A stretch of 64,000 nucleotides of DNA, taken from contig NZ_CP150269.1 of assembly GCF_037976825.1 (NCBI RefSeq), positions 579,001 to 643,000 on the forward strand. The letters run 5' to 3'. The translations under genes were made by a program, and so were the position numbers. Source of the stretch: Paenibacillus sp. FSL K6-1330. Lineage in GTDB: Bacteria > Bacillota > Bacilli > Paenibacillales > Paenibacillaceae. The notes below the pieces were generated by a model. It was given only the letters and a program-made list of their open reading frames with translations, searched no databases and was not told where the DNA came from. Shown here piece by piece: positions 1 through 64,000 of this stretch. How positions within the stretch are numbered: position 1 is the first letter of the stretch; every line of letters begins with the position of its first letter.

Positions 1-1
1 G

Positions 2-646
2 GTCTACATCTATACACCGGAAGTTGACGTGTCGACGGCTGAGGAGAACCGGGATGTGAAGCTGTATCCGGTAAGCGCCACGAAATACGGCAGATATGAA
101 GGAATGGTGGTCGAGGTCGAAGGAAGGAAACAGGTCTTTAAGGACTGGAACGGCGGAGATGGTATGCGTAAACCCGTCCTTCAATATCAGGATGTTACAG
201 GCGATGGCAAGCCGGAAGTTGTGGTGTTCTATGTGAACGGGACCGGCACGGGTCTTTACATGGGGGAGATGCATGTAGTCGATGCCGAGACTCTGAAGGA
301 AATTCCTATCGAATCATTGGAACAGGCGGTATCGAGCCATGTGCAATCCAACATTGAGAATTATGCAGACCACTTTGTGATCAAACTTTGGATCGACGGG
401 AAGGAGTATGTCGAAAGGATCGAGGATGATTCCAAGGATAAAAGCTACCTAAATGATAAGGTTGGCTTCGGGGCCGTCGTCAGACACAAACTAGCGGAAG
501 GCCAGCTTGTTACGGAAGCTGCGGGAAGCATCAGCCCTGCCGGCTTCGCTGGCGATCTCCAAATAACATACCGATTTCAAGAAGAGTTGAACCGGTTTGT
601 GGTGGATGGCATTGAATATAGTAGTCTGGAAGAATGGGGGAAGTAA
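2..646 (+). CDS. Hypothetical protein, 3' part
   Basis: The frame is already open at base 2 and runs to a TAA at 644-646, so the gene most likely begins before the window. A GTG at 29 is the first possible internal start but has no ribosome binding site. The visible part holds a DVTGDGKPEVVVF segment resembling an FG-GAP/VCBS-type calcium loop (Asp-x-Thr-Gly-Asp-Gly), which is usually found in secreted proteins. The rest is hydrophilic with alternating beta-like stretches. I do not recognise the family and assign no function. A good terminator follows at 757-784. Confidence 0.7.
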   Translation, partial: VYIYTPEVDVSTAEENRDVKLYPVSATKYGRYEGMVVEVEGRKQVFKDWNGGDGMRKPVLQYQDVTGDGKPEVVVFYVNGTGTGLYMGEMHVVDAETLKEIPIESLEQAVSSHVQSNIENYADHFVIKLWIDGKEYVERIEDDSKDKSYLNDKVGFGAVVRHKLAEGQLVTEAAGSISPAGFAGDLQITYRFQEELNRFVVDGIEYSSLEEWGK

Positions 647-1056
647 CGGTTTATTGATGTGGAACTTTAGATCTACATATAAACGCATATCTGATGAGAC
701 GTTATGAACATGGACTAGAAGCATAAATCTTGATAGAATGATGTGCTTCGCTTATCAAAAGGGTGCTACGGCGCCCTTTTTTGTGCTTTTTTAATGTCCA
801 GTCCATCCCACTTATTCCCTCCATACTCTCCAAAAAGGAACCAGAGAGAATGGAGCATATAGAACCTATGCAGGAAGAATTCAACCTCTTTCATAGGCCT
901 TTATTACCATTTACTTGAGTCTTAAGATTCCTCTAAGATAGTTAATAAACCTGACACATTTTTGCTAGGGGAAGAGAGTGATTTCGTAAGTAAACGCATT
1001 CAATGTTAAGTAATATAACAAGTCCATACCATGAGGGCTTTGAACGAGGTGTTTTT
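647..1056. other. Intergenic region, 410 bp
   Basis: No convincing gene. It holds the terminator of the preceding gene (757-784) and presumably the promoter of the kinase operon starting at 1057. Short open frames on the minus strand here have no ribosome binding site and no recognisable protein character. Confidence 0.6.
757..784 (+). terminator. Rho-independent terminator
   Basis: AAAAGGGTGC pairs with GCGCCCTTTT around a short loop, followed by a T run. It ends the gene that stops at 646. Confidence 0.8.
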
Positions 1057-2877
1057 ATGCAGCAATGGCTTGGGAAATCGCTAAAGCATAAATTGTCGTT
1101 ACTTATTATTATCGCTACGCTGGTGCCGCTGCTGTTTCTCGGTATTTTCTCTTTTAACATAGCCAAGAGTCTGACGGAGGAGAAGGCCAAGATTACAGGA
1201 ATGAATACGCTTCGGCAGCTGGAAGCTTACCTGGATACGATGGTCAAAGACGTGGAGAACATCTCGCTGTTTCTCATCGGGCATACCGGTGTTCAAGCCT
1301 ATCTGAAGACCGAGCAAAGCAACTATGTCCAGCAGACGACGGTTATTAATTTTTTGACGAATCTGGCCTTTTCCAAAGATTATATCGCCAACATCATTGT
1401 CGAACCGCTCGGCAGCAAAGATGCGATCTCGCACAAATCCTTGGTACGCTCCGAGTTCCGGAATATTACCGAAGTGGTCCCCGGTTATTACGAGCATCAT
1501 CCCAAATGGTGGTCCTTTGTGCATCGGCAGTGGACTTTTGAAGGCGTTAGGAAAGTCATTACGTTGGCCAGACCGATCCGGAGCACGGATAAATATAAGC
1601 CGATCGGGAATCTGCAGATCAACCTGGATCAGGGCGTCATTGCTAACCAATTCCGGCAGGCCGTCCTGGAGAAGACCGGGTTTGTCCTTCTTCTTGATGA
1701 GAATAACCGGATTATCGCCGGTCCGCCGGATATGGAGACCAATCTTACACTTGCAGACTATTATCCTTCGATTGGAGAGTTTGAGGGGCTCAGCGGAAAT
1801 ATAGACTATGGCGAGGGGAGCAACAAGAAGACCATTCTCTATAAGAAAATGTCCAGCGTGAACTGGAAACTGGTCGGCATCATACCCTCACAGGAATACC
1901 GTTCCCAGAACCAATACTTCATCAAATTGACGGCGGTTGCCGTCACCGTGGCTATACTGCTTGCCATTATACTGGTTCTTTTCCTTATCCAGAAAATTAC
2001 GAATCCGCTGTCCGTGCTAACGAAGTTTCTCAAGAATTCAAGCCCGGAAGAGCCGCTGCCTGCGCTCCCGGTTAAGACGGTCGATGAGGTCGGGCAGCTC
2101 ATTATCAGTTACAACCGGCTCAGCTCCCGGATTGTGAAGCTTACCGACGAAGTGAAGCTGAACGAGTCGTTGAAGAAAGAGGCGGATATGCATGCGCTGC
2201 AGGTGCAGATTAATCCGCATTTCCTCTACAATACGCTGTCATCCATCCATTGGCTGGCACTGATGAACCAGGATGTGAAAATCGCCGAGATGGTGGGATC
2301 GCTCAGCGATTTCCTGAGGTTCAGTCTCAATAACGGGCAGGAATATTGCACGATTCAGCAGGAAATTATGCATGTCCGTCATTACGTGAATATCCAAACC
2401 ATCCGCTATCCGGAAAAGTTCAAGTTTGAGGTTCATGTGGAGGAAGAGCTGTATCAGCACACCATGTTAAAGCTGCTGCTGCAGCCGTTGGTTGAAAACT
2501 CCATGCTGCACGGTATTTTGAGCCGCGACGGGATGGGGACGATTACGATTCGCGGGTACCGCGAGCCTGAAGGGATCCGCTTCGTGGTGGAGGATGATGG
2601 CATCGGAATGACGACGGATCGCCTGAAATGGCTTCAGGATCAGCTGGTTGAGAATCCGCTGCAGTACGAGAAGGGGCAGACCCCGCGCGGAAGCTACGGG
2701 CTGCGCAATGTCCATAAACGGCTTCTCCTTCATTACGGCAAGGACGCGGGCTTGCGTGTGGAGAGTACGGAAGGAGTCGGAACACGTGTCATGTTTACGA
2801 TACCTGATTTACCTGAAATTCAACAATCTGAATTATCCAATAAAGGGGATGGCGACATTGAAGGTACTGATCGTTGA
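1057..2877 (+). CDS. YesM-type sensor histidine kinase
   Basis: Membrane sensor kinase of the YesM/LytS-like family (606 aa), which pairs with AraC-type response regulators to control sugar import. A first membrane helix lies at about residues 13-36, an extracellular sensor domain at about 37-285, a second helix at about 288-315, then HAMP. The His_kinase domain has QINPHFLYNT with the phospho-acceptor His388, and an ATPase domain with LLQPLVENS and DDGIGM motifs ends the protein. The frame opens at 1003, but the ATG at 1057 is preferred because GAGGT sits 7 bases before it and the membrane segment then lies at the usual distance. The 3' end overlaps the regulator gene by 20 bp. The stimulus is probably a saccharide, inferred from the following importer. 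Confidence 0.9.
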   Translation: MQQWLGKSLKHKLSLLIIIATLVPLLFLGIFSFNIAKSLTEEKAKITGMNTLRQLEAYLDTMVKDVENISLFLIGHTGVQAYLKTEQSNYVQQTTVINFLTNLAFSKDYIANIIVEPLGSKDAISHKSLVRSEFRNITEVVPGYYEHHPKWWSFVHRQWTFEGVRKVITLARPIRSTDKYKPIGNLQINLDQGVIANQFRQAVLEKTGFVLLLDENNRIIAGPPDMETNLTLADYYPSIGEFEGLSGNIDYGEGSNKKTILYKKMSSVNWKLVGIIPSQEYRSQNQYFIKLTAVAVTVAILLAIILVLFLIQKITNPLSVLTKFLKNSSPEEPLPALPVKTVDEVGQLIISYNRLSSRIVKLTDEVKLNESLKKEADMHALQVQINPHFLYNTLSSIHWLALMNQDVKIAEMVGSLSDFLRFSLNNGQEYCTIQQEIMHVRHYVNIQTIRYPEKFKFEVHVEEELYQHTMLKLLLQPLVENSMLHGILSRDGMGTITIRGYREPEGIRFVVEDDGIGMTTDRLKWLQDQLVENPLQYEKGQTPRGSYGLRNVHKRLLLHYGKDAGLRVESTEGVGTRVMFTIPDLPEIQQSELSNKGDGDIEGTDR

Positions 2878-4429
2878 TGATGAAGTGATCATTCGAAATG
2901 GTCTGAGTACAGTGATCAATTGGGCCGATAACGGCTTTACGGTGCTGACGCCCGCGGCTTCAGCGGAGGAAGCCCTTCAGCGTATTCCTGTTGAAATGCC
3001 CGAAATTATTTTTACCGATATTCGCATGACAGGCTTGAGCGGACTGGATATGGCACATGAAGTCAAGCAGCAGTATCCCGAGATCGAAATCATTGTTATA
3101 TCGGGATATGATGAATTTTCATATGCGCAGCAGGCGATGCGGGAAGGCGTAAGTGACTATTTGCTGAAGACGAGCAGACCCGGGGAAATTATTGAGGCTG
3201 CTGTCCAAGCCAGGGAACGGCTGTTACAGCGAAGGCTTACACAAGCGAAGGGAAGGGCGCAGGAGTTGGTAGTCAGCCGGGGTTTCCTGAGAAGGCTGCT
3301 TGCTTCCGGCACTCCGCTGGACGAGCATGCCGAGGCCGAATTGTGTGAGCGATACCCGGAGCTGCGTTTGGAATCGAACGGCTCGGTGCTGCAGATCTGG
3401 ATGCTGTCGGTATATCCGCTGCATCCAGAAGAAGAGGAACAATCGAACGTTAGCGAGCTGCATCGATTAATCGGCACGGAGTTGGCCGAAGTGCTGCAAT
3501 GTGCGTGGCTGGAATGGAACGGCTCCCTGCTTCTGTTGGTGCGGGCAGAGCCGAGTAATGGCTGGGGGCGGGTAGATTCCGCTCTGCGGAAAATGGAATC
3601 CATGCACGCCTGCCGCATCAAGGCTGCCAGCGGCCGACGGGTCGCAAACGCCAGGGAGCTGCACATTGCGCTGGCTACCGCGGTAGAGGCCAGCTCCTAC
3701 GAGTGGCTGCTGCAATCGGAACGGCATATCCGCTATGAAGATATCGAAGGACGTACAGGCATCCGCACGGTCTGTTCGATGGAAGAAGAAACCAAGCTGT
3801 CATCCCTGCTGCGTTCGGGAGAATCCGCCGACTTGCAGGCATGGGTGACGGATTTGCTGCGGCGCATCCAAAGTCAGGACCAGGCAACGCCCGGCTCGGT
3901 TCAGGCTTACCTACATTCCCTGATCGTCTCGGCACAGCGCTGGCTTATACGGGCTGCAACGTCTATCGGCTATACCAGTCCGGTGAAAGTGGAAGAGACG
4001 TACGATATCCGCGAGTTGACCAAGGATCCGGAGAAGGTGCTGGTCGATTCGCTCGGGCTCATCATGAAGGAGTACCGTGATATGGTGTCGACGACAAGTC
4101 CCGTCCAGCGAGCGATCTCCTTCATTCATGAGCATCTGGGACAGAGCTTGTCTCTCCAACAAGTGGCCAAGCATGTTCATATGAACCCCAACTATTTCAG
4201 CGAGATGTTCAAGAAGGAAACCGGGCAGAATTATATCGAATTCGTGACCCAGGCGAAACTGCGAAAAGCGATGCACCTGCTGCGGGAAACGCCAGCCAAA
4301 ATCAGTGAAATCGCGAATGAAATCGGCTATGAGGATATTAAGTATTTTAACCGCCTGTTCAAGAAATGGACAGGACAAACCCCGTCGGAGTATCGGGCAA
4401 ATCCTGAATTTTGTCCCTCTATCGACTGA
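2858..4429 (+). CDS. YesN-type response regulator, AraC output
   Basis: Response regulator (523 aa) with a receiver domain at residues 1-120 (acidic pocket IVDDE, phospho-acceptor Asp54 in FTDIRM), a long middle region, and a C-terminal pair of AraC helix-turn-helices (about 410-510, ending in the typical FNRLFKKWTGQTPSEYR signature). I choose the TTG at 2858: it starts the protein at MKVLIVDDE as in relatives, and AAAGGGG lies 9 bases upstream. An ATG at 2849 would touch the ribosome binding site. The gene overlaps the kinase, so translation is probably coupled. It is expected to activate the importer at 4528-7662. Confidence 0.9.
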   Translation: MKVLIVDDEVIIRNGLSTVINWADNGFTVLTPAASAEEALQRIPVEMPEIIFTDIRMTGLSGLDMAHEVKQQYPEIEIIVISGYDEFSYAQQAMREGVSDYLLKTSRPGEIIEAAVQARERLLQRRLTQAKGRAQELVVSRGFLRRLLASGTPLDEHAEAELCERYPELRLESNGSVLQIWMLSVYPLHPEEEEQSNVSELHRLIGTELAEVLQCAWLEWNGSLLLLVRAEPSNGWGRVDSALRKMESMHACRIKAASGRRVANARELHIALATAVEASSYEWLLQSERHIRYEDIEGRTGIRTVCSMEEETKLSSLLRSGESADLQAWVTDLLRRIQSQDQATPGSVQAYLHSLIVSAQRWLIRAATSIGYTSPVKVEETYDIRELTKDPEKVLVDSLGLIMKEYRDMVSTTSPVQRAISFIHEHLGQSLSLQQVAKHVHMNPNYFSEMFKKETGQNYIEFVTQAKLRKAMHLLRETPAKISEIANEIGYEDIKYFNRLFKKWTGQTPSEYRANPEFCPSID

Positions 4430-4442
4430 ATTATATCCCCTA

Positions 4443-4456
4443 TGTAAGCGTTATAT
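4443..4456 (+). promoter_or_regulatory. cre-like site upstream of sugar importer
   Basis: TGTAAGCGTTATAT matches 12 of 14 positions of the CcpA box TGWAANCGNTNWCA. It lies 72 bp before the solute-binding protein ATG, which fits catabolite repression. Prediction from pattern only. Confidence 0.4.
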
Positions 4457-4527
4457 CCTTTTATATACTTGGACTAATCATCTTAAGACGCTTCATCATT
4501 TTCGTATATTAAAAAGGGGGATTGACC

Positions 4528-5853
4528 ATGAGACCAAAACGTAAAATAGGTCTTGTTCTGCTGATGATGTCACTGGTCCTTGCAGCTTGCGGAGGCGGGC
4601 AAAGCAAAGAGCAGGCGGGAGGAAATGAGAGTAATCAAGAGAAGGTCAAGCTGACAATCTGGCATAACTTTGCCGGTGATGACCTGCGTGCAAAATCAGT
4701 CCGAAGCTTTATCGATCAGTTTGCTCAGGACCATCCTGAAGTTACGCTCGATGCACAAGCGATTCCACCGGACGGTTACCGTCAACGTCTGAGTACGGTT
4801 GCGGCTGCGAATGAAATGCCGGATGTATTCTTCGTATATGCAGGAAGTCAGTCAGCTGAACTTCATCAGGCGAAACTGCTTCAGCCGATTACAGAGGTGC
4901 TCGATGCGCATTCGGATTGGAAGGATAAATTCCTGCCGGGAGCGTTTGATCCATACGAGTTCGAGGACGGCCAGATCTACTCTGCTCCACTAGGCATGTC
5001 CGCAACTTCGATTCTCTACTACAACAAAGCATTGTTTGACAAACATAACGTAAAAGTTCCAACGACTTGGGAAGAAATGATGGCGGCGGTTAAAACATTC
5101 AATGATAACGGCATTACGCCGATCGCACTCGGAAACAAAGCGCCATGGGTTGCGCAATCCACCATTATCGGATCGATTGCCGACCGTGTGACAGGCACCG
5201 AATGGTTCAAGAAAGCGGCAGCACAGGATGGCGCGAAATTTACCGATCCTGAGTTTATCGAAGCGCTTGGATATTTCAAAGAGCTGGTAGATAACAAAGC
5301 CTTCCAGGAAGGCGCGAACAGCATCGACAACACGCAAGCCGAGCAGTATTTCATCCAAGGAAATGCAGCGATGATGATCAGCGGTGCATGGACACTCACG
5401 AACCTGGCGGCTTCTTCTTCGGAGGAGCAAATGAAGGATATTGAAGTGACGACATTGCCTTCGATCCCGGGCGGTAAAGGTGAGGCTAACACCATCTCCG
5501 GCGGAGCTGGCGGCGGTCTGGCCCTTAGCAGCAGAACGGAAGGGAAAGCGAAAGAATTGGCGCTGGAACTGATTTATGCGGTCAGCGGACCAGAAGCGCA
5601 AAAAGCGATTGCCGAGAGCAACTCCATGGTAATGTACGATACCGAAATCGATCAGGCCAAAGTTACTTCCTTGTACTACAAAGCCTTTAACCTGGTGAAA
5701 TCCACAAGCATTACGCCGGTATACGATGCTTATCTGTCTGCAGAAGCGGCTGAAGTCATCAACAACGGTCTGCAGGAAATTATGATGGGCGGCCCCGTCG
5801 AAGGTGTGGCCCAGAAGCTACAGGATGCGCAAGCCAGATCCGCTACTCCATAA
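4528..5853 (+). CDS. Sugar ABC importer lipoprotein
   Basis: Extracellular solute-binding protein, family 1 (441 aa), the capture subunit of a carbohydrate ABC importer. Residues 1-20 are a lipoprotein signal peptide ending in LVLAAC with the lipidated Cys21. The mature part starts LTIWHNFAGDD and has the family core ILYYNKALFDKHNVKVPTTWEE. The ATG at 4528 is preferred over a TTG at 4522 because AAGGGGG lies 7 bases upstream. Two permease genes follow on the same strand. The substrate cannot be read from the sequence; an oligosaccharide is likely from the family and the YesM/YesN pair. Confidence 0.93.
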   Translation: MRPKRKIGLVLLMMSLVLAACGGGQSKEQAGGNESNQEKVKLTIWHNFAGDDLRAKSVRSFIDQFAQDHPEVTLDAQAIPPDGYRQRLSTVAAANEMPDVFFVYAGSQSAELHQAKLLQPITEVLDAHSDWKDKFLPGAFDPYEFEDGQIYSAPLGMSATSILYYNKALFDKHNVKVPTTWEEMMAAVKTFNDNGITPIALGNKAPWVAQSTIIGSIADRVTGTEWFKKAAAQDGAKFTDPEFIEALGYFKELVDNKAFQEGANSIDNTQAEQYFIQGNAAMMISGAWTLTNLAASSSEEQMKDIEVTTLPSIPGGKGEANTISGGAGGGLALSSRTEGKAKELALELIYAVSGPEAQKAIAESNSMVMYDTEIDQAKVTSLYYKAFNLVKSTSITPVYDAYLSAEAAEVINNGLQEIMMGGPVEGVAQKLQDAQARSATP

Positions 5854-5898
5854 GAAACCGTTCATCACTGCACAAGGATTAGGAGGGAGGAGGCTGCC

Positions 5899-6774
5899 AT
5901 GCCTACAGCGATGAGAAGCAAAGGATTTATAGCCATAGCTCTTCTTCCTGCGCTTCTGTTGTTTCTGATATTTGTCATTATTCCGGTCTTCTGGTCAGCT
6001 TACTACGGATTTTTCAGTTGGAAAGGGTTCGGAGACGCCACATTTATCGGTCTTGATAATTATAAAGAGATGTTCAAGGATCCGATCTTCTGGCGGGCGC
6101 TTCGAAACAACCTGATTCTGGTCGTATCATCCATTATCGGTCAGGTTCCAATCGCGTTGATTCTGGCTATTGTATTGTTCAAGAATTCGTTCTTCTCCAG
6201 GTTCATTCGGTCTGCCGTATTCATGCCGATGGTTCTCTCCACGGTTGTTGTCGGTCTCATCTGGGGTTATATTTATCATCCTCAGTTCGGAATCGCCAAC
6301 TATGTGCTGGAAATGCTCGGTCTGGAGTCATGGACCCGTGCCTGGCTGTCCGATCCAAAAGTCAACATGCTGGCGATATCAATCCCGATTAACTGGGCGA
6401 ACATCGGCCCTTATCTGGTCATCTTTATCGCAGCACTGCAAAATATTTCACCGGAGATCCATGATGCGGCCAAAATCGATGGGTCCACCGGCTGGAACAA
6501 GCTGATGCAAATCACGCTGCCGATGATCTGGAGCACGGTTGTCGTAACCATTGTGCTATGCATCTCGGGAAGCCTGAAAGCTTTTGACCATGTCATCGTC
6601 ATGACGGGTGGCGGACCGGCGCAATCGACCGAGCTGCTAGCCACTTATATGTACAACAGCACGTTCAGCGTGTACCGTTACGGTTACGGCTCCGCCGTCT
6701 CCACGATGATTATGATTGTCAGCGCCATTCTTATCGCGCTTAACTATTTCGCAACGCGCAGAAAGTCAAGTTAA
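5899..6774 (+). CDS. Sugar ABC importer permease, MalF type
   Basis: Inner-membrane permease (291 aa) with six predicted helices. The binding-protein-dependent transport signature EIHDAAKIDGSTGWNKLMQI lies at about residues 190-210; it forms the coupling helix that docks the ATPase. A strong AGGAGGGAGG precedes the ATG. It pairs with the next gene to form the channel of the importer whose binding protein is at 4528. No ATP-binding subunit is present nearby, so a shared MsmX-type ATPase elsewhere is presumed. Confidence 0.93.
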   Translation: MPTAMRSKGFIAIALLPALLLFLIFVIIPVFWSAYYGFFSWKGFGDATFIGLDNYKEMFKDPIFWRALRNNLILVVSSIIGQVPIALILAIVLFKNSFFSRFIRSAVFMPMVLSTVVVGLIWGYIYHPQFGIANYVLEMLGLESWTRAWLSDPKVNMLAISIPINWANIGPYLVIFIAALQNISPEIHDAAKIDGSTGWNKLMQITLPMIWSTVVVTIVLCISGSLKAFDHVIVMTGGGPAQSTELLATYMYNSTFSVYRYGYGSAVSTMIMIVSAILIALNYFATRRKSS

Positions 6775-6792
6775 CATGAAGGAGGGAGCGAT

Positions 6793-7662
6793 GTGAATTT
6801 ACAGACGACCGGGACCGGAAACGCCTCAGGGAAACGCGTCATCACGAAGGGGTTAACCGGGTTCGTAAAATTGCTGCTGATTGTGTATGCGATTCTTACG
6901 CTCTATCCCTTGTACTGGCTTTTTACGAGCGCGTTTAAATCGAATCAGGATTTCTTCACCAACCCTTACGGCTTGCCGAAGGAGTGGATGACCGAGAATT
7001 TATTCCGGGCATGGGAGCTTGGAAATATGGGCAGAGCGATGCTGAATTCAACGGTTGTGACGATTACAGCTGTCGTTCTGACCATCCTGCTCAGTGTACT
7101 TGCGGCATATGTATTGTCCAGATTCGAGTTTCGGTTCAAAAAGCTGGTGGTCGTGTTGTTTACGACCGGGCTGCTGATTCCGATTCACAGTACGCTGGTG
7201 CCCCTATTTATTATGATGAAAAATATCGGCCTGCTCGACACGTACGGTGCGCTCATTCTGCCTTATACGGCATTTGAGCTGCCAATCGCGATCTTCTTGG
7301 CGATGGCTTACATGTCATCCATTCCAAGAGAGATTGAAGAAGCGGCCATGATTGATGGCAGCGGCTGGTGGGGAATCTTCGGCAGAATGATTCTTCCGCT
7401 CTGTACGCCGATCGTGGCAACGATATCGATTCTGGCATTCCTTCGATTCTGGAATGACTTCTCCTTCGCACTCGTATTTATCAATACGCAAGCGCTGAAG
7501 ACGCTGCCGCTAAGTCTGTCCTTGTTCTCGGACGGCTTCGGCACGGATTACAGCTTGACGATGGGAGCGATGGCGATCGCAGTCATTCCAACGATTGTGG
7601 CCTACCTGATCTTGCAGGAGCAGATCATGAAGGGTATGGTGGCAGGGTCCATCAAAGGTTAA
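6793..7662 (+). CDS. Sugar ABC importer permease, MalG type
   Basis: Second permease (289 aa) of the importer, six predicted helices, with the coupling motif EIEEAAMIDGSGWWGIFGRM at about residues 180-200 and the MalG-like C-terminus ending MVAGSIKG. The start is GTG at 6793 behind GAAGGAGGGA. An overlapping ATG at 6791 is out of frame and meets a stop at once. It is 18 bp from the preceding permease and is followed by a terminator, so it ends the operon. Confidence 0.92.
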   Translation: MNLQTTGTGNASGKRVITKGLTGFVKLLLIVYAILTLYPLYWLFTSAFKSNQDFFTNPYGLPKEWMTENLFRAWELGNMGRAMLNSTVVTITAVVLTILLSVLAAYVLSRFEFRFKKLVVVLFTTGLLIPIHSTLVPLFIMMKNIGLLDTYGALILPYTAFELPIAIFLAMAYMSSIPREIEEAAMIDGSGWWGIFGRMILPLCTPIVATISILAFLRFWNDFSFALVFINTQALKTLPLSLSLFSDGFGTDYSLTMGAMAIAVIPTIVAYLILQEQIMKGMVAGSIKG

Positions 7663-7969
7663 ATCTTTGGTCTTAAGGAAATTCAATATTCTTAAAAGAA
7701 AGGCCTCTTCCGGTTCAAAGGAAGGGGTTTTTCGTATTATTAGGTCAACTAGGATTATTAGGTTGGTCTAATTCCGTAGTGCGGTTTGTTTAAGTACTGA
7801 AGTTGGCAAAGTTTTCGCTTCTCCCTCGAAAATATTCATGCACGATTTTCGGCTACGCTATGCCGGCATATCCAATATAATAGGAAGACAAGGACAAAGA
7901 GAGCATGAGATGATGGCTTGCAAGCGATAGCCACAGTGTACGTATATGAGATCGAGGGAGGAACCACAA
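7663..7969. other. Intergenic region, 307 bp
   Basis: Contains the importer operon terminator (7704-7733). The rest presumably holds the ada promoter, which I could not assign with confidence; a TATAAT lies near 7876. A perfect palindrome ATGCCGGCAT lies just before it. No gene seen. Confidence 0.5.
7704..7733 (+). terminator. Rho-independent terminator
   Basis: CCTCTTCC pairs with GGAAGGGG (one G-T pair) and is followed by a T run. It ends the importer operon. Confidence 0.8.
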
Positions 7970-9034
7970 GTGATATCGGCTGCGAATCAACAGGAGTATT
8001 ATCAGGCATTAGTGGAAAAGAAATCGGAGTACGAGGGCGTTTTTTATGTGGGCGTGAAGACCACGGGGGTGTTCTGCCGCCCGACATGTCCGGCCCGAAA
8101 ACCAAAAATGGAAAATTGCGAATTTTACGAGACGGCTCAAGAAGCGCTGCTTGCTTCCTTCAGGCCCTGTAAACGATGCCGTCCGCTATCACACCCCAAT
8201 CAGGTGTCCGACCTGGTCCGGCTGCTCGTTGAGGCGGTGGAAGAAAATCCGGAGAAAAGGTGGACCAACCAGGATTTTCAGAAGCTGTCCGTGGATGCTT
8301 CGACGGCGAGACGCCAATTCAAGAAGCGGTTCGGGATGACCTTCGTCGAATATGCACGGGCACGGCGGATGGGACTTGCCCTGAAGCAAATCCGGGAGGG
8401 GCATGCCGTCATCGATGCGCAGCTGTCGACCGGCTACGAGTCCAGCAGTGGCTTTAGGGATGCTTTTTCGCGCATTATGGGCGCAGCGCCTACTCGATCG
8501 GGGAATAACAAGATCTTAAAAGCATCGTGGCTCGACACGCGCCTTGGACCGATGATGGCCATCGCGGATGAGGAGGCGCTGTATTTGCTCGAATTCGTGG
8601 ACCGCCGGGGCCTGGAGCGTGAGGTTGAACGCCTTAGGCTGAGAACCAAGTCGGCGATCATTCCGGGTTACACTTCTCCTATCCGTTCGATTGAGCAAGA
8701 ATTGGGTGCGTATTTTGACGGGGAATTAACGGAATTTAAAACCCCCTTGTTTCTGTTAGGATCGGCATTTCAAAAAGAGGTCTGGGACCAATTATTACGG
8801 ATTCCACCTGGTCAAACGTCTTCGTATGGCGAGATCGCCGCGACGATGGGAAGACCTACCGCTTACCGCGCCGTCGCCCAAGCGAATGGGGCAAACCAGC
8901 TCGCGATTGTCATTCCATGCCATCGGGTGATCAATACGAGCGGCGAATTGGGCGGATATGGCGGAGGATTGTCGCGCAAGCAGTGGCTGCTGCATCATGA
9001 GAAATCGATGAGTGCTGCAACCATACATGAATAG
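7970..9034 (+). CDS. ada: Ada alkylation repair methyltransferase/activator
   Basis: Full-length Ada (354 aa; E. coli Ada has the same length). The N-terminal zinc domain carries Cys36, Cys40, Cys67 and Cys70 (GVFCRPTC and FRPCKRC); methylation of the first by DNA methylphosphotriesters turns Ada into an activator. An AraC-type helix-turn-helix lies at about 80-175. The C-terminal O6-methylguanine methyltransferase domain has the active Cys317 in IPCHRV. In Bacillus subtilis these functions are split into adaA and adaB; here they are fused. The start is GTG at 7970 behind GAGGGAGG; an upstream in-frame ATG (7946) has no ribosome binding site. Its terminator has been split by the IS3 element that follows. 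Confidence 0.95.
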   Translation: MISAANQQEYYQALVEKKSEYEGVFYVGVKTTGVFCRPTCPARKPKMENCEFYETAQEALLASFRPCKRCRPLSHPNQVSDLVRLLVEAVEENPEKRWTNQDFQKLSVDASTARRQFKKRFGMTFVEYARARRMGLALKQIREGHAVIDAQLSTGYESSSGFRDAFSRIMGAAPTRSGNNKILKASWLDTRLGPMMAIADEEALYLLEFVDRRGLEREVERLRLRTKSAIIPGYTSPIRSIEQELGAYFDGELTEFKTPLFLLGSAFQKEVWDQLLRIPPGQTSSYGEIAATMGRPTAYRAVAQANGANQLAIVIPCHRVINTSGELGGYGGGLSRKQWLLHHEKSMSAATIHE

Positions 9035-9102
9035 CTGTCTTCCAATACGAGCAAGGAAAGAAATTAGAGTTCTGGAAAATATATCGAGTTATGAATACGC
9101 AA

Positions 9103-9127
9103 AGCAGCCAAGCTCCTGCCTTTAAGG
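9103..9127 (+). terminator. Left half of the ada terminator, split by IS3
   Basis: AAAGCAGCC (9103-9111) has its partner GGCTGCTTT plus T run on the far side of the insertion (near 10594-10607). Joining the flanks at the AAGG duplication rebuilds a stem-loop, so the insertion sits in the loop of a former terminator. Confidence 0.7.
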
Positions 9128-9174
9128 TGAACTGTGACCCCAATTGTGGAGGATTTATAAAAAACAGCCTGAAC

Positions 9175-10094
9175 TTAACTAGCAAGCAGATGGCCTCTGA
9201 ATTCGTCAGGGGTCATCTTTTTTAATGTCCATTGGTATCGCTCAGCATTGTAGTAACTTATGTAATCAGCAACACGCGTCCTGACTTCATGAATGGATTC
9301 ACAATCCGTAAAATCAACCTCATCTTTCATATGACCGAAGAATGATTCCATGGGGGCGTTATCCCAGCAGTTCCCACGGCGTGACATGGATTGCTTCATG
9401 CCGTTCCTGGCAATGAACAACTGTGTTTTAGGGTGGAGTGCAATATGGCTTCTGGATGCATGTTACCATCTAGTCGCGCTAGTAGACGTTGAAGTGTCCG
9501 TTCGACTAGTGAGAGTTCAAGCGTGGCCCCAACGCACTCGGCGAGGATTTGCCTAGTAGCTCCATCCTTGATGCAGGAAAGATAGGCCCATTGTCCGTTT
9601 CCATATCGCAGATAGGTAATATCAGTTAGAAACACTTTCTCAGGCTCTCCTTGGTCAAACTGCCGCTGAAGCAGATTCGGACAGGTCTTGTGTTCATGTG
9701 TAGCTTTTGCCATCCTACGGTATGGATTCGCTTGACGGATCGTTGCGACCAAGCCAGCTTTGCGCATAAGACGGCGGATCTTCTTGTGATTCATGACAAC
9801 ACCACTTATTTGCTCAAGTCGCATCTTAATCACGAGTGCGCCTGCCTTACCATTAAGGGCCTCAAAGTGCTGCTTGATGAGGAGAATGTCCTGCTCGTCC
9901 GCTGCCATACGAACCTGACGCTTCTCCTCGGCTGCAATCCATCTGTAATAACCGCTTGGACTTACAGTGACGAGCCTACACAAATAACGAGTCATACGCT
10001 TCATTCCATATGCACGAATCGTGCGATAAATGAGCTCGTAACGCTCGGAGGGCTTTAGTGTTTCTTCTGCCTTTCGAGCGCTTCGAGCTTTTTT
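9175..10094 (-). pseudogene. IS3 transposase orfB, broken
   Basis: DDE integrase-type catalytic part of the transposase. The first part (down to 9396) contains the first catalytic Asp in FLTDITYL. The second part (9420-9175) contains QSMSRRGNCWDNAPMESFFGH with the catalytic Glu. Between them the frame shifts, and the usual HSDQGxHYT segment with the second catalytic Asp is missing: ILHS runs directly into the HPKTQLF frame. A short deletion therefore removed an active-site residue and shifted the frame. Upstream it is open to the slippery heptamer, so it would have been made as an OrfAB fusion by -1 frameshifting. Confidence 0.88.
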
Positions 10095-10483
10095 AGCAAG
10101 TCCACCTGCGCTTCAAGCAATTTAATCTTAGCTTTTGCTCGTTTTAATTCGTCCTCCGCCGATAGCTCGCCAAGTGGTTTTCGCCCTACACTTCCCTTAC
10201 CTCGTCGTTCTATGGCAAGTCCTTCTTCACCGTACAAGTCGAAGGTGTCACGCCAACGCTTCAGGCTATGTTTGGGCTTCTTATGACCAATGTCGTCTAG
10301 GTCGAACCCAGCCCGAATGAAGATTTCTGAAGGTGTTTGCCCCTCCTTGTAGGCTCGCAGCGCCGCACGTTTGAACTCAGATGTATACGTAATGGCAGAT
10401 TCAGTTACGTGCTGCACATTGGGGTTTCTCTCCAATTTTCTCATCTGCTCTATTGTAAAAACTGCTCGTTTCAATTTTCCCAT
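10055..10483 (-). CDS. IS3 transposase orfA (DNA-binding part)
   Basis: Small helix-turn-helix protein (142 aa from the ATG at 10483; in-frame ATGs at 10489 and 10501 are alternatives). It carries SEFKRAALRAYKEGQTPSEI-type recognition helices and a C-terminal leucine-rich helix (LLEAQVDLLKKLEAL), as in OrfA of IS150-like elements. AGGGG lies 10 bases before the chosen ATG. The slippery A AAA AAG lies at the LKK codons near the end. It appears intact, unlike orfB. Confidence 0.85.
   Translation of the reverse strand: MGKLKRAVFTIEQMRKLERNPNVQHVTESAITYTSEFKRAALRAYKEGQTPSEIFIRAGFDLDDIGHKKPKHSLKRWRDTFDLYGEEGLAIERRGKGSVGRKPLGELSAEDELKRAKAKIKLLEAQVDLLKKLEALERQKKH
10088..10094 (-). promoter_or_regulatory. 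-1 ribosomal frameshift site of IS3
   Basis: On the minus strand the heptamer A AAA AAG is in the orfA zero frame. Slipping back one base joins orfA to the open orfB frame (K-K-A-R-S-A-R...). Known mechanism in this IS family. Confidence 0.75.
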
Positions 10484-10631
10484 CTTCATCTCGCCCCTCA
10501 TCTTATACCTTGATTAAAACACAAGTGACCCACAAGAGGGTCACTTTTTTAAAGTGTCCTTCTTATGGGTCACAGTTCAAAGGATGAGCATGGGCTGCTT
10601 TTTTATTACCTCATTATATAGAAGAAAAAAT

Positions 10632-11462
10632 TCAGCGGGGGCCTTTTGCTTGTTCCGGCCTGGCTGGTACCGTTGCCGTTGCCCGGAACTTGACCGGGGA
10701 CACGCCGTAGTTGGCCCGGAATACCCGGTGAAAATAGGAATAGCTAGCAAAGCCGCAGGTTTCCGCGATTTCCTCCAGCGTCATGGTGCTGTATTTCATG
10801 CGCTCGACGGCTGCATTCAACCTAATCTCCAGGGCGTACTGGATCATGGTTTTCCCATAATACTCCTTAAACAGTTTAACGGCACGGGATAAACTGAGTC
10901 CCACATGGGAAGCAGCCTCCTCCAGCTTGAAGGTGATGGTGGCATGTTCCTCTACGAATCGCTTCAGCCGCAGGGCGGTAAAGGCAAGACGATCGGTCGG
11001 CTTGATCTCGGTAATGGCCCGGTCCAGGCAGAGGCAGAGACTCCGCAGCAGGTAGTCGGTCAGCTCCCCGATTTCCCCCTCAAGTCCGCGCCGCTTCTCC
11101 AGCAGCATCTGTCTCCACAGGCCCAGCAAATGATCGTCGAGCCCGACATGGCTGACGACAGGGCGGGGGATGCGGTTCCACCAATCATCAATCCAGGAGC
11201 CATCGCAAAATATAAAATAATCCCCGCTGGACACGCGGCCATCCTCGCCGTCTTCCTTCACCCGCAGCTCGTATTCATCGCCGGGCTTCAGCAGCAGCAG
11301 GTCGCCTGCCTGCACGTGGTGCTCGATGCCGTTGCAGTAGATTTCGCAGGAGCCTTCGGTTTGGAGACGGAACAGATAGGTCGTCAAGCCACCCCGATGG
11401 CTGTTGCTGAACTGCTGAAAGTGATAGGAATAGTCGCAGATGAGCAACCTTGCTTCCATCAT
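10632..11462 (-). CDS. AraC family regulator
   Basis: One-component regulator (276 aa) with a cupin-like ligand-binding half (about residues 5-160, GDLLLLKPGDEY) and two C-terminal AraC helix-turn-helices (about 185-262, ending YFHRVFRANYGVSPVKFR). The ATG at 11462 has GGGGG 8 bases upstream; the frame extends to 11501 without another binding site. It is divergent from the isomerase/dehydrogenase pair at 11599-13417, with a 136-bp shared control region, so it probably regulates that pair. Confidence 0.88.
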   Translation of the reverse strand: MMEARLLICDYSYHFQQFSNSHRGGLTTYLFRLQTEGSCEIYCNGIEHHVQAGDLLLLKPGDEYELRVKEDGEDGRVSSGDYFIFCDGSWIDDWWNRIPRPVVSHVGLDDHLLGLWRQMLLEKRRGLEGEIGELTDYLLRSLCLCLDRAITEIKPTDRLAFTALRLKRFVEEHATITFKLEEAASHVGLSLSRAVKLFKEYYGKTMIQYALEIRLNAAVERMKYSTMTLEEIAETCGFASYSYFHRVFRANYGVSPVKFRATATVPARPEQAKGPR

Positions 11463-11598
11463 GGTAACAACCCCCAGTAAAAATATAAGCAGATAGTTCA
11501 TGTTGCAGCAATATTGTTTATGTTCATTTTAGCCTATTTGCATGTATGATAGTAGCAGATAGAGCAGTAACTCATTTTTGGAATCGAGGTGCGCTATA

Positions 11599-12372
11599 AT
11601 GAGAAGAATGAACATTGGTTTGCAAATGTATACGCTGCGCGATGAGACAGCACAGGATTTCCGCGGTACGCTTCGCAAAGTGGCTGAATTAGGTTATGAA
11701 GGGGTGGAATTCGCAGGGTATGGAGACATTCCAGCCGAGGAAATGAAAACGCTTCTTCAAGAACTTGGCCTGAAAGCGATCGGCAGTCACGTAGGCCTGC
11801 ACCTTCTTCGTGCAGATCTGCAGAAGGAAATTGATTACCTGAAAACCATTGGCGCTAAATATATGATGTGTCCATATGTGGCCGAAGAAGATCGTAAAGA
11901 TGCCGAGGATTGGAAGAACCTCTTCTCCTTCCTGGAGGAAGTAGGGGCCGAAGCCCGCAAGCAGGGACTGATCTTTGGATACCATAACCATGCATTCGAA
12001 TTCGAAACCGAGGTCGATGGCCAGTTTGTCTTTGATGCGATGTATTCCGCAACGACGCCGGAAGCTGTGCAAGTGGAGATGGACGTATGCTGGGTACAAT
12101 TCGCCGGACAAGATCCGCTCACCTACATTCCGAAATACGCTGGACGTCTTCCGCTGCTTCACCTGAAAGACTTCAGCAAGGATGCGGAAGGCAACATGAA
12201 AACGCTGGAGCTGAGCCAAGGGTCGGTTAACCTGCCGGGCGTCATTCAGGCTGCATCCGATGCAGGCACGGAATGGCTGATCGTCGAGCAGGACGTATGT
12301 CAGAATCCGCCGCTGCAAAGTGTGGAGAACAGTATGAACTGGCTGAAGCAGAACTATCTGAACCAATTTTAA
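11599..12372 (+). CDS. Sugar phosphate isomerase/epimerase family
   Basis: TIM-barrel protein (257 aa) of the xylose-isomerase-like/IolE superfamily. It starts MRRMNIGLQMYTLRDE. Metal-ligand-type segments include YHNHAFEFE, VEMDVCWV, LLHLKDF and LIVEQD, so a divalent metal site is likely. Start ATG 11599 has GAGGT 8 bases upstream; a TTG at 11578 is weaker. It is 25 bp from a Gfo/Idh/MocA dehydrogenase, a pairing common in cyclitol or modified-sugar catabolism. The exact substrate is unknown. Confidence 0.88.
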   Translation: MRRMNIGLQMYTLRDETAQDFRGTLRKVAELGYEGVEFAGYGDIPAEEMKTLLQELGLKAIGSHVGLHLLRADLQKEIDYLKTIGAKYMMCPYVAEEDRKDAEDWKNLFSFLEEVGAEARKQGLIFGYHNHAFEFETEVDGQFVFDAMYSATTPEAVQVEMDVCWVQFAGQDPLTYIPKYAGRLPLLHLKDFSKDAEGNMKTLELSQGSVNLPGVIQAASDAGTEWLIVEQDVCQNPPLQSVENSMNWLKQNYLNQF

Positions 12373-12397
12373 TCTAGGAGCACAAAGGAGACTTTCA

Positions 12398-13417
12398 ATG
12401 AGTAAAATTAAAGTGGCTGTGTTTGGCTGCGGCGCAATCGCCCAGCGCAGACATATTCCTGAATACGCGAACAATGCTAACGTGGAGCTGGTTGCTTTTG
12501 CCGATCCGGTAAAGGAACGCGCCGAAGAAATGGCAGCCCAATATGGCGGTAAAGCTTATACAGACTATCAAGAACTGCTGAAGAACGAGAAGCTCGATGC
12601 TGTTAGCGTATGTACGCCGAACTATCTGCATGCCCCAATGAGCATCGCGGCTGCGAATGCCGGTCTTCATGTGCTGGTGGAGAAGCCGATGGCAACAACG
12701 GCTGAAGAAGGAGAGCAAATGATCGAGGCAGCCCGCAAAAATGGGGTTTACCTGATGGTAGGCCACAACCAGCGTCTCATGCCTCCGCACGTGAAAGCGA
12801 AGGAAATCCTGGATTCCGGCAAGCTCGGCAAGGTGCTTACCTTCCGTACTTCCTTCGGCCACGGCGGTCCGGAGAGCTGGAGCCTCGATGGTCGCGACAG
12901 CTGGTTCTTCCGCAAAGAAGAAGCGATTATGGGCGCTATGGGTGACCTCGGCGTGCATAAATCCGACTTTATCCGTTATTTGCTGAACGATGAAATCGCG
13001 GAAGTGGCGGGTTTCATCGGAACGGTTCATAAAGACGGAACCGATGTGGACGACAACGCGACTTGCATCGTTCGCATGAAGAGCGGGGCCGTAGGCACAC
13101 TGATGGCGAGCTGGACGCATTACAGAGCCGGCGATAACGGAACGGTATTATGGTGCGAGAAGGGCGCCATGATGATCGGTACCGTTAACGGTGATGAAGT
13201 GGTTGTTGAGCTGACCGACGGTACGGTGGAAACCTACAAGGTCGGCGCCATGGCAACCAATGAGAAGCAGGTTCCGAGCGGCGTCATCGACGCTTTTGTC
13301 GAATCCATTCTTACGAATACGCCTCCAAGCATTTCCGGTGAGGAAGGACTGCGTTCCTTGAACGTGATCCTGGGTGCATTCGAATCCCAAGAGACCGGTA
13401 AAATTGTGAAGCTGTAA
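12398..13417 (+). CDS. Gfo/Idh/MocA family oxidoreductase
   Basis: NAD(P)-dependent sugar or cyclitol dehydrogenase (339 aa). The Rossmann domain spans about residues 1-125 with the VFGCGAIAQRRHIP nucleotide loop and the catalytic-type EKPMATT motif. The C-terminal domain holds the GDLGVHKSDFIRYL helix with the conserved His. It follows the isomerase at 25 bp with its own AAAGGAG site. A terminator at 13432-13458 ends the unit. Confidence 0.92.
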   Translation: MSKIKVAVFGCGAIAQRRHIPEYANNANVELVAFADPVKERAEEMAAQYGGKAYTDYQELLKNEKLDAVSVCTPNYLHAPMSIAAANAGLHVLVEKPMATTAEEGEQMIEAARKNGVYLMVGHNQRLMPPHVKAKEILDSGKLGKVLTFRTSFGHGGPESWSLDGRDSWFFRKEEAIMGAMGDLGVHKSDFIRYLLNDEIAEVAGFIGTVHKDGTDVDDNATCIVRMKSGAVGTLMASWTHYRAGDNGTVLWCEKGAMMIGTVNGDEVVVELTDGTVETYKVGAMATNEKQVPSGVIDAFVESILTNTPPSISGEEGLRSLNVILGAFESQETGKIVKL

Positions 13418-13431
13418 TATGATATTCAGGG

Positions 13432-13458
13432 AGAGCCGTCTGCGGACGGCTCTTTTTC
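13432..13458. terminator. Bidirectional terminator
   Basis: AGAGCCGTC/GACGGCTCT stem with a TGCG loop and T run on the plus strand. It lies between convergent genes ending at 13417 and 13487. Confidence 0.85.
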
Positions 13459-13486
13459 TGTTGTGTGTGGAGCACCCTTGTACAGC

Positions 13487-14776
13487 TTAAAAACGAACCA
13501 GATTGTTGATTCGGACAGGCATGCCGGTTGCGATGGCGCGGTTGGCTGCAATTCCTGTCAGTATGGATCTCGCTCCATCGATATGGTTGGCCGCACGGGC
13601 GTACGGATCTTCCACGGGCTCTCCGAACAAATCATTCAGAAGAACCGGGTCGCCTCCACCATGCCCGCCTTTTTTCTCTTCGACATGAACCTCATAAGGG
13701 GCATCCAACATTGGAAGCACCCGCAGCGTTTTTCCGATTAACGCGCCTTCCTGATTCTTGTCGCCCAGCGAATTCACGTAGGATTGTTCAACAATGTTCA
13801 TCTCGATCCGGCCTTTGGTGCCGTTAATTGCGATGCGATAGCCTTCCCACGGCTGATAGGCCACCAGTGAATACGTTAAAATGGCTTTGTTCTGATACCG
13901 CACGAGAACGCCCATCGTATCTTCAATATTAATGCCGTCGCCGAAAACGCTCTGGTCCCGCTGATAGCCATCTTCCGGCTCAGCATCCAGATACATGGCT
14001 TTGAGATGCGCATCGGAATCCAGATGGAGCGCGAAAGGATCCTCCTTCGCAACCTGGTTGCCGGTGGCACGATTGTAAAATTGCGTTACGCCCCGTGTTT
14101 CGGCATTCTCTCTACCATAGTACATGAGATCTCCAAATGCGAAAACGGTTTCAGGATGCGAGCCGATCCAGAAATTGACTAAGTCGAAGTGATGGGTGGA
14201 TTTATGGACGAGCAGTCCGCCGCTGTTCCGCTTGTCCCGGTGCCAACGCCGGAAGTAATCCGCTCCGTGGCGGGTATTCAGCAGCCATTCGAAGTGAACC
14301 GAGGTCACCTGGCCGATGGTATCATTCATGATTAGCTCCCGTACCTTGGTATGATGGGGAGCGTAACGGTAGTTAAAGGTGACCCTGATATTTTGTCCGG
14401 TCCGCTTGACGGCATCCAGGATGGCTTGGCATTTCTCCTCGTCGATCGTTATTGGCTTCTCGGTCACGACATCGCATCCAAGCTCCATCGCGCGGATAAT
14501 GTACTTGTGATGGGTCCGGTCGATGCTCGTGACAATGACGAAGTCGGGCTTCTCGTTCTCGATCATCTGGTCGAATTGGTCCGCGGTGTATGTAGGCACC
14601 TCGGCGTATTTATATTTTTCCCGCAGCAGCTGATTCGCGTAATTCATGCGAGTCTGGTTGATATCGCAAAAGGCAGCAAGCTCGGATCTGTCACGGAAAT
14701 TCTGGGCCAGAGCGCCATAAAAAAATTCGGCTCGGCCGCCGGTTCCGACCAATACATAGCGTTTCTTGTCACTCAT
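13487..14776 (-). CDS. Gfo/Idh/MocA family oxidoreductase, long form
   Basis: NAD(P)-dependent dehydrogenase family member (429 aa, about 90 longer than the neighbour at 12398). The N-terminal Rossmann motif is VLVGTGGRAEFF; the EKPIT motif and the HKSTHHFDLVNFWIG helix mark the active site. Insertions in the C-terminal half account for the extra length. The start ATG at 14776 follows GGGAGGCGATAG. It is divergent from an AraC regulator at 14902, which may control it. The substrate cannot be inferred. Confidence 0.9.
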   Translation of the reverse strand: MSDKKRYVLVGTGGRAEFFYGALAQNFRDRSELAAFCDINQTRMNYANQLLREKYKYAEVPTYTADQFDQMIENEKPDFVIVTSIDRTHHKYIIRAMELGCDVVTEKPITIDEEKCQAILDAVKRTGQNIRVTFNYRYAPHHTKVRELIMNDTIGQVTSVHFEWLLNTRHGADYFRRWHRDKRNSGGLLVHKSTHHFDLVNFWIGSHPETVFAFGDLMYYGRENAETRGVTQFYNRATGNQVAKEDPFALHLDSDAHLKAMYLDAEPEDGYQRDQSVFGDGINIEDTMGVLVRYQNKAILTYSLVAYQPWEGYRIAINGTKGRIEMNIVEQSYVNSLGDKNQEGALIGKTLRVLPMLDAPYEVHVEEKKGGHGGGDPVLLNDLFGEPVEDPYARAANHIDGARSILTGIAANRAIATGMPVRINNLVRF

Positions 14777-14901
14777 CTCTATCGCCTCCCTGAATATAGC
14801 TATAGCCTATAACAAGGAAGCACTTCTTTCGCCGCATTTTATGCGCAATCGCTTTCAAATACCGCTTATTTTGCTATAATCCAAGCAAAGGGGGCAGCGA
14901 C

Positions 14902-15768
14902 ATGACGAAGCCGTTTCGAGCGGACTACCACGATCCCAGCGGATATTTGGACATTGAATATGACCGCCGCATTGGATATTTCTCCATGACGGTTGACCAT
15001 CTTCATGATCATTACGAGTTGTACTACCTGTTATCGGGTGAGCGCATATACTTCATTAAGGATCGTTCCTACCGGATCAGAGCCGGGGATCTCGTTTTCG
15101 TGGACCGGAATGCCGTTCATAAGACGCTAGACAGCGGCCGGCCCGATCATGACCGGGTTGTCCTTTATATAAGTCCGGAGTTATTTGCGGAATTGACCGT
15201 ATCACCCGACCTGGCCGAAGGACTGAAGGAGCCGTTCGGCTGGGATGTTCCGATTCTAAGGCTTCCTTCACCGGGATGTGAAGTCATGGAGCGAATGGTC
15301 GGTGAAATGGTGGAGGAGATGGTCCGTCCCCAGGCGGGAAGCAGCTGGCTGCTGCGGCACCGGACGGTTGAATTGCTGCTCTTCGCCTACCGTAACCGGC
15401 ATCTGGGAACGGTTCGCTCCGCCGATACCGAGCCGGTTCTTCATCCGAAGACCCAGGCGGTCGTCCGGTATCTTAACGACAACTACCAGAAGGCCTTAAC
15501 GCTGCCCGAGATAGCGGAGGCGTTCCGAATCAGTCCGCACTATCTCAGCCGGCTGTTCAAACAGACAACGGGGTTTACCTTTAGCGATTATCTTAATCTG
15601 CTTCGGGTCAAGGAAGCGCAGCGGCTGTTGCGGGAGAGTGATGATCCCATCACGGATATCGCCATGCGCTCGGGATTCAGTAACTTCTCCCACTTTGGTA
15701 AGATGTTCAAGCGGGCGGTTCAGATGTCGCCGAGGCAATATCGGCAGCAGTATCGAATGCGAAGTTAG
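14902..15768 (+). CDS. AraC family regulator with cupin domain
   Basis: One-component regulator (288 aa). An N-terminal cupin (about 25-110, HDHYELYYLLSGE and RAGDLVFVDRNAVH) binds the effector. Two AraC helix-turn-helices occupy about 185-285 (SPHYLSRLFKQTTGF; FSHFGKMFKRAVQMSPRQYR). AAAGGGGGC lies before the ATG. Divergent from the long dehydrogenase at 13487-14776, its likely target. A cre-like sequence on the minus strand (14844-14857) lies in the shared intergenic region. Confidence 0.9.
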   Translation: MTKPFRADYHDPSGYLDIEYDRRIGYFSMTVDHLHDHYELYYLLSGERIYFIKDRSYRIRAGDLVFVDRNAVHKTLDSGRPDHDRVVLYISPELFAELTVSPDLAEGLKEPFGWDVPILRLPSPGCEVMERMVGEMVEEMVRPQAGSSWLLRHRTVELLLFAYRNRHLGTVRSADTEPVLHPKTQAVVRYLNDNYQKALTLPEIAEAFRISPHYLSRLFKQTTGFTFSDYLNLLRVKEAQRLLRESDDPITDIAMRSGFSNFSHFGKMFKRAVQMSPRQYRQQYRMRS

Positions 15769-15823
15769 AGGGATATGGCTATGTCTTCTTTCTGGCTCAC
15801 TAGAAAAAGCTGAATTGAAATAG

Positions 15824-16009
15824 ATAGTCTCTATTTTACTACAGCGAGGAGCTAGCCCTGATTTTGTGTATGACTCAGATTTTCTGCGCTTCCTGCCGAA
15901 TGAGGCCGCGCAGCGTGCGTATTGCATCAATGAAAAAGATTATGCGCGTGCCGTCGCGCCTATTCGAGAGTCTGTTATTTTTGGGCCCCTTTCGGGTACG
16001 GGAGCATGA
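15824..16009 (+). pseudogene. Possible 3' gene fragment, unrecognised
   Basis: A frame without start codon or ribosome binding site reads ...SPDFVYDSDFLRFLPNEAAQ...INEKDYARAVAPIRESVIF... to a TGA at 16007. Its composition and codon use look like a real protein, and a terminator follows 62 bp later. It may be the tail of a deleted gene. I do not recognise the family; chance remains possible. Confidence 0.3.
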
Positions 16010-16070
16010 CAACCAATCAACTCTATGCGAGAAGGGGTAATAGAGGCTGTAGCCCTAGTCCCTAATAGAG

Positions 16071-16117
16071 GCACCACATTCATCGAATTGGATCAGCCCG
16101 TGACTGTGGTGCTTTTT
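16071..16117 (+). terminator. Terminator-like hairpin
   Basis: GCACCACA pairs with TGTGGTGC (loop about 26 bases), followed by TTTTT. It lies after the possible gene fragment and before the UvrC-like gene. Confidence 0.6.
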
Positions 16118-16193
16118 GGTGTGCATATGGTATCTTGGAATTGAACGGAAAACGCCATGTTTAATAGATTCGTTGAGAGGATCGACAGTCAAA

Positions 16194-17300
16194 ATGAAAA
16201 CAAAAATACAAGAGTTGCCGCTGTCGCCGGGCGTATATCTCATGAGAGATTCGCGGGGAACGGTCATTTACGTTGGCAAATCCAAAAGTCTCAAGAAGAG
16301 AGTGCAGTCGTATTTTTACAACAATAAATCGCACTCCCCAAAAGTGAAGAAGCTGGTTCAGCATATCAAAGACCTGGAGCATATCGTCACCGACACGGAG
16401 TTTGAGGCGTTCATGCTGGAATGCAGGCTCATTCAGGACTTAAAGCCGATGTATAACCGCAAGATGAAAAATCCGCTAGGTTATAGTTATATCGTATTGC
16501 GGCAAAAGCGAGATTGGCGATGGCTGGAAATTACAGATACACTGGATGAAGGTGGTCACGACTGCTCTCGTTTTTTCGGCCCCTATACAGCCAGCAGACA
16601 TAGTCTTGAACATGCAGTGCAAAAGGTTAAGGAATGCTGTAAAATCGCCTGTAATCATACACCTGCCGCTTCTTCGGCAAATACTCCCTGCTTAAATTAT
16701 TCGATTGGCCTCTGTCTTGGTAAGTGTCTTGGCGGCGAAACCGGGCGGCAATTTGATGAAATCATGGATCGATTCATTGCTCTGCTTCAGGGGGACGACC
16801 GAAGTTTATATGATGAAATGGAGCGCAACATGCTCGACGCCGCAGAGCGTTTCGATTTTGAGCAGGCTGCAAAATACAGGGACGGCATGGAGGCGGTGAA
16901 CTTTCTCTTAAGTAAACGGCATGTGATCGAGTTCGCTGAAGAGAATCACAGCATCGTTGTCTACGAGTATCTAGACGAAGATACGATCAAGTTATTTCTG
17001 ATTAAGGGGAACGTTGTGCTGCACAGCGAGCGATGCTCTGTGGCTACCACAGTGGACATGGAATCGTTGAGGCAGAGGGTCAAAGCCTTGATTCTCAGCT
17101 ATTTCACGAGGGATATGGAATGCGATGCTACCGAGGTTACCCGGGAAGATATCGATGCTGCACAAATCATCTACAGCTATTTGCAGAGCAGTGCCTGCAG
17201 CTATCTTGTTCTTCAGGATTCATGGATCGAAGAGGGTGGGGAGCCTGATATGGAGGCTGCACTGCGGAATTTTTTGAATAACTATGTTGTGTCATCTTAA
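16194..17300 (+). CDS. UvrC-like GIY-YIG nuclease, Cho-like
   Basis: Short UvrC homologue (368 aa against about 590-610 for UvrC). The N-terminal GIY-YIG domain (about 10-95) has the Tyr and Gly-rich elements PGVYLMRD and VIYVGKSKSLKKRV plus the Glu helix. The middle carries a cysteine-rich segment (CCKIACNH...CLNYSIGLCLGKC) and a UVR helix (about 200-235, DAAERFDFEQAAKYRD), a UvrB-contact type motif. The C-terminal RNase-H-like nuclease and helix-hairpin-helix of UvrC are missing. This layout recalls E. coli Cho, which cuts only the 3' side of a lesion. Start ATG 16194 behind GAGAGG; a frame upstream to 16116 lacks a binding site. Confidence 0.82.
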   Translation: MKTKIQELPLSPGVYLMRDSRGTVIYVGKSKSLKKRVQSYFYNNKSHSPKVKKLVQHIKDLEHIVTDTEFEAFMLECRLIQDLKPMYNRKMKNPLGYSYIVLRQKRDWRWLEITDTLDEGGHDCSRFFGPYTASRHSLEHAVQKVKECCKIACNHTPAASSANTPCLNYSIGLCLGKCLGGETGRQFDEIMDRFIALLQGDDRSLYDEMERNMLDAAERFDFEQAAKYRDGMEAVNFLLSKRHVIEFAEENHSIVVYEYLDEDTIKLFLIKGNVVLHSERCSVATTVDMESLRQRVKALILSYFTRDMECDATEVTREDIDAAQIIYSYLQSSACSYLVLQDSWIEEGGEPDMEAALRNFLNNYVVSS

Positions 17301-17308
17301 TGATCATG

Positions 17309-17336
17309 AACCGGGTTGCTACAGCCCGGTTTTTTA
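17309..17336 (+). terminator. Rho-independent terminator
   Basis: AACCGGG/CCCGGTT stem and TTTTTT run directly after the UvrC-like gene. Confidence 0.85.
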
Positions 17337-17388
17337 TTATCAATAAATTTCCAACCTTCTAAACTCAAGATGAGTTGGATCTCATTTC

Positions 17389-17425
17389 AAAAAGACGTTC
17401 CCGAATGATCAAGGGACGTCTTTTT
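17389..17425. terminator. Bidirectional terminator hairpin
   Basis: AAAAAGACGT-CCC pairs with GGG-ACGTCTTTTT (one bulged T), flanked by A and T runs, so it can work in both directions. Confidence 0.75.
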
Positions 17426-17427
17426 GT

Positions 17428-17580
17428 GTCTCGTTTATCTGTGAATTCCAGACGGAGGAATTGCAAGCACAGCATCATCGCATTCAAGAACTGCCGCAGT
17501 CGATCGTATCGGAATAAATCGCCAAAGTCATAGACCGATCCGACATGAAATCGATTGCCTTCCATCTATTGCCAAAATGA
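17428..17580 (+). pseudogene. Possible degraded gene fragment
   Basis: One frame reads ...FQTEELQAQHHRIQELPQSIVSE, then a TAA at 17515-17517, then IAKVIDRSDMKSIAFHLLPK and TGA. The helical, charged first part and the in-frame continuation after one stop look like the tail of a decayed gene. No start or ribosome binding site. Unrecognised, low certainty. Confidence 0.25.
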
Positions 17581-17764
17581 TATTATATTATTACACTCGC
17601 GTTAGAGAATTGATGTAATCCCTGTTTTTTACGAGAGCTGATTTCTCAATTAAATCAAACTCTTTTAAAAAAAATCCGAAGTTTTGTTCAATTCATGAGT
17701 GCCGCAGGCATCTTCTTCTATAGGACCATAAATAACCGATCAAGAGAGGAGGAAGGGGAGATTT

Positions 17765-18556
17765 ATGCTGGAAATCACGGCAGATGGGACGACCATCGAG
17801 ACGATGGAGGACCGTTTCTTAACAGAGCGGGCGAAGGCAGGAGATACGGAAGCCTTCGGGGAGCTTGTTCGCCGTCATCGAACCTCGGCTCGTTCCTGGG
17901 CGCGTTCCATGACCCGGGATACCCACATGGCAGAGGATATCGTGCAGGATTCGTTAATCAAGGCGTTCCTGCATGTCGGACAACTGATCGATTCTTCCAG
18001 ATTCATGGGCTGGCTGCAGGCCATTGTCCGCAGGCAGGCGCAGATGAAGCTGCGACGCGGCGGTCCTTATCGAATCGAACAGCCCTTCACCAGCCTGAAG
18101 CCATCCCGAACGATGGATTCCGCCAATATCGATTGGGGCGATGTGGATCATATTTTGCAATTTCTGTCTGTGAAGCTAACGCACAAACAGAATGAGTTGA
18201 ATCCGGAGACGTTGTACTTACGCAAGGAAACGATTGAAATGATCCAGTCCTTCCTGCACGGCTTAAGCCGCAAGGAACGCGGCATTTTTGAAGCTTATTT
18301 TTTTAAACAATGGTCTCCTGATGAGATCGCCGCGATGTTCCAGACGACAACCCAGTCGGTCTATACCTACATCTATAGGGCCAAACGCAAGGTGCGTGAG
18401 GAGCATTCCCGCATGCTGATCCCTGCTTCTTCAGGGAAACCGGATCAGGAGAAGAATGGAGGAAACAGCTGGGTGAAAAAGTTGCCATTGCCTAGAACTA
18501 GAACGAGGGAAACGGCGTCTTCCCTTATCGATACCGTCTCCATGACGTCTCCATGA
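17765..18556 (+). CDS. ECF-type sigma-70 factor
   Basis: RNA polymerase sigma factor (263 aa) with region 2 at about residues 25-95 (AFGELVRRHR...AEDIVQDSLIKAF) and region 4 at about 165-220 (LSRKERGIFEAYFFKQWSPDEI, QSVYTYIYRAKRKVRE). Regions 1 and 3 are absent, as in ECF factors. No anti-sigma gene is present. About 40 residues follow region 4 and stop in an 11-bp tandem duplication; without it the frame would run on into the next gene, giving one sigma::BtrH-like fusion. Strong AGAGGAGG site 5'. The TGA overlaps the next ATG (ATGA), so translation is coupled. The stimulus is probably read by the two partner proteins, which is inference. Confidence 0.88.
   Translation: MLEITADGTTIETMEDRFLTERAKAGDTEAFGELVRRHRTSARSWARSMTRDTHMAEDIVQDSLIKAFLHVGQLIDSSRFMGWLQAIVRRQAQMKLRRGGPYRIEQPFTSLKPSRTMDSANIDWGDVDHILQFLSVKLTHKQNELNPETLYLRKETIEMIQSFLHGLSRKERGIFEAYFFKQWSPDEIAAMFQTTTQSVYTYIYRAKRKVREEHSRMLIPASSGKPDQEKNGGNSWVKKLPLPRTRTRETASSLIDTVSMTSP
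18535..18556 (+). repeat. 11-bp tandem duplication splitting sigma and BtrH-like genes
   Basis: CGTCTCCATGA occurs twice without a gap (18535-18545 and 18546-18556). Deleting one copy restores a continuous frame from the sigma gene into the next protein. Confidence 0.85.
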
Positions 18557-19614
18557 TGCTGGACATGATGAATCATACATATAGTGTGAGCGAGCTGATG
18601 GGACGCTCCGGTTATGCGTTCCGCTTGCGAATCTCCGGGTTGTCCACCTATGCTGACGGTGCGTTTGTATTCGATTGGCAGGAGGTATTAAGGCAGCTGT
18701 TTGATGGGATGGGATATGAAACTGCATTTGTGATCGGTCAGCTTCCGGATGAAGGTATTGTTCCACTGGTACCCGTAGCCTCCGCCTTTCCTTTTGCGAA
18801 GTCAAGGAGTCCTGAGGTCATGAACTTTGTCAGGGAATACTTGATTGCGGGAACGCCGGTGATGTTTTTTGATACCTACGTTCAGAAGCCCTTCACGTTT
18901 GAATGGAGCTTGATTTACGGTTACGATGACGGTCGGCAGGAGCTTTATGTGACGGACCCGTCGGCTCCTTACATGAAAACCATAACGTACGAAGAGCTGA
19001 CAACAAGTAGCTTGCGTTTTTTGTGCGGAATTAAAAAGAGACCCGAACAGGTGAATGGTACGAGGCGGGTTGCATTGCCTTCTATGGAGGAGCAGCTAAG
19101 CCGTATCGCCAGAGTCGCCGTAGAGGGTGACGGTTATTCGCCGCGCACCCCATTTCCTCATTATGTGCAGGGTTTGGCGGCTTATGATGCCTGGAGAAAT
19201 CACCTGAAGCAGGGTGAAGCGCATATCAATCTGCATGGGATGAGCTATTTGATTCGCGTGTATGGGGATGCCCGGAGGCATGCCGTGACGTATCTTCGCG
19301 ATCTCAAGGACCGATGGAGTGCGCAAAGGGGCTGCCATGAAACGGCTGATAGCGGAGCAGTCCATGATTCGCCGACATTGCCTGTGTATCAGATAGATGA
19401 AGCCTATGATCATCTCATAACATGTTATGAAGAATCCGCAAGGATGTGGACGGAGTTGGAAGCGCTTTTCCCATTTCCTTGCGGCACCGGCCGTTCAGAT
19501 CCGGAAGCGATCGTGGCGGCAAGCGATCTTTTGAAACGGGCTCATGAACAGGAAAGGGAAGCCATGCGAAGTTTGCAATTCGTGATTGATAATATAAGGA
19601 GGGATCATAAATGA
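18553..19614 (+). CDS. BtrH/C39-like protein of sigma operon
   Basis: Cytoplasmic protein (353 aa, no signal peptide or membrane helix). The first about 150 residues resemble the BtrH N-terminal/C39-like papain fold: SVSELMGRSGYAFRLRI, then a WSLIYGYDD...LYVTDPS stretch usual in such domains. I see no cysteine at the expected N-terminal catalytic place, so it may bind rather than cleave. The C-terminal half is helical and charged. The ATG at 18553 has no ribosome binding site and sits in the second copy of the tandem duplication; the missing N-terminal strand is encoded in the sigma frame (KKLPLPRTRTRETASSL...). It is followed by an ATGA overlap with the binding-protein-like gene. Function unknown. 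Confidence 0.75.
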   Translation: MMLDMMNHTYSVSELMGRSGYAFRLRISGLSTYADGAFVFDWQEVLRQLFDGMGYETAFVIGQLPDEGIVPLVPVASAFPFAKSRSPEVMNFVREYLIAGTPVMFFDTYVQKPFTFEWSLIYGYDDGRQELYVTDPSAPYMKTITYEELTTSSLRFLCGIKKRPEQVNGTRRVALPSMEEQLSRIARVAVEGDGYSPRTPFPHYVQGLAAYDAWRNHLKQGEAHINLHGMSYLIRVYGDARRHAVTYLRDLKDRWSAQRGCHETADSGAVHDSPTLPVYQIDEAYDHLITCYEESARMWTELEALFPFPCGTGRSDPEAIVAASDLLKRAHEQEREAMRSLQFVIDNIRRDHK

Positions 19615-20771
19615 CAGCACCAACTGAGCTTCGCCTCATCACAGAAGCGAACGGACATGATCTTAAATATGTGCAAACGGTGATTCAATCATTCGAAGTT
19701 TTCAGGCCAGACGTCAAAGTGGTGCTGGTCCAGGCGGAGGACAGCTATGGTGTGATGGAACAATTCCATCACGAAGGGGCTGATCTGCTGCATATCCGTG
19801 AGGGTGGTTATTCTACTCAGTTACGTAAAGGTGTTGTTCAAGATTTGCTGCCTTATCTGAGGAATGATCCGGTGCTGAAGATGGATGATTTTTATCAGGG
19901 AGCATTGACGCAGCCGATGTGGGAGGGCCAGCTAGCTGTGCTGCCGGTTGTGGATGTCGCAGTACCCCAAATTTTTTATAACAAAAAATGGTTTGCCGAA
20001 GCGAATGTACCCTTTCCTACGAATGAATGGACAGAGGATCAATTTCTTGATGCTGCGGTCCGCTTGACGCGGCACGGAGAGAACGGGGATGAATCAGGGT
20101 ATGGTTTTTACATTTATCCGGATGTAGAATTTTTGGAGCCGTTTCTTATGCGCAAGGGAGGGCGGCATTTGTCGGAGGACGGTTCTGTGGGCAGGGGCTA
20201 TACGGATAGCGAGATTGCGCATGCAGCGTATCAATGGATTGTAGATCTTTACCGCAAGCATCGAGTGGCTCCTATGCCGGGCGTCCAAGTGGACAACATA
20301 TTCCGTTCGAATCGGTTTGCCATGATCTATGACTTTAGCTGGCATAACGGGATTGCCTACGATCCCGAGTTAAGTGAAACCTATGGTGTGGTAGGATTGC
20401 CTCATGCACAGGGCGGCAGGGATATTTATACGATGTACTCGACAGGCTACGGCATTCCTGTCACGTCCAAGCATTCGGAGCTGGCATGGGAATTGCTGAA
20501 AGAATTAGCGCTACCTTCTTCGGAGGAAGCGAGGCGTGCTTATTGGGGTGTGCCCATCACAAAAACATTGGCTAAGGAGCTTGGACGTACCGGTAACCCA
20601 TGGTGGGGGCCGGCGTTGTACGCTATCGACCGAATCGAGAAGAATGCTTATCTCTCCAATCAGGTATGGAATCTGTCCAGGCAGCAAATGAATCAGGATA
20701 TTGAGCGGATGATCAAGGGAGAAGCCGGCGTTGAGGAGACGTTATCCCGCTGGGCGGAGATTGTATCGTAG
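19611..20771 (+). CDS. Leaderless solute-binding-protein-fold protein
   Basis: Family 1 extracellular solute-binding-protein fold (386 aa) without any signal peptide or lipobox: it begins MTAPTELRLITEANGHD, directly at the first beta strand. Family marks include QIFYNKKWFAEANVPFPTNEW and STGYGIPVTSKHSELAWELL. TAAGGAGGGA lies 8 bases before the ATG, which overlaps the previous stop (ATGA), so the start is secure and no leader has been missed. No permease is linked. It is therefore probably cytoplasmic and may sense a small solute for the sigma factor in the same operon. That role is inference. Confidence 0.85.
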   Translation: MTAPTELRLITEANGHDLKYVQTVIQSFEVFRPDVKVVLVQAEDSYGVMEQFHHEGADLLHIREGGYSTQLRKGVVQDLLPYLRNDPVLKMDDFYQGALTQPMWEGQLAVLPVVDVAVPQIFYNKKWFAEANVPFPTNEWTEDQFLDAAVRLTRHGENGDESGYGFYIYPDVEFLEPFLMRKGGRHLSEDGSVGRGYTDSEIAHAAYQWIVDLYRKHRVAPMPGVQVDNIFRSNRFAMIYDFSWHNGIAYDPELSETYGVVGLPHAQGGRDIYTMYSTGYGIPVTSKHSELAWELLKELALPSSEEARRAYWGVPITKTLAKELGRTGNPWWGPALYAIDRIEKNAYLSNQVWNLSRQQMNQDIERMIKGEAGVEETLSRWAEIVS

Positions 20772-20807
20772 GAAATCTATCAGTTTCTGGAATTGGTTTT
20801 TATCACA

Positions 20808-20842
20808 TAAGCCTCTATCCAACACGGATAGAGGCTTTGGTT
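20808..20842. terminator. Rho-independent terminator
   Basis: A 12-bp perfect stem AAGCCTCTATCC/GGATAGAGGCTT with an AACAC loop. It ends the sigma operon and lies between convergent genes. Confidence 0.88.
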
Positions 20843-20940
20843 TACTTATTTATTTTCAAAAGAGAGTCCTGGGAACACAGTATAATTATCGACATCAAAG
20901 AGCTTGGCTCTCTTCATCGATTTAATTTTGCCTTGAGCAT

Positions 20941-21450
20941 TTAGCCGTTATTGAAAAATCGGCCCATCGGCATCTCCCTCGTAAAGGTGATCCCTCCATA
21001 CTTATATTTCACTTCAATCTGAATGATGGGCTCATCGTTATAAAGACGGATGCCATAATTAAGCGGAATGCGCGAACCTTGACCGAGCGCGGCTCTCTTC
21101 TCGTCTGGCACGAGCTCGGGCTTTAACGGCATCTCTCGAATATCGACGAATTCGATATCGGGATCTTCATCAAGGCCTTCGCCGCCCACAAGATGAAGGG
21201 AATAACTGACGCCCAGCTCGGCTTTGGCAGGCTTCATGCCATCATTCACCCGCACGTCCAGCAGCTCCACATCGGCGAATCCTTCATTAATCACCTCGAA
21301 GATCACGGTATTTTCATCCGCGAAGGATGTGAATCCACCCACCTTGATGGGCGTGGGACGAAGGAACAGCAGGAATAGGAGGATAGCTGAGAGGAGTAAC
21401 CCCGGGCCCATATATAAGAGCCTGCGGAGAGGTTTGGATTTTGGTTTCAT
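20941..21450 (-). CDS. Membrane-anchored hypothetical protein
   Basis: A 169-residue protein with one N-terminal membrane helix (about residues 10-31, LLYMGPGLLLSAILLFLLFL) after a basic start, and a 135-residue outside domain rich in beta strands (FEVINEGFADVELLDVRVND), somewhat like Ig-like or CARDB folds. No family recognised. It lies 25 bp after the APH-like gene on the same strand and is probably co-transcribed with it. Confidence 0.75.
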   Translation of the reverse strand: MKPKSKPLRRLLYMGPGLLLSAILLFLLFLRPTPIKVGGFTSFADENTVIFEVINEGFADVELLDVRVNDGMKPAKAELGVSYSLHLVGGEGLDEDPDIEFVDIREMPLKPELVPDEKRAALGQGSRIPLNYGIRLYNDEPIIQIEVKYKYGGITFTREMPMGRFFNNG

Positions 21451-21475
21451 GGTAGAGCAATCTTCCTTCTCTATA

Positions 21476-22438
21476 TTAAATGGACAGCTTCACAACCGAT
21501 TTGCCTGCCTCAATATCAGCTTTCATCGCTAAGAGATAATTCCGGGTGCGCACGTTCATCTCATTCCAGTTTACGAATTTGGAGAAGTAGACAAAGGAGT
21601 AGATATTGCGGAAGTCGATGAAAAATGGAATTCGCTGGATCCATTCCTCGCTCAGCGAATTCTCTTGAAGATAGCCGGATAAGAACGAGTCGAAGAATCG
21701 GGCCACAAACTCGGCTTTCCGGTTTTCCGAAACCGTCTGAACCGCATGATAGATGGCGATGGCGATATCGTAGGCGAACCAATGGTACGAGACATCCCCG
21801 AAATCAAAAAAGATAATCTCCCCGTTATGTACGTGAAAATTGTTATGGTGGAGGTCATTGTGAACGAAGCCGTAGCCTTCCTGGTCTCGCGGGAGGGCCT
21901 CAAGTTCCTTAAGATACTGCTTCCACTGTGCATGGACTTTTTCACCTGCAGCCTCCGGGAATGCATTGGCAAATATTACATGATCATTCCACTGGGGAAA
22001 GGCCATTTGGTGAACGAGCGAAGCTGCGGTGGAGTCCTTTTTCCCGAGTTTATGCATACGGCCCATCCCGCGCCCCCACTGCTTGATCATGGCGAAATTC
22101 GATGCCAAATCCGTTAATGGGCTGCCTGGAGCCTTTGTAAAAGCAATGACATAATATCGCTTCGACTCATGAGTTATCTCTTCAATAAGAAGATCCTGAG
22201 CGGATCGAACCGACTCCACTATGTTCAGCCCATGCTCGGCAAGATAGGCCATCCACGTGAGCTCGCGAATGATCGAGGCTTTGCGGTATTTGGATGCGTC
22301 CAAGAATTTAATAATGAAGGGGCGTCCGTCTTCACCGTTGTATTCAAATACATTCTGATCGAATCCCCCAAGTAACTTCAGTGAATAAGAACCTTGTCCG
22401 AATCGCTCGGCACCTTGATCCAAAACAGCCTGTTCCAT
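21476..22438 (-). CDS. APH/choline-kinase-fold phosphotransferase
   Basis: Phosphotransferase enzyme family protein (320 aa). Visible kinase elements are the ATP-binding Lys44 (FIIKFLD), the catalytic loop HNDLHHNNFH with Asp195, and the metal-binding DFG Asp212 in FFDFGD. Such proteins phosphorylate small metabolites such as homoserine, choline, spectinomycin or macrolides; there is nothing here to choose the substrate. ATG at 22438 behind AAAGGGGAC. Together with the following membrane protein it forms a small operon. Confidence 0.85.
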   Translation of the reverse strand: MEQAVLDQGAERFGQGSYSLKLLGGFDQNVFEYNGEDGRPFIIKFLDASKYRKASIIRELTWMAYLAEHGLNIVESVRSAQDLLIEEITHESKRYYVIAFTKAPGSPLTDLASNFAMIKQWGRGMGRMHKLGKKDSTAASLVHQMAFPQWNDHVIFANAFPEAAGEKVHAQWKQYLKELEALPRDQEGYGFVHNDLHHNNFHVHNGEIIFFDFGDVSYHWFAYDIAIAIYHAVQTVSENRKAEFVARFFDSFLSGYLQENSLSEEWIQRIPFFIDFRNIYSFVYFSKFVNWNEMNVRTRNYLLAMKADIEAGKSVVKLSI

Positions 22439-22572
22439 GGAAAGTCCCCTTTATCGTATTCTCGATATGCCCGTCTGACTGACATACCGGATAAGTTACA
22501 GGTATTCACTACCAACTACAAGTCTACCGAAGATGGTGATCGGTTGCAAAAAGGGGTGGACACATGAAAAAA

Positions 22573-22594
22573 GGGCGCTCCCTAAGGAGCGCCT
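22573..22594. repeat. Left copy of IS1182 target duplication (terminator hairpin)
   Basis: A 22-bp sequence (GGGCGCTCCCTAAGGAGCGC plus CT) identical to 24151-24172. It forms a GGCGCTCC/GGAGCGCC hairpin with a CTAA loop. Confidence 0.85.
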
Positions 22595-22598
22595 CAGG

Positions 22599-22628
22599 CT
22601 GTCGAGAAAGTCTCGACAGCTCTTTTTT
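22599..22628 (+). terminator. Hairpin at left end of IS1182
   Basis: CTGTCGAGA/TCTCGACAG with a 3-base loop, then CTCTTTTTT. It overlaps the inverted repeat and probably blocks transcripts entering the transposase gene. Confidence 0.75.
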
Positions 22629-22704
22629 GTATATTTAATTCAACACGACACCGCGTTAATATTATATAATATTAGTAAATAAACCGTTCGGAAGGGTGTT
22701 AAAT

Positions 22705-24065
22705 ATGTTGCGTTCTAACCGAGAAAAACAGCAGGCTTACGAGTTTGTTTCGATTGAAGAATTGGTTCCTCAAGATCATCTGCTCCGTAAAGTGGACAAG
22801 TATATCGATTTCTCTTTCATCGACGAAAAGGTCCGTCCGCTTTACTGTGCTGATAACGGGCGACCAGCCATCGACCCTGTTGTGTTATTTAAGATGATTT
22901 TCCTCGGTTATTTTTACGGCATCCGTTCCGAACGTCAACTCGAACGTGAAATTCAGACCAACCTCGCCTATCGCTGGTTTTTGGGGTTAGGTCTGACCGA
23001 CAAAGTGCCGGACCATTCTACGATTAGCTGGAATCGTCGCACTCGTTTTAAAGATACGGAGATTTTTCAAGAGGTCTTTGATGAGATTGTGCTGCAAGCC
23101 ATTCAGCACCGTATGGTAGGTGGACGCGTCCTGGTTTCCGATTCGACCCATGTCAAAGCGAATGCGAATAAGCATAAGTACACAAAGGAACAGGTTTTAC
23201 AAAACACCCGTGATTATGTAGGTGAACTTAATGCCGCCGTAGAGGCCGACCGGAAGGCACATGGAAAAAAGCGCTAAAGCCTAGAGAGGACGTGATGGAG
23301 GAAAAGGAAGTCAAAGTGAGCACGACAGATCCGGACAGCGGTTATATGATCCGCGATGGGAAACCGGAAGGATTTTTCTACTTAGACCACCGTACCGTAG
23401 ACCTGAAATACAATATGATTACGGATGTACATGTCACTGCGGGAAATGTCCATGATTCTATACCCTATTTGTCCCGTTTGGATCGTCAACAACAACGATT
23501 TGGTTTTAAAGTAGAAGCTGTTGCTCTGGATTCCGGGTACTTGACTTCACCTATCTGCAAAGGGCTGCAAAGCCGAAACATATTTGCTGTTATTGCTCAC
23601 CGAAGATTCCATCCGACTCAAGGTTTATTCCCAAAATGGAAGTTCACGTATGAAGCAGAGCGTAACCTTTATATCTGCCCGGCAGAGCACGAACTGCAAT
23701 ACAAGACGACCAACCGCGAGGGATACCGGCAGTACGCTTCAGATCCTCAGCACTGCAAGAGGTGTCCGTTATTAAACGAATGCACGCGGTCTCGCAACCA
23801 CCGAAAGGTGGTAACCCGTCACGTCTGGGAGGACAGCAAAGAATGGGTGCGAGGCAACCGGTTGAGTCGATCCGGGAAATATCTCTACCGAAAACGAAAA
23901 GAAACGATTGAGCGAAGCTTCGCGGACGCAAAAGAGCTCCACGGGTTTCGCTATTGTCGTTTGCGCGGGTTGCAGAACGTCAGGGAGCAAGCCCTGATGA
24001 CAGCAGCCGTACAGAATATGAAGAAGATGGCGATCCACCTGGATCGCCTGGAAAACAGGGGGTAA
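22705..24065 (+). pseudogene. IS1182 transposase, frameshifted
   Basis: DDE transposase with the N-terminal DUF772-like domain (FVSIEELVPQDHLLRKVD; RPAIDPVVLFKMIFLGYFYG), the VLVSDSTHVKA segment with a catalytic Asp, and the C-terminal DDE part (ALDSGYLTSP; RKRKETIERSFADAKELHG with the Glu). The frame breaks at an A run (23265-23270): six A are present where seven would read HGKKALKPREDVMEEKE. The ORF stops at 23277 and resumes at about 23292. Start ATG 22705 with GGAAGGG 8 bases before. Genuine mutation, sequencing error, or slippage are all possible. Confidence 0.88.
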
Positions 24066-24103
24066 ACCCCATTCCCCCCTTTTGAAGTGACCATTTGAAA
24101 TGT

Positions 24104-24141
24104 GAGAAACCCTGTACTTTGAAAAAAGTACAGGGTTTCTC
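24104..24141. terminator. Long hairpin at right end of IS1182
   Basis: A 17-bp perfect stem (GAGAAACCCTGTACTTT and its complement) with a GAAA loop, just inside the right inverted repeat. Confidence 0.75.
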
Positions 24142-24150
24142 GACAATCTG

Positions 24151-24178
24151 GGGCGCTCCCTAAGGAGCGCCTCTTTTA
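24151..24178. terminator. Original terminator, right copy of duplication
   Basis: GGCGCTCC/GGAGCGCC stem followed by TCTTTT. It is the right copy of the 22-bp duplication and the only one that keeps its plus-strand T run. It lies 3' of the minus-strand pgmB as well. Confidence 0.8.
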
Positions 24179-24180
24179 AA

Positions 24181-24861
24181 CTATGATCTGCCTTCAAACG
24201 TCTGCGCCAGTATACGGAAGTCCAGCTCCACCGTGCTGGACAGCACGACATCCGCGTGCGGGAAATGCGCGGCATTGCCGATTGCCACGGCGAACATGCC
24301 GGCGCCCTTGATGGCATCAACGCCGGATGCGGCATCCTCCACCCCGATGCAGTCAGCAGGCTCTACGCCAAGCTGCGCGGCAGCGGTGAGGAAGATCTCC
24401 GGGTCCGGCTTGTTGTTCTTCAGCTTGGTCACGTCGACGATGACGTCGAACTGGTCCATGACGCCAAGCCGGGTCAATACGGCAATGGCGTTCTTGCTGG
24501 CGGACGCGATGCCGGTCTTCAGGCCGGCCGACCGGATGTCTGCCACAAACTCCGTAATGCCGGGCAGCAGGTCGGCTGGCGTAATCGTTTCGATCAGCTC
24601 GACATACAGCTTATTTTTGCGGTCGGCCAGCTGTACCAGCTCTTCATCCGAATAGCTTACAGGCTTCTCCGCTTGGCTTAACAGCAGCTTTAAGGAGTCC
24701 ATGCGGGATACCCCTTTAAGATTCTCGTTGAACTCTCGCGTGAAGGGAATGCCCAGCTCGGTTGCCGTGGCTTTCCATGCCTGATAATGATACTCCGCCG
24801 TATCGGTAATGACGCCGTCCAAGTCAAAGATGACAGCTTTCAACTTACGTGTTTCGTTCAT
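24181..24861 (-). CDS. pgmB: Beta-phosphoglucomutase
   Basis: HAD-superfamily mutase (226 aa) turning beta-glucose-1-phosphate into glucose-6-phosphate. HAD motif 1 is FDLDGVITDTAEYH with nucleophile Asp13 and acid/base Asp15. The cap domain follows (FNENLKGVSRMDSL). Motif 2 is GIASASKN, motif 3 Lys in KNNKPDPEIF, and motif 4 GVEDAASG. These cap and core signatures are typical of PgmB rather than general phosphatases. It lies downstream of the GH65 phosphorylase on the same strand, the classical partner that makes its substrate. Confidence 0.93.
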   Translation of the reverse strand: MNETRKLKAVIFDLDGVITDTAEYHYQAWKATATELGIPFTREFNENLKGVSRMDSLKLLLSQAEKPVSYSDEELVQLADRKNKLYVELIETITPADLLPGITEFVADIRSAGLKTGIASASKNAIAVLTRLGVMDQFDVIVDVTKLKNNKPDPEIFLTAAAQLGVEPADCIGVEDAASGVDAIKGAGMFAVAIGNAAHFPHADVVLSSTVELDFRILAQTFEGRS

Positions 24862-25002
24862 GTTTTTTACAGCTCCTTTTTCAGAAATCAGAAAGTATAA
24901 AATCGATGCATGGGACCTCTCTGATAACGCAAGAAAAATGACGGCTTACCGCAGCCTGTCTTCATGGAATATATATCGATAGATCGTTTTCTTCGTAAAC
25001 CG

Positions 25003-25039
25003 GGAGTGATGCCATACGTATAGGTAGGGCATCACCCCC
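25003..25039 (-). promoter_or_regulatory. Intercistronic hairpin between GH65 and pgmB
   Basis: GTGATGCC (25006-25013) pairs with GGCATCAC (25028-25035). No T run on the minus strand, so it may be a stabiliser or weak attenuator that sets pgmB expression relative to the phosphorylase. Confidence 0.45.
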
Positions 25040-25054
25040 ACGGCCTAAACCTAA

Positions 25055-27343
25055 TTACTTGCTCTGAAGCGCATGTTTCACAGATTTCCCTTCTTCAAGC
25101 GTTACGGCTTTGTCGTACAGCTTGATCTCGATGGAATCCCCTTCAACAATCTCCAGGGTCACGCCGTCCTTCTCGATGGATACGCCGATGAGGCGGCCGC
25201 GGAAGTTCAGGCGGAAGGCATACTTCTCCCAGTCCTGCGGAATGGCCGGGGAGAGGGAAAGTCCGCTTTCCTTCAGGCGCATGCCGGCAAAGCCGTAGAC
25301 GATGGACATCCAGGTACCGCCCATGTTAGCCATGTGCAGGCCGTCCTTCGTGTTGCCGTGCGTATTGTCCAGATCCAGGCGTGCCGTCTCGATGAAATAC
25401 TCATACGCCTTGTCCATGCTGCCGATCTTCGAAGCCATGATGCTGAAGATGCAGGAGGACAGGGACGAATCATGCGTCGTGATGCCTTCATAGTAGTCAT
25501 ACGAACGCTGGATCGTTTCCAAGCTTTGCTCGTCTTCCAGCAGGAAGTGAGCAAGCACTGTATCCGCCTGTTTACACACTTGGTAACGGTAAATGGTCAG
25601 CGGATGGTAGTTCAGCAGCAGCGGATATTTGTCCTCCGGCGTGTTGTCGAAGTCCCATACCGCCTTGCGGAGGAACGTATCATCCTGCGGGTTAATGCCG
25701 AGTGCCTCGTCGTACGGCAGCAGCATAGCGTCCGCCGCTTTGGCCCATGCCATGATCTCGTCTTCCGTGACGCCAAGCCGGTCACAGAGGGACTTGAAGC
25801 CTTGAGCATCGTAGGATTTCAGAATGGTGCAGCTTTGAGCAGCCCATTTCAGGTTATGCTTCGCCATAACGTTGGTGTAATAGTTGTTATTCACGCAGCA
25901 GGTATATTCATCCGGCCCCGTCACCTCATCAATATGAAAGGCGCCGTTATAATAGTGGCCGATGTCGGCCCACAAGCGGGCGGTTTCGATCAACACCTCG
26001 GCCCCATAGGACATGAGGAAATCCCGATCCTGTTCGGCGAGATAATACTGAATATAACTGTAGGCGATGTCTGCGCTGATATGGTATTGCGCCGTTCCCG
26101 ATGGGAAGAAGGAGGAGCACTCGGTTCCCGAAATCGTACGCCACGGGAACAGAGCGCCTTGCCGGTGACCCATTTCCCGAGCTCTGTCTCTCGCTTGCTC
26201 CAGCGTGGAATAACGATACAGCAGCAGTTGGCGTGCAATGTCCGGCTGCGTCATCAGGAATACCGGGAACATGTAAATTTCCGTGTCCCAGAAATAATGG
26301 CCTTCATAACCTTCACCGCTCAGGCCTTTGGCGGAGATGTTGCTGTGCTTGTCCCGACCGGCGGATTGCAGCAGCTGGAACAGGTTGAAGCGGATGCCTT
26401 CCTGCAGCTGGTCATCGTTCTGAATCAGCACATCGGCCGACTTCCAGTAGGCATTTAGATACTCGGTCTGCTCAGCCAGCAAGTCCTCAAACGAGGTATC
26501 CTTCAACTCCTCCTGCAGCTGGATTCCACGTTCGATCATCTCCTGCCCGTGACGAAGACTGTCGGTATACAGATTGTATTTCGTAAAGTGGATCGGTCCG
26601 GTCAATGGAATAGTAGCCGTGAATGTAACCTCTCCGGTTCCGGCTTCGAGCTGAACGTCGGCGTCGGCATCCAACTGGTGACGGGTCACACAAGCTGCGC
26701 GCAGCTTGGAGGCCATCGTCTCATCAACAACATAGGCGTCGCTGCCCTTCACACCGGCATCGATGACGGTCATCCGTTCCGCATGCCCTGCGCCGACCCG
26801 GGGGTCATTGGCATTGGTGTAGTTCTTCACTTTGCCGTTCACGGTGGAGACGATGCGAACCTGACCGTTGAAATTAACCGGTTCGATCCGTACATGGATG
26901 GCAAACAATTCCCGGTGCGTGAAGGACACCAGACGGCGAAAGGCCAGCTTGATCTCTTTGCCTTCAGGCGATTTCCACTGTACGATTCGCTCCGAATACC
27001 CCTTGTCCATATGCAAGTGGCGCTCATGTGAAGTGATCGTGCCGTGATCAAGGCGGAAAGGTTCTTTTTCTTCACCTAAATAGATCAGGACCGTTTGGGC
27101 ATCAATATTGTTAACGAGTTTTTGCTGTGTATCGGGAAAGGCGAAGAGCTTCTCGCCGTAAGGGATGTCAATCACGTCGTGGAAAGCGTTCAGATAGGTG
27201 CCGCGAATGGTGGACAAACTCTCTCCGTAGCCTTCTTCGAAGTTGCCACGCACACCCAAGTAACCGTTTCCGAGTGCAAAAATACTTTCCATATTCAGCA
27301 ACGCTTGCTGTGACAAATCAGGATTTGATATATTCCAGGTCAT
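25055..27343 (-). CDS. GH65 disaccharide phosphorylase
   Basis: Inverting glycoside phosphorylase (762 aa), the usual length for maltose, trehalose, kojibiose and nigerose phosphorylases. The N-terminal beta-sandwich occupies about 1-270, the (alpha/alpha)6 barrel about 310-690, and a small C-terminal sheet domain the rest. The proton donor is Glu479 in TGPDEYTCCVNNNYYTN. There is no signal peptide, so it works in the cytoplasm and gives beta-glucose-1-phosphate plus glucose; pgmB follows. The linkage preference cannot be decided by eye; maltose (alpha-1,4) and nigerose (alpha-1,3) are candidates, the latter attractive because a GH87 alpha-1,3-glucanase lies in the same region. Confidence 0.92.
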   Translation of the reverse strand: MTWNISNPDLSQQALLNMESIFALGNGYLGVRGNFEEGYGESLSTIRGTYLNAFHDVIDIPYGEKLFAFPDTQQKLVNNIDAQTVLIYLGEEKEPFRLDHGTITSHERHLHMDKGYSERIVQWKSPEGKEIKLAFRRLVSFTHRELFAIHVRIEPVNFNGQVRIVSTVNGKVKNYTNANDPRVGAGHAERMTVIDAGVKGSDAYVVDETMASKLRAACVTRHQLDADADVQLEAGTGEVTFTATIPLTGPIHFTKYNLYTDSLRHGQEMIERGIQLQEELKDTSFEDLLAEQTEYLNAYWKSADVLIQNDDQLQEGIRFNLFQLLQSAGRDKHSNISAKGLSGEGYEGHYFWDTEIYMFPVFLMTQPDIARQLLLYRYSTLEQARDRAREMGHRQGALFPWRTISGTECSSFFPSGTAQYHISADIAYSYIQYYLAEQDRDFLMSYGAEVLIETARLWADIGHYYNGAFHIDEVTGPDEYTCCVNNNYYTNVMAKHNLKWAAQSCTILKSYDAQGFKSLCDRLGVTEDEIMAWAKAADAMLLPYDEALGINPQDDTFLRKAVWDFDNTPEDKYPLLLNYHPLTIYRYQVCKQADTVLAHFLLEDEQSLETIQRSYDYYEGITTHDSSLSSCIFSIMASKIGSMDKAYEYFIETARLDLDNTHGNTKDGLHMANMGGTWMSIVYGFAGMRLKESGLSLSPAIPQDWEKYAFRLNFRGRLIGVSIEKDGVTLEIVEGDSIEIKLYDKAVTLEEGKSVKHALQSK

Positions 27344-27454
27344 GGTCTACACTTCCTTCCTAGCATGGTTATGCTTGAATTCTAGAGCTAATCGGGGTTA
27401 TGTTATACTAAAATATCAAGGTTTTTATCAATATTTTTAGGTGGTGTGGAAATA

Positions 27455-28198
27455 ATGAAAGAGCCTTCACGCTCGGGAAACCGTCCGTTTTATCTGTCTT
27501 CCCGTATGCATTATTTGCGCGAGAATTTTATCCATCCCCCATTTGATTATGAGCACGAGCTGCTGGAAGCGATCCGCTTCGGCGATGAGAATAGAGCCAT
27601 GGATATGCTTCGTAAGATTAACGAGCTGGAAGCGGCTGTGCTGGCGACGTATCCGCTTCGGTCGAAGAAGAATGCCTTGATTGCTTCCTGTACCTTATTT
27701 ACCCGCGCAATCATCCGGGGCGGCGTGGATCCTGAGATTGCTTTTCACTTAAGCGATACGCTGATCCTTGAGATCGAGAAAATGACCGATGTGGAGCGGC
27801 TGGTTCATTTTGAGTATGAAATGCTGGTGCAGTTTGTTTCGATGATTCGCTCCGAGAAAGAGGATGTGTCCTTCTCTCACATTGTGAACCTGGCGATCTA
27901 TTACATTAGGGAGCATATTTTTGAGGAACTGACCTTGCAGAGAGTTGCGGAATATTTGAAAGTCCACCCAAGCTATCTATCCGATCGCTTTAAGCGGGAG
28001 ACGGGCGTATCCATTACAACCTTTATTAATCGGCGGAAGATTGAGGAGTCCAAACATTTGCTGGCTAATACGAACCAGTCCATATCCGAAATCGCGTTTA
28101 CGTTCAAGTTTTGCAGTCAGAGTTATTATACGCAATTGTTCAAGAATTTTACGGGGATGACGCCGAGAAAATTCCGGATAAGCGGGACGGCGCGATAA
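27455..28198 (+). CDS. AraC family regulator
   Basis: A 247-residue regulator, divergent from the GH65 gene. The N-terminal about 140 residues are helical without a cupin (EHELLEAIRFGDENRAMDML) and resemble the middle region of YesN-type regulators lacking a receiver. Two AraC helix-turn-helices follow (about 150-245; HPSYLSDRFKRETGVSITTF, SYYTQLFKNFTGMTPRKFR). ATG 27455 has AGGTGG upstream; a GTG at 27446 lies inside the binding site. Probably controls the GH65/pgmB operon or the following kinase operon. Confidence 0.85.
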   Translation: MKEPSRSGNRPFYLSSRMHYLRENFIHPPFDYEHELLEAIRFGDENRAMDMLRKINELEAAVLATYPLRSKKNALIASCTLFTRAIIRGGVDPEIAFHLSDTLILEIEKMTDVERLVHFEYEMLVQFVSMIRSEKEDVSFSHIVNLAIYYIREHIFEELTLQRVAEYLKVHPSYLSDRFKRETGVSITTFINRRKIEESKHLLANTNQSISEIAFTFKFCSQSYYTQLFKNFTGMTPRKFRISGTAR

Positions 28199-28233
28199 AG
28201 GATGATCCCAACGAGAAGAGAGAGACACGGCTC

Positions 28234-30036
28234 ATGAAGAAACTAAAGCAGAAGATGCTTCACTTAAGTCTGGAGAAGAAACTGATCGCGGCGTTCTCCG
28301 CCTTTATCATCGTTCCCCTCCTGCTGATCGGCGGCATCGTATCCTGGGTATACGTGGAGAATAACCGGAGTACGATGATTGATGCCGCCGTGGAGAACAA
28401 CAAACAAATTATTAAAAATATCGACACCTCCCTGCAGCCGCTGCTGCGACTGTCGATGTTTCCGATTCAGGACTCCACGGTGTATGCCATTATGCGCAAG
28501 GATTACGGCAAGGTGACGTATCCATTGCTTGAACGGGGGCAGGATTTCGATAAAGTGAACGGCTTGATCCAGAGCGGGATCATGCTGTATTCGGATTTGA
28601 TTGACTCCGTTGTCATCTATCACGAGAACAGTCAGTCGATTATTGGCCGAAGCAACAGGGAATATATGAACTTCGCTTATTTCAAGGAGCAGTTTACCCG
28701 TGAGCCTTTTGTCCAGAAGATCAGAGGAGCCCATGGTCGCCTTGTCCCTGTAGGGATTCGTCAGGAGCGGCTGCTGTCAGCCAAGGGAATTCCGGTCGTG
28801 TCGGTTGGCCGGGCCATCATGGATCCGTACACGAAGGAGGATCTTGGGTTTATCCTCTTTAACATTTCGGTGGATAAACTCAAGACGCTGTGGAGCGATA
28901 CGGCATTTTCCGAGAATACGAATTTCTATCTGATCGATGAAGCTGATCATATCGTGCATAGCGTCCACCCCGAGGAAATCGGGCTGTCGGCATCCGAAGT
29001 ATTGGGGAATGATTTTCAATATAACGCAGACGGCGAAGTGAACACGAAGATCAATCGGGATACCTACATGATTTCTTCTTCCTCTTCTTTGGCTAATTGG
29101 AAGGCGGTTACGGTCATTCCGAAGAAGGATTTGTTCTCGATTGTCTATCTTATGGTTGCCATCTTAATCGCCGCATTGATTCTGCTACTCGTGCTGTCCA
29201 TCCTGATCTCGGCACGCATTGCGACCACGATCATGAAACCGCTGGCGGTGCTGAACAGCAAAATGAAGCTTGTCTCCCAAGGTCAGCTTGACGTAAGCTT
29301 TGATACGAGACAGCACGGTGAAATCGGTGTGATCAGCCATACCGTAGACCAGATGCTGCAGGAAATTCGCGATTTAATCGAGCGGATCTATGTGGAGGAA
29401 GAGGAGAAGCGGAATCTGGAGATGAATGCGCTGCAGTCGCAGATTCGTCCGCATTTTATATATAACACGCTGAACGTCATCAAGTGGATGGCCAAGATCC
29501 AGGGAGCAACCGGCATTGAAGAAGCGCTTCAGGCTTTCTCTTCAGTCATCAAGTTTACGGTGAAGAAGGAAGGCGACTACGTGACCATTGCGGAGGAAGT
29601 CCAATTCATGGAGAACTATACGAAAATTCTTGATTTCCGTTATTTTAATAAATTTGATGTCTCGTATGAGGTCGATCCAGCCGTAATGAATCATAGGACC
29701 CTGAAGTTTCTGCTTCAGCCCCTTGTGGAGAACGCGGTGTTCCATGGCTTTGAAGGTATCGATTACAAGGGCAGCCTTGTGATATCGATTTATGAGGAAC
29801 GAGACGCGCTCATCATGGAAGTAAGTGATAATGGACGCGGTTTTCCGGAGGGTGGACAAGCGAAGGTGGAGCAGGGCGGTCCACAAGATACCTTTAACTC
29901 GATTGGACTTAACAATATACGGAACCGGATATCCCTTCATTTTGGGCCGGAATACGGCCTGTGGATCAAGAGGGGAGAGCATGGCGGAACTGTGGCATGG
30001 CTTCGGGTTCCGATCATCACAGAAGAAACAGGGTGA
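28234..30036 (+). CDS. YesM-type sensor histidine kinase
   Basis: Membrane sensor kinase (600 aa). Helix 1 is at about 15-40 (LIAAFSAFIIVPLLLIGGIV), an extracellular dCache-like domain follows to about 295, and helix 2 (VYLMVAILIAALILLLVL) leads into HAMP. The phospho-acceptor is His407 in QIRPHFIYNTLNVIKW. The ATPase domain has LLQPLVENAVFHG and DNGRGFPEGG. The frame is open from 28111, inside the AraC gene, but the ATG at 28234 gives the normal N-terminus; its ribosome binding site is weak. It is 8 bp before its response regulator. Confidence 0.9.
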   Translation: MKKLKQKMLHLSLEKKLIAAFSAFIIVPLLLIGGIVSWVYVENNRSTMIDAAVENNKQIIKNIDTSLQPLLRLSMFPIQDSTVYAIMRKDYGKVTYPLLERGQDFDKVNGLIQSGIMLYSDLIDSVVIYHENSQSIIGRSNREYMNFAYFKEQFTREPFVQKIRGAHGRLVPVGIRQERLLSAKGIPVVSVGRAIMDPYTKEDLGFILFNISVDKLKTLWSDTAFSENTNFYLIDEADHIVHSVHPEEIGLSASEVLGNDFQYNADGEVNTKINRDTYMISSSSSLANWKAVTVIPKKDLFSIVYLMVAILIAALILLLVLSILISARIATTIMKPLAVLNSKMKLVSQGQLDVSFDTRQHGEIGVISHTVDQMLQEIRDLIERIYVEEEEKRNLEMNALQSQIRPHFIYNTLNVIKWMAKIQGATGIEEALQAFSSVIKFTVKKEGDYVTIAEEVQFMENYTKILDFRYFNKFDVSYEVDPAVMNHRTLKFLLQPLVENAVFHGFEGIDYKGSLVISIYEERDALIMEVSDNGRGFPEGGQAKVEQGGPQDTFNSIGLNNIRNRISLHFGPEYGLWIKRGEHGGTVAWLRVPIITEETG

Positions 30037-30043
30037 TAAGCAA

Positions 30044-31597
30044 GTGCGAATACTTATAGTAGATGACGAGCCGCTCGTGCGGATTGGAATCAAATCGGCG
30101 ATTGATTGGGAGGCCCAGGGTGTGGCTATTGTGGGTGAGGCTGGCGACGGCGAAGAGGCCCTGCGCATGATAATGGAAATCGCACCTGACGTGGTGCTGC
30201 TGGATATCAAAATGCCGAAGATGGACGGGATCGAAGTACTCCGGGCGATTAAGGAGCGGCAGCTTCCTGTGCAGACCATTGTGCTGAGCAGCTTCGATGA
30301 TATTACATATGTGAAGGAAGCTTTGAAGCTGGGGGCGTTCGATTATTTTCACAAACCCGATATGAATGAACGTGAGCTGACCGCGATGCTGAAGAGCGTA
30401 CGGGAACAGTTTGGAAGCCGTGGGACTCCGGCTCAGGCGGAGTCGGGTGCAGCGGGCAACCGGAAGGAGAAGATGCTATATGACGCTCTCCATGGTTATG
30501 TTCATGACCTGCACGAAACGGAACTTAAAGAGGGTAACATATACGTCGTTCTTTTTAAAATCAAGAATTATCATACGGTCATCCAAAGGTATACCAAAGA
30601 AACCGAATCCATCCTGCCGAATACGGTTCAGAACGTGGTCAGCGAGATTCTGTCCACGGAGAAGGAAGTTGAATATCTTCAACTGGATGAGCAGTGCAGC
30701 GTCGTATTCATCAGCAACAGCGAGCTGAAAAGCCTGCTGGCTTCGTTGACGCGTGTCAATAAAATGGTGCAGATGATCAGCTCCGCGCTCAAGCGCTTTG
30801 TGAACATCGACATCGTGCTGGGTATCAGCGACTGGTTTGCTGATTTTGGTGGCATTCAGAAGGGCTACGAGCAAGCAGGAACCGCGTTAGCGCATCAATT
30901 TTATAACCCGGATACGTCGATATTCTATTATCAGCATCTGAAGCAGAAGAGTGAGAGTGTCTATAAACAGGCGGATGCCTATTTAAGCCAGATGAAATCT
31001 GCACTCAGGGAAGAAGCGAACGATCGGTTTATGGAGCTGCTGTCCAAGTGGGAGACGTTTCTGGAGCAAGAAGAATGCATGGAAGAGAAGGATGTCCGCA
31101 AGGTTTACGAAGGTCTGCTGTTTATGATCGGGGAGAGCACGGGGACGCCCGGCGGGACCGTTCAAGAGGATGTAACGGCTTTTGAAGAGATCCATCATTT
31201 CCAGCAGCTGTCGGCTGCGTACCGGGCCAGATTCGAGGAGCGGTTTAAGAACCGCAACCATCTGGAGATGAAGGGATACAGCCAGCTCACGCGCAATATT
31301 ATGGAGTATACAGAAGAGCACTACCCGGAGAGCCTCTCGTTAAAATTGTTCGGGGACCTATTTCATGTCAGCCCGAATTATGTCAGTCGTCTGTTTAAAC
31401 AAGAGGTCGGTCAAGGTCTGTTCGATTATATTAATGAGCTCCGGATCGAGAAGGCGAAGGTGCTTCTCAAGGACTACCGCTATAAAATCTATGACGTTGC
31501 CGAGATGGTAGGATTTAATAATCAGGCCCATTTTGCGATTGTATTTCAGAAATACACGGGCTTTTCTCCTAAACAGTATAGGAAAGAAGAAGTGTGA
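30044..31597 (+). CDS. YesN-type response regulator, AraC output
   Basis: Response regulator (517 aa). Receiver domain 1-120 with LIVDDE and phospho-acceptor Asp54 in LLDIKMPKMDG. The middle region follows. Two AraC helix-turn-helices end the protein (SPNYVSRLFKQEVGQGLFDY; HFAIVFQKYTGFSPKQYR). I choose GTG 30044 because it places MRILIVDDE at the N-terminus, as in relatives; the frame is open far upstream within the kinase gene but in another frame of it. It likely switches on the importer at 31771-34888 and the following glycosidases. Confidence 0.9.
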   Translation: MRILIVDDEPLVRIGIKSAIDWEAQGVAIVGEAGDGEEALRMIMEIAPDVVLLDIKMPKMDGIEVLRAIKERQLPVQTIVLSSFDDITYVKEALKLGAFDYFHKPDMNERELTAMLKSVREQFGSRGTPAQAESGAAGNRKEKMLYDALHGYVHDLHETELKEGNIYVVLFKIKNYHTVIQRYTKETESILPNTVQNVVSEILSTEKEVEYLQLDEQCSVVFISNSELKSLLASLTRVNKMVQMISSALKRFVNIDIVLGISDWFADFGGIQKGYEQAGTALAHQFYNPDTSIFYYQHLKQKSESVYKQADAYLSQMKSALREEANDRFMELLSKWETFLEQEECMEEKDVRKVYEGLLFMIGESTGTPGGTVQEDVTAFEEIHHFQQLSAAYRARFEERFKNRNHLEMKGYSQLTRNIMEYTEEHYPESLSLKLFGDLFHVSPNYVSRLFKQEVGQGLFDYINELRIEKAKVLLKDYRYKIYDVAEMVGFNNQAHFAIVFQKYTGFSPKQYRKEEV

Positions 31598-31770
31598 TAT
31601 TTGAAAAGAAAGTGTGATTTTTCATAAAAACGCTCTTGCCGTGCAACCTATTTATAAAAAAATAGTCAATTTTAAAAAATTAATCATCATTTGATTAATT
31701 TTTTTTATTGTCCCGGCTCTTTATGATGTAGGTGTAAGGTAAAACGAAAAGAAACGTGGGGGGTAGCATC

Positions 31771-33015
31771 ATGGGTAAATTGAACAAGAAGTTTTCGGCC
31801 ATGCTGGTGTTGTGCCTGGCTCTTGTTGTTGGTTTAACCGCTTGCGGCGGCAATAAAAGCGCTGACAATAAAGATAATGGAGCCGCAGATACGGAAAAAG
31901 TAACAGTGAATTTCGGATTCTGGGGTACGGCACAGGATTTGGAGATTTATCAAAAAGCGGCGGACACCATCTCCGAGCAATATCCGGAGCTTGAACTGAA
32001 AATCAAACAATATCCAAGCAGTGAACAATTCTGGAACACGCTTCCGGGTGAAATAGCGGCCGGCGTCGCGCCGGACTTCATTAAAATGTCCAACGAAGGT
32101 GCTTACGAGTACATCAACAAAGGATTGTTCTCGCCAATCGATGACCTGGTTCCGGCAACAGGCGTTGACATGAACCGTTTCCCGGATACATCGAAGAACA
32201 TCTGGAATGTGGACGGTAAGCAATACGGTGTGCCGAACAGTGATATGCCGGCGATGTTCTTCATCAATGAGCAAATGTGGAAAGATGCTGGTCTCGGCGA
32301 GTACCCAACCACTTGGGATGAAGTGATCAAAGCGGCGAAAGTGCTGAACAAAGGCGATGTGAAGGGCATTATCGTCAATCTGGATGCCTTCCATATTACG
32401 AACTACGTGAAGAGCTTCGGCGGCGGCTGGGGCAATGGTGAGACCATCAACTCGCCAGAGAACGTCAAAGCGCTGGAAATGATCATCGATATGTATGACC
32501 AAGGACTGGCTGTAACTCCTAAATCACTCGGCTTTGGCTGGGACGGCGAAGTATTCAGCAACGAGCAGGGCGCTATGAGTACAGGCGGTTACTGGTACAA
32601 AGGTTACCTGAAGGATGCAAATCCGGACCTGAAAATGGTAGCTATTCCGGTACCAAAAGGAACAACCAACGGAAGCACCATGAGCTCTGACGCTTACATG
32701 GTACTGAAAGACGCGAAGAACAAAGAAGCTGCGCTCAAAGCTGCTTATTACATGACCAATGACGATACGCAAACCGCATTCATGGAGCTTGGCTTTAATC
32801 CGGCGGTAGCCTCATTGTCCGAGCAGTATTTCGAGAAAAACCCTGAATTCAAGGCGCTGCAGCCTGCGCTGGAGTACAGCACAGACTATGGTTATCCGAC
32901 AGATACCAAGCGTTTCACGGATGAACTCGTGAAAGAATTGGAAGGCTTGATTCTAGGTGGCTCCGGTAAAACGGCTCAGCAAATTCTCGACGATATTCAA
33001 AGCCAGTTCAAATAA
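31771..33015 (+). CDS. Sugar ABC importer lipoprotein
   Basis: Family 1 solute-binding protein (414 aa) with lipoprotein signal ending VVGLTAC, lipidated Cys25. The mature domain starts VNFGFWGTAQDLEI and includes AMFFINEQMWKDAGLGEYPTTWDE. ATG 31771 has GGGGGGT upstream; a GTG at 31756 would lie before the binding site. It heads the importer that precedes GH3 and debranching-type genes, so a gluco-oligosaccharide is the likely ligand (inference). An intercistronic hairpin follows. Confidence 0.93.
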   Translation: MGKLNKKFSAMLVLCLALVVGLTACGGNKSADNKDNGAADTEKVTVNFGFWGTAQDLEIYQKAADTISEQYPELELKIKQYPSSEQFWNTLPGEIAAGVAPDFIKMSNEGAYEYINKGLFSPIDDLVPATGVDMNRFPDTSKNIWNVDGKQYGVPNSDMPAMFFINEQMWKDAGLGEYPTTWDEVIKAAKVLNKGDVKGIIVNLDAFHITNYVKSFGGGWGNGETINSPENVKALEMIIDMYDQGLAVTPKSLGFGWDGEVFSNEQGAMSTGGYWYKGYLKDANPDLKMVAIPVPKGTTNGSTMSSDAYMVLKDAKNKEAALKAAYYMTNDDTQTAFMELGFNPAVASLSEQYFEKNPEFKALQPALEYSTDYGYPTDTKRFTDELVKELEGLILGGSGKTAQQILDDIQSQFK

Positions 33016-33030
33016 GAAAAAGGCAACACC

Positions 33031-33069
33031 CGCTCCCGCTCCTTGTTCTAAGGGAGCGGGAGCGTTTGT
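33031..33069 (+). terminator. Intercistronic hairpin after binding-protein gene
   Basis: A 12-bp perfect stem CGCTCCCGCTCC/GGAGCGGGAGCG followed by TTTGTT. Such hairpins after binding-protein genes commonly protect their mRNA and reduce read-through, giving more binding protein than permease. Confidence 0.8.
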
Positions 33070-33113
33070 TAAATGATCCATTCAATTTAAGCCATGGAAG
33101 CGGGGGATAAATT

Positions 33114-34058
33114 ATGTCCGATTACAGCAGCAAGCACGCTGATATGAAAGGGAACAAGATCAGGCAATCCTGGTTCCGTTCGCTGGCAGACTCCGACAAG
33201 ACGCTGGGCTGGTTGTTTACGCTGCCCTTTTTGATTTTATGGGCGTGGTGGTTTCTCTATCCATTTATCCAGTCTTTCGTAAGGAGTTTTCAGGATGCGA
33301 ATTTCGCTGCCTTGGACCAGGCGAAATTCATCGGCCTCGAAAACTATGTCACCATTCTTCAAGATAAGGAATTCTTCCAGGCGCTGCTTCACTCCCTGGA
33401 AATCGTTGTCATCTCGATTCCGATTCAGACCCTGCTGGGTCTGCTCCTGGCGATCCTGGTCAACCAGAAGCTGAAGGGCAAGGGAATATTCCGGACGGTA
33501 TTCTTCATTCCGTACATTACCTCGCAAATCGCGATCACCACGGTGTTCATGATGCTCTTCAAGAAGGGTACCTTCCTGACGGAATTTTTCGGAGCGTTGG
33601 GCTTCGGGAATGTGACATGGTTTGCGGATACTAACTATGCGCTCTTATTCGTATGTATTCTGTTTATCTTTCAACAAGCCGGCTTCACCATGATTGTGTA
33701 TTTGTCGGGTCTACAGGAAATTCCGAAGGATCTGTATGAAGCGAGCGAGATTGACGGAGCGTCCAAGTGGAACAAATTCCGCTACATTACGGTGCCGTTC
33801 CTGAAGCCGATCACGTTCTTCATCGTGTCGGTATCCACGATTGCCGGTTTCCAGATCTACGATCAGATTGCAGCGATTTCCCGGTATGGCGCACTCGGTT
33901 CGCCAGCGGGCGCTACCAGTACGGTGGTTACGTATTTCTACCAGCACGGGATCCGTTACATGAACATTGGATACGGAAGCGCGGCGGTGGTGCTGTTCTT
34001 CATGATCATCATGCTGATTACGTATCTGCAAAAAAAATTCTTGGATGAGAAGGAGTGA
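33114..34058 (+). CDS. Sugar ABC importer permease, MalF type
   Basis: Permease (314 aa) with six predicted helices after a 40-residue cytoplasmic N-terminus. The coupling motif is DLYEASEIDGASKWNKFRYI at about residues 205-225. A GCGGGGGAT site precedes the ATG. Its stop overlaps the region of the next start, so the two permeases are translated together. Confidence 0.92.
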   Translation: MSDYSSKHADMKGNKIRQSWFRSLADSDKTLGWLFTLPFLILWAWWFLYPFIQSFVRSFQDANFAALDQAKFIGLENYVTILQDKEFFQALLHSLEIVVISIPIQTLLGLLLAILVNQKLKGKGIFRTVFFIPYITSQIAITTVFMMLFKKGTFLTEFFGALGFGNVTWFADTNYALLFVCILFIFQQAGFTMIVYLSGLQEIPKDLYEASEIDGASKWNKFRYITVPFLKPITFFIVSVSTIAGFQIYDQIAAISRYGALGSPAGATSTVVTYFYQHGIRYMNIGYGSAAVVLFFMIIMLITYLQKKFLDEKE

Positions 34059-34063
34059 GGGTA

Positions 34064-34888
34064 ATGTTGACCCGTACGAATAACGGTCGGCTGTTTCTGT
34101 ATATCGGCACGATCATCCTTGGGCTCTTATTTGCCCTTCCTTTTCTCTATACCCTCTATACGTCTATCATCCCGATGCGCTATGTCAATACGCTGACGTC
34201 GCCGGCCAACTGGACGCTCGAGAACTTTAAAATCTTCTTCACGAACGATGCCTACAACGTGCCGAGATGGTTTCTGAACACCATTATCATGACCGGCGTT
34301 GTTGTCATCGGGAACCTGATCATTAACCCGATGGCCGGCTTTGCGCTGGCCAAGCTGAATTTTAAGGGGAAAGGGCTGATTTATTGGATCGTCGTTGCCA
34401 CCATGATGGTGCCATACCATATGATCCTGATCCCGGTATATGTGAATGTGGCACAGCTCGGTTGGCTGAACACATTCTGGGGGTTAACGGTACCGTTCCT
34501 ATATCAAGGTCTGTACATTTTCATGCTCCGCCAGTTCTTCATCTCGGTTCCGAATGAGTTTCTGGAAGCTGCGCGGATGGATGGTCTGACGAAGATGGGC
34601 GCTTTCTGGCGGATCGTCTACCCGCTGGCCCGTTCATCACTGATTACGATGTCGATTCTTGCTTTTGCCGGAACCTGGAACAGTTACCTTGTTCCGAGTA
34701 CGCTTGCGAATACACCGGAAATGTATGTGCTGGTTGTGGGTCTGAACAGCGTGAAGGATATGTTCTTTGAGAATACGCCGATGATTATGGCGGGGGTTGT
34801 CCTGTCCACGCTGCCGATCATCCTGTTCTTCTTCCTGTTCCAGCGCCAATATATTGAGGGGATTTCGAACGCCGGCGTCAAAGGTTGA
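34064..34888 (+). CDS. Sugar ABC importer permease, MalG type
   Basis: Second permease (274 aa), six predicted helices, coupling motif EFLEAARMDGLTKMGAFWRI at about 165-185, and the typical C-terminus ending ISNAGVKG. ATG 34064 lies 8-9 bases after AAGGAG; the frame also has GTG at 34055 overlapping the previous stop. No ATPase gene follows. Confidence 0.92.
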   Translation: MLTRTNNGRLFLYIGTIILGLLFALPFLYTLYTSIIPMRYVNTLTSPANWTLENFKIFFTNDAYNVPRWFLNTIIMTGVVVIGNLIINPMAGFALAKLNFKGKGLIYWIVVATMMVPYHMILIPVYVNVAQLGWLNTFWGLTVPFLYQGLYIFMLRQFFISVPNEFLEAARMDGLTKMGAFWRIVYPLARSSLITMSILAFAGTWNSYLVPSTLANTPEMYVLVVGLNSVKDMFFENTPMIMAGVVLSTLPIILFFFLFQRQYIEGISNAGVKG

Positions 34889-34914
34889 TATAAAAGCCTT
34901 GGGAGGGATTAGAT

Positions 34915-37044
34915 ATGGATAACGTGGAACAGCGTGCGAAGGACCTTGTCGCGCAGATGACCTTAACCGAGAAGATAGGCCAGACGGTCCAGTATGGCCG
35001 GTGCGAGGAGCAGGAGCTGAAGCTGGTTGCCGAAGGCAAGATCGGGTCCTTGCTGAATGTACATGGTCCGAAAAAGATCAATGAGCTTCAGCGTCTGGCC
35101 GTAGAGGGGACGCGGCTGGGGATTCCCCTTCTCATCGGGGATGATGTCATTCACGGTTTTCGCACCATCTTTCCGATTCCGCTCGGCGAAGCCGCCAGCT
35201 GGGATCCCGAAGGGATGGAGAAGAACGCCCGCATTGCGGCAGTAGAGGCCGCAGCGGAAGGCATCCGCTGGACGTTTGCCCCGATGGTTGACATCACGCG
35301 TGATCCCCGTTGGGGCCGCATCGCGGAGAGCACGGGGGAGGACGTCTATCTGTCCTCCCTGGCCGCTGCCGCGAAGGTCAGGGGATTTCAAAGTCCGAAT
35401 GAGGACGGCTACCCGACGGTGGCGGCATGCGTGAAGCATTTTGCCGGTTACGGCTGGATCGAAGGCGGCCGGGACTATGACACGACGGACATGTCGGAGC
35501 GGACGCTCCGGGAAACCGTACTTCCCCCGTTCTATCACGGGATTCAGGCCGGGGCTCTGTCCGTGATGAGTGCCTTCAGCGAACTGAACGGCGTTCCGGC
35601 TTCCGGCAGCCGGTATCTGCTGAGGGGTATATTAAAGCAGGAATGGGGCTTTGACGGCATGGTGGTCAGCGATTGGGAGTCGATTGAAGAGCTGATCCAC
35701 CATGGCTATGCGGAAGACCGAAAGGATTCCGCGTTGAAGGGATTGAACGCCGGCGTCGACATGGACATGCACGCCGGAGTCTATCTCGATCATCTGGAAA
35801 CGCTGGTCCAGGAAAACCCTGAGCTGCTTAAGCTATTGGACGATGCGGTTCTCCGCATATTACAGGTAAAAATTCGCCTTGGATTGTTCGAGAATCCGTA
35901 TGTGAGCGAAGACGCTGAAGGCGCCGGAGATCCGCTGAAAGAGCAAGCCATTCCAGCGGATCATCTGGCTCAGGCCAGGGACAGCGCCCGGAGATCGATC
36001 GTGCTGCTGCAGAATAACGGCGGGATTTTGCCGTTGGATACCAGTAAGCACAAGAGACTGGCGTTAATTGGGCCGCTGGCGGATGACCGCCACAATTCGA
36101 TGGGCTGCTGGGCTTGGAAAGGCCGCGATGAGGACGTCGTCACGGTATGGGATGCTTTTCAATCGGAAATCGCACCTAAAGCCGAGGTATTCTATGAGCA
36201 GGGCAGCGGCATTCTGGAGGAACTGGATGGGGGAGTAGAACGGGCTGTGGAGCTCGCCAGACAGTGTGATGCCGCCGTGGTCGTTGTGGGTGAATCCGAA
36301 GCGATGACGGGCGAGCATTACAACGTAACGTCCATCACGCTTCCATCCTGCCAGGAGCGCCTGATTCAGGAGCTGAAACGTCAGACCGACACGCCGATCG
36401 TCGTCGTCCTGATGAACGGACGTCCGCTTGCCACTCCATGGCTGCATGAACATGCGGATGCTGTGGTTGAAGCGTGGCATTTGGGAACCACCACAGGTCA
36501 TGCGCTTGTGGACGTGCTCACCGGCGCTTACAATCCGAGTGGTCGCCTGCCGGTTACCGTTCCGCGTGCGACGGGCCAAATTCCGATGTATTACAACCGG
36601 AAGAATACCGGACGTCCTCATTTGTACGAAGATTATATCGATTGCGATGATTCTCCGCTGTATCCGTTCGGGTATGGCCTCAGTTATACAACGTTCGAAT
36701 ATACGGATTTGCAGCTGGATCGGCATCAAATCGGCCGGGACGAGACCGTACATGTATCCGTGAGCATAACGAATACCGGATCCAGAGCCGGCGAGGAAAC
36801 CGCGCAGCTGTATATCCGCGACTTGGTGGCAAGCTCTACCCGGCCGGTCAAAGAGTTGAAGGGATTCCGCAAGGTACAGCTGCAGCCGGGCGAGAACCGG
36901 ACGGTGCATTTTACGCTGGGGCGTGAAGAACTGGGGCTCTTGGATGAGAGGCTTGCGTTTACGGTCGAGCCCGGGAAGTTCCATGTCTGGGTCGGCCCGC
37001 ATTCGGAAGAAGGATTGCAGGCTGAGCTTGTGGTTGTTGAATAA
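34915..37044 (+). CDS. GH3 beta-glucosidase
   Basis: Glycoside hydrolase family 3 enzyme (709 aa) without signal peptide, so intracellular. The TIM barrel occupies about 1-330 with nucleophile Asp253 in VVSDWESIEEL and substrate-binding KHFAGYG. The second alpha/beta sandwich domain (about 365-560) follows, then a fibronectin III-like domain (about 610-700, VSVSITNTGSRAGEE). It would release glucose from imported beta-linked oligosaccharides; other beta-glycosides are possible. It is 26 bp after the permease and 25 bp before the next gene, so it belongs to the importer operon. Confidence 0.93.
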   Translation: MDNVEQRAKDLVAQMTLTEKIGQTVQYGRCEEQELKLVAEGKIGSLLNVHGPKKINELQRLAVEGTRLGIPLLIGDDVIHGFRTIFPIPLGEAASWDPEGMEKNARIAAVEAAAEGIRWTFAPMVDITRDPRWGRIAESTGEDVYLSSLAAAAKVRGFQSPNEDGYPTVAACVKHFAGYGWIEGGRDYDTTDMSERTLRETVLPPFYHGIQAGALSVMSAFSELNGVPASGSRYLLRGILKQEWGFDGMVVSDWESIEELIHHGYAEDRKDSALKGLNAGVDMDMHAGVYLDHLETLVQENPELLKLLDDAVLRILQVKIRLGLFENPYVSEDAEGAGDPLKEQAIPADHLAQARDSARRSIVLLQNNGGILPLDTSKHKRLALIGPLADDRHNSMGCWAWKGRDEDVVTVWDAFQSEIAPKAEVFYEQGSGILEELDGGVERAVELARQCDAAVVVVGESEAMTGEHYNVTSITLPSCQERLIQELKRQTDTPIVVVLMNGRPLATPWLHEHADAVVEAWHLGTTTGHALVDVLTGAYNPSGRLPVTVPRATGQIPMYYNRKNTGRPHLYEDYIDCDDSPLYPFGYGLSYTTFEYTDLQLDRHQIGRDETVHVSVSITNTGSRAGEETAQLYIRDLVASSTRPVKELKGFRKVQLQPGENRTVHFTLGREELGLLDERLAFTVEPGKFHVWVGPHSEEGLQAELVVVE

Positions 37045-37069
37045 ACCGGAATCAAAGGGGGATTTATGC

Positions 37070-39142
37070 ATGGACTACCGCGTAATTAAAGAAGGAGACG
37101 TATTTTTTCTGACCGGGCTTAATGGAGATATCGTCCTCGGGGATGATCAAGGCCATGGGTTATATACGAAGGATACGCGTTTCCTGAGCCGCATGGAGCT
37201 GTTCATCGACGGTGAGAAGCCTTCGCTCTTGTCCTCTACGGGCGACAAGAGTTATGTGGCATCCTTCCGCCTAATGAAGGATACAAAGGATGTAGGGGCG
37301 ATTGAAGTGCTTCGGGAGCGTTTTATCTATAATGGCATCCTGTACGAGCGCTGCACCTTGACCAATTATTTTGTGACGGATTCGAATATCGAGTTCACGG
37401 TTTCCTTTGATGCCGATTTTCAGGATATGTTCCTGGTGCGTAAATATCGTACCGGGGAAGTTGGCAAGATGGAGGGTATACGGACAGGCGATCAAGATAT
37501 GACGCTGGCCTATGTCGGCGCCGACAACCTGAGAAGGCAGACACGCATTACTTGGGATGCGGATGGCGGCCAAGCGGATGAATCCGGGAATGTTTCGTTC
37601 CCTTTGTCCCTGAAAGCCAAAGAGCAGAAGGTTATTACGTTCTTTGTTTCGCCGATGACGGAGCAGCATTCCGCAGCGGATCAGTTGACCTACGAAGAGG
37701 GGCTGAAGAAGCTCGAAGCCTCCTATGAAGCTTGGTACGCGAACAGCTCGCAGGTCCAGTCGGACTCCGCGCTGTTCAGCGGCTTGTACCAGAGAGGACT
37801 GCAGGATCTGCGCATGCTGACGACCGATGTAGGCTTCGGCGATACAACGGTCGCGGGGCTGCCGTGGTTCGCGGTTCCATTCGGCAGAGACAGCTTGATC
37901 ACGGCCCTGTTCATGCTTCCGGTGAATCCGCTCCATGCCAAGGGGACCCTGAGAACGCTCGCAGCTTATCAAGGTGAGAAGACCGATCCTTGGCGGGATG
38001 AGCAGCCGGGCAAAATCATGCATGAGATTCGCTATGGTGAGCTGGTCACGACGAACCAATCCCCGTTCTCGCCGTACTACGGCACCATCGACTCCACGCC
38101 GCTGTTTCTGGCGCTGATCGGCGAATATTACCGCTGGACGGGCGATCTTTCCTTGGCGGAGGAGCTTAAGCCAAACATGCTGCGGGCATTGGATTACATC
38201 GATGCCGCACTTGAAGCGGGCTCCGGCTTCATGGCCTACAAACAGGAAGCGGAGAAAGGCTTTCCGAACCAGGGCTGGAAGGATTCCGCCAACTCGATCA
38301 TTCATGAGAACGGGGAGTACGCGGAATCTCCGATCGCGCTGTCGGAGGTTCAGGGTTACGTGTATCAAGCGAAGAAATCGCTGGCACCCGTCTTCGCAGA
38401 GCTGGGCGAGCCGGATCTGGCCCGCAAGCTGGAGACGGAAGCCGAGGAGCTTCGCGCCCGTTTCGAAGCGGCCTTCTGGATGGAGGATCAGCAGTGTTAT
38501 GCCATCGCTTTGGATAAGGACCTGCGTCAGGTCCGAAGCGTCACCTCGAACCCGGGGCATCTGCTCATGAGCGGACTGCCGGAAGAGAGCCGGGCGAAAG
38601 CCCAGTCCGAGCGGATGCTCCGAAACGATATGTTTAACGGATACGGTATCCGTACGATGAGCACAGACTCCACCGGATATTATCCGGCGAGCTATCACAA
38701 TGGCAGCGTATGGCCGCATGACAATGCCATGATCCTGCTGGGTCTCGGCAAGCAAGGATTCAAAGCTGAGGCAGGCAAGGTGATCTCCGGCCTGCTGCAG
38801 GCTTCCGCACATTTTGAATACCAGCGTCTTCCGGAGCTGTTCTGCGGACATGATGCGAAGCTGGGCCATCCGGTTCCGTACCCGACAACCTGCTCGCCGC
38901 AGGCATGGGCGGCCGGAACCTCGATTGTCTTCCTACAGGCAATGCTCGGATTGTACCCGAATGCGGTGACCAAGGAAATCGCATTGTCCCCGTTCCTTCC
39001 GGAAGGGATGAATGAACTGAAGGCCGAACGGATTGCGATCGGAAGCGGCCATCTGTCCGTCAGCGTCGTGCGTGAAGCTGACGGCAGCACGTTCCGCGTG
39101 GAAGTGCTTGAGAATACAACCGGATTTAATCTCGTTGGCTGA
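37070..39142 (+). CDS. Glycogen debranching-type glycosidase
   Basis: A 690-residue protein with an N-terminal debranching-enzyme domain (about 1-220, GDIVLGDDQGHGLYTKDTRF and the RERF...YERCTLTN strands) and a C-terminal six-hairpin glycosidase barrel (about 260-660; WFAVPFGRDSLITALF, QGWKDSANSI, YHNGSVWPHDNAMIL). It matches amylo-alpha-1,6-glucosidase-like proteins, widespread but with uncertain substrates. No signal peptide. ATG 37070 behind AAAGGGGGAT. The long antisense frames inside are shadows. It ends the operon, with a terminator at 39166. Confidence 0.87.
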   Translation: MDYRVIKEGDVFFLTGLNGDIVLGDDQGHGLYTKDTRFLSRMELFIDGEKPSLLSSTGDKSYVASFRLMKDTKDVGAIEVLRERFIYNGILYERCTLTNYFVTDSNIEFTVSFDADFQDMFLVRKYRTGEVGKMEGIRTGDQDMTLAYVGADNLRRQTRITWDADGGQADESGNVSFPLSLKAKEQKVITFFVSPMTEQHSAADQLTYEEGLKKLEASYEAWYANSSQVQSDSALFSGLYQRGLQDLRMLTTDVGFGDTTVAGLPWFAVPFGRDSLITALFMLPVNPLHAKGTLRTLAAYQGEKTDPWRDEQPGKIMHEIRYGELVTTNQSPFSPYYGTIDSTPLFLALIGEYYRWTGDLSLAEELKPNMLRALDYIDAALEAGSGFMAYKQEAEKGFPNQGWKDSANSIIHENGEYAESPIALSEVQGYVYQAKKSLAPVFAELGEPDLARKLETEAEELRARFEAAFWMEDQQCYAIALDKDLRQVRSVTSNPGHLLMSGLPEESRAKAQSERMLRNDMFNGYGIRTMSTDSTGYYPASYHNGSVWPHDNAMILLGLGKQGFKAEAGKVISGLLQASAHFEYQRLPELFCGHDAKLGHPVPYPTTCSPQAWAAGTSIVFLQAMLGLYPNAVTKEIALSPFLPEGMNELKAERIAIGSGHLSVSVVREADGSTFRVEVLENTTGFNLVG

Positions 39143-39165
39143 TCGGTCATAAGATGTATGGCGGA

Positions 39166-39207
39166 ACAACCTGCCTCTTAGCATTTAAGGAGCAGGTTGT
39201 TTTTTTG
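39166..39207 (+). terminator. Rho-independent terminator
   Basis: ACAACCTGC/GCAGGTTGT stem followed by a run of T. Ends the importer/glycosidase operon. Confidence 0.85.
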
Positions 39208-39293
39208 TTGAAATTTTAGGAACGTATGTTCTATAATAATGAAGCGAGTTCGAACAACATATTAGTGTATACATATTGGATTGGAGAGAACAT

Positions 39294-39764
39294 ATGAATT
39301 CCTATTGTACATATGCATTACATCAGATTGAGGTTGCTATCGTTTCCATTGTTGCGATTATCGACAAGCTCGATGAAGCGGATTTGCTCGTTAAGCCGAC
39401 AGAGGGTAAATATTCTGTCGGGGAACTGCTTAAGCATATCGCCGTCATCTGCCGAGCCGATTTCCACATATCCGGAGGAGCCACGCAAGAGGAGATGAGC
39501 ACCTATTATGCAGGTGTATCGTTAAATAACCTGAAGGATTTACAGGCTGAATTATTAAGCAGCTATTCCTATCTGGAGCAGGCGTTTAGAGAGATGACAG
39601 AAGAAGAGCTCCATCAGGAGATGACGTCCTACTGGGGTGTCACCTATTCGAGGTATGAATGGCTGCTCGAAATCGTGGCGCATGTGTATCACCACAGAGG
39701 ACAACTGCATGCGATGCTGGTTCATTGTAACGGGAAGGACCCGAAGGTACCGTTATTCGAGTAG
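39294..39764 (+). CDS. DinB family protein
   Basis: Four-helix-bundle DinB/YfiT-like protein (156 aa). The three metal-binding histidines are expected at LLKHIAVI (about residue 48) and HVYHHRGQLHAML (about 137-141), all visible. Members are metal-dependent transferases or unknown, often stress-linked; several use bacillithiol. ATG 39294 with GGAGAG upstream. Stands alone with its own terminator. Confidence 0.85.
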   Translation: MNSYCTYALHQIEVAIVSIVAIIDKLDEADLLVKPTEGKYSVGELLKHIAVICRADFHISGGATQEEMSTYYAGVSLNNLKDLQAELLSSYSYLEQAFREMTEEELHQEMTSYWGVTYSRYEWLLEIVAHVYHHRGQLHAMLVHCNGKDPKVPLFE

Positions 39765-39791
39765 CAATTGCGTGGAGGATTATCAGCCCTG

Positions 39792-39826
39792 GCCGGACAA
39801 GGATTTATTCTTGGTCGGCTTTTTTT
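39792..39826 (+). terminator. Rho-independent terminator
   Basis: GCCGGACAAG pairs imperfectly with CTTGGTCGGC and is followed by TTTTTTT. Ends the DinB gene. Confidence 0.75.
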
Positions 39827-40178
39827 CAGCATTTGAAAGTTCCTTTCCTCGCATAGAAATTCACATAAAAAACATACAATCGCGCATCGTCAATCCTTCT
39901 GGGAATCCTTTATAGTAATGACACAGCATGGAATGTGCTTGTCACCCACCGTTAAGCCCCCGCAGATTTACTCACGGCAATATCGTGTTACTTATCTTAC
40001 AGCAGCGCGTGAACCAACATACCCACTCATTATATTTTCCGGATGATTCACTACAAACATTGCTAGTACTCAAGATTTTACCTTTGTTAGGGCTAACCAA
40101 CAAGGTTATTCGCGTTTGCGGCGTGACGTGGAGTACTGCGGCGACGGTTGACCGACACAGGGCACATAGAAGTTCAAG

Positions 40179-40188
40179 GGAGGTGATC
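40179..40188 (+). promoter_or_regulatory. Orphan strong Shine-Dalgarno sequence (STAB-SD-like)
   Basis: GGAGGTGATC is a perfect 10-base complement of the 16S rRNA 3' end, yet the next real start is at 40307. In Bacillus thuringiensis cry mRNAs such upstream sites bind 30S subunits and stabilise the 5' end. That role here is inference. Confidence 0.4.
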
Positions 40189-40207
40189 GGCACGAACGGA
40201 ACATAAA

Positions 40208-40221
40208 TGTAAGCGCATACT
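40208..40221 (+). promoter_or_regulatory. cre-like site upstream of GH87 gene
   Basis: TGTAAGCGCATACT matches 12 of 14 cre positions, 86 bp before the ATG. Possible CcpA control. Confidence 0.35.
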
Positions 40222-40306
40222 TTTTTTCTTTCAACATGCGGCCAAAAAGGCGAGATTATGTATGCAATGTACAGAAGGAAAGCATTTGATATCAGGAGGT
40301 TGGATA

Positions 40307-43300
40307 ATGAAATCCAGAAGGTTGATGAATACAATCAAGCCTGCTGTAATGAGCTTACTCGCATGGATTCTGATATGGACACAGCTGATCATCGTGCCTG
40401 ACCCGGGCTTTGCGGAACAATCCCATACCGATTCGCACCCAGCCACTCAGATTGGAGATTGGCAGCAAATGGATGGCGATCCCGCGACGGGGGAACCCGT
40501 TAGTGATAATCCGGACACAGGGCAGCCTGGTTCAGGTCATGAGGAGGTGCCTGGAGATGGCTCAGGTAATGAAGGCACTCCCGGCAGTGGATCCGGAGAA
40601 GGTAAAGCTCCTGCATCCGGGGATGCCGTAATCGTGGTGGAGCCTGGCAATCTGGCGGCGGGCAAGAATATGACAGCCAGCTCCTATAACCAGACTTATG
40701 TTGCCGGGAATGCCAATGACTCTAACCAGGCCACCTACTGGGAAAGCAATAACAATGCCTTTCCACAGTGGCTTCAGGTGGATCTGGATGGCTCCTACAA
40801 TGTCAACAAAGTGATATTGAAGCTGCCCGCGAGCGGGTGGGAGACGAGATCCCAGACCTTGACCGTACAGGCCAGCAGCAACGGCTCGACGTTCACCAAC
40901 CTGGCTTCATCCGCTGCCTATACATTTAATCCGGCAGACGGCAATAAGGTTACGATCAATCTGACGGCACAATCGGCGCGATATGTGCGGCTGCTCTTCA
41001 CGGCCAATACGGCATGGCCTGCCGGTCAGATTTCCGAGTTCGAAGTATACGGCCAGGCTCCAACCGGGGATACAGAGGCTCCGGCTGCCCCGGGTAACCT
41101 CGCTTATACTGAGCCTGCTTCTGGTCAGATTAAGCTGACTTGGTCGGCATCAGCCGACAATGTCGGTGTATCGGGGTACGATGTTTATGCCGATCATGCG
41201 GTGAGGGCAAGTGTAGCCGGCAATGTGCTGACGTATACGGATAATCAGCCTGCTGCTGCCACTGTCAGTTACTATGTGAAGGCCAAAGATGCTGCTGGTA
41301 ATGTATCTGCCGCTAGCAACACGGTGACCCGCACGGGCAGTGGCAGCGGAGGCACCGGAACCAATCTCGCACTGAACAAACCGATCACAGCTTCATCGAA
41401 CGAGTACATTTATGCCGCTTCCAATGCCAATGATGGCAGCTTGAGCACGTATTGGGAAGGTGGGGCAAACAGCTATCCGCATACGCTGACCATCGACTTA
41501 GGCTCAAATTCGGACATCTCCTCGGTCGTACTGAAACTGAATCCGGATAGCCAGTGGGGAACGCGGACACAGACTATTCAGGTGCTGGGTCACGATCAGA
41601 ACAGTACCACCTTCACGAATCTGGTATCCGCTGCGCAGTATACCTTTAACCCGGCTTTGGGAAATACCGTGACCATTCCGGTTGCTGCGAAGGTTAGCGC
41701 CGTACAGCTGAGAATCACCGCAAATACCGGTTCGTCCGGAGGGCAAATTGCCGAATTTCAGGTCATCGGCACGCCTGCTTCCAATCCGGATTTGACGATT
41801 ACGGGAATGTCTTGGTCACCGGTGAACCCGGTGGAAACCGACAGCATTGTAGTAACGGCAGTAGTGAAGAATATCGGAACTTTGTCTTCCGGGGCGACAA
41901 CAGTAAATTTCTACCACGGCAATACCAAGCTCGGTACTTCGAATGTGGCAGGATTGGCAGCCGGTGCTTCGGCTAATGTGACATTGAATCTTGGTGCGAA
42001 GGAGGCTGGTACGTATCAGCTCACAGCCAAGGTGGATGAGAACAATGCCGTTATTGAGCAGAACGAAGTCAACAACAGCTACATGCATCCGACATCCATG
42101 GTCATCAGCCCTGTTCAAAGCTCCGACCTGGTGGCAACGACGAGCTGGTCACCGGGCAATCCAGCTGCCGGAAACAGCGTGAATTTCACCGTTACGGTGA
42201 AGAACCAGGGTACGGCCGCATCCGCTGGAGGAGCCCACAACATTAAGGTGACCTTGAGCGATGCGAATACGAACAATATCATTCAGACCTTTACAGGCAC
42301 AGTGAATGGCGCCATCGCCAGCGGGGCTTCGGCTCAGCCGGTGAACGTCGGCAGTTGGACGGCTGCCAACGGCAAGTATAACGTGAAGACCGAGGTGGCT
42401 GTGGATGCCAATGAGCTGCCGGTGAAGCAAGGTAACAACATCTCAACAAGCCCACTATTTATCGGGCGGGGCGCAAATATGCCGTACGACATGTATGAGG
42501 CTGAGGATGCCGTCGTTGGCGGCGGAGCGGCTGTTGTCGGGCCGAACCGCAACATCGGGGATATTGCCGGAGAAGCAGCCGGCCGGAAGGCGGTCACACT
42601 CAATTCAACAGGCAGCTTCGTAGAGTTCACGACGAAAGCCAGCACGAATAGTCTGGTTACGCGCTTCTCGATTCCGGATGCGCCTGGCGGCGGAGGGATC
42701 GATGCCACGCTGAACATCTATGTGAATGGCGTCTTTACGAAGGCAATCAATCTCACTTCCAAATATGCATGGCTGTATGGCGATGAGGCCGATCCAAGAA
42801 ATAGCCCATCTGAGGGAGCACCTCGTCATATATATGACGAGGCCAACATCATGTTTGACACCACCATCCCGAAGGGCAGCAAAATCCGCCTGCAGAAGGA
42901 TGCGGCCAACACAAGCCAGTACGCCATTGATTTTATCAACCTGGAACAGGTGTCGTTAATTCCGAATCCGGACCCGGCTAAATATGTCGTTCCGGCAGGT
43001 TTTACGCATCAGGACGTGCAGAACGCCTTGGATAAATTCCGCATGGATACGACGGGGAATTTGGTCGGCGTCTATCTCCCGGCTGGAACCTATCAGACTT
43101 CGAATAAGCTCCAGGTTTACGGCAAGCCCGTGAAGATCGTCGGTGCGGGTCCATGGTTTACGCGTTTTACCGCCCCATCGTCACAGAACAATACCGATAT
43201 CGGATTTTCCATCAATTCAACGGCGAACGGCTCTACCTTCGCGAACTTTGCATACTTTGGCAATTACACCTCGCGGATCGACGGACCGGGTAAAGTGTTC

Positions 43301-44149
43301 GATTTCTCGAATGTCGCGAACATTACGATCGATAACATCTGGGTGGAGCACCAAGTGTGCATGTATTGGGGAGCCAACACGGATTACATGAAAATTACCA
43401 ACTCCCGGATCCGCAACGTGTTTGCTGACGGGATCAACATGACCAATGGCAGCACGAACAATCTCGTAAGCAACATTGAGGCACGGGCAACGGGTGATGA
43501 CAGCTTTGCTCTGTTCTCCGCGATTGATGCGGGAGGGGCAGACGAGAAGGATAACGTCTACGAGAATCTGACTTCGCTGCTGACCTGGCGTGCGGCGGGC
43601 CTTGCGGTATATGGAGGATACGGCAATACGTTCCGTAATATCTACATTGCGGATACGCTCTGTTATTCCGGCGTCACGATCAGCTCGCTGGATTTCGGAT
43701 ACCCGATGAACGGCTTCGGAGCATCGCCGCCGACCCAATTCGAGAATATCTCGATTGTCCGTGCTGGCGGCCATTTCTGGGACCAGCAGACCTTCCCGGC
43801 GATGTGGCTGTTCTCAGCCTCGAAGGTGTTCCAAGGCATTCGGGTAACGGACGTAGATATTATCGATCCGACTTACCACGGCATTATGTTCCAGACCAAT
43901 TATGTTGGCGGGCAGCCGCAGAATCCGGTCAAGGATACGATCTTTACGAACATTACGATCACAGGGGCCAAAAAGAGCGGCGACGCATTTGACGCGAAAT
44001 CAGGCGTAGGGATCTGGGCTAACGAAATGCCGGAACCGAACCAAGGTCCGGCCGTTGGCAGCGTGACCTTTAATAACCTGAAGATCACCGATACCGTAAC
44101 GCCGATCAAGAATAACACATCGACGTTTACGATTAATGTGAATCCTTAA
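40307..44149 (+). CDS. Secreted GH87 alpha-1,3-glucanase (mutanase-like)
   Basis: Multidomain secreted enzyme (1280 aa). Signal peptide about 1-36 (ending PGFA). A Gly/Ser/Pro/Asp-rich linker (about 40-110), discoidin domain 1 (114-248), fibronectin III (258-341), discoidin domain 2 (351-488), two CARDB-type domains (491-601 and 604-715), a CBM6/35-like domain (724-884, starting YEAEDAVVGGG), and a right-handed beta-helix catalytic domain (886-1280). FADGINM gives Asp1041 and GDDSF gives Asp1064/Asp1065; the 23-residue spacing and DD pair match the three catalytic Asp known in GH87 Agl-FH1. Substrate should be alpha-1,3-glucan or nigeran of fungi or dental-type mutan. ATG 40307 behind AGGAGG. 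Monocistronic. Confidence 0.88.
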   Translation: MKSRRLMNTIKPAVMSLLAWILIWTQLIIVPDPGFAEQSHTDSHPATQIGDWQQMDGDPATGEPVSDNPDTGQPGSGHEEVPGDGSGNEGTPGSGSGEGKAPASGDAVIVVEPGNLAAGKNMTASSYNQTYVAGNANDSNQATYWESNNNAFPQWLQVDLDGSYNVNKVILKLPASGWETRSQTLTVQASSNGSTFTNLASSAAYTFNPADGNKVTINLTAQSARYVRLLFTANTAWPAGQISEFEVYGQAPTGDTEAPAAPGNLAYTEPASGQIKLTWSASADNVGVSGYDVYADHAVRASVAGNVLTYTDNQPAAATVSYYVKAKDAAGNVSAASNTVTRTGSGSGGTGTNLALNKPITASSNEYIYAASNANDGSLSTYWEGGANSYPHTLTIDLGSNSDISSVVLKLNPDSQWGTRTQTIQVLGHDQNSTTFTNLVSAAQYTFNPALGNTVTIPVAAKVSAVQLRITANTGSSGGQIAEFQVIGTPASNPDLTITGMSWSPVNPVETDSIVVTAVVKNIGTLSSGATTVNFYHGNTKLGTSNVAGLAAGASANVTLNLGAKEAGTYQLTAKVDENNAVIEQNEVNNSYMHPTSMVISPVQSSDLVATTSWSPGNPAAGNSVNFTVTVKNQGTAASAGGAHNIKVTLSDANTNNIIQTFTGTVNGAIASGASAQPVNVGSWTAANGKYNVKTEVAVDANELPVKQGNNISTSPLFIGRGANMPYDMYEAEDAVVGGGAAVVGPNRNIGDIAGEAAGRKAVTLNSTGSFVEFTTKASTNSLVTRFSIPDAPGGGGIDATLNIYVNGVFTKAINLTSKYAWLYGDEADPRNSPSEGAPRHIYDEANIMFDTTIPKGSKIRLQKDAANTSQYAIDFINLEQVSLIPNPDPAKYVVPAGFTHQDVQNALDKFRMDTTGNLVGVYLPAGTYQTSNKLQVYGKPVKIVGAGPWFTRFTAPSSQNNTDIGFSINSTANGSTFANFAYFGNYTSRIDGPGKVFDFSNVANITIDNIWVEHQVCMYWGANTDYMKITNSRIRNVFADGINMTNGSTNNLVSNIEARATGDDSFALFSAIDAGGADEKDNVYENLTSLLTWRAAGLAVYGGYGNTFRNIYIADTLCYSGVTISSLDFGYPMNGFGASPPTQFENISIVRAGGHFWDQQTFPAMWLFSASKVFQGIRVTDVDIIDPTYHGIMFQTNYVGGQPQNPVKDTIFTNITITGAKKSGDAFDAKSGVGIWANEMPEPNQGPAVGSVTFNNLKITDTVTPIKNNTSTFTINVNP

Positions 44150-44236
44150 TACTCAAGCTGTGAAGCAAGATCAGCGCGGCTTGCAGAACGAGCAGCTAAG
44201 CTACGTGCAGAGCAGACCCGAATGGTGCATTTGAAG

Positions 44237-44282
44237 CATGGAACCGTAAGCCGTCCGAACTTTTCGGGCGGCCTGTTCCATG
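44237..44282 (+). terminator. Nested hairpin after GH87 gene
   Basis: CATGGAAC pairs with GTTCCATG outside, and GCCGTCCGA with TCGGGCGGC inside. No good T run, so it may work as a 3' mRNA protector as much as a terminator. Confidence 0.55.
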
Positions 44283-44556
44283 TTCGATCTTAGCCTACGC
44301 TGCAGGAGGCCTTTTTCTAGATGCACCGTAACTGCGGACGGGTGAAACATGATCACACCTTTTTACTCTCGTAAATCTCCAACAAGAGCATGCTCTATTG
44401 GGGTGTAGCGGTGTCATAGTATCGTCGTTCGTGCCATGATATTTGTTACATTGAGTTGATATTCTTTTAAATTCGACAAAATAATACAAATTTCGCTATA
44501 GACTATGGCTAAATCATTCCTCTATGATAGATATTAAATAGTTTGGCGAGCTATTC

Positions 44557-44570
44557 TGAAAGCGCTATCC
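44557..44570 (+). promoter_or_regulatory. cre-like site upstream of glpP
   Basis: TGAAAGCGCTATCC matches 13 of 14 cre positions. Glycerol-phosphate genes are known CcpA targets in Bacillus. Confidence 0.5.
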
Positions 44571-44655
44571 TAACCTCTTCGCTGAACCGAATGATCCTAA
44601 GTCTAGGGGGAATCCAACAAACCAGGGATATAGCAGAATCTGTTGTTAACTGAAT

Positions 44656-44669
44656 AGTAAGCGTATACA
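44656..44669 (+). promoter_or_regulatory. Second cre-like site upstream of glpP
   Basis: AGTAAGCGTATACA matches 13 of 14 cre positions, 115 bp before the glpP ATG. Confidence 0.45.
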
Positions 44670-44783
44670 TGATATATCGGAGCCTTGATGAGTGCCGTTA
44701 ACACAGATTTTACATATCGTTAATACTGTCATGATCTTATCGCTTTATCATAAGAGTGTTCGGTAGAAGGGGGACACGCACTT

Positions 44784-45338
44784 ATGGCAGATCAAAGGAC
44801 ACGGCGTCTTCCCGTAATCGCTTCGATTACCAAGCTGGAACAGATCGATGCAGCTGTGAACAGCACGGTGGAGCGTGTGAACCTGATGACAGGCGATATC
44901 ATAAAACTCAGGGATATCGTTAATCGACTTCACTCCTCAGGCAAAAAAGTGTTTGTTCATCTGGAGATGGTAAGCGGCATTGGCCGGGATAATTCGGCTG
45001 TGCAGTATTTGGCGGATTCGTACAAGATCGACGGGATTATTACGACGAAGACGAATACGGTATTGGCTTCGCGCCAAGCGGGCATTAGCTCGATACAGCG
45101 AGTGTTTGCCATTGATACGACAGCTTTAAGAACCGCAGTGAAAATGATCGGACAAGCCCGTCCGGATGAGGTGGAATTAATGCCGGGACTCATACCCCGC
45201 GTGATCCGCGACCTGAAGAAGGAAATTCACTGTCCGCTTATTGTGGGAGGTTTTTTACGAAGCGAGGAAGAAATCGATGAGGCGCTGGCAAATGGTGCAG
45301 ACCTCGTATCTACAGGAGATACGCGTTTTTGGACATAA
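44784..45338 (+). CDS. glpP: GlpP, glycerol-3-phosphate-responsive antiterminator
   Basis: RNA-binding antiterminator (184 aa; the B. subtilis protein has a similar length). It has a TIM-barrel-like fold, with VFVHLEMVSGIGRD, GIITTKTNTVLASRQAG, VELMPGLIPRVI and PLIVGGFLRSEEEI segments typical of the family. With glycerol-3-phosphate it binds leader RNAs and stops termination. Good GAAGGGGGAC site. It lies directly before a Ugp-like importer and GDPD gene, so the leader at 45389-45480 is a likely target. Confidence 0.95.
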   Translation: MADQRTRRLPVIASITKLEQIDAAVNSTVERVNLMTGDIIKLRDIVNRLHSSGKKVFVHLEMVSGIGRDNSAVQYLADSYKIDGIITTKTNTVLASRQAGISSIQRVFAIDTTALRTAVKMIGQARPDEVELMPGLIPRVIRDLKKEIHCPLIVGGFLRSEEEIDEALANGADLVSTGDTRFWT

Positions 45339-45634
45339 GATTCCTGTACGGTTGATGGATTAACTATAATTACATATTTGCTAGGGGTGGAGACGATGAG
45401 ATAACCCGAGTAGCAGCTACTTTAGCTTTTATAGGAGGTGGTGGCTCTTAGGTTGCGCTCTTTTGACGTCTCTATTTTTGTGCGCTTTTTAAGGGGTAGA
45501 CGGATTGATTGGATGGGGGAATCCCCCCCATATTAGGATCCGCGTGCCGTTAAACCGGCCATTTGATGAAGTGGATAGACAGTAGTGATGAAGATGAATG
45601 ATGAATAGATTCGAGAGGGGACAACAGATCATCT
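45339..45634 (+). promoter_or_regulatory. Leader of Ugp-like importer operon
   Basis: A 296-bp leader. GGAGACG (45389-45395) can pair with CGTCTCT (45467-45473), which is followed by ATTTTTG: a candidate terminator with a long loop. Inside it lies GGAGGTGGTGG (45434-45444), a strong ribosome-binding-like sequence with no assigned start. By context this is a candidate GlpP antitermination site; the exact structure is uncertain. Confidence 0.45.
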
Positions 45635-46972
45635 ATGAAAAAGAAATCATGGTTGTTAATGTTACTGACCATATTTATGGTTATTACCACGGCTTGCGGA
45701 GGCGGCGGTGGAAGTGAAAGTGCCGGAGGAGAGGTTTCGCTCGACGATGTGGAAGCTGCTTCGATGGATATGAAGAATGATACAACGCCTGTCAAAATCC
45801 AGTACTGGCATGCCCATGCGGATGCTCAACTGGAAGGCTTGAACTACATGATCGCAGAGTTCCAGAAGAAGTACCCACATATTACGGTAGAACCGGTGTT
45901 CCAAGGCGGCTATCCTGATCTTCACAAAAAATTATCGGCTGCAGTAGCAGCGAACGATGTACCGGCCGTTACTAATGTTGAGGTATCTTCACTCGCTAAC
46001 TTTGCGGATAGCGGCGTTTTTGCCGATCTGGGTCCGTGGATTAAGCGCGACGAAGTGAAGATGGAGGATTTCGCTCAAGGTATGCTGAACGCTTATGCAT
46101 ACAACGGGAAACAATTCGGATTCCCTCTGATCGTCAGCACCAGCGTATTCGTCTACAACAAAACGATGCTGGACGAGCTGGGCGTAGAGCCTCCTGCGAA
46201 ATGGGATGAGATCGAGGATTTCAATGCGAAAGTAACGAAAAAGGAAGGCGACAAAACGACGCGTTATGCTTTCTCTGTTCCAGGCTGGGACACATGGTAC
46301 TATGACCCGTGGAACATTAACGGCGGTGGACAAATTCTGACGGAGGACCTGAGTGCCTCGGCTGTCGAGAATGAGGATTCTCTCCGTTACCTCCAGAATT
46401 TCTACAAGTGGCAAAATGACGGCAGCATGCATATGGGCTTCGGTAAAGGGGCCTCCGATAATATGCGTCAAATGTTCCTGAACGGTGAAATCGCGATGGT
46501 ACAGCATACTTCCGCGATGCTGAAAATGTACCGCGAGAATGCGAACTTCGAGGTTGGCGTATCCTTCATCCCTGGTGATAAAGTACGGACCTCCAACATC
46601 GGCGGTGCGGGGATCGTCATGATGGACGGTGCCGAGGATCTGGAGAAGGAAGCGGCTTGGAAATTCATCGAGTTCATGACTTCGGCGGAGCAAAACATTA
46701 AGTGGGCTGAATCCGTTGGATACCTGCCGACAAGAAAATCCGCAATCGAGTCTGAGGAAGGCGATCAATATTTCGAAAGATGGCCGCAATACAGAGCGGT
46801 ATACGAGCACTTTGACGAAGTGACACCGCGCATGCAGCACCCGGCTTACCCTGAATTCAGCGAAGTTTACAAAGAAGTCGTAGGGGAAATGGTGCTGAAC
46901 AAAAAAGATCCGACACCACTTATGCAGGATGCAGCCAAGAAGATCAACGATATTCTGGCTGACTATGAGTGA
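45635..46972 (+). CDS. Ugp-like ABC importer lipoprotein
   Basis: Family 1 solute-binding protein (445 aa) with lipoprotein signal ending VITTAC, lipidated Cys21. The mature part has VKIQYWHAHADAQLEGLNYMI and FVYNKTMLDELGVEPPAKWDE, closest in style to UgpB (glycerol-3-phosphate and glycerophosphodiester binding). The glpP gene upstream and GDPD gene downstream support that substrate. A GAGAGGGG site lies about 14 bases before the ATG, rather far. The stop overlaps the permease start. Confidence 0.88.
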   Translation: MKKKSWLLMLLTIFMVITTACGGGGGSESAGGEVSLDDVEAASMDMKNDTTPVKIQYWHAHADAQLEGLNYMIAEFQKKYPHITVEPVFQGGYPDLHKKLSAAVAANDVPAVTNVEVSSLANFADSGVFADLGPWIKRDEVKMEDFAQGMLNAYAYNGKQFGFPLIVSTSVFVYNKTMLDELGVEPPAKWDEIEDFNAKVTKKEGDKTTRYAFSVPGWDTWYYDPWNINGGGQILTEDLSASAVENEDSLRYLQNFYKWQNDGSMHMGFGKGASDNMRQMFLNGEIAMVQHTSAMLKMYRENANFEVGVSFIPGDKVRTSNIGGAGIVMMDGAEDLEKEAAWKFIEFMTSAEQNIKWAESVGYLPTRKSAIESEEGDQYFERWPQYRAVYEHFDEVTPRMQHPAYPEFSEVYKEVVGEMVLNKKDPTPLMQDAAKKINDILADYE

Positions 46973-47928
46973 TGCCTATGGAGACCAATAAACATATGAC
47001 AAAGGCGGCGTCCAATCGGGCGACCGCTTCGGTCTCTAAACGGATCTCCCATACGTTGATCGAGAAGTGGAAGGACTTCTCGTTCGCGGTCCCGGCGTTG
47101 TTATTCATGGGCGTGTTCCTGTATTATCCTCTGGGTTATTCCGTGTACATCAGCTTTACGAACTGGAATATGACGCGGCCCATGAAGAAGTTCGTGGGCG
47201 TCGATAACTATACGCGCTTGCTGTCAAACCCGGATTTCTATCACTCCTTGAAGGTCACGTTCTTGTACACCGTTATGGACGTAGTGTTCACGCTTGTCAT
47301 CGGGCTGCTGCTGGCGCTGCTGCTCAACGTGTCATCCTCACGGTTGTTCGGTTTCATGCGCGGCGTAATCTTCATGCCGTATTATGTCTCGATGGTTGTC
47401 GCCGCCATGGTATTTACCTGGATTTACAACGGGCAATATGGGCTGCTGAATTCCATTGTCTCCTGGTTCGGCATGGAACCGGTCGAATGGCTGACCAACC
47501 CTTCGACGGCATTGCCGGCGCTGGTTGCCGTTTCGGTCTGGAAGGGCGTCGGTTTTGCGATGATCCTCTTTATCGCGGGCATGCGCGGGATTCCGGCCGA
47601 GTATTATGAGGCGGCTTCGATTGATGGAGCCAGCAAGTTCCGGCAGTTCCGCAACATTACGCTGCCGCTCTTGTCGCCTATGACACTGTTTCTTGTCATC
47701 ACGAGCTTTATCTCCTCCATGCAGGTGTTCCAGTCCATCGACGTCATGACGGACGGCGGCCCGCTCAAGGCAACAAACGCGATTGTGTACTGGATCTATA
47801 CGATGGCCTTTGATGAATTCAAAACAGGAAGAGCCTCGGCGCTTGTCATGATTCTGTTTGTAATCATATTGCTGTTAACATTGGTACAATGGGTGGTCAG
47901 CAGGAAGAAGGTGCACTATGAAGGATAA
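46972..47928 (+). CDS. Ugp-like ABC importer permease (UgpA type)
   Basis: Permease (318 aa), six helices after a 40-residue cytoplasmic N-terminus, coupling motif EYYEAASIDGASKFRQFRNI at about 205-225. Starts at GTG 46969, ATG 46972 or ATG 46978 are all possible; 46972 gives a TGATG overlap with the binding-protein stop. Partner of the next permease. Confidence 0.9.
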   Translation: MPMETNKHMTKAASNRATASVSKRISHTLIEKWKDFSFAVPALLFMGVFLYYPLGYSVYISFTNWNMTRPMKKFVGVDNYTRLLSNPDFYHSLKVTFLYTVMDVVFTLVIGLLLALLLNVSSSRLFGFMRGVIFMPYYVSMVVAAMVFTWIYNGQYGLLNSIVSWFGMEPVEWLTNPSTALPALVAVSVWKGVGFAMILFIAGMRGIPAEYYEAASIDGASKFRQFRNITLPLLSPMTLFLVITSFISSMQVFQSIDVMTDGGPLKATNAIVYWIYTMAFDEFKTGRASALVMILFVIILLLTLVQWVVSRKKVHYEG

Positions 47929-48778
47929 TTATATGGCTGGGTCCGCCAAGTACCGAAAGACCATGATGGCGTTCCGTATCATCGGAGCCGTGATCGTGAC
48001 GCTCGTCATGTTCTTTCCGGTGTATTGGCTGCTGATCAGCGCGCTCAAGACACAGTCTGAGATGCGGATGGCCGTACCTACATTCTGGCCGGAAACCTTT
48101 GCCTGGCAGAACTTTGCCGAAGCCTTCCGGGTTATCCCATATGCGCGATTTTTCGGCAATACGCTGCTGATGGCGGTCGGAACGATTATTCTGCAGCTGA
48201 ACGTGGCGCTTATGGCGGCGTATGCATTTGCGAAGGGGAAGTTCTGGGGACGGGACGCTCTATTCTTGCTCGTTCTCGCCGCATTGATCGTACCGGAGCA
48301 GGTTATTTTCGTTCCGGTATACGTCATGATGTCCAAGCTGGATTGGCTGAATACGTTCTGGGCGCTCATCGTGCCCCACGGGGCTTCCGCCTACGCGATA
48401 TTCCTGCTCAGGCAGGCGTTCAAATCGATTAACAACGACGTGCTGGAAGCGGCGCGGGTGGATGGAGCCGGTCGTTTCTCCATACTGTACAAGCTTTTAT
48501 TCCCGATGGCGATGCCGACGATCGTTACCATGGGCGTGTTGATCTTCATCTCGTCCTGGAACTCGTATTTCTGGCCGCTAATCATGACTAATAACAACGA
48601 CATGCGCGTGCTAACGGTAGGTATTGCGATGCTGAGGGACTCCATTGCCGGAAATGAAGCCATGTTCTTCAATGTCATTATGGCGTCCAGCGTCATGGCG
48701 ATTATCCCGATCGTGCTGGTCTTTACGGTCATGCAGAAGCATATCGTGGCCGCGATGGCGAATTCGACGTTTAAATAA
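47918..48778 (+). CDS. Ugp-like ABC importer permease (UgpE type)
   Basis: Second permease (286 aa), six helices, coupling motif DVLEAARVDGAGRFSILYKL at about 175-195. It overlaps the previous gene by 11 bp. No UgpC-type ATPase follows, so an ATPase from elsewhere is presumed. A hairpin follows at 48807. Confidence 0.9.
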   Translation: MKDNYMAGSAKYRKTMMAFRIIGAVIVTLVMFFPVYWLLISALKTQSEMRMAVPTFWPETFAWQNFAEAFRVIPYARFFGNTLLMAVGTIILQLNVALMAAYAFAKGKFWGRDALFLLVLAALIVPEQVIFVPVYVMMSKLDWLNTFWALIVPHGASAYAIFLLRQAFKSINNDVLEAARVDGAGRFSILYKLLFPMAMPTIVTMGVLIFISSWNSYFWPLIMTNNNDMRVLTVGIAMLRDSIAGNEAMFFNVIMASSVMAIIPIVLVFTVMQKHIVAAMANSTFK

Positions 48779-48806
48779 CCGCATAACCGGATGAAGCAGG
48801 TATTCT

Positions 48807-48859
48807 AGACGGTATGGAAACGGTGGTCAAGGATACACCGCCATGCCGTCTCTCTGTTT
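48807..48859 (+). terminator. Hairpin between importer and GDPD genes
   Basis: AGACGGTATGG pairs with CCATGCCGTCT (one G-T), with an inner CGGTG/CACCG stem, followed by CTCTGTTTT. Probably a partial terminator. Confidence 0.6.
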
Positions 48860-49026
48860 TCTCCCGAAGGTTATGATCCGCTGCAGACAGCAGGGATCGG
48901 AAGGTTCATGGCGAACAGTCCTATAGAGCTTCAAATGGCATCCCGATTACGTAACTCAGTCCGTTAACGTACGGTATTGGCCGTGATCGAGGCCATCAAT
49001 CGACTTAAGTTTGGAGGGAATGGTAC

Positions 49027-49746
49027 ATGGAAGTACGGGGATTGGCTCATAGAGGGTATCCGCTGAAATACCCGGAGAACACGATGCTGGGCTTTCGGAA
49101 AGCGCTGGAGCTTGGTTTCTCGCACCTGGAGCTGGATGTCCAGCTGACGAAGGACGGCGTGCCTGTTGTGATCCATGATCCAACGGTAAACCGGACGACC
49201 AACGGAACAGGGACAATCAATGCCTTCACGCTGGATGAAATACGCAAGCTGGATGCAGGTTCAGGAGAGGTCATTCCCACGCTGGAGGAAGCTCTGCGCT
49301 TTGCCAAGGATCGGATGATCGTTGACATTGAGCTGAAGCAGATGGGGGATACCTATCCCGGCCTGGAACAAAAGGTTGTTGACGTGATCAAGGATACAGG
49401 CATGGAGAAGCAGGTATTCCTCACCTCCTTCGATCATTATTCCATTGAACGAGCACGTTCCCTGGACCCTGAAATCGAGCTGGGCCTGGTGATATATGGA
49501 GCTACGCCATCGGTATTCCCTTACCTGGAGGAGATCGGCGCTCGTTATGTGTCCGTTAAATATGTTTACGTGACCCCTTCATTTATGGAGGAAGCGCGCA
49601 AGCGGGGGGTTCAGCTCATTGTCTGGACGCCGGATGATGAGGCTGTACTGGAATCTCTTGCCCAATACCCTGAGCTCTTGATCGTTACGAACAATCTGGA
49701 GGGCTGGGCCAGAGTATACAAGGAGAAGATTGCGCTGAACGCGTAA
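49027..49746 (+). CDS. Glycerophosphodiester phosphodiesterase
   Basis: Cytoplasmic GDPD-family enzyme (239 aa, no signal peptide; UgpQ-like) cutting glycerophosphodiesters to glycerol-3-phosphate and an alcohol. Active-site elements: His8-Arg9 in LAHRGY, Glu35 and Asp37 in LELDVQLTKDG, and His50 in VVIHD. GGAGGG before the ATG. After the Ugp-like importer, it would process imported head groups and yield the GlpP ligand. Confidence 0.93.
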   Translation: MEVRGLAHRGYPLKYPENTMLGFRKALELGFSHLELDVQLTKDGVPVVIHDPTVNRTTNGTGTINAFTLDEIRKLDAGSGEVIPTLEEALRFAKDRMIVDIELKQMGDTYPGLEQKVVDVIKDTGMEKQVFLTSFDHYSIERARSLDPEIELGLVIYGATPSVFPYLEEIGARYVSVKYVYVTPSFMEEARKRGVQLIVWTPDDEAVLESLAQYPELLIVTNNLEGWARVYKEKIALNA

Positions 49747-49783
49747 CGGCTCACGAAGCCGACGTGCGTGAATACTAATATCG

Positions 49784-49826
49784 AAGGATCTGTCCTAAGT
49801 TGCGGCGTAGGGCGGATCCTTTTTTT
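49784..49826 (+). terminator. Rho-independent terminator
   Basis: AAGGATC..TCCTA pairs with TAGGG..GATCCTT and is followed by TTTTTT. Ends the glycerophosphodiester operon. Confidence 0.8.
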
Positions 49827-49939
49827 GTGAAGAAGATAACAACCCATAATTCTATGTGTGTCCACTGCATGACCCAGCGGATTCGTACCATGGACGGCAT
49901 CGATTTTTCTTTTATTGAAAATTTAATGAAAATTTTCAG

Positions 49940-49968
49940 TTGACCTGCGGACAATTGTCCGTTACAAT
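49940..49968 (+). promoter_or_regulatory. Promoter of multidrug exporter operon
   Basis: TTGACC (-35, 49940-49945) and TACAAT (-10, 49963-49968) with a 17-bp spacer. An operator palindrome fills the spacer. Confidence 0.8.
49948..49961. promoter_or_regulatory. Operator O1, TetR-type palindrome
   Basis: CGGACAATTGTCCG is a perfect 14-bp palindrome between -35 and -10. Binding here would block RNA polymerase. Confidence 0.8.
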
Positions 49969-49982
49969 AAAAAACGCATTAC

Positions 49983-49996
49983 CGGACAATTGTCCG
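49983..49996. promoter_or_regulatory. Operator O2, identical palindrome
   Basis: A second perfect CGGACAATTGTCCG, 35 bp (centre to centre) downstream of O1, just after the expected transcription start. Confidence 0.8.
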
Positions 49997-50025
49997 TGTA
50001 TACAGAGATAAGGGAGGATAAGCTC

Positions 50026-51480
50026 TTGGATATGGGAGTGGGGCCAAGTTCGGCCAAGATTGATTTAAGCAAAATAAAGAGAGGGCCGATTGTTGCCGCG
50101 CTGATTATTGGCGCGTTCGTTTCCATCTTGAATGAGACACTGCTGAACATCGCTTTCCCAAGCTTGATGGAGCAGTTTGGTATTGGAGAGTCGACGGTGC
50201 AGTGGCTTTCAACATCCTATATGCTGGTTGTCGGTATTCTGGTGCCAGTCACGGCGCTGCTGCAGCTGTGGTTCACGACAAGACAGATGTTTATAGGCGC
50301 CATGACGCTATTTCTTATAGGTACGATTATTTGCGGCTTTTCACCGGTATTTGGGGTGCTGCTGGTAGGGCGTATCCTGCAAGCGGTCGGAACGGGGCTT
50401 ATGCTGCCGGTTCTGATGAACACGATACTTAGTATTTATCCGCCTCAGAATCGTGGAGCCGCCATGGGGATGATCGGTCTTGTCATCATGACTGCCCCGG
50501 CGATCGGACCGACGCTGTCCGGCTTGATCGTGGACGCGCTGAACTGGCGCTGGTTGTTCTATCTGGTCATTCCGCTTGCTGCGTTCTCCATTGCATTTGC
50601 AGCGGTTTTCCTTAAGAACGTATCGATCCTGACCAAGCCGAAGGTTGATTATATCTCGATTATTCTGTCTACTATCGGTTTTGGGGGTATCGTATATGGA
50701 TTCAGCAGTGCCGGAGAAGGCACTTGGTCTGATCCGAAGGTAGTATGGTGCATTACGGCAGGGGCTATCAGCTTGCTGCTCTTCGTATGGCGCCAACTGA
50801 AGATGAAGGAACCGATGCTGGATCTGCGTACCTTCAAATTTCCGATGTTCTCGCTCGTAACCGTGCTGATGCTGGTGCTGATGATGAGCATGTTCTCCAC
50901 TATGATCATGCTGCCATTGTTCCTGCAGAACGCACTGGGCTTAACTGCGCTTGCAGCTGGCCTTGTCATGATGCCAGGCGGTATCATCAACGGATTGATG
51001 GCGCCGATTACAGGAAAGCTATTCGATAAATTCGGACCGAGAGTTCTGATTATCCCAGGTCTTGCTCTCTTGAGCGTCGCCATTTTCCTGTTCTCGCGCA
51101 TCGACTCTTCATGGACCGGTGGTTATGTCATCTTCCTTCATGTTATGATGATGATAGGGATTTCGATGGTTATGATGCCGGCCCAGACTACAGCGTTGAA
51201 TCAGCTGCCGCGATTGCTGTATCCGCATGGAACAGCCATCATGAATACACTGCAGCAGGTAGCAGGAGCCGTAGGTATGGCGCTCTTTATCAGCATCATG
51301 ACAGCAGGTGCTAAAAATTACGTTGAAACAACCGGGGATCTCAATCCGGTAGAGAGCATGGTTGCCGGTCTTCATAATGCTTTTGTAATCGGACTTGTTC
51401 TTGCAATCATCGCTTTAGTACTGGGCTTATTTGTTAAACGTACAACTTCACCCGTTGAAGAAGAACAGTCTGCTGCATAA
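50026..51480 (+). CDS. DHA2-type MFS multidrug exporter (EmrB/QacA)
   Basis: Drug:H+ antiporter (484 aa) with 14 predicted helices. Motifs include NETLLNIAFPSLMEQFGI at helix 1, QWLSTSYMLVVGILVPVTALL, and the antiporter motif C GLVIMTAPAIGPTLSGLI. GGAGG (50013-50017) points to TTG 50026 at 8 bases; ATG 50032 and the upstream frame from 49990 (which overlaps O2) are less likely. Promoter and two operators precede it; the TetR regulator follows. Substrates are probably lipophilic drugs or dyes. Confidence 0.92.
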   Translation: MDMGVGPSSAKIDLSKIKRGPIVAALIIGAFVSILNETLLNIAFPSLMEQFGIGESTVQWLSTSYMLVVGILVPVTALLQLWFTTRQMFIGAMTLFLIGTIICGFSPVFGVLLVGRILQAVGTGLMLPVLMNTILSIYPPQNRGAAMGMIGLVIMTAPAIGPTLSGLIVDALNWRWLFYLVIPLAAFSIAFAAVFLKNVSILTKPKVDYISIILSTIGFGGIVYGFSSAGEGTWSDPKVVWCITAGAISLLLFVWRQLKMKEPMLDLRTFKFPMFSLVTVLMLVLMMSMFSTMIMLPLFLQNALGLTALAAGLVMMPGGIINGLMAPITGKLFDKFGPRVLIIPGLALLSVAIFLFSRIDSSWTGGYVIFLHVMMMIGISMVMMPAQTTALNQLPRLLYPHGTAIMNTLQQVAGAVGMALFISIMTAGAKNYVETTGDLNPVESMVAGLHNAFVIGLVLAIIALVLGLFVKRTTSPVEEEQSAA

Positions 51481-51517
51481 GGTTCCCGTGTGTTCAAATT
51501 AGAAAGGGATGCGTGCA

Positions 51518-52108
51518 TTGCCGAAAGAGAATGACGAGTTGGGTCAAAAGATTTTGGATACGGCTCAGGCTTTATTTAATAAATACGGAGTCGAGGACGT
51601 CTCCATGCATCAAGTGGCGAAAACGGCTGGGATCGGGCAAGGCACCTTGTACCGCCGTTACCCCAGCAAGAGCAAGATTTGCTTCACGTTGATGGAAGCC
51701 AAGATCGATCGGTTTATGGAGGGGCTGGACGTTTACCTTCAGAGCAGCGAAGGTGAACCGGTGGCTCATCGGCTGCGGACGGTGATGACAAAGGTCATTC
51801 TGCATTTCAATGAAGATTTGGAGTGGCTAAGGGTGATGCTGACCTCTGACCGTCTGGAGGAAACCAAGAACATTATGTGCGAGAACCCGCCCTTCACGTT
51901 TTTACGGTTTCAGATTAAGCGCCTGCTGGAGCGTGCGGCGGAGCAGGGAGTACTGATGCCGCTTGACCCTCAGTTTACCTCTGTGATGCTCGCATCTCTG
52001 CCGCGCGCGGATATCATTCTCTACATGCGTGATATGGGATACAGCGCGGAGCAGATTGCGGAGGAATATTGCAGAAGCTTTGTTGACCCGCTATTTATCC
52101 ATCGCTAA
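51518..52108 (+). CDS. TetR family repressor of the exporter
   Basis: TetR regulator (196 aa). The N-terminal helix-turn-helix (about 10-55) reads ALFNKYGVEDVSMHQVAKTAG, GQGTLYRRYPSKSKI. The C-terminal ligand domain is helical. AGAAAGGGA lies about 8-10 bases before TTG 51518; an ATG at 51509 touches the binding site, so the TTG is preferred. Co-transcribed with the exporter. It is the natural candidate for binding the two CGGACAATTGTCCG operators and thus repressing both genes. Confidence 0.9.
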   Translation: MPKENDELGQKILDTAQALFNKYGVEDVSMHQVAKTAGIGQGTLYRRYPSKSKICFTLMEAKIDRFMEGLDVYLQSSEGEPVAHRLRTVMTKVILHFNEDLEWLRVMLTSDRLEETKNIMCENPPFTFLRFQIKRLLERAAEQGVLMPLDPQFTSVMLASLPRADIILYMRDMGYSAEQIAEEYCRSFVDPLFIHR

Positions 52109-52119
52109 GTCAGATAAAG

Positions 52120-52166
52120 AGGCCGTTTCGGAAGACTTGATAAGTCTATCCCGGAACGGCCTTTCT
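52120..52166 (+). terminator. Rho-independent terminator
   Basis: AGGCCGTTTCGG pairs with CCGGAACGGCCT, with an inner GACTT/AAGTC stem, then CTTTCT. Ends the exporter/TetR operon. Confidence 0.8.
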
Positions 52167-52274
52167 GCGTACTATCTTGCACATTCGCTTATCATTTCAT
52201 TGCAACATTTGGCTAATACGCCCGTCAGTATAGTAGTACATGATAATTTAAGGCACCTAGAAAGGATGATGAGC

Positions 52275-53306
52275 ATGAATAAACAATGGAAGAAGCAAGC
52301 GGCGACATTGATGGTTGCGGCCATCGCTGTCTCTGGTGGCGCAGCGGCTTATGCAGCACCCCAGGCTGGAGGCAACCAGGAACAACAACCGGTCGTGATA
52401 TCGGCTGTAATTGATTATGGGGTTCTGGTTAACGGTAAGAAAGTGGCTGGCGCCGGTTATATGAACGCCGATGCGAAGCAGGTCATGATCCCGCTGCGGA
52501 GCGTATCCGAGGCGCTCGGATTTGAACTGGGCTGGAATCAACAGGACCGCTCTGCGGAGCTGACTAAACCGGGATCCCCGATCTGGACCCTCGTGCAAAC
52601 GGGGAAAGACCAGTATACGGTTAACAAAATGTACAAGTCCCTCGGCGCTGCGCCAGTAAATGTGAAGGGCACGCTTTATGTTCCGGCTAATTTCTTCAGC
52701 GAAGTGCTCCAAGCTAACGTATCGGTTGATGGCACTAAGGTGAGCATCTCGTCCGAAGAAGATGTTAAGAAAGAAACCGTCGTGGGAACCATCACGGAAG
52801 TTATCAATCATGAGGATCGCAAAGCCGTTCACATTAACGGCACGGGTACCGAAGGGATCGTACTGAACGTGGATGAGAACACCGTCATCCGTGATGCGGA
52901 AGGCAAGAAGATCGAGCTTAAGGATCTTGCAAAAGACATGAAGATTGAAGCGGTTCACAGCATGGCGATGACCATGAGCCTGCCTCCTCAGACCTATGCA
53001 TTTGAAATCAGCGTTAAATTGGACAAGGAAGAGACGGACCAGCTCGCTACAGCTGGTGTCATCACGGATATCAATGCCGATGGCGGTAACCTGCGTGTTA
53101 CGATCAAGGGAAAAGGACTAACGGAACAATCGCCGAGCGAAGTGATCCTGAATCTGACACCCGAGACGGTCGTCGTGAATAAAGACGGTAAAACCTTGAA
53201 AGCTACCGAATTGACCGACGACGCGGAGATTATCGGTTATTACAGCCCCGTGCTGACCAAGAGCCTGCCTCCGATCGGCAATGCCATTAAAATCGTTCTT
53301 CAATAA
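52275..53306 (+). CDS. Copper amine oxidase N-terminal domain protein, secreted
   Basis: Secreted protein (343 aa) with signal peptide about 1-27 (ending AAYA). A copper-amine-oxidase N-terminal-like domain follows (about 45-165: VLVNGKKV, MIPLRSVSEALGFELGWNQQDRSAEL, LYVPANFFSEVL), a cell-surface domain very common in Paenibacillus. About 165-343 are beta-rich repeats with two similar halves (VGTITEVI...AFEISVKL and AGVITDIN...GNAIKIVL), each ending with an (M/S)SLPP or SLPP segment. ATG 52275 follows AGGATG; ATGs at 52266 and 52269 are inside the site. The function is unknown; a copper site is not evident. Confidence 0.85.
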   Translation: MNKQWKKQAATLMVAAIAVSGGAAAYAAPQAGGNQEQQPVVISAVIDYGVLVNGKKVAGAGYMNADAKQVMIPLRSVSEALGFELGWNQQDRSAELTKPGSPIWTLVQTGKDQYTVNKMYKSLGAAPVNVKGTLYVPANFFSEVLQANVSVDGTKVSISSEEDVKKETVVGTITEVINHEDRKAVHINGTGTEGIVLNVDENTVIRDAEGKKIELKDLAKDMKIEAVHSMAMTMSLPPQTYAFEISVKLDKEETDQLATAGVITDINADGGNLRVTIKGKGLTEQSPSEVILNLTPETVVVNKDGKTLKATELTDDAEIIGYYSPVLTKSLPPIGNAIKIVLQ

Positions 53307-53320
53307 GTCACAAACACAAC

Positions 53321-53350
53321 AAGCCTGGCGGCAGCGCCAGGCTTTTTTTT
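53321..53350. terminator. Rho-independent terminator
   Basis: AAGCCTGGCG/CGCCAGGCTT stem and eight T. Lies between convergent genes. Confidence 0.9.
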
Positions 53351-53356
53351 GGATCA

Positions 53357-54073
53357 TTAGTGATACAGGGGAGGGATCGGGATCTCCTTATCGTAGACGG
53401 TGATGTTTAAACGCTTCTGTTCATCGAGTGAAGCGAAGAACACCTGATCGAGCGGAATTCCCCGCTCATCCAGCTGAGTCTCCAGCCATTTCCCGGTAAG
53501 GTTTAATTTTTGGAGGGTGATCGTCTGAATGCGTCCTTCTTTGACGACGGCGTAAGACAGCCCGGAATTCGGCCGTTTTAACTTCAGGTCCTCCAGCGTG
53601 ACGGCGGTCTTCTCCATCTTTTTCAGTATGGATAAGACGCCACTCGGCTCCAATACCGCCATATCGACTTCAGCTATGTCAAATATCTGCTCCTCGCGCA
53701 GCATTTGCAAAATGTTATCGATGGAGTATCTGGCTTTTTTCAAATTCGGATAAATGAACTTCCCGTCTTTAACGACAATCATCGGTTCGAACGTAATCCA
53801 CTTGCCGATGCGCCGGCTCTTCACATGAAGGACAGAGGCTATCTTCTGTAACACGCCGATGGCGACGATCGCGAAGGCGGTATGGATATGTTCGATTTTT
53901 GGATCTGCGATGTCTGCTCCGATCACGGAACCGAGCGACAGGATGATGATGTAGTCAAACACGGGAAGCTCGCCGATGGAACGGCGGCCCATGAATAAGG
54001 TAACGCCCAAGAGCAGCGGGTAGATGGTATAAATTCTTCCAAGCACTAACAGAAGATCTTTGAGGAGTTCCAT
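53357..54073 (-). CDS. DUF421/YetF family membrane protein
   Basis: YetF-like protein (238 aa). Three N-terminal helices (about 5-75; GVTLFMGRRSIGELPVFDYIIILSLG) are followed by two DUF421 cytoplasmic domains (about 90-238; RYSIDNILQMLREEQIFDIAEV, SYAVVKEGRI). Members influence spore germination or stress; no enzyme activity is known. ATG 54073 gives the family N-terminus; the frame runs on to 54343 but this part overlaps the divergent symporter start and has no binding site. Confidence 0.88.
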   Translation of the reverse strand: MELLKDLLLVLGRIYTIYPLLLGVTLFMGRRSIGELPVFDYIIILSLGSVIGADIADPKIEHIHTAFAIVAIGVLQKIASVLHVKSRRIGKWITFEPMIVVKDGKFIYPNLKKARYSIDNILQMLREEQIFDIAEVDMAVLEPSGVLSILKKMEKTAVTLEDLKLKRPNSGLSYAVVKEGRIQTITLQKLNLTGKWLETQLDERGIPLDQVFFASLDEQKRLNITVYDKEIPIPPLYH

Positions 54074-54287
54074 GGCACAGACCCTTTCTGAAAATTTTAC
54101 GGTCTTATTTAGAAGGGTTGGCCGATGCCATGAAAAATATGTATGCTCATCCAATTCTATGATCCCATCGTGGCTATTGTCCGGTTCCGTAGGCGTAATC
54201 AACTTAGCCTTCGCATAGGCAGGTATATTCGTGCCATCCGCAGAATACTGTACAACAAAATCGTCCATGACGGATGGAGGGAAACGG

Positions 54288-55610
54288 ATGAAGCGCAGTT
54301 GGGTGAATTCGCCGTATTCATTTTCGCTTGGCATGTTTGCCATGATGGTCCCGAGCCAGGCGTTCAGCTCCTTTTACATCTTTTTCTACGTCGATACCTT
54401 GGGTCTTGGCATAGGGCTGGCATCCCTGGCACGAACCGTATTTCTGATCTGGGATGCGGTTAACAATCCGCTGATGGGGTATTGGTCGGATCGCACCAAA
54501 ACCCGGCTGGGACGGCGCAGGCCGTGGGTGTTCGGCGCCATTCCGCTGTTCATGCTGACCTTCGTGCTCGTGTTCTCGCCGCCGGAAGGGTTGTCGCAGA
54601 ACGGACTATTTATGTGGTTTTTGGTTGCCCTTATCCTGTACGAAGCTGTTGCAACCGTATTATGGGTCAATTATGGAGCGCTGTTCCCCGAGCTGTTCCG
54701 CGGAGACCGCATCCGGGCGAAGGCCTCGGCCATCCAACAGGGCTACCAGGTCGTGGCACTATTGATCGGTACTGCGTTGACCCCGATTATTTATGACGCC
54801 ATGGGGTTCTCGAATATGGCGATTCTGTACGCACTGCTGTTCGGCGTGTTCATGTTTCTCTGCATGATGAGCGTCCGGGAGCAGGAGGTGTACACCGTAA
54901 GCGAGCCGCTCAAACTTGTCCAAGCGTTCCGCGAAACCTTGCGCAATAAGAAGTTTTGGGTGTTTAACCTCTCCAACTCCTTTGCCCAGACGGTGAATGG
55001 ACTGATAAGCTCGACGATCCCTTTTTATGCAAAGTACGTGCTCAACATCCCGGACAATCAAGTATCGATTCTGCTGGCAGCCGTGTTTGTATCGGTCATT
55101 CCGCTGGTATTCGTCTGGTATTGGATGATCCGAAGAATGGACGGTGTGAGAGCATGGCGGTTGTCGCTCGGCGTGTATGGCCTTTCGGTCATTCCGCTCT
55201 GGTTTGGTTACGATCTGATCAGCGGGATTCTGGCAGGCATCGGCGTTGGGTTCGGTCTGGCGGGATTTCTGGTAACGCCGGCCATGGTTAGCGGCAACAT
55301 CATCGACGAGGATGCGGAGCGGACGGGGCTGCGCAGAGAGGGGATCTATACGGCTGTCAGCGGATTTATTACGCGTTCCAGCGGATTGATATCTGCCCTG
55401 GCATTTTTTGTGGTAGGCATGATATTCGGATATGAAAGCGGTGACAATCCGGGAAGTGATCCGGAATCGACCTTCAGGTATTTGATCAGTGTCGTTCCAT
55501 TGTGCTTGCTGGCTATTTCCTTCCTGTTATCGTTTGCAACCAAAATCGAATTCTCAAAAACTATAGGAGGCGGACACGACCATGGAGCGAAGACTGATCA
55601 TCAACTGTGA
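54288..55610 (+). CDS. GPH-family sugar:cation symporter (MelB-like)
   Basis: Transporter (440 aa) with 12 predicted helices. Family signs are FLIWDAVNNPLMGYWSDRTKTRLGRRRPW (motif around residues 45-75) and the loop WVNYGALFPELFRGDRIRAKASA. It imports glycosides, pentosides or hexuronides with Na+ or H+. GGAGGG before ATG 54288. It overlaps the deacetylase gene by 29 bp, so both likely act on the same acetylated sugar (inference). Confidence 0.9.
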   Translation: MKRSWVNSPYSFSLGMFAMMVPSQAFSSFYIFFYVDTLGLGIGLASLARTVFLIWDAVNNPLMGYWSDRTKTRLGRRRPWVFGAIPLFMLTFVLVFSPPEGLSQNGLFMWFLVALILYEAVATVLWVNYGALFPELFRGDRIRAKASAIQQGYQVVALLIGTALTPIIYDAMGFSNMAILYALLFGVFMFLCMMSVREQEVYTVSEPLKLVQAFRETLRNKKFWVFNLSNSFAQTVNGLISSTIPFYAKYVLNIPDNQVSILLAAVFVSVIPLVFVWYWMIRRMDGVRAWRLSLGVYGLSVIPLWFGYDLISGILAGIGVGFGLAGFLVTPAMVSGNIIDEDAERTGLRREGIYTAVSGFITRSSGLISALAFFVVGMIFGYESGDNPGSDPESTFRYLISVVPLCLLAISFLLSFATKIEFSKTIGGGHDHGAKTDHQL

Positions 55611-56499
55611 CGATTTCGGGCAAAGCAAGGCCATGAATGAGGCGATTCGCCATCTGCTGGAGGAGAACAAAGTCTCCTCGGCAACCATCATGACCGTGGC
55701 TCCCGGCTTTGAAGAGGCGGCCTCCTGGGCCGCACGCCGACGCCAATCCAATGTGGGGCTGCATCTGACCTTGACGAGCGAATTTGAGGCTCTGCGATGG
55801 CGCAGCTTGACGGGGCACTCCTCCCTTCATGACGCCAGCGGTCATCAATACCGGACCGTTCCGGAGTTTGAACGGGGGGCAGAGACAGGCGCCGTGTTAA
55901 AAGAGCTTGAGGCGCAGTACCGGCTGGCGAGCAAGGCCGGCATTCGGATCAGTCATGTGGATAATCATATGGGCAGCCTGTACGGGATGGAAACGGGGCG
56001 AAGCCTCATTCCGCAGATGCTGTGGAAGACTTCGCGTTGGCGCCTCCCCGCACGATTGTTCCGCTATATCTACCCGGAGGATCCGCTGCTCAGCTCGCTG
56101 CCGAATATCGAGCGTCCGGTTGCGCTCGCCTCAGGCCTTGCTGATACGTTTGGCGTGCCAATCCCGGATTATCTGCTCTCGCATCCGTTTCCTGTTGTCG
56201 AGGGAGAGACCTACGACAGCTTCAAGCAATCACTCATCGATAAGCTGTACAGACTTCCTGAAGGAGTCAGCGAAACCTATGTCCATCCAGGAGCGGAAGA
56301 TGAATGGATGCTGGCGAATATTCCAAATTGGGAGAAGCGGGTATGGGAGTATCGGCTGCTGTTCGATGACGATTTTGCTTACGGACTACGGGATGCCAAA
56401 GTGATCCTGACGGATTACCGCTATGTGGAAGAGCACTTAAAGCGGCCCCGCGTGCGCTCGGCTGTTAAGCTGATGAAGGTCATGACGAAAAAATCGTGA
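55582..56499 (+). CDS. YdjC/ChbG family carbohydrate deacetylase
   Basis: Metal-dependent deacetylase fold (305 aa). Residues Asp10-Asp11 (NCDDFG), His61 (GLHLTL) and His125/His129 (SHVDNHMG) form the metal site, and His near 235 (YVHPGAED) completes it. ChbG removes an acetyl group from chitobiose-type oligosaccharides. AGGAGG lies within the end of the symporter gene. A terminator-like hairpin (56519-56552) follows. Confidence 0.9.
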   Translation: MERRLIINCDDFGQSKAMNEAIRHLLEENKVSSATIMTVAPGFEEAASWAARRRQSNVGLHLTLTSEFEALRWRSLTGHSSLHDASGHQYRTVPEFERGAETGAVLKELEAQYRLASKAGIRISHVDNHMGSLYGMETGRSLIPQMLWKTSRWRLPARLFRYIYPEDPLLSSLPNIERPVALASGLADTFGVPIPDYLLSHPFPVVEGETYDSFKQSLIDKLYRLPEGVSETYVHPGAEDEWMLANIPNWEKRVWEYRLLFDDDFAYGLRDAKVILTDYRYVEEHLKRPRVRSAVKLMKVMTKKS

Positions 56500-56518
56500 T
56501 ATAGGCCTATACAGAAGA

Positions 56519-56555
56519 ACAACCCCTGCCGCGGCACCGGCAAGGGTTGTTTGTG
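56519..56555. terminator. Terminator hairpin
   Basis: ACAACCC..TGCCG pairs with CCGGCA..GGGTTGT, followed by TTGTGCTTT. Lies between convergent genes. Confidence 0.65.
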
Positions 56556-56602
56556 CTTTAAGTAGGATCGGCTTGCGCCGACATATGCTGCTCCGTATAA
56601 CC

Positions 56603-57340
56603 TTACTTCGCTTCAGCTTCCAGCTTGGCGATCTGTTCCTTGTATTGGTCCAGCAATTTCGTCAGCGCCTTTTTGATAGAGTCGGAGTCCTTGGAATCCA
56701 CCGCTTTGAAGAGATCGATTTTGGCATGGATGAACGCCAGATCCTCCTCGTTGATCTTCACTTCCAAACTTGCTGCATCACTGATCTTCACTGCCGCGAA
56801 ACTTGCTGCCTCGCCTTGGATCACGTCGTATTTCACTTCACCGGACTCTGCATTCACCATTTCGGCCCTTTCCAGCGTTATGCCTTCAAGTGGCCTGATA
56901 ACGTCCTTAATCTGGGTTGCTTTGAATTCCTTGATGTCCCCGCTGTCTATTAATTCCTGGATATCTTTTGCCGGAGAAGTCTTCATAGCAACGGAAACCT
57001 CGAATTCGCCTTCAGCCACTACCGGCTTCATCTCTCCGGCAACTGCAGTTGTAGCGTCGGAGAAAAAGAATGCTCCCTCAGCTCCCTCAGCTCCGGCAAG
57101 CTTGCCGTACTTCTCAAGCGTCTCCTTCCAATCCTGTACCGTTTCCGGTGCGTGTTTCTCAGCCAATTCCAGCGGATTCGGCAGAATGGAGATGGTTGCA
57201 GTAGTTTTAAGAGGCGCGCTTTTGCCTGTTTGACCCGGTACGTCACTTGGGGTATCAGCACCAGAGGCATGTACGGGCAGGGCGGCTGATCCCAGCAGGG
57301 CAGCGGATAGGGCAAGTTTACCAAACAGTTTGTGTTTCAT
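56603..57340 (-). CDS. Secreted hypothetical protein
   Basis: A 245-residue secreted protein with a signal peptide about 1-26 (KLALSAALLGSAALPVHA). The mature part is acidic and mostly helical (ELAEKHAPETVQDWKETLEKYG, ending in a lysine/glutamate-rich helix). No family recognised. ATG 57340 follows AAGGAG; the frame runs on to 57496 without a binding site. It is divergent from the OmpR-type pair at 57501, which may control it. Confidence 0.8.
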   Translation of the reverse strand: MKHKLFGKLALSAALLGSAALPVHASGADTPSDVPGQTGKSAPLKTTATISILPNPLELAEKHAPETVQDWKETLEKYGKLAGAEGAEGAFFFSDATTAVAGEMKPVVAEGEFEVSVAMKTSPAKDIQELIDSGDIKEFKATQIKDVIRPLEGITLERAEMVNAESGEVKYDVIQGEAASFAAVKISDAASLEVKINEEDLAFIHAKIDLFKAVDSKDSDSIKKALTKLLDQYKEQIAKLEAEAK

Positions 57341-57500
57341 CGTATAACACTCCTTATCGGGTTGGTTTGTCTTACAGTACCCAGTGTACGAATCAGCATT
57401 GGCAGAACATTGGTGTATTTGTGGAAAAATAATGGCATTCCCCTTCATCATCCCGGAGCTTGGTATACTGGGAGGAGACGAAGCTCGGAGGTACATGGAT

Positions 57501-58220
57501 ATGAACCAAAATTATCTCATCGCCGTGATTGACGATGATCAGCATATACGAAATTTAGTGGAGGCTTATTTGCGCAAGGAAGGCTATCGAACCGTGGGCC
57601 TTGGCACGGCTGAGGAAGGGTGGGAGATGTGGAGAACGAACCCGCCGGATATGTGGGTGCTGGATATTATGCTGCCCGGCATGGACGGTTTCGAATTGTG
57701 CCGGCGGATCCGTGCGGAAGCCGAGGTCCCGATCATCATGATCTCTGCCAAGGATAGCGAAGTGGATAAAATACTGGGGCTTGAGCTGGGAAGCGACGAC
57801 TATATGGTCAAGCCATTCAGTCCCCGCGAGCTGGTTGCCCGAATCAAACGGCAGCTAAATCGATGGTACAAATTCAATCAGGCGGAGAGCGTTCCGCGGC
57901 TTGCGGCCGCTTCCCCGGAGCTTAGCAATGGACGGCTTCAGTTAATGCTGGAGGAGCGGCGCGTATTCTGGAACGGGGAAGAAGTGGATATGACGAACAA
58001 GGAATTCGAGATGCTAAAAGTGTTTGCCGAGCATCCGAACCGTGCGTTTACGAGGGACGAACTGCTGACCTCCGTATGGGGGGACGACTATTTTGGAAGC
58101 GACCGGGCGGTCGACCATCTCATCAAACGGCTGCGAAAGAAAGTGGAGCAGCTGCCGATCGAGGCGATATGGGGACATGGATACCGAATGAGAACGGATG
58201 GGGAGGAAACGTTGATATGA
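57501..58220 (+). CDS. OmpR family response regulator
   Basis: Response regulator (239 aa). Receiver 1-118 with AVIDDDQ and phospho-acceptor Asp55 in VLDIMLPGMDG, Lys in VKPFSP. C-terminal winged helix about 145-235 (DMTNKEFEMLKVFAEHPNRAFTRDELL, DRAVDHLIKRLRKKV). GGAGGT lies 8 bases before ATG 57501, and only 2 before ATG 57495. The stop overlaps the kinase ATG (ATGA). Confidence 0.93.
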   Translation: MNQNYLIAVIDDDQHIRNLVEAYLRKEGYRTVGLGTAEEGWEMWRTNPPDMWVLDIMLPGMDGFELCRRIRAEAEVPIIMISAKDSEVDKILGLELGSDDYMVKPFSPRELVARIKRQLNRWYKFNQAESVPRLAAASPELSNGRLQLMLEERRVFWNGEEVDMTNKEFEMLKVFAEHPNRAFTRDELLTSVWGDDYFGSDRAVDHLIKRLRKKVEQLPIEAIWGHGYRMRTDGEETLI

Positions 58221-59581
58221 AGCTGGTGCATCAGATCAATCTTGCTTTTGCTTTATCGCTAATACTCGTGCTTTCCGTTACGGCCGTTGTCATTCATTAC
58301 GTACTGCTGGATCACTTTATCGGTACGCAGCGCAAGGACATGCAGTCCATCGGTGCCGAGCTGACGGCAAAACTCGAAACCGCCGCCGCCCAGCGTATCC
58401 CTATTGAGAGTGCGCCTTTGGCCGTTAGCGGATTGACTTCGACACAGATTGCGGATGTAGGCGTAATCATTCAGGATGACGAAGGGAAGGTGGTCAGCTC
58501 GATTCCGGTAACTCCCGCCGCTCAGTTCATGGTAAGTCCGGCGATCGGTCCGGACATTGTGGCTACGTTCTCATCCGCAGCGGGGAGCGGGCAATTCCTC
58601 ACCGAGGTGACGGCGGTTCCCCAAGGGACGATGACGCTGATCACTCCGATCAGCAAGATCAAGGCTATTGAGCAGGCGCTGATGGGGCGTTTGATGCTCG
58701 TGTTTGCGGTGGGGGGCGTAATTATGGTGATCTTAAGCCTGTTCATTACCAAGAGGCTGATTAAGCCGCTTATGCATCTGCGCGAAGAATTGAAGAAGGT
58801 GAAGGAGCGCCAGTTCTCCGAAGTCCGGCGTGTGTCCGCAAGCGGGGAGATCGGCGCAGTTGCAGAGTCCGTCTACGAAATGGCGGGTGAGCTGGAGCGG
58901 TACAACCATGTGCAGAAGCAATTTTTCCAGAATGCCTCCCACGAGCTAAAGTCGCCGCTCATGTCCATATCCGGCTATGCGGAGGGAATTCGGGACGGCG
59001 TATTCGAAGGGGAGGATATCCGCAAAGGGCTGGATATCATTATGAGCGAAAGCAGCCGGATGAGAAATATCGTGACCGAGATGACGCTGCTCGCTAAACT
59101 GGACAGTGAAGATGATATATTCAAGGCGACAGAAGTGAATTTGAGGGAGCTCGTGGAAGAGACGATCGAAAGAGTCAATCCTCTCCTGGTGAAAAAAGGA
59201 CTGTTCGTGCATCCTTCCTATGGAGATGATGAATCGTTAATGGTGTATGCCGACCGGGATAAGCTGCTGCAAGCACTGCTGAACATCGTTTCGAATGGAG
59301 CAAGGCACGCAAGCAAGCACATCTACATTCAAGCGGCCATCCAGAAAGGCCAAGTCGTGCTCACCGTTTCCGATGATGGCGAAGGCATATCCGAGGAGCT
59401 GCTTCCGTATTTGTTCCACCGTTTCGTGAAGGGCAAGAACGGGGAATCCGGCCTGGGCTTGGCGATTGCCCGCGCCATTGTGGAACGCTGCGGAGGTCTG
59501 ATCACGGCAGGGAATCGCACAGAGGGAGGGGCCGTCATCTCGGTAGGATTCCCTCCGTATAGGAAGACCAGCATGGTCTAA
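58217..59581 (+). CDS. HisKA sensor histidine kinase
   Basis: Membrane kinase (454 aa): helix 1 about 8-33, extracytoplasmic sensor about 34-160, helix 2 about 160-182, HAMP, HisKA with phospho-acceptor His242 (NASHELKSPLMSI), and HATPase (SDDGEGISEELL, SGLGLAIARAIVE). GGGAGG before ATG 58217, coupled to the regulator. The stimulus is unknown; the divergent secreted protein is a candidate target. Confidence 0.92.
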   Translation: MKLVHQINLAFALSLILVLSVTAVVIHYVLLDHFIGTQRKDMQSIGAELTAKLETAAAQRIPIESAPLAVSGLTSTQIADVGVIIQDDEGKVVSSIPVTPAAQFMVSPAIGPDIVATFSSAAGSGQFLTEVTAVPQGTMTLITPISKIKAIEQALMGRLMLVFAVGGVIMVILSLFITKRLIKPLMHLREELKKVKERQFSEVRRVSASGEIGAVAESVYEMAGELERYNHVQKQFFQNASHELKSPLMSISGYAEGIRDGVFEGEDIRKGLDIIMSESSRMRNIVTEMTLLAKLDSEDDIFKATEVNLRELVEETIERVNPLLVKKGLFVHPSYGDDESLMVYADRDKLLQALLNIVSNGARHASKHIYIQAAIQKGQVVLTVSDDGEGISEELLPYLFHRFVKGKNGESGLGLAIARAIVERCGGLITAGNRTEGGAVISVGFPPYRKTSMV

Positions 59582-59630
59582 TTCATGTGTGCCCCAATCA
59601 ATCTTCACGAATGAAAGCTCACGATGGGGT

Positions 59631-59680
59631 AAGAGGGACTTTTTTGGGTATTTATACTTAAAGGAAGTCTCTTTTTTTGC
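59631..59680 (+). terminator. Terminator-like hairpin
   Basis: AGAGGGACTT pairs partly with AAGTCTCT, followed by seven T. Ends the two-component operon. Confidence 0.6.
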
Positions 59681-59798
59681 GCATTCGCACATATCAATCA
59701 ATATTCTCTAACAAAACGCGTAAGCTATAGAGGATTTCACGTGGGAAGGCAGAATTCTGTATATATCCGGGCAAGCTGGATGATAACAGGTGACAAGC

Positions 59799-61259
59799 AT
59801 GATACAAAATAATCAAAAGGCGATGGTGATGTTGTCCATGGATATGCAGTATCGAATTGAAAAAGATTTTCTGGGGGAAAAACAGCTTCCTGTAGAAGCC
59901 TATTACGGCATTAATACGGTTAGGGCGGTAGAGAACTTTCCGATCAGCGGGGTACCCATTCATGCAGAATTGATTTCTGCACTGGGCGAGGTTAAGAAAG
60001 CCGCGGCGCTGGCGAACATGGAGCTTGGCCTGCTGCCGAAAAAGATAGGCAGTGCCATTATAGAGGCGGCAGACGAGATCATCGCGGGCAATCTCCGTTC
60101 CGAATTCATTGTCGATTCCATCCAGGGCGGAGCAGGCACTTCGATCAATATGAATATGAATGAGGTCTTGGCGAACCGAGCGCTGGAGATTTTGGGAAAA
60201 CAGAAGGCCGAGTATTTCTACTGTAATCCTAATAATCATGTCAATATGTCGCAATCTACGAACGATGCCATTCCGACGGCGATCCGCATTGCGTCTTACC
60301 GTCTGACACAGGATCTGCTTGAGGTGTTCCGGACCTTGGTTGCCGGCATTCAGGAGAAGGCCAAGGAATTTGACGATGTCATCAAGATGGGGCGCACACA
60401 TCTGCAGGATGCGGTACCGATTCGACTCGGACAAGAGTTCGGGGCTTATGCCAATGTTCTGACGCGTGACATCAATCGCATCGAGCGGGCGGCGCAAGGT
60501 TTGTTAGTCGTTAATATGGGGGCGACGGCCGTAGGTACGGGGCTTAATGCAACGCCTGACTATATGCACAGCGTTGTTCAGCATTTGATTGAGCAGACAG
60601 GCTTCTCCTTGAAGCAAGCCGAAGATTTGGTCGATGCCACCCAGAACACCGACGCGTATATGGAATTGTCGGCTGCGCTCAAAGTGTGTGCCGTGAACTT
60701 CTCGAAAATGTGCAACGATATCCGCTTGATGGCTTCCGGCCCGAGAGCGGGCTTGAACGAATTGAACGTACCGGCGAGACAACCGGGTTCGTCGATTATG
60801 CCGGGCAAGGTCAATCCGGTGATGGCCGAGGTCATGAACCAGGTGTCGTTTCAAGTTATCGGCAATGACCATACGATCAGTTTGGCATGCGAAGCCGGGC
60901 AATTCGAACTTAACGTCATGGTTCCGGTCGCAGCGAACAACTTGATGCATTCCCTCAAAATTCTGAAGAACGGTATGGATGTGTTCTACAAGAATCTGAT
61001 GGTCGATCTTACAGCGAATAAGGAACGCTGCAAGTACTTCGTGGATAACAGCTACGGCATTATTACGGCGTTGAACCCGCATCTGGGTTATGACGTAGCC
61101 TCCAGACTGGTGAAGGAAGCCCAGAAGACAGGCCAAAGCATCAAGGAGATTATTCTGGAGCAAGGTCTTTTGACAGAGGAACAGATACAGGTCATCCTGG
61201 ACCCTTACCATATGACATCCCCAGGCATTGCCGGAGAAGAGTTTCTGCTAAACCAATAA
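59799..61259 (+). CDS. aspA: Aspartate ammonia-lyase (aspartase)
   Basis: Cytoplasmic aspartase (486 aa) turning L-aspartate into fumarate and ammonia. It has YRIEKDFLGEKQLPVEAYYGINTVRAVENFPISG at the N-terminus, the conserved TNDAIPTA and GRTHLQDAVPI segments, and the fumarase/aspartase signature GSSIMPGKVNPV at about 328-340. This N-terminal form separates it from fumarase C. Starts GTG 59790, ATG 59799 and ATG 59823 are possible; 59799 has AACAGGTGA 8 bases upstream. No ansA or transporter nearby. Terminator follows. Confidence 0.93.
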   Translation: MIQNNQKAMVMLSMDMQYRIEKDFLGEKQLPVEAYYGINTVRAVENFPISGVPIHAELISALGEVKKAAALANMELGLLPKKIGSAIIEAADEIIAGNLRSEFIVDSIQGGAGTSINMNMNEVLANRALEILGKQKAEYFYCNPNNHVNMSQSTNDAIPTAIRIASYRLTQDLLEVFRTLVAGIQEKAKEFDDVIKMGRTHLQDAVPIRLGQEFGAYANVLTRDINRIERAAQGLLVVNMGATAVGTGLNATPDYMHSVVQHLIEQTGFSLKQAEDLVDATQNTDAYMELSAALKVCAVNFSKMCNDIRLMASGPRAGLNELNVPARQPGSSIMPGKVNPVMAEVMNQVSFQVIGNDHTISLACEAGQFELNVMVPVAANNLMHSLKILKNGMDVFYKNLMVDLTANKERCKYFVDNSYGIITALNPHLGYDVASRLVKEAQKTGQSIKEIILEQGLLTEEQIQVILDPYHMTSPGIAGEEFLLNQ

Positions 61260-61285
61260 GGTGTACCCTTGTTTTATCGATACAA

Positions 61286-61324
61286 AGAGCCGACTAAGAT
61301 GTAGATCTTGGTCGGCTTTTTTTG
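61286..61324 (+). terminator. Rho-independent terminator
   Basis: AGCCGACTAAGA pairs with TCTTGGTCGGCT, followed by eight T. Ends aspA. Confidence 0.88.
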
Positions 61325-61424
61325 CGTTGTCGGTTATCTCGAATTGATGACATAGATAAGGTTTGTAAACCGTTTGAATCCGGTCGCAAGATGTTACCGG
61401 CAGGATAAGGGTGGTGTGTTGGTA

Positions 61425-62036
61425 TTATGGATTGTTGAGTGCGTCTATAAGGGAGGCGATGACGTTCTTCTCGCGATCATCCAGCCCCTTATTCGTTTGC
61501 CATGGTTCGAGCTCTTGTTTCACCTGTGAAACATCCTGGTAACCAAGATGGTAAGCAATACTGGAAATGACACTTTGCCTGTTAGCATCGTCACTCAAAT
61601 CAGCGAGTGCTTGAACCACGCCTTCCGTGTCTTTGGTAAACAATTCTCCTGCGATGGCGGCATATTGCTCGGCAGAGGCGCCGTCGAGATTTGTTGTTGC
61701 CAGGAACAGGCTTCTGTAATGCTCGGGTGTGATAAGGGAGCGGTAGGTATACAGCAGCTCAAGAGTCGCCAATGTTTGGCTATTACTCAGGCGGTTATAT
61801 TCTGCCCAGTCTATGCCTTCCAATTGAGCAAGCATGTTCGTGACTTTATTCTCGGTACTCATGTCCTCCCCTTTATATAATGAAAATACGTTCTCCGCCG
61901 GACTGTTGTGGTCAATCACTGCAGTTGTCGCAGGTTCGGATGATGAAGTCGGCGCTTCAGCTTGATTGCTCGAGCAGGCTGTTACAAGAAATAGAACGGC
62001 CATGAGGAATAGGTAAGCAATATTGGGTTTGAACAT
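61425..62036 (-). CDS. Lipoprotein, unrecognised
   Basis: A 203-residue lipoprotein with signal ending FLVTAC, lipidated Cys21, followed by a Ser/Thr/Pro linker (22-45) and a helical domain (about 60-203; QTLATLELLYTYRSLITPEHY, SVISSIAYHLGYQDV). No family recognised. GGAGATG-type site before the ATG at 62036. Monocistronic, convergent with aspA. Confidence 0.8.
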   Translation of the reverse strand: MFKPNIAYLFLMAVLFLVTACSSNQAEAPTSSSEPATTAVIDHNSPAENVFSLYKGEDMSTENKVTNMLAQLEGIDWAEYNRLSNSQTLATLELLYTYRSLITPEHYRSLFLATTNLDGASAEQYAAIAGELFTKDTEGVVQALADLSDDANRQSVISSIAYHLGYQDVSQVKQELEPWQTNKGLDDREKNVIASLIDALNNP

Positions 62037-62193
62037 GGATTCTCATCTCCTTTACATCCTAAACGGATATTTCCTGTAAAGAGTTACATAACGGGAGAAG
62101 AATAAAAGAATATGTTTCCAAAGTTCTGCTTATCCCGTATATATTCATAAATGTTAAGATGAAGGCTGCCAGTTCACTTTCTATTAAGTTTAC

Positions 62194-62212
62194 CGGCAGG
62201 CTCCATCTGCCG
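62194..62212 (+). promoter_or_regulatory. Hairpin upstream of PAS kinase gene
   Basis: CGGCAG/CTGCCG with a 7-base loop, inside the 237-bp intergenic region. No T run. Possibly an operator or attenuator. Confidence 0.3.
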
Positions 62213-62273
62213 ATAAAAGTGATAGAATAAACGTTAGGTTACATTAAAGTGGCAGTATGATAAAAAGGGGTAT

Positions 62274-63905
62274 GTGATTTTGGATAATCAATGTGGTGAA
62301 ATAACTGATCTGGAGATCATTCAGCAAACTAAGCAGCAGTGTATAGACAAGGGGATGGACCCGGAGCTTGTTCCAACACATACGAATCGATTGAATGATG
62401 AGGTATTGGCCGCAAGGCGTGCAAAATATAAAGAGTACATTGAAGTGATACAAGTTTTCGTGAATAAGTTCCTTTCCTCCGGATCAGGAAACCCTGTCGT
62501 GATTACAATTACGGATAACGAGGGATTCATTCTTGATATGGAAGGGGACCCGACCATTATAGAAACAGCCCGGTATTTGGGTATTGCCGAAGGCAACGGC
62601 TATTCCCAAGTAGACGGTCCGAGCTCAATTGATCTGTGTCTCCGGTACGAACGGCCATTTACGTTGATAGGAGAGGACCATTTTCATCATATTCTTCATC
62701 GCATGGCATGTTATTCGGCTCCCTTTCACGGCGAGGATGGGAAGGCGATTATAGGAACGATCTCTCTAATGACGAACAGGGAGTTTGTTCACCCGCATTT
62801 GCATGCCTTGCTGTGCACGATGGCCGATTCCCTGGAACGGGAGATGGTTACCCGCAAACAGAACACGCAGTTGCAAACCCTGAATCAGGTGCTCCTCGGA
62901 ACGAATCATTATGGCGTAATCATTACCGATGCAACGGGTCAAATTCTGGAGATGAACGAAACCAGCTTAAGCCTGCTGTGCAAAGGCGGCAGCGACCGAA
63001 ACCGAGCCCAATATGTGGGTCGATCGGTCTTCGGAATTAAGCCGATTGGCGAGTTTTATGAGCGGGTGATACACCGGCAGCAAATCTGCATCGGAGAAGA
63101 GCTTTCGCTTGAGATTTCTGGAAACATGAATCACTATATACTTGATGTTCAGCCTGCTTATGACCGTGAGGGACAGCTCATGCGGGTGGTAGGTTTTCTT
63201 CGTGATATTACAGAGCTGAAGCGGACGGAGGAAGTACTGCGGAATACGGAAAAGCTGGTATTTGCCGGTCAGGTTGCCGTAAGCATCGCTCATGAAGTGC
63301 GCAATCCTCTCACCACAGTGAAGGGAATGCTCCAGTTAGCGAATAAGGACGCCTGCCTTCGGCACTATGACCTGATTATGTCGGAGCTGGAGCGGGCTAA
63401 TCTGATGGTAGGGGAATTTATGATTCTGGGAAAGCCCCAGGCTGCGGTTTTTAAGCTAGAGGACTGCGGTGAAATTCTGACAGAGGTGCTCCACTTGTTT
63501 GCCATTCAGGCGGAGCTTAGCGGGATCGACATGACCCAATGCATCGGGCAGCATGCAACGATTCTATGTGACCGGAATCAGATTAAGCAGGTATTTCTTA
63601 ATATTCTGAAGAATGCGATGGAAGCCTTGCCGCATGGCGGGAACATTCACATTCATCTGGATGTGCAGGAAGGATATCAACGCGTGATTTTTACGGATAA
63701 CGGCTCCGGCATGACGGATGATGTGCTTCAGCGGATTGGGGAGCCTTTTCATACGACCAAGCCGGACGGCAATGGCCTTGGTATTATGATCGTCCACCGG
63801 ATCATGGAGAGCCACAATGGCCGGATTGTCATCCGGAGTGAGGAAGAGCGGGGAACATCGGTCGAAATAAGTCTGCCGATCTCGAGTCAGAGCCCATCTA
63901 GTTAA
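62274..63905 (+). CDS. Soluble PAS-domain sensor histidine kinase
   Basis: Cytoplasmic kinase (543 aa from GTG 62274, 541 from TTG 62280). A GAF-like N-terminal sensor (about 50-195: VVITITDNEGFILDMEGDP, the pattern of PrpR/AcoR/FhlA-type regulators), a PAS domain (about 210-325), HisKA with His340 (SIAHEVRNPLTTVKG) and HATPase (FTDNGSGMTDDVLQ, NGLGIMIVHRIME). No membrane helix. AAGGGG lies 3 bases before the GTG and 9 before the TTG, so the TTG is plausible. This type resembles kinases of the sporulation phosphorelay, but no partner regulator lies in the window. The HTH of GAF-type activators is absent. Confidence 0.87.
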   Translation: MILDNQCGEITDLEIIQQTKQQCIDKGMDPELVPTHTNRLNDEVLAARRAKYKEYIEVIQVFVNKFLSSGSGNPVVITITDNEGFILDMEGDPTIIETARYLGIAEGNGYSQVDGPSSIDLCLRYERPFTLIGEDHFHHILHRMACYSAPFHGEDGKAIIGTISLMTNREFVHPHLHALLCTMADSLEREMVTRKQNTQLQTLNQVLLGTNHYGVIITDATGQILEMNETSLSLLCKGGSDRNRAQYVGRSVFGIKPIGEFYERVIHRQQICIGEELSLEISGNMNHYILDVQPAYDREGQLMRVVGFLRDITELKRTEEVLRNTEKLVFAGQVAVSIAHEVRNPLTTVKGMLQLANKDACLRHYDLIMSELERANLMVGEFMILGKPQAAVFKLEDCGEILTEVLHLFAIQAELSGIDMTQCIGQHATILCDRNQIKQVFLNILKNAMEALPHGGNIHIHLDVQEGYQRVIFTDNGSGMTDDVLQRIGEPFHTTKPDGNGLGIMIVHRIMESHNGRIVIRSEEERGTSVEISLPISSQSPSS

Positions 63906-64000
63906 GCTGATTAACTATTAAGGTTATGCAGAATTATGCGGATTAACAGAAACAGCGCTGACCATGCCGGTCCTTGAACCTCAAGGACAGGGCGCGTCAG

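Follow-up and report, generated by a model that had tools for sequence, protein, structure and literature searches.

An ECF sigma factor and a solute-binding protein (SBP) that lacks a signal peptide form a conserved, co-inherited unit. We tentatively propose, at slightly less than an even chance, that this unit is an autoregulated two-gene switch of Paenibacillales, in which the sigma factor has a dead-enzyme domain for sensing or docking and a cytoplasmic SBP supplies a second input. The window, that is, the whole stretch of 64,000 nucleotides analysed here, carries a split copy: its sigma-domain gene is a split, possibly damaged version of a gene that is normally fused.

The locus in the window

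Three open reading frames (ORFs) lie on the same strand. The first (17765..18556, + strand; 263 aa) encodes an ECF sigma factor with Pfam matches to sigma regions 2 and 4 (Sigma70_r2, 5.7e-11; Sigma70_r4_2, 1.6e-9), as the initial annotation had recognized. The second (18553..19614, + strand; 353 aa) matched nothing in Pfam or NCBIfam at E ≤ 1. The third (19611..20771, + strand; 386 aa) encodes an SBP-fold protein (Pfam SBP_bac_1, 9.2e-21). The ORFs are joined by ATGA overlaps at 18553-18556 (sigma/middle ORF) and 19611-19614 (middle ORF/SBP), both of which the initial annotation had described. It had also read the three ORFs as one coupled three-gene operon. The joint to the SBP gene is indeed of the conserved kind, but the joint between the sigma and middle ORFs is not a conserved gene joint, as all 29 other loci of the same type (class A, below) hold sigma factor and domain in one ORF.

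A search with the middle ORF returned 13 proteins of 545-618 aa, every one of which had sigma domains. In the closest match, P0001 (612 aa; 93% identity over the ORF), sigma factor and domain form a single chain, and in relatives the ORF at 17765..18556 corresponds to the N-terminal ~255 residues of a fused protein of ~600 aa. DNA alignment to the locus of Paenibacillus sp. EZ-K15 (L001), which has 92% DNA identity to the window locus, revealed an 11-bp tandem duplication at 18535..18556 (+ strand): CGTCTCCATGA at 18535-18545 is repeated at 18546-18556, and EZ-K15 has no extra copy. The extra copy shifts the frame, thereby splitting the fused gene and creating the ATGA stop/start. Among units of 8-40 bp, the window's only other perfect tandem repeat is a 9-bp one.

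Because the duplication breaks the fusion inside the first helix of the domain, the window locus alone may be a dead or dying allele, a possibility that we regard as evenly balanced and that is compatible with the readings of the family discussed below. In a structural model of an intact relative (L004), the position of the restart ATG (18553) falls inside that helix (helix 253-264), and no Shine-Dalgarno sequence was seen ahead of the restart. None of the 29 other class-A loci is split. A search for sigma proteins of split size (0.55-1.75 times 263 aa) returned none above 54% identity among the best 120 of 184 proteins listed, a search that a split form inside a 90% cluster could escape. Against such decay, sigma and domain genes are separate by nature in class C (below), restarts at ATGA can be functional, the three ORFs show no other damage, and the promoter has no mismatch.

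Co-inheritance of sigma factor and SBP

At E ≤ 1e-30, at least 127 out of 394 genomes from the family carried a match to P0001; the genome searches scored few candidates per genome (three for P0001, four for the SBP), so these counts are lower bounds. In class A, a fused sigma-domain gene is followed by an SBP gene. This class comprised at least 30 loci (L004-L033), one per genome, of which L032 is cut by a contig end and L011 is short (552 aa). Sigma factor and SBP stood together in all 30. Class B is fused and has no SBP, with one ORF in 19 out of 20 loci (L088-L107; L106 is the exception), and the window's own genome also carries a class B locus, at 4.56 Mb. Class C consisted of 20 sigma-only matches (L068-L087), of which 16 had a separate, adjacent domain gene; L082 is fused, and L068, L077 and L083 had no clear assignment. 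No SBP match was found near any of the 40 class B and C loci (12-13 kb each). Since these two classes work without an SBP, the domain needs no SBP in general. Class D comprised six loci (L062-L067) encoding proteins of 836-872 aa; of the two scanned, L062 gave no match to glyoxalase-type repeats and L064 has them behind the domain (1.1e-17). At L065, a leaderless-looking SBP-like ORF lies 940 bp off on the opposite strand. In a tree of the sigma regions, class A (30 sequences) formed one clade with a support of 0.94 and class C (19 sequences) another with 0.91; classes B and D were not monophyletic.

A search with the SBP converged on the same set: at E ≤ 1e-40 it matched at least 31 of the 394 genomes, namely the 30 class-A genomes and G180. 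In G180, the SBP lies in two frames, and the interval between it and an AraC gene holds no sigma gene. Among the 29 other class-A loci, the domain and SBP reading frames overlap by a 4-nt ATGA in 12 and are spaced by −26 to +18 nt in 26; the three larger gaps were 41, 116 and 145 nt, by our script's choice of start. Pairwise distances were strongly correlated (n = 28): 0.91 for domain and SBP, 0.89 for sigma and SBP, and 0.87 for sigma and domain, with a permutation p of 0.0005 each. The partial correlations were 0.61 for domain and SBP given sigma and 0.45 for sigma and SBP given domain (n = 28). Tight linkage alone would also raise such values.

In 14 class-A neighbourhoods of 20 kb each and in the window, no gene other than the sigma-domain and SBP genes occupied a fixed place. 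Generic clusters recurred, including AraC-type regulators. The initial annotation had reported no linked anti-sigma factor, permease or ATPase. This holds in that none sits at a fixed place in the 14 neighbourhoods; an ABC-ATPase-type cluster is present somewhere within 20 kb in 5 out of 14. The member of this cluster scanned at L052 is an ABC ATPase, and L052 and L061 have two further cluster genes in common. A Pfam scan of ten nearby genes from five class-A loci gave nothing consistent, and among the neighbours identified, which are part of the total, the 14 neighbourhoods had no anti-sigma gene in common.

The SBP has no leader

The SBP frame stays open for its 386 codons and no further, which leaves no room for a hidden upstream signal peptide and makes the absence of a leader certain here. 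We also took the maximum 15-residue hydropathy mean around the start, including in-frame residues upstream of it. This value did not exceed 0.84 in any of the 30 class-A SBPs, whereas all eight ordinary SBPs tested from the window's own genome, which holds 12 other matches, gave 2.25-2.65. The missing leader noticed in the initial annotation is shared by all 30 class-A SBPs, and neither of the two outcomes that it said would refute its reading was seen: the genes co-occur, and the close SBP homologues lack a leader.

The structural model of the SBP (pLDDT 91.1) matched the two-lobed SBP fold, and profile matches were to Lmo0181 (5f7v), AbnE (6rjy) and a trehalose/maltose-binding protein (1eu8), with E-values of 1.3e-24 to 1.8e-20. 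The class-A SBPs hold conserved residues. A protein search with the SBP, which was no census and scored the 7998 candidates sharing most words, found at least four proteins of 376-387 aa at E ≤ 1e-60. The window SBP thus resembles the oligosaccharide-binding proteins of ABC importers in fold and profile. These, however, have a leader and permease genes, whereas the class-A SBPs have no leader and are linked to a sigma factor, with no transporter genes at a fixed place. Of four ordinary SBP genes in the own genome, three adjoin permease-like genes and one a response regulator (by eye).

It is scarcely credible that the SBP is an ordinary transport protein that lost its leader and landed beside a sigma gene by chance. 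By fold and Pfam family it belongs with the transport SBPs, and databases name its close relatives extracellular. Yet 30 out of 30 are leaderless and adjacent to the sigma gene, which already contradicts a chance landing, and transporter genes had no fixed place in the 14 neighbourhoods. The class-A SBPs also form their own clade in the similarity search (5e-54 or better, versus 4.8e-29 for the next SBP of the own genome).

A BtrH/CtaG-like domain without the catalytic cysteine

A fold search with the intact relative L004 matched the sigma part of its model to sigmaE, SigW and others, and the C-terminal domain to the BtrH/CtaG/CcbD fold. The model places the domain in a papain-like fold with a helical C-terminal part, as in these enzymes. 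Solved structures gave no match to the domain by sequence, and Pfam offered no usable domain for it; only the fold search matched. The BtrH/C39-like reading of the middle protein was thus right by fold. The initial interpretation is retained as regards the conserved unit of sigma factor and leaderless SBP, but its separate relay protein is not: the middle protein is normally the C-terminal domain of the sigma factor itself. The sensing SBP that it suggested is a candidate reading, which the data share with an SBP made under control of the sigma factor.

BtrH, CtaG, CcbD and AziU3 are carrier-dependent enzymes of antibiotic biosynthesis. The domain is 6-13% identical to them and is normally fused to a sigma factor. 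The enzymes have a catalytic Cys, whereas Ser or Thr fills model column 253 in 59 out of 60 alignment rows and the Cys is absent; judged by aligned ranges, CtaG C11 and CcbD C19 align to model positions 252-254. Column 376 is Glu in 59 out of 60 rows, and from the motif we tentatively assigned it as the equivalent of the catalytic His. With the Cys missing, the domain of ~350 residues appears to be a relative of the amide-forming enzymes BtrH, CtaG and CcbD that has lost catalytic activity. BtrH_N is related to the C39 and C70 peptidases (PMC10318531), and the term "sigma factor" does not occur in the main text of that paper.

That the two columns are conserved rather than drifting would suit an active enzyme (a peptidase or an acyl- or amide-transferase) that uses Ser/Thr for Cys and modifies the sigma factor or the SBP. 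We consider this highly improbable, given that the domain lacks the Cys-His pair found in the known enzymes and that relatives of the domain sit with transcription regulators, as described below.

A class-specific promoter

An ECF-type promoter sequence, TGTTCAA-N15-GGCATC, lies at 17685..17712 (+ strand) and matches the class-A upstream motif. TGTTC-N17-GGCA was common to 24 out of 26 non-redundant class-A upstream regions (L032 was excluded as cut, and L004, L012 and L021 as redundant); ten shuffles reached at most 3. By analogy, TGTTCA would be the −35 and GGCATC the −10 element of the predicted promoter. The window copy of the longer motif is exact. Of the 29 other class-A loci, 22 were also exact and two had one mismatch; three loci of one lineage had two mismatches, L033 had four and the cut L032 six. 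At one mismatch or fewer, the motif occurred in 1 out of 27 class B and D loci (L106). The upstream motif was GATAG-N15-GGCA in 14 out of 19 class C regions and TGTCA-N18-AGTC in 8 out of 21 class B regions (3-4 in shuffles). With motifs specific to each class, the classes seem to read their own promoters.

The class-A promoter is nearly confined to the operon and to a small number of genes related to those in it. Across 31 genomes, we found 40 exact sites, versus one for the reversed pattern. These comprised 23 operon promoters, two sites ahead of orphan SBP genes that adjoin no sigma gene and whose starts look leaderless by eye (G298 and G301), and one ahead of a stand-alone domain gene (G284). 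The remaining 14 were unaccounted for; of 11 inspected, eight overlap ORFs of 150 aa or longer and three face no gene. An exact site at L200 also precedes a 427-aa ORF. The own 7.43-Mb genome has a single exact site, at the operon, so no output beyond the operon was identified. Allowing one mismatch gave 19 sites including the exact one, of which 16 of the 18 others overlap ORFs of at least 150 aa and were therefore not read as targets; a wider class-A regulon was rejected. A one-mismatch site at L220 lies 60 nt ahead of a lipoprotein SBP gene. The conservation of the promoter suggests that the operon would activate itself.

The domain beyond the sigma factors

The domain profile had matches in at least 147 out of 296 genomes sampled across the order and in at least 24 out of 398 sampled across the phylum; 20 of the latter lie outside the family. 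The conserved Glu and a GYD motif are common to these wider relatives. Among 19 wider loci (L139-L157), four adjoin AraC regulators with GyrI-like/Cass2 domains (L145, L149, L155 and L156), two, both from the window's family, adjoin WYL proteins (L150 and L153), and in L141 the domain is fused to a WYL protein. L142 and L148 adjoin similar but Pfam-negative proteins; the other ten showed no such regulator among the neighbours identified. These neighbours and the fusion support a regulatory role of the domain whatever the SBP does. It is possible, though somewhat doubtful, that dead BtrH/CtaG-like domains are a large unrecognized family serving as a general sensor module of Firmicute regulators (ECF sigma factors, AraC-GyrI and WYL), from which one sigma clade recruited a cytoplasmic SBP of the sugar-transport type as a dedicated co-sensor. 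If so, intracellular sugar would switch a sigma factor directly.

Proposed mechanism

In the proposed switch, gene 1 would encode the ECF sigma factor with its C-terminal dead-enzyme domain, and gene 2 a protein of the oligosaccharide-binding type kept in the cytoplasm. The SBP would bind a cytosolic (oligo)saccharide or similar ligand, and one of its ligand states may dock on the dead-enzyme domain. Docking would alter the presentation of sigma regions 2 and 4, so that the sigma factor joins RNA polymerase or does not; the SBP could act in either direction, by activation or by inhibition. The holoenzyme would then read TGTTCAA-N15-GGCATC before its own operon, raising both partners together.

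A serious rival, which we nevertheless judge less likely than not, is that the SBP is output rather than sensor: the sigma factor would be controlled in cis by its own dead-enzyme domain and would drive synthesis of an oligosaccharide-binding protein that remains in the cytoplasm and serves to buffer sugars or pass them on. The class-A promoters ahead of the orphan SBP genes of G298 and G301 and the class B and C sigma-domain proteins without an SBP favour this rival, and the promoter data fit it as well as they fit a sensor. On the other hand, an output need not be so strictly co-inherited beside the sigma factor (30 out of 30), nor be broken where the sigma factor is lost, as in G180; neither point is decisive.

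Comparison with known ECF systems

Control of ECF sigma factors usually lies with anti-sigma proteins or with small domains fused to the sigma factor. In class A, this task seems to fall to two other parts: a dead relative of enzymes for antibiotic biosynthesis and a binding protein of the transport type that remains inside the cell. The pairing of sigma factor and cytoplasmic SBP, kept in many related soil bacteria, suggests an unstudied form of intracellular nutrient sensing. Nature provides fused and split variants, some that have an SBP and some that lack it; at least one carries glyoxalase-type repeats. Together with the class-own promoters and the presence of the domain in half or so of the order genomes sampled, these variants make signal sensing by extension-controlled ECF sigma factors directly testable.

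As in extension-type ECF factors, sigma regions 2 and 4 occur without other sigma domains (Pfam and fold matches), and the extension is fused in the 29 other class-A loci, the window copy itself being split. The extension is neither SnoaL-like nor TPR-type: it had no Pfam match at E ≤ 1 in the window, and its fold is BtrH/CtaG-like. In the literature covered, which excluded most subscription journals, we found no ECF sigma factor with BtrH, nor one with C39 and a C-terminal extension. A numbered group of the 2021 ECF classification may already hold the class-A sigma factors; ECF264, from Saccharibacillus, has its extension listed under Others.

ECF41 and ECF56 carry a SnoaL-like extension (PMC8999054). 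In these factors, as in class A, the sigma factor carries a soluble domain whose proposed roles are small-molecule binding and control of sigma activity; the class-A extension has ~350 residues and another fold, and a second, separate binding protein is linked to it. ECF42 has a TPR-rich C-terminal extension and a conserved YCII-domain neighbour (PMC8999054, section 3.5). It shares with class A the lack of an anti-sigma factor, a long C-terminal extension and a small, conserved, adjacent partner gene proposed to act on the sigma factor; it differs in having a TPR rather than a dead BtrH/CtaG-like extension, and a YCII partner rather than a leaderless SBP. Among the systems compared, ECF42, with its extension and conserved neighbour, is the closest published pattern.

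Variants of the sigma gene neighbourhood in relatives

A tandem pair of solute-binding protein (SBP) genes follows a single class-A sigma gene, that is, a fused sigma-domain gene with an SBP gene downstream, in one surveyed genome (G024:C6:65518-67751). After the class-B fused sigma gene, which lacks an SBP gene, we recognized by eye an EamA-type permease gene in the window's own genome (L034:4927-7813) and in two loci from relatives (L099 and L100). At two other class-B loci (L090 and L091), the fused gene is followed by an ORF of ~325-335 aa that resembles a more diverged copy of the BtrH/CtaG/CcbD-fold domain (AYDxW helical part); neither ORF had a Pfam match.

Among the class-D loci, the sigma-domain fusion of L064 (8290-10905) is extended by glyoxalase-type repeats to a total of 872 aa, and these repeats are a candidate for a further ligand-binding add-on. 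L065 carries an SBP-like ORF without an evident leader (12368-13552; 28% identity to the window SBP), located on the opposite strand, 940 bp from the class-D sigma gene, after a glyoxalase-like frame.

Genes surrounding the sigma locus in the window

At 24184-27343, a few kb from its SBP, the window encodes a member of glycoside hydrolase family 65 along with a HAD hydrolase. The two may form a disaccharide phosphorolysis pair; they are not kept as neighbours across class A. An IS-type transposase (DUF772 and DDE_Tnp_1_6) is spread over two ORFs at 22696-24065, with no counterpart among the ORFs listed for the corresponding position of the Paenibacillus sp. EZ-K15 locus (L001). In EZ-K15, the GIY-YIG and sigma genes are separated by ~3.8 kb (L001:1234-5028) containing one DnaK-like and one J-domain-like ORF (identified by eye); both are absent from the corresponding window interval (17300-17765). 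The window's GIY-YIG gene (16164-17297) encodes a 378-aa GIY-YIG and UVR protein, possibly a stand-alone nuclease, that is UvrC-like but short.
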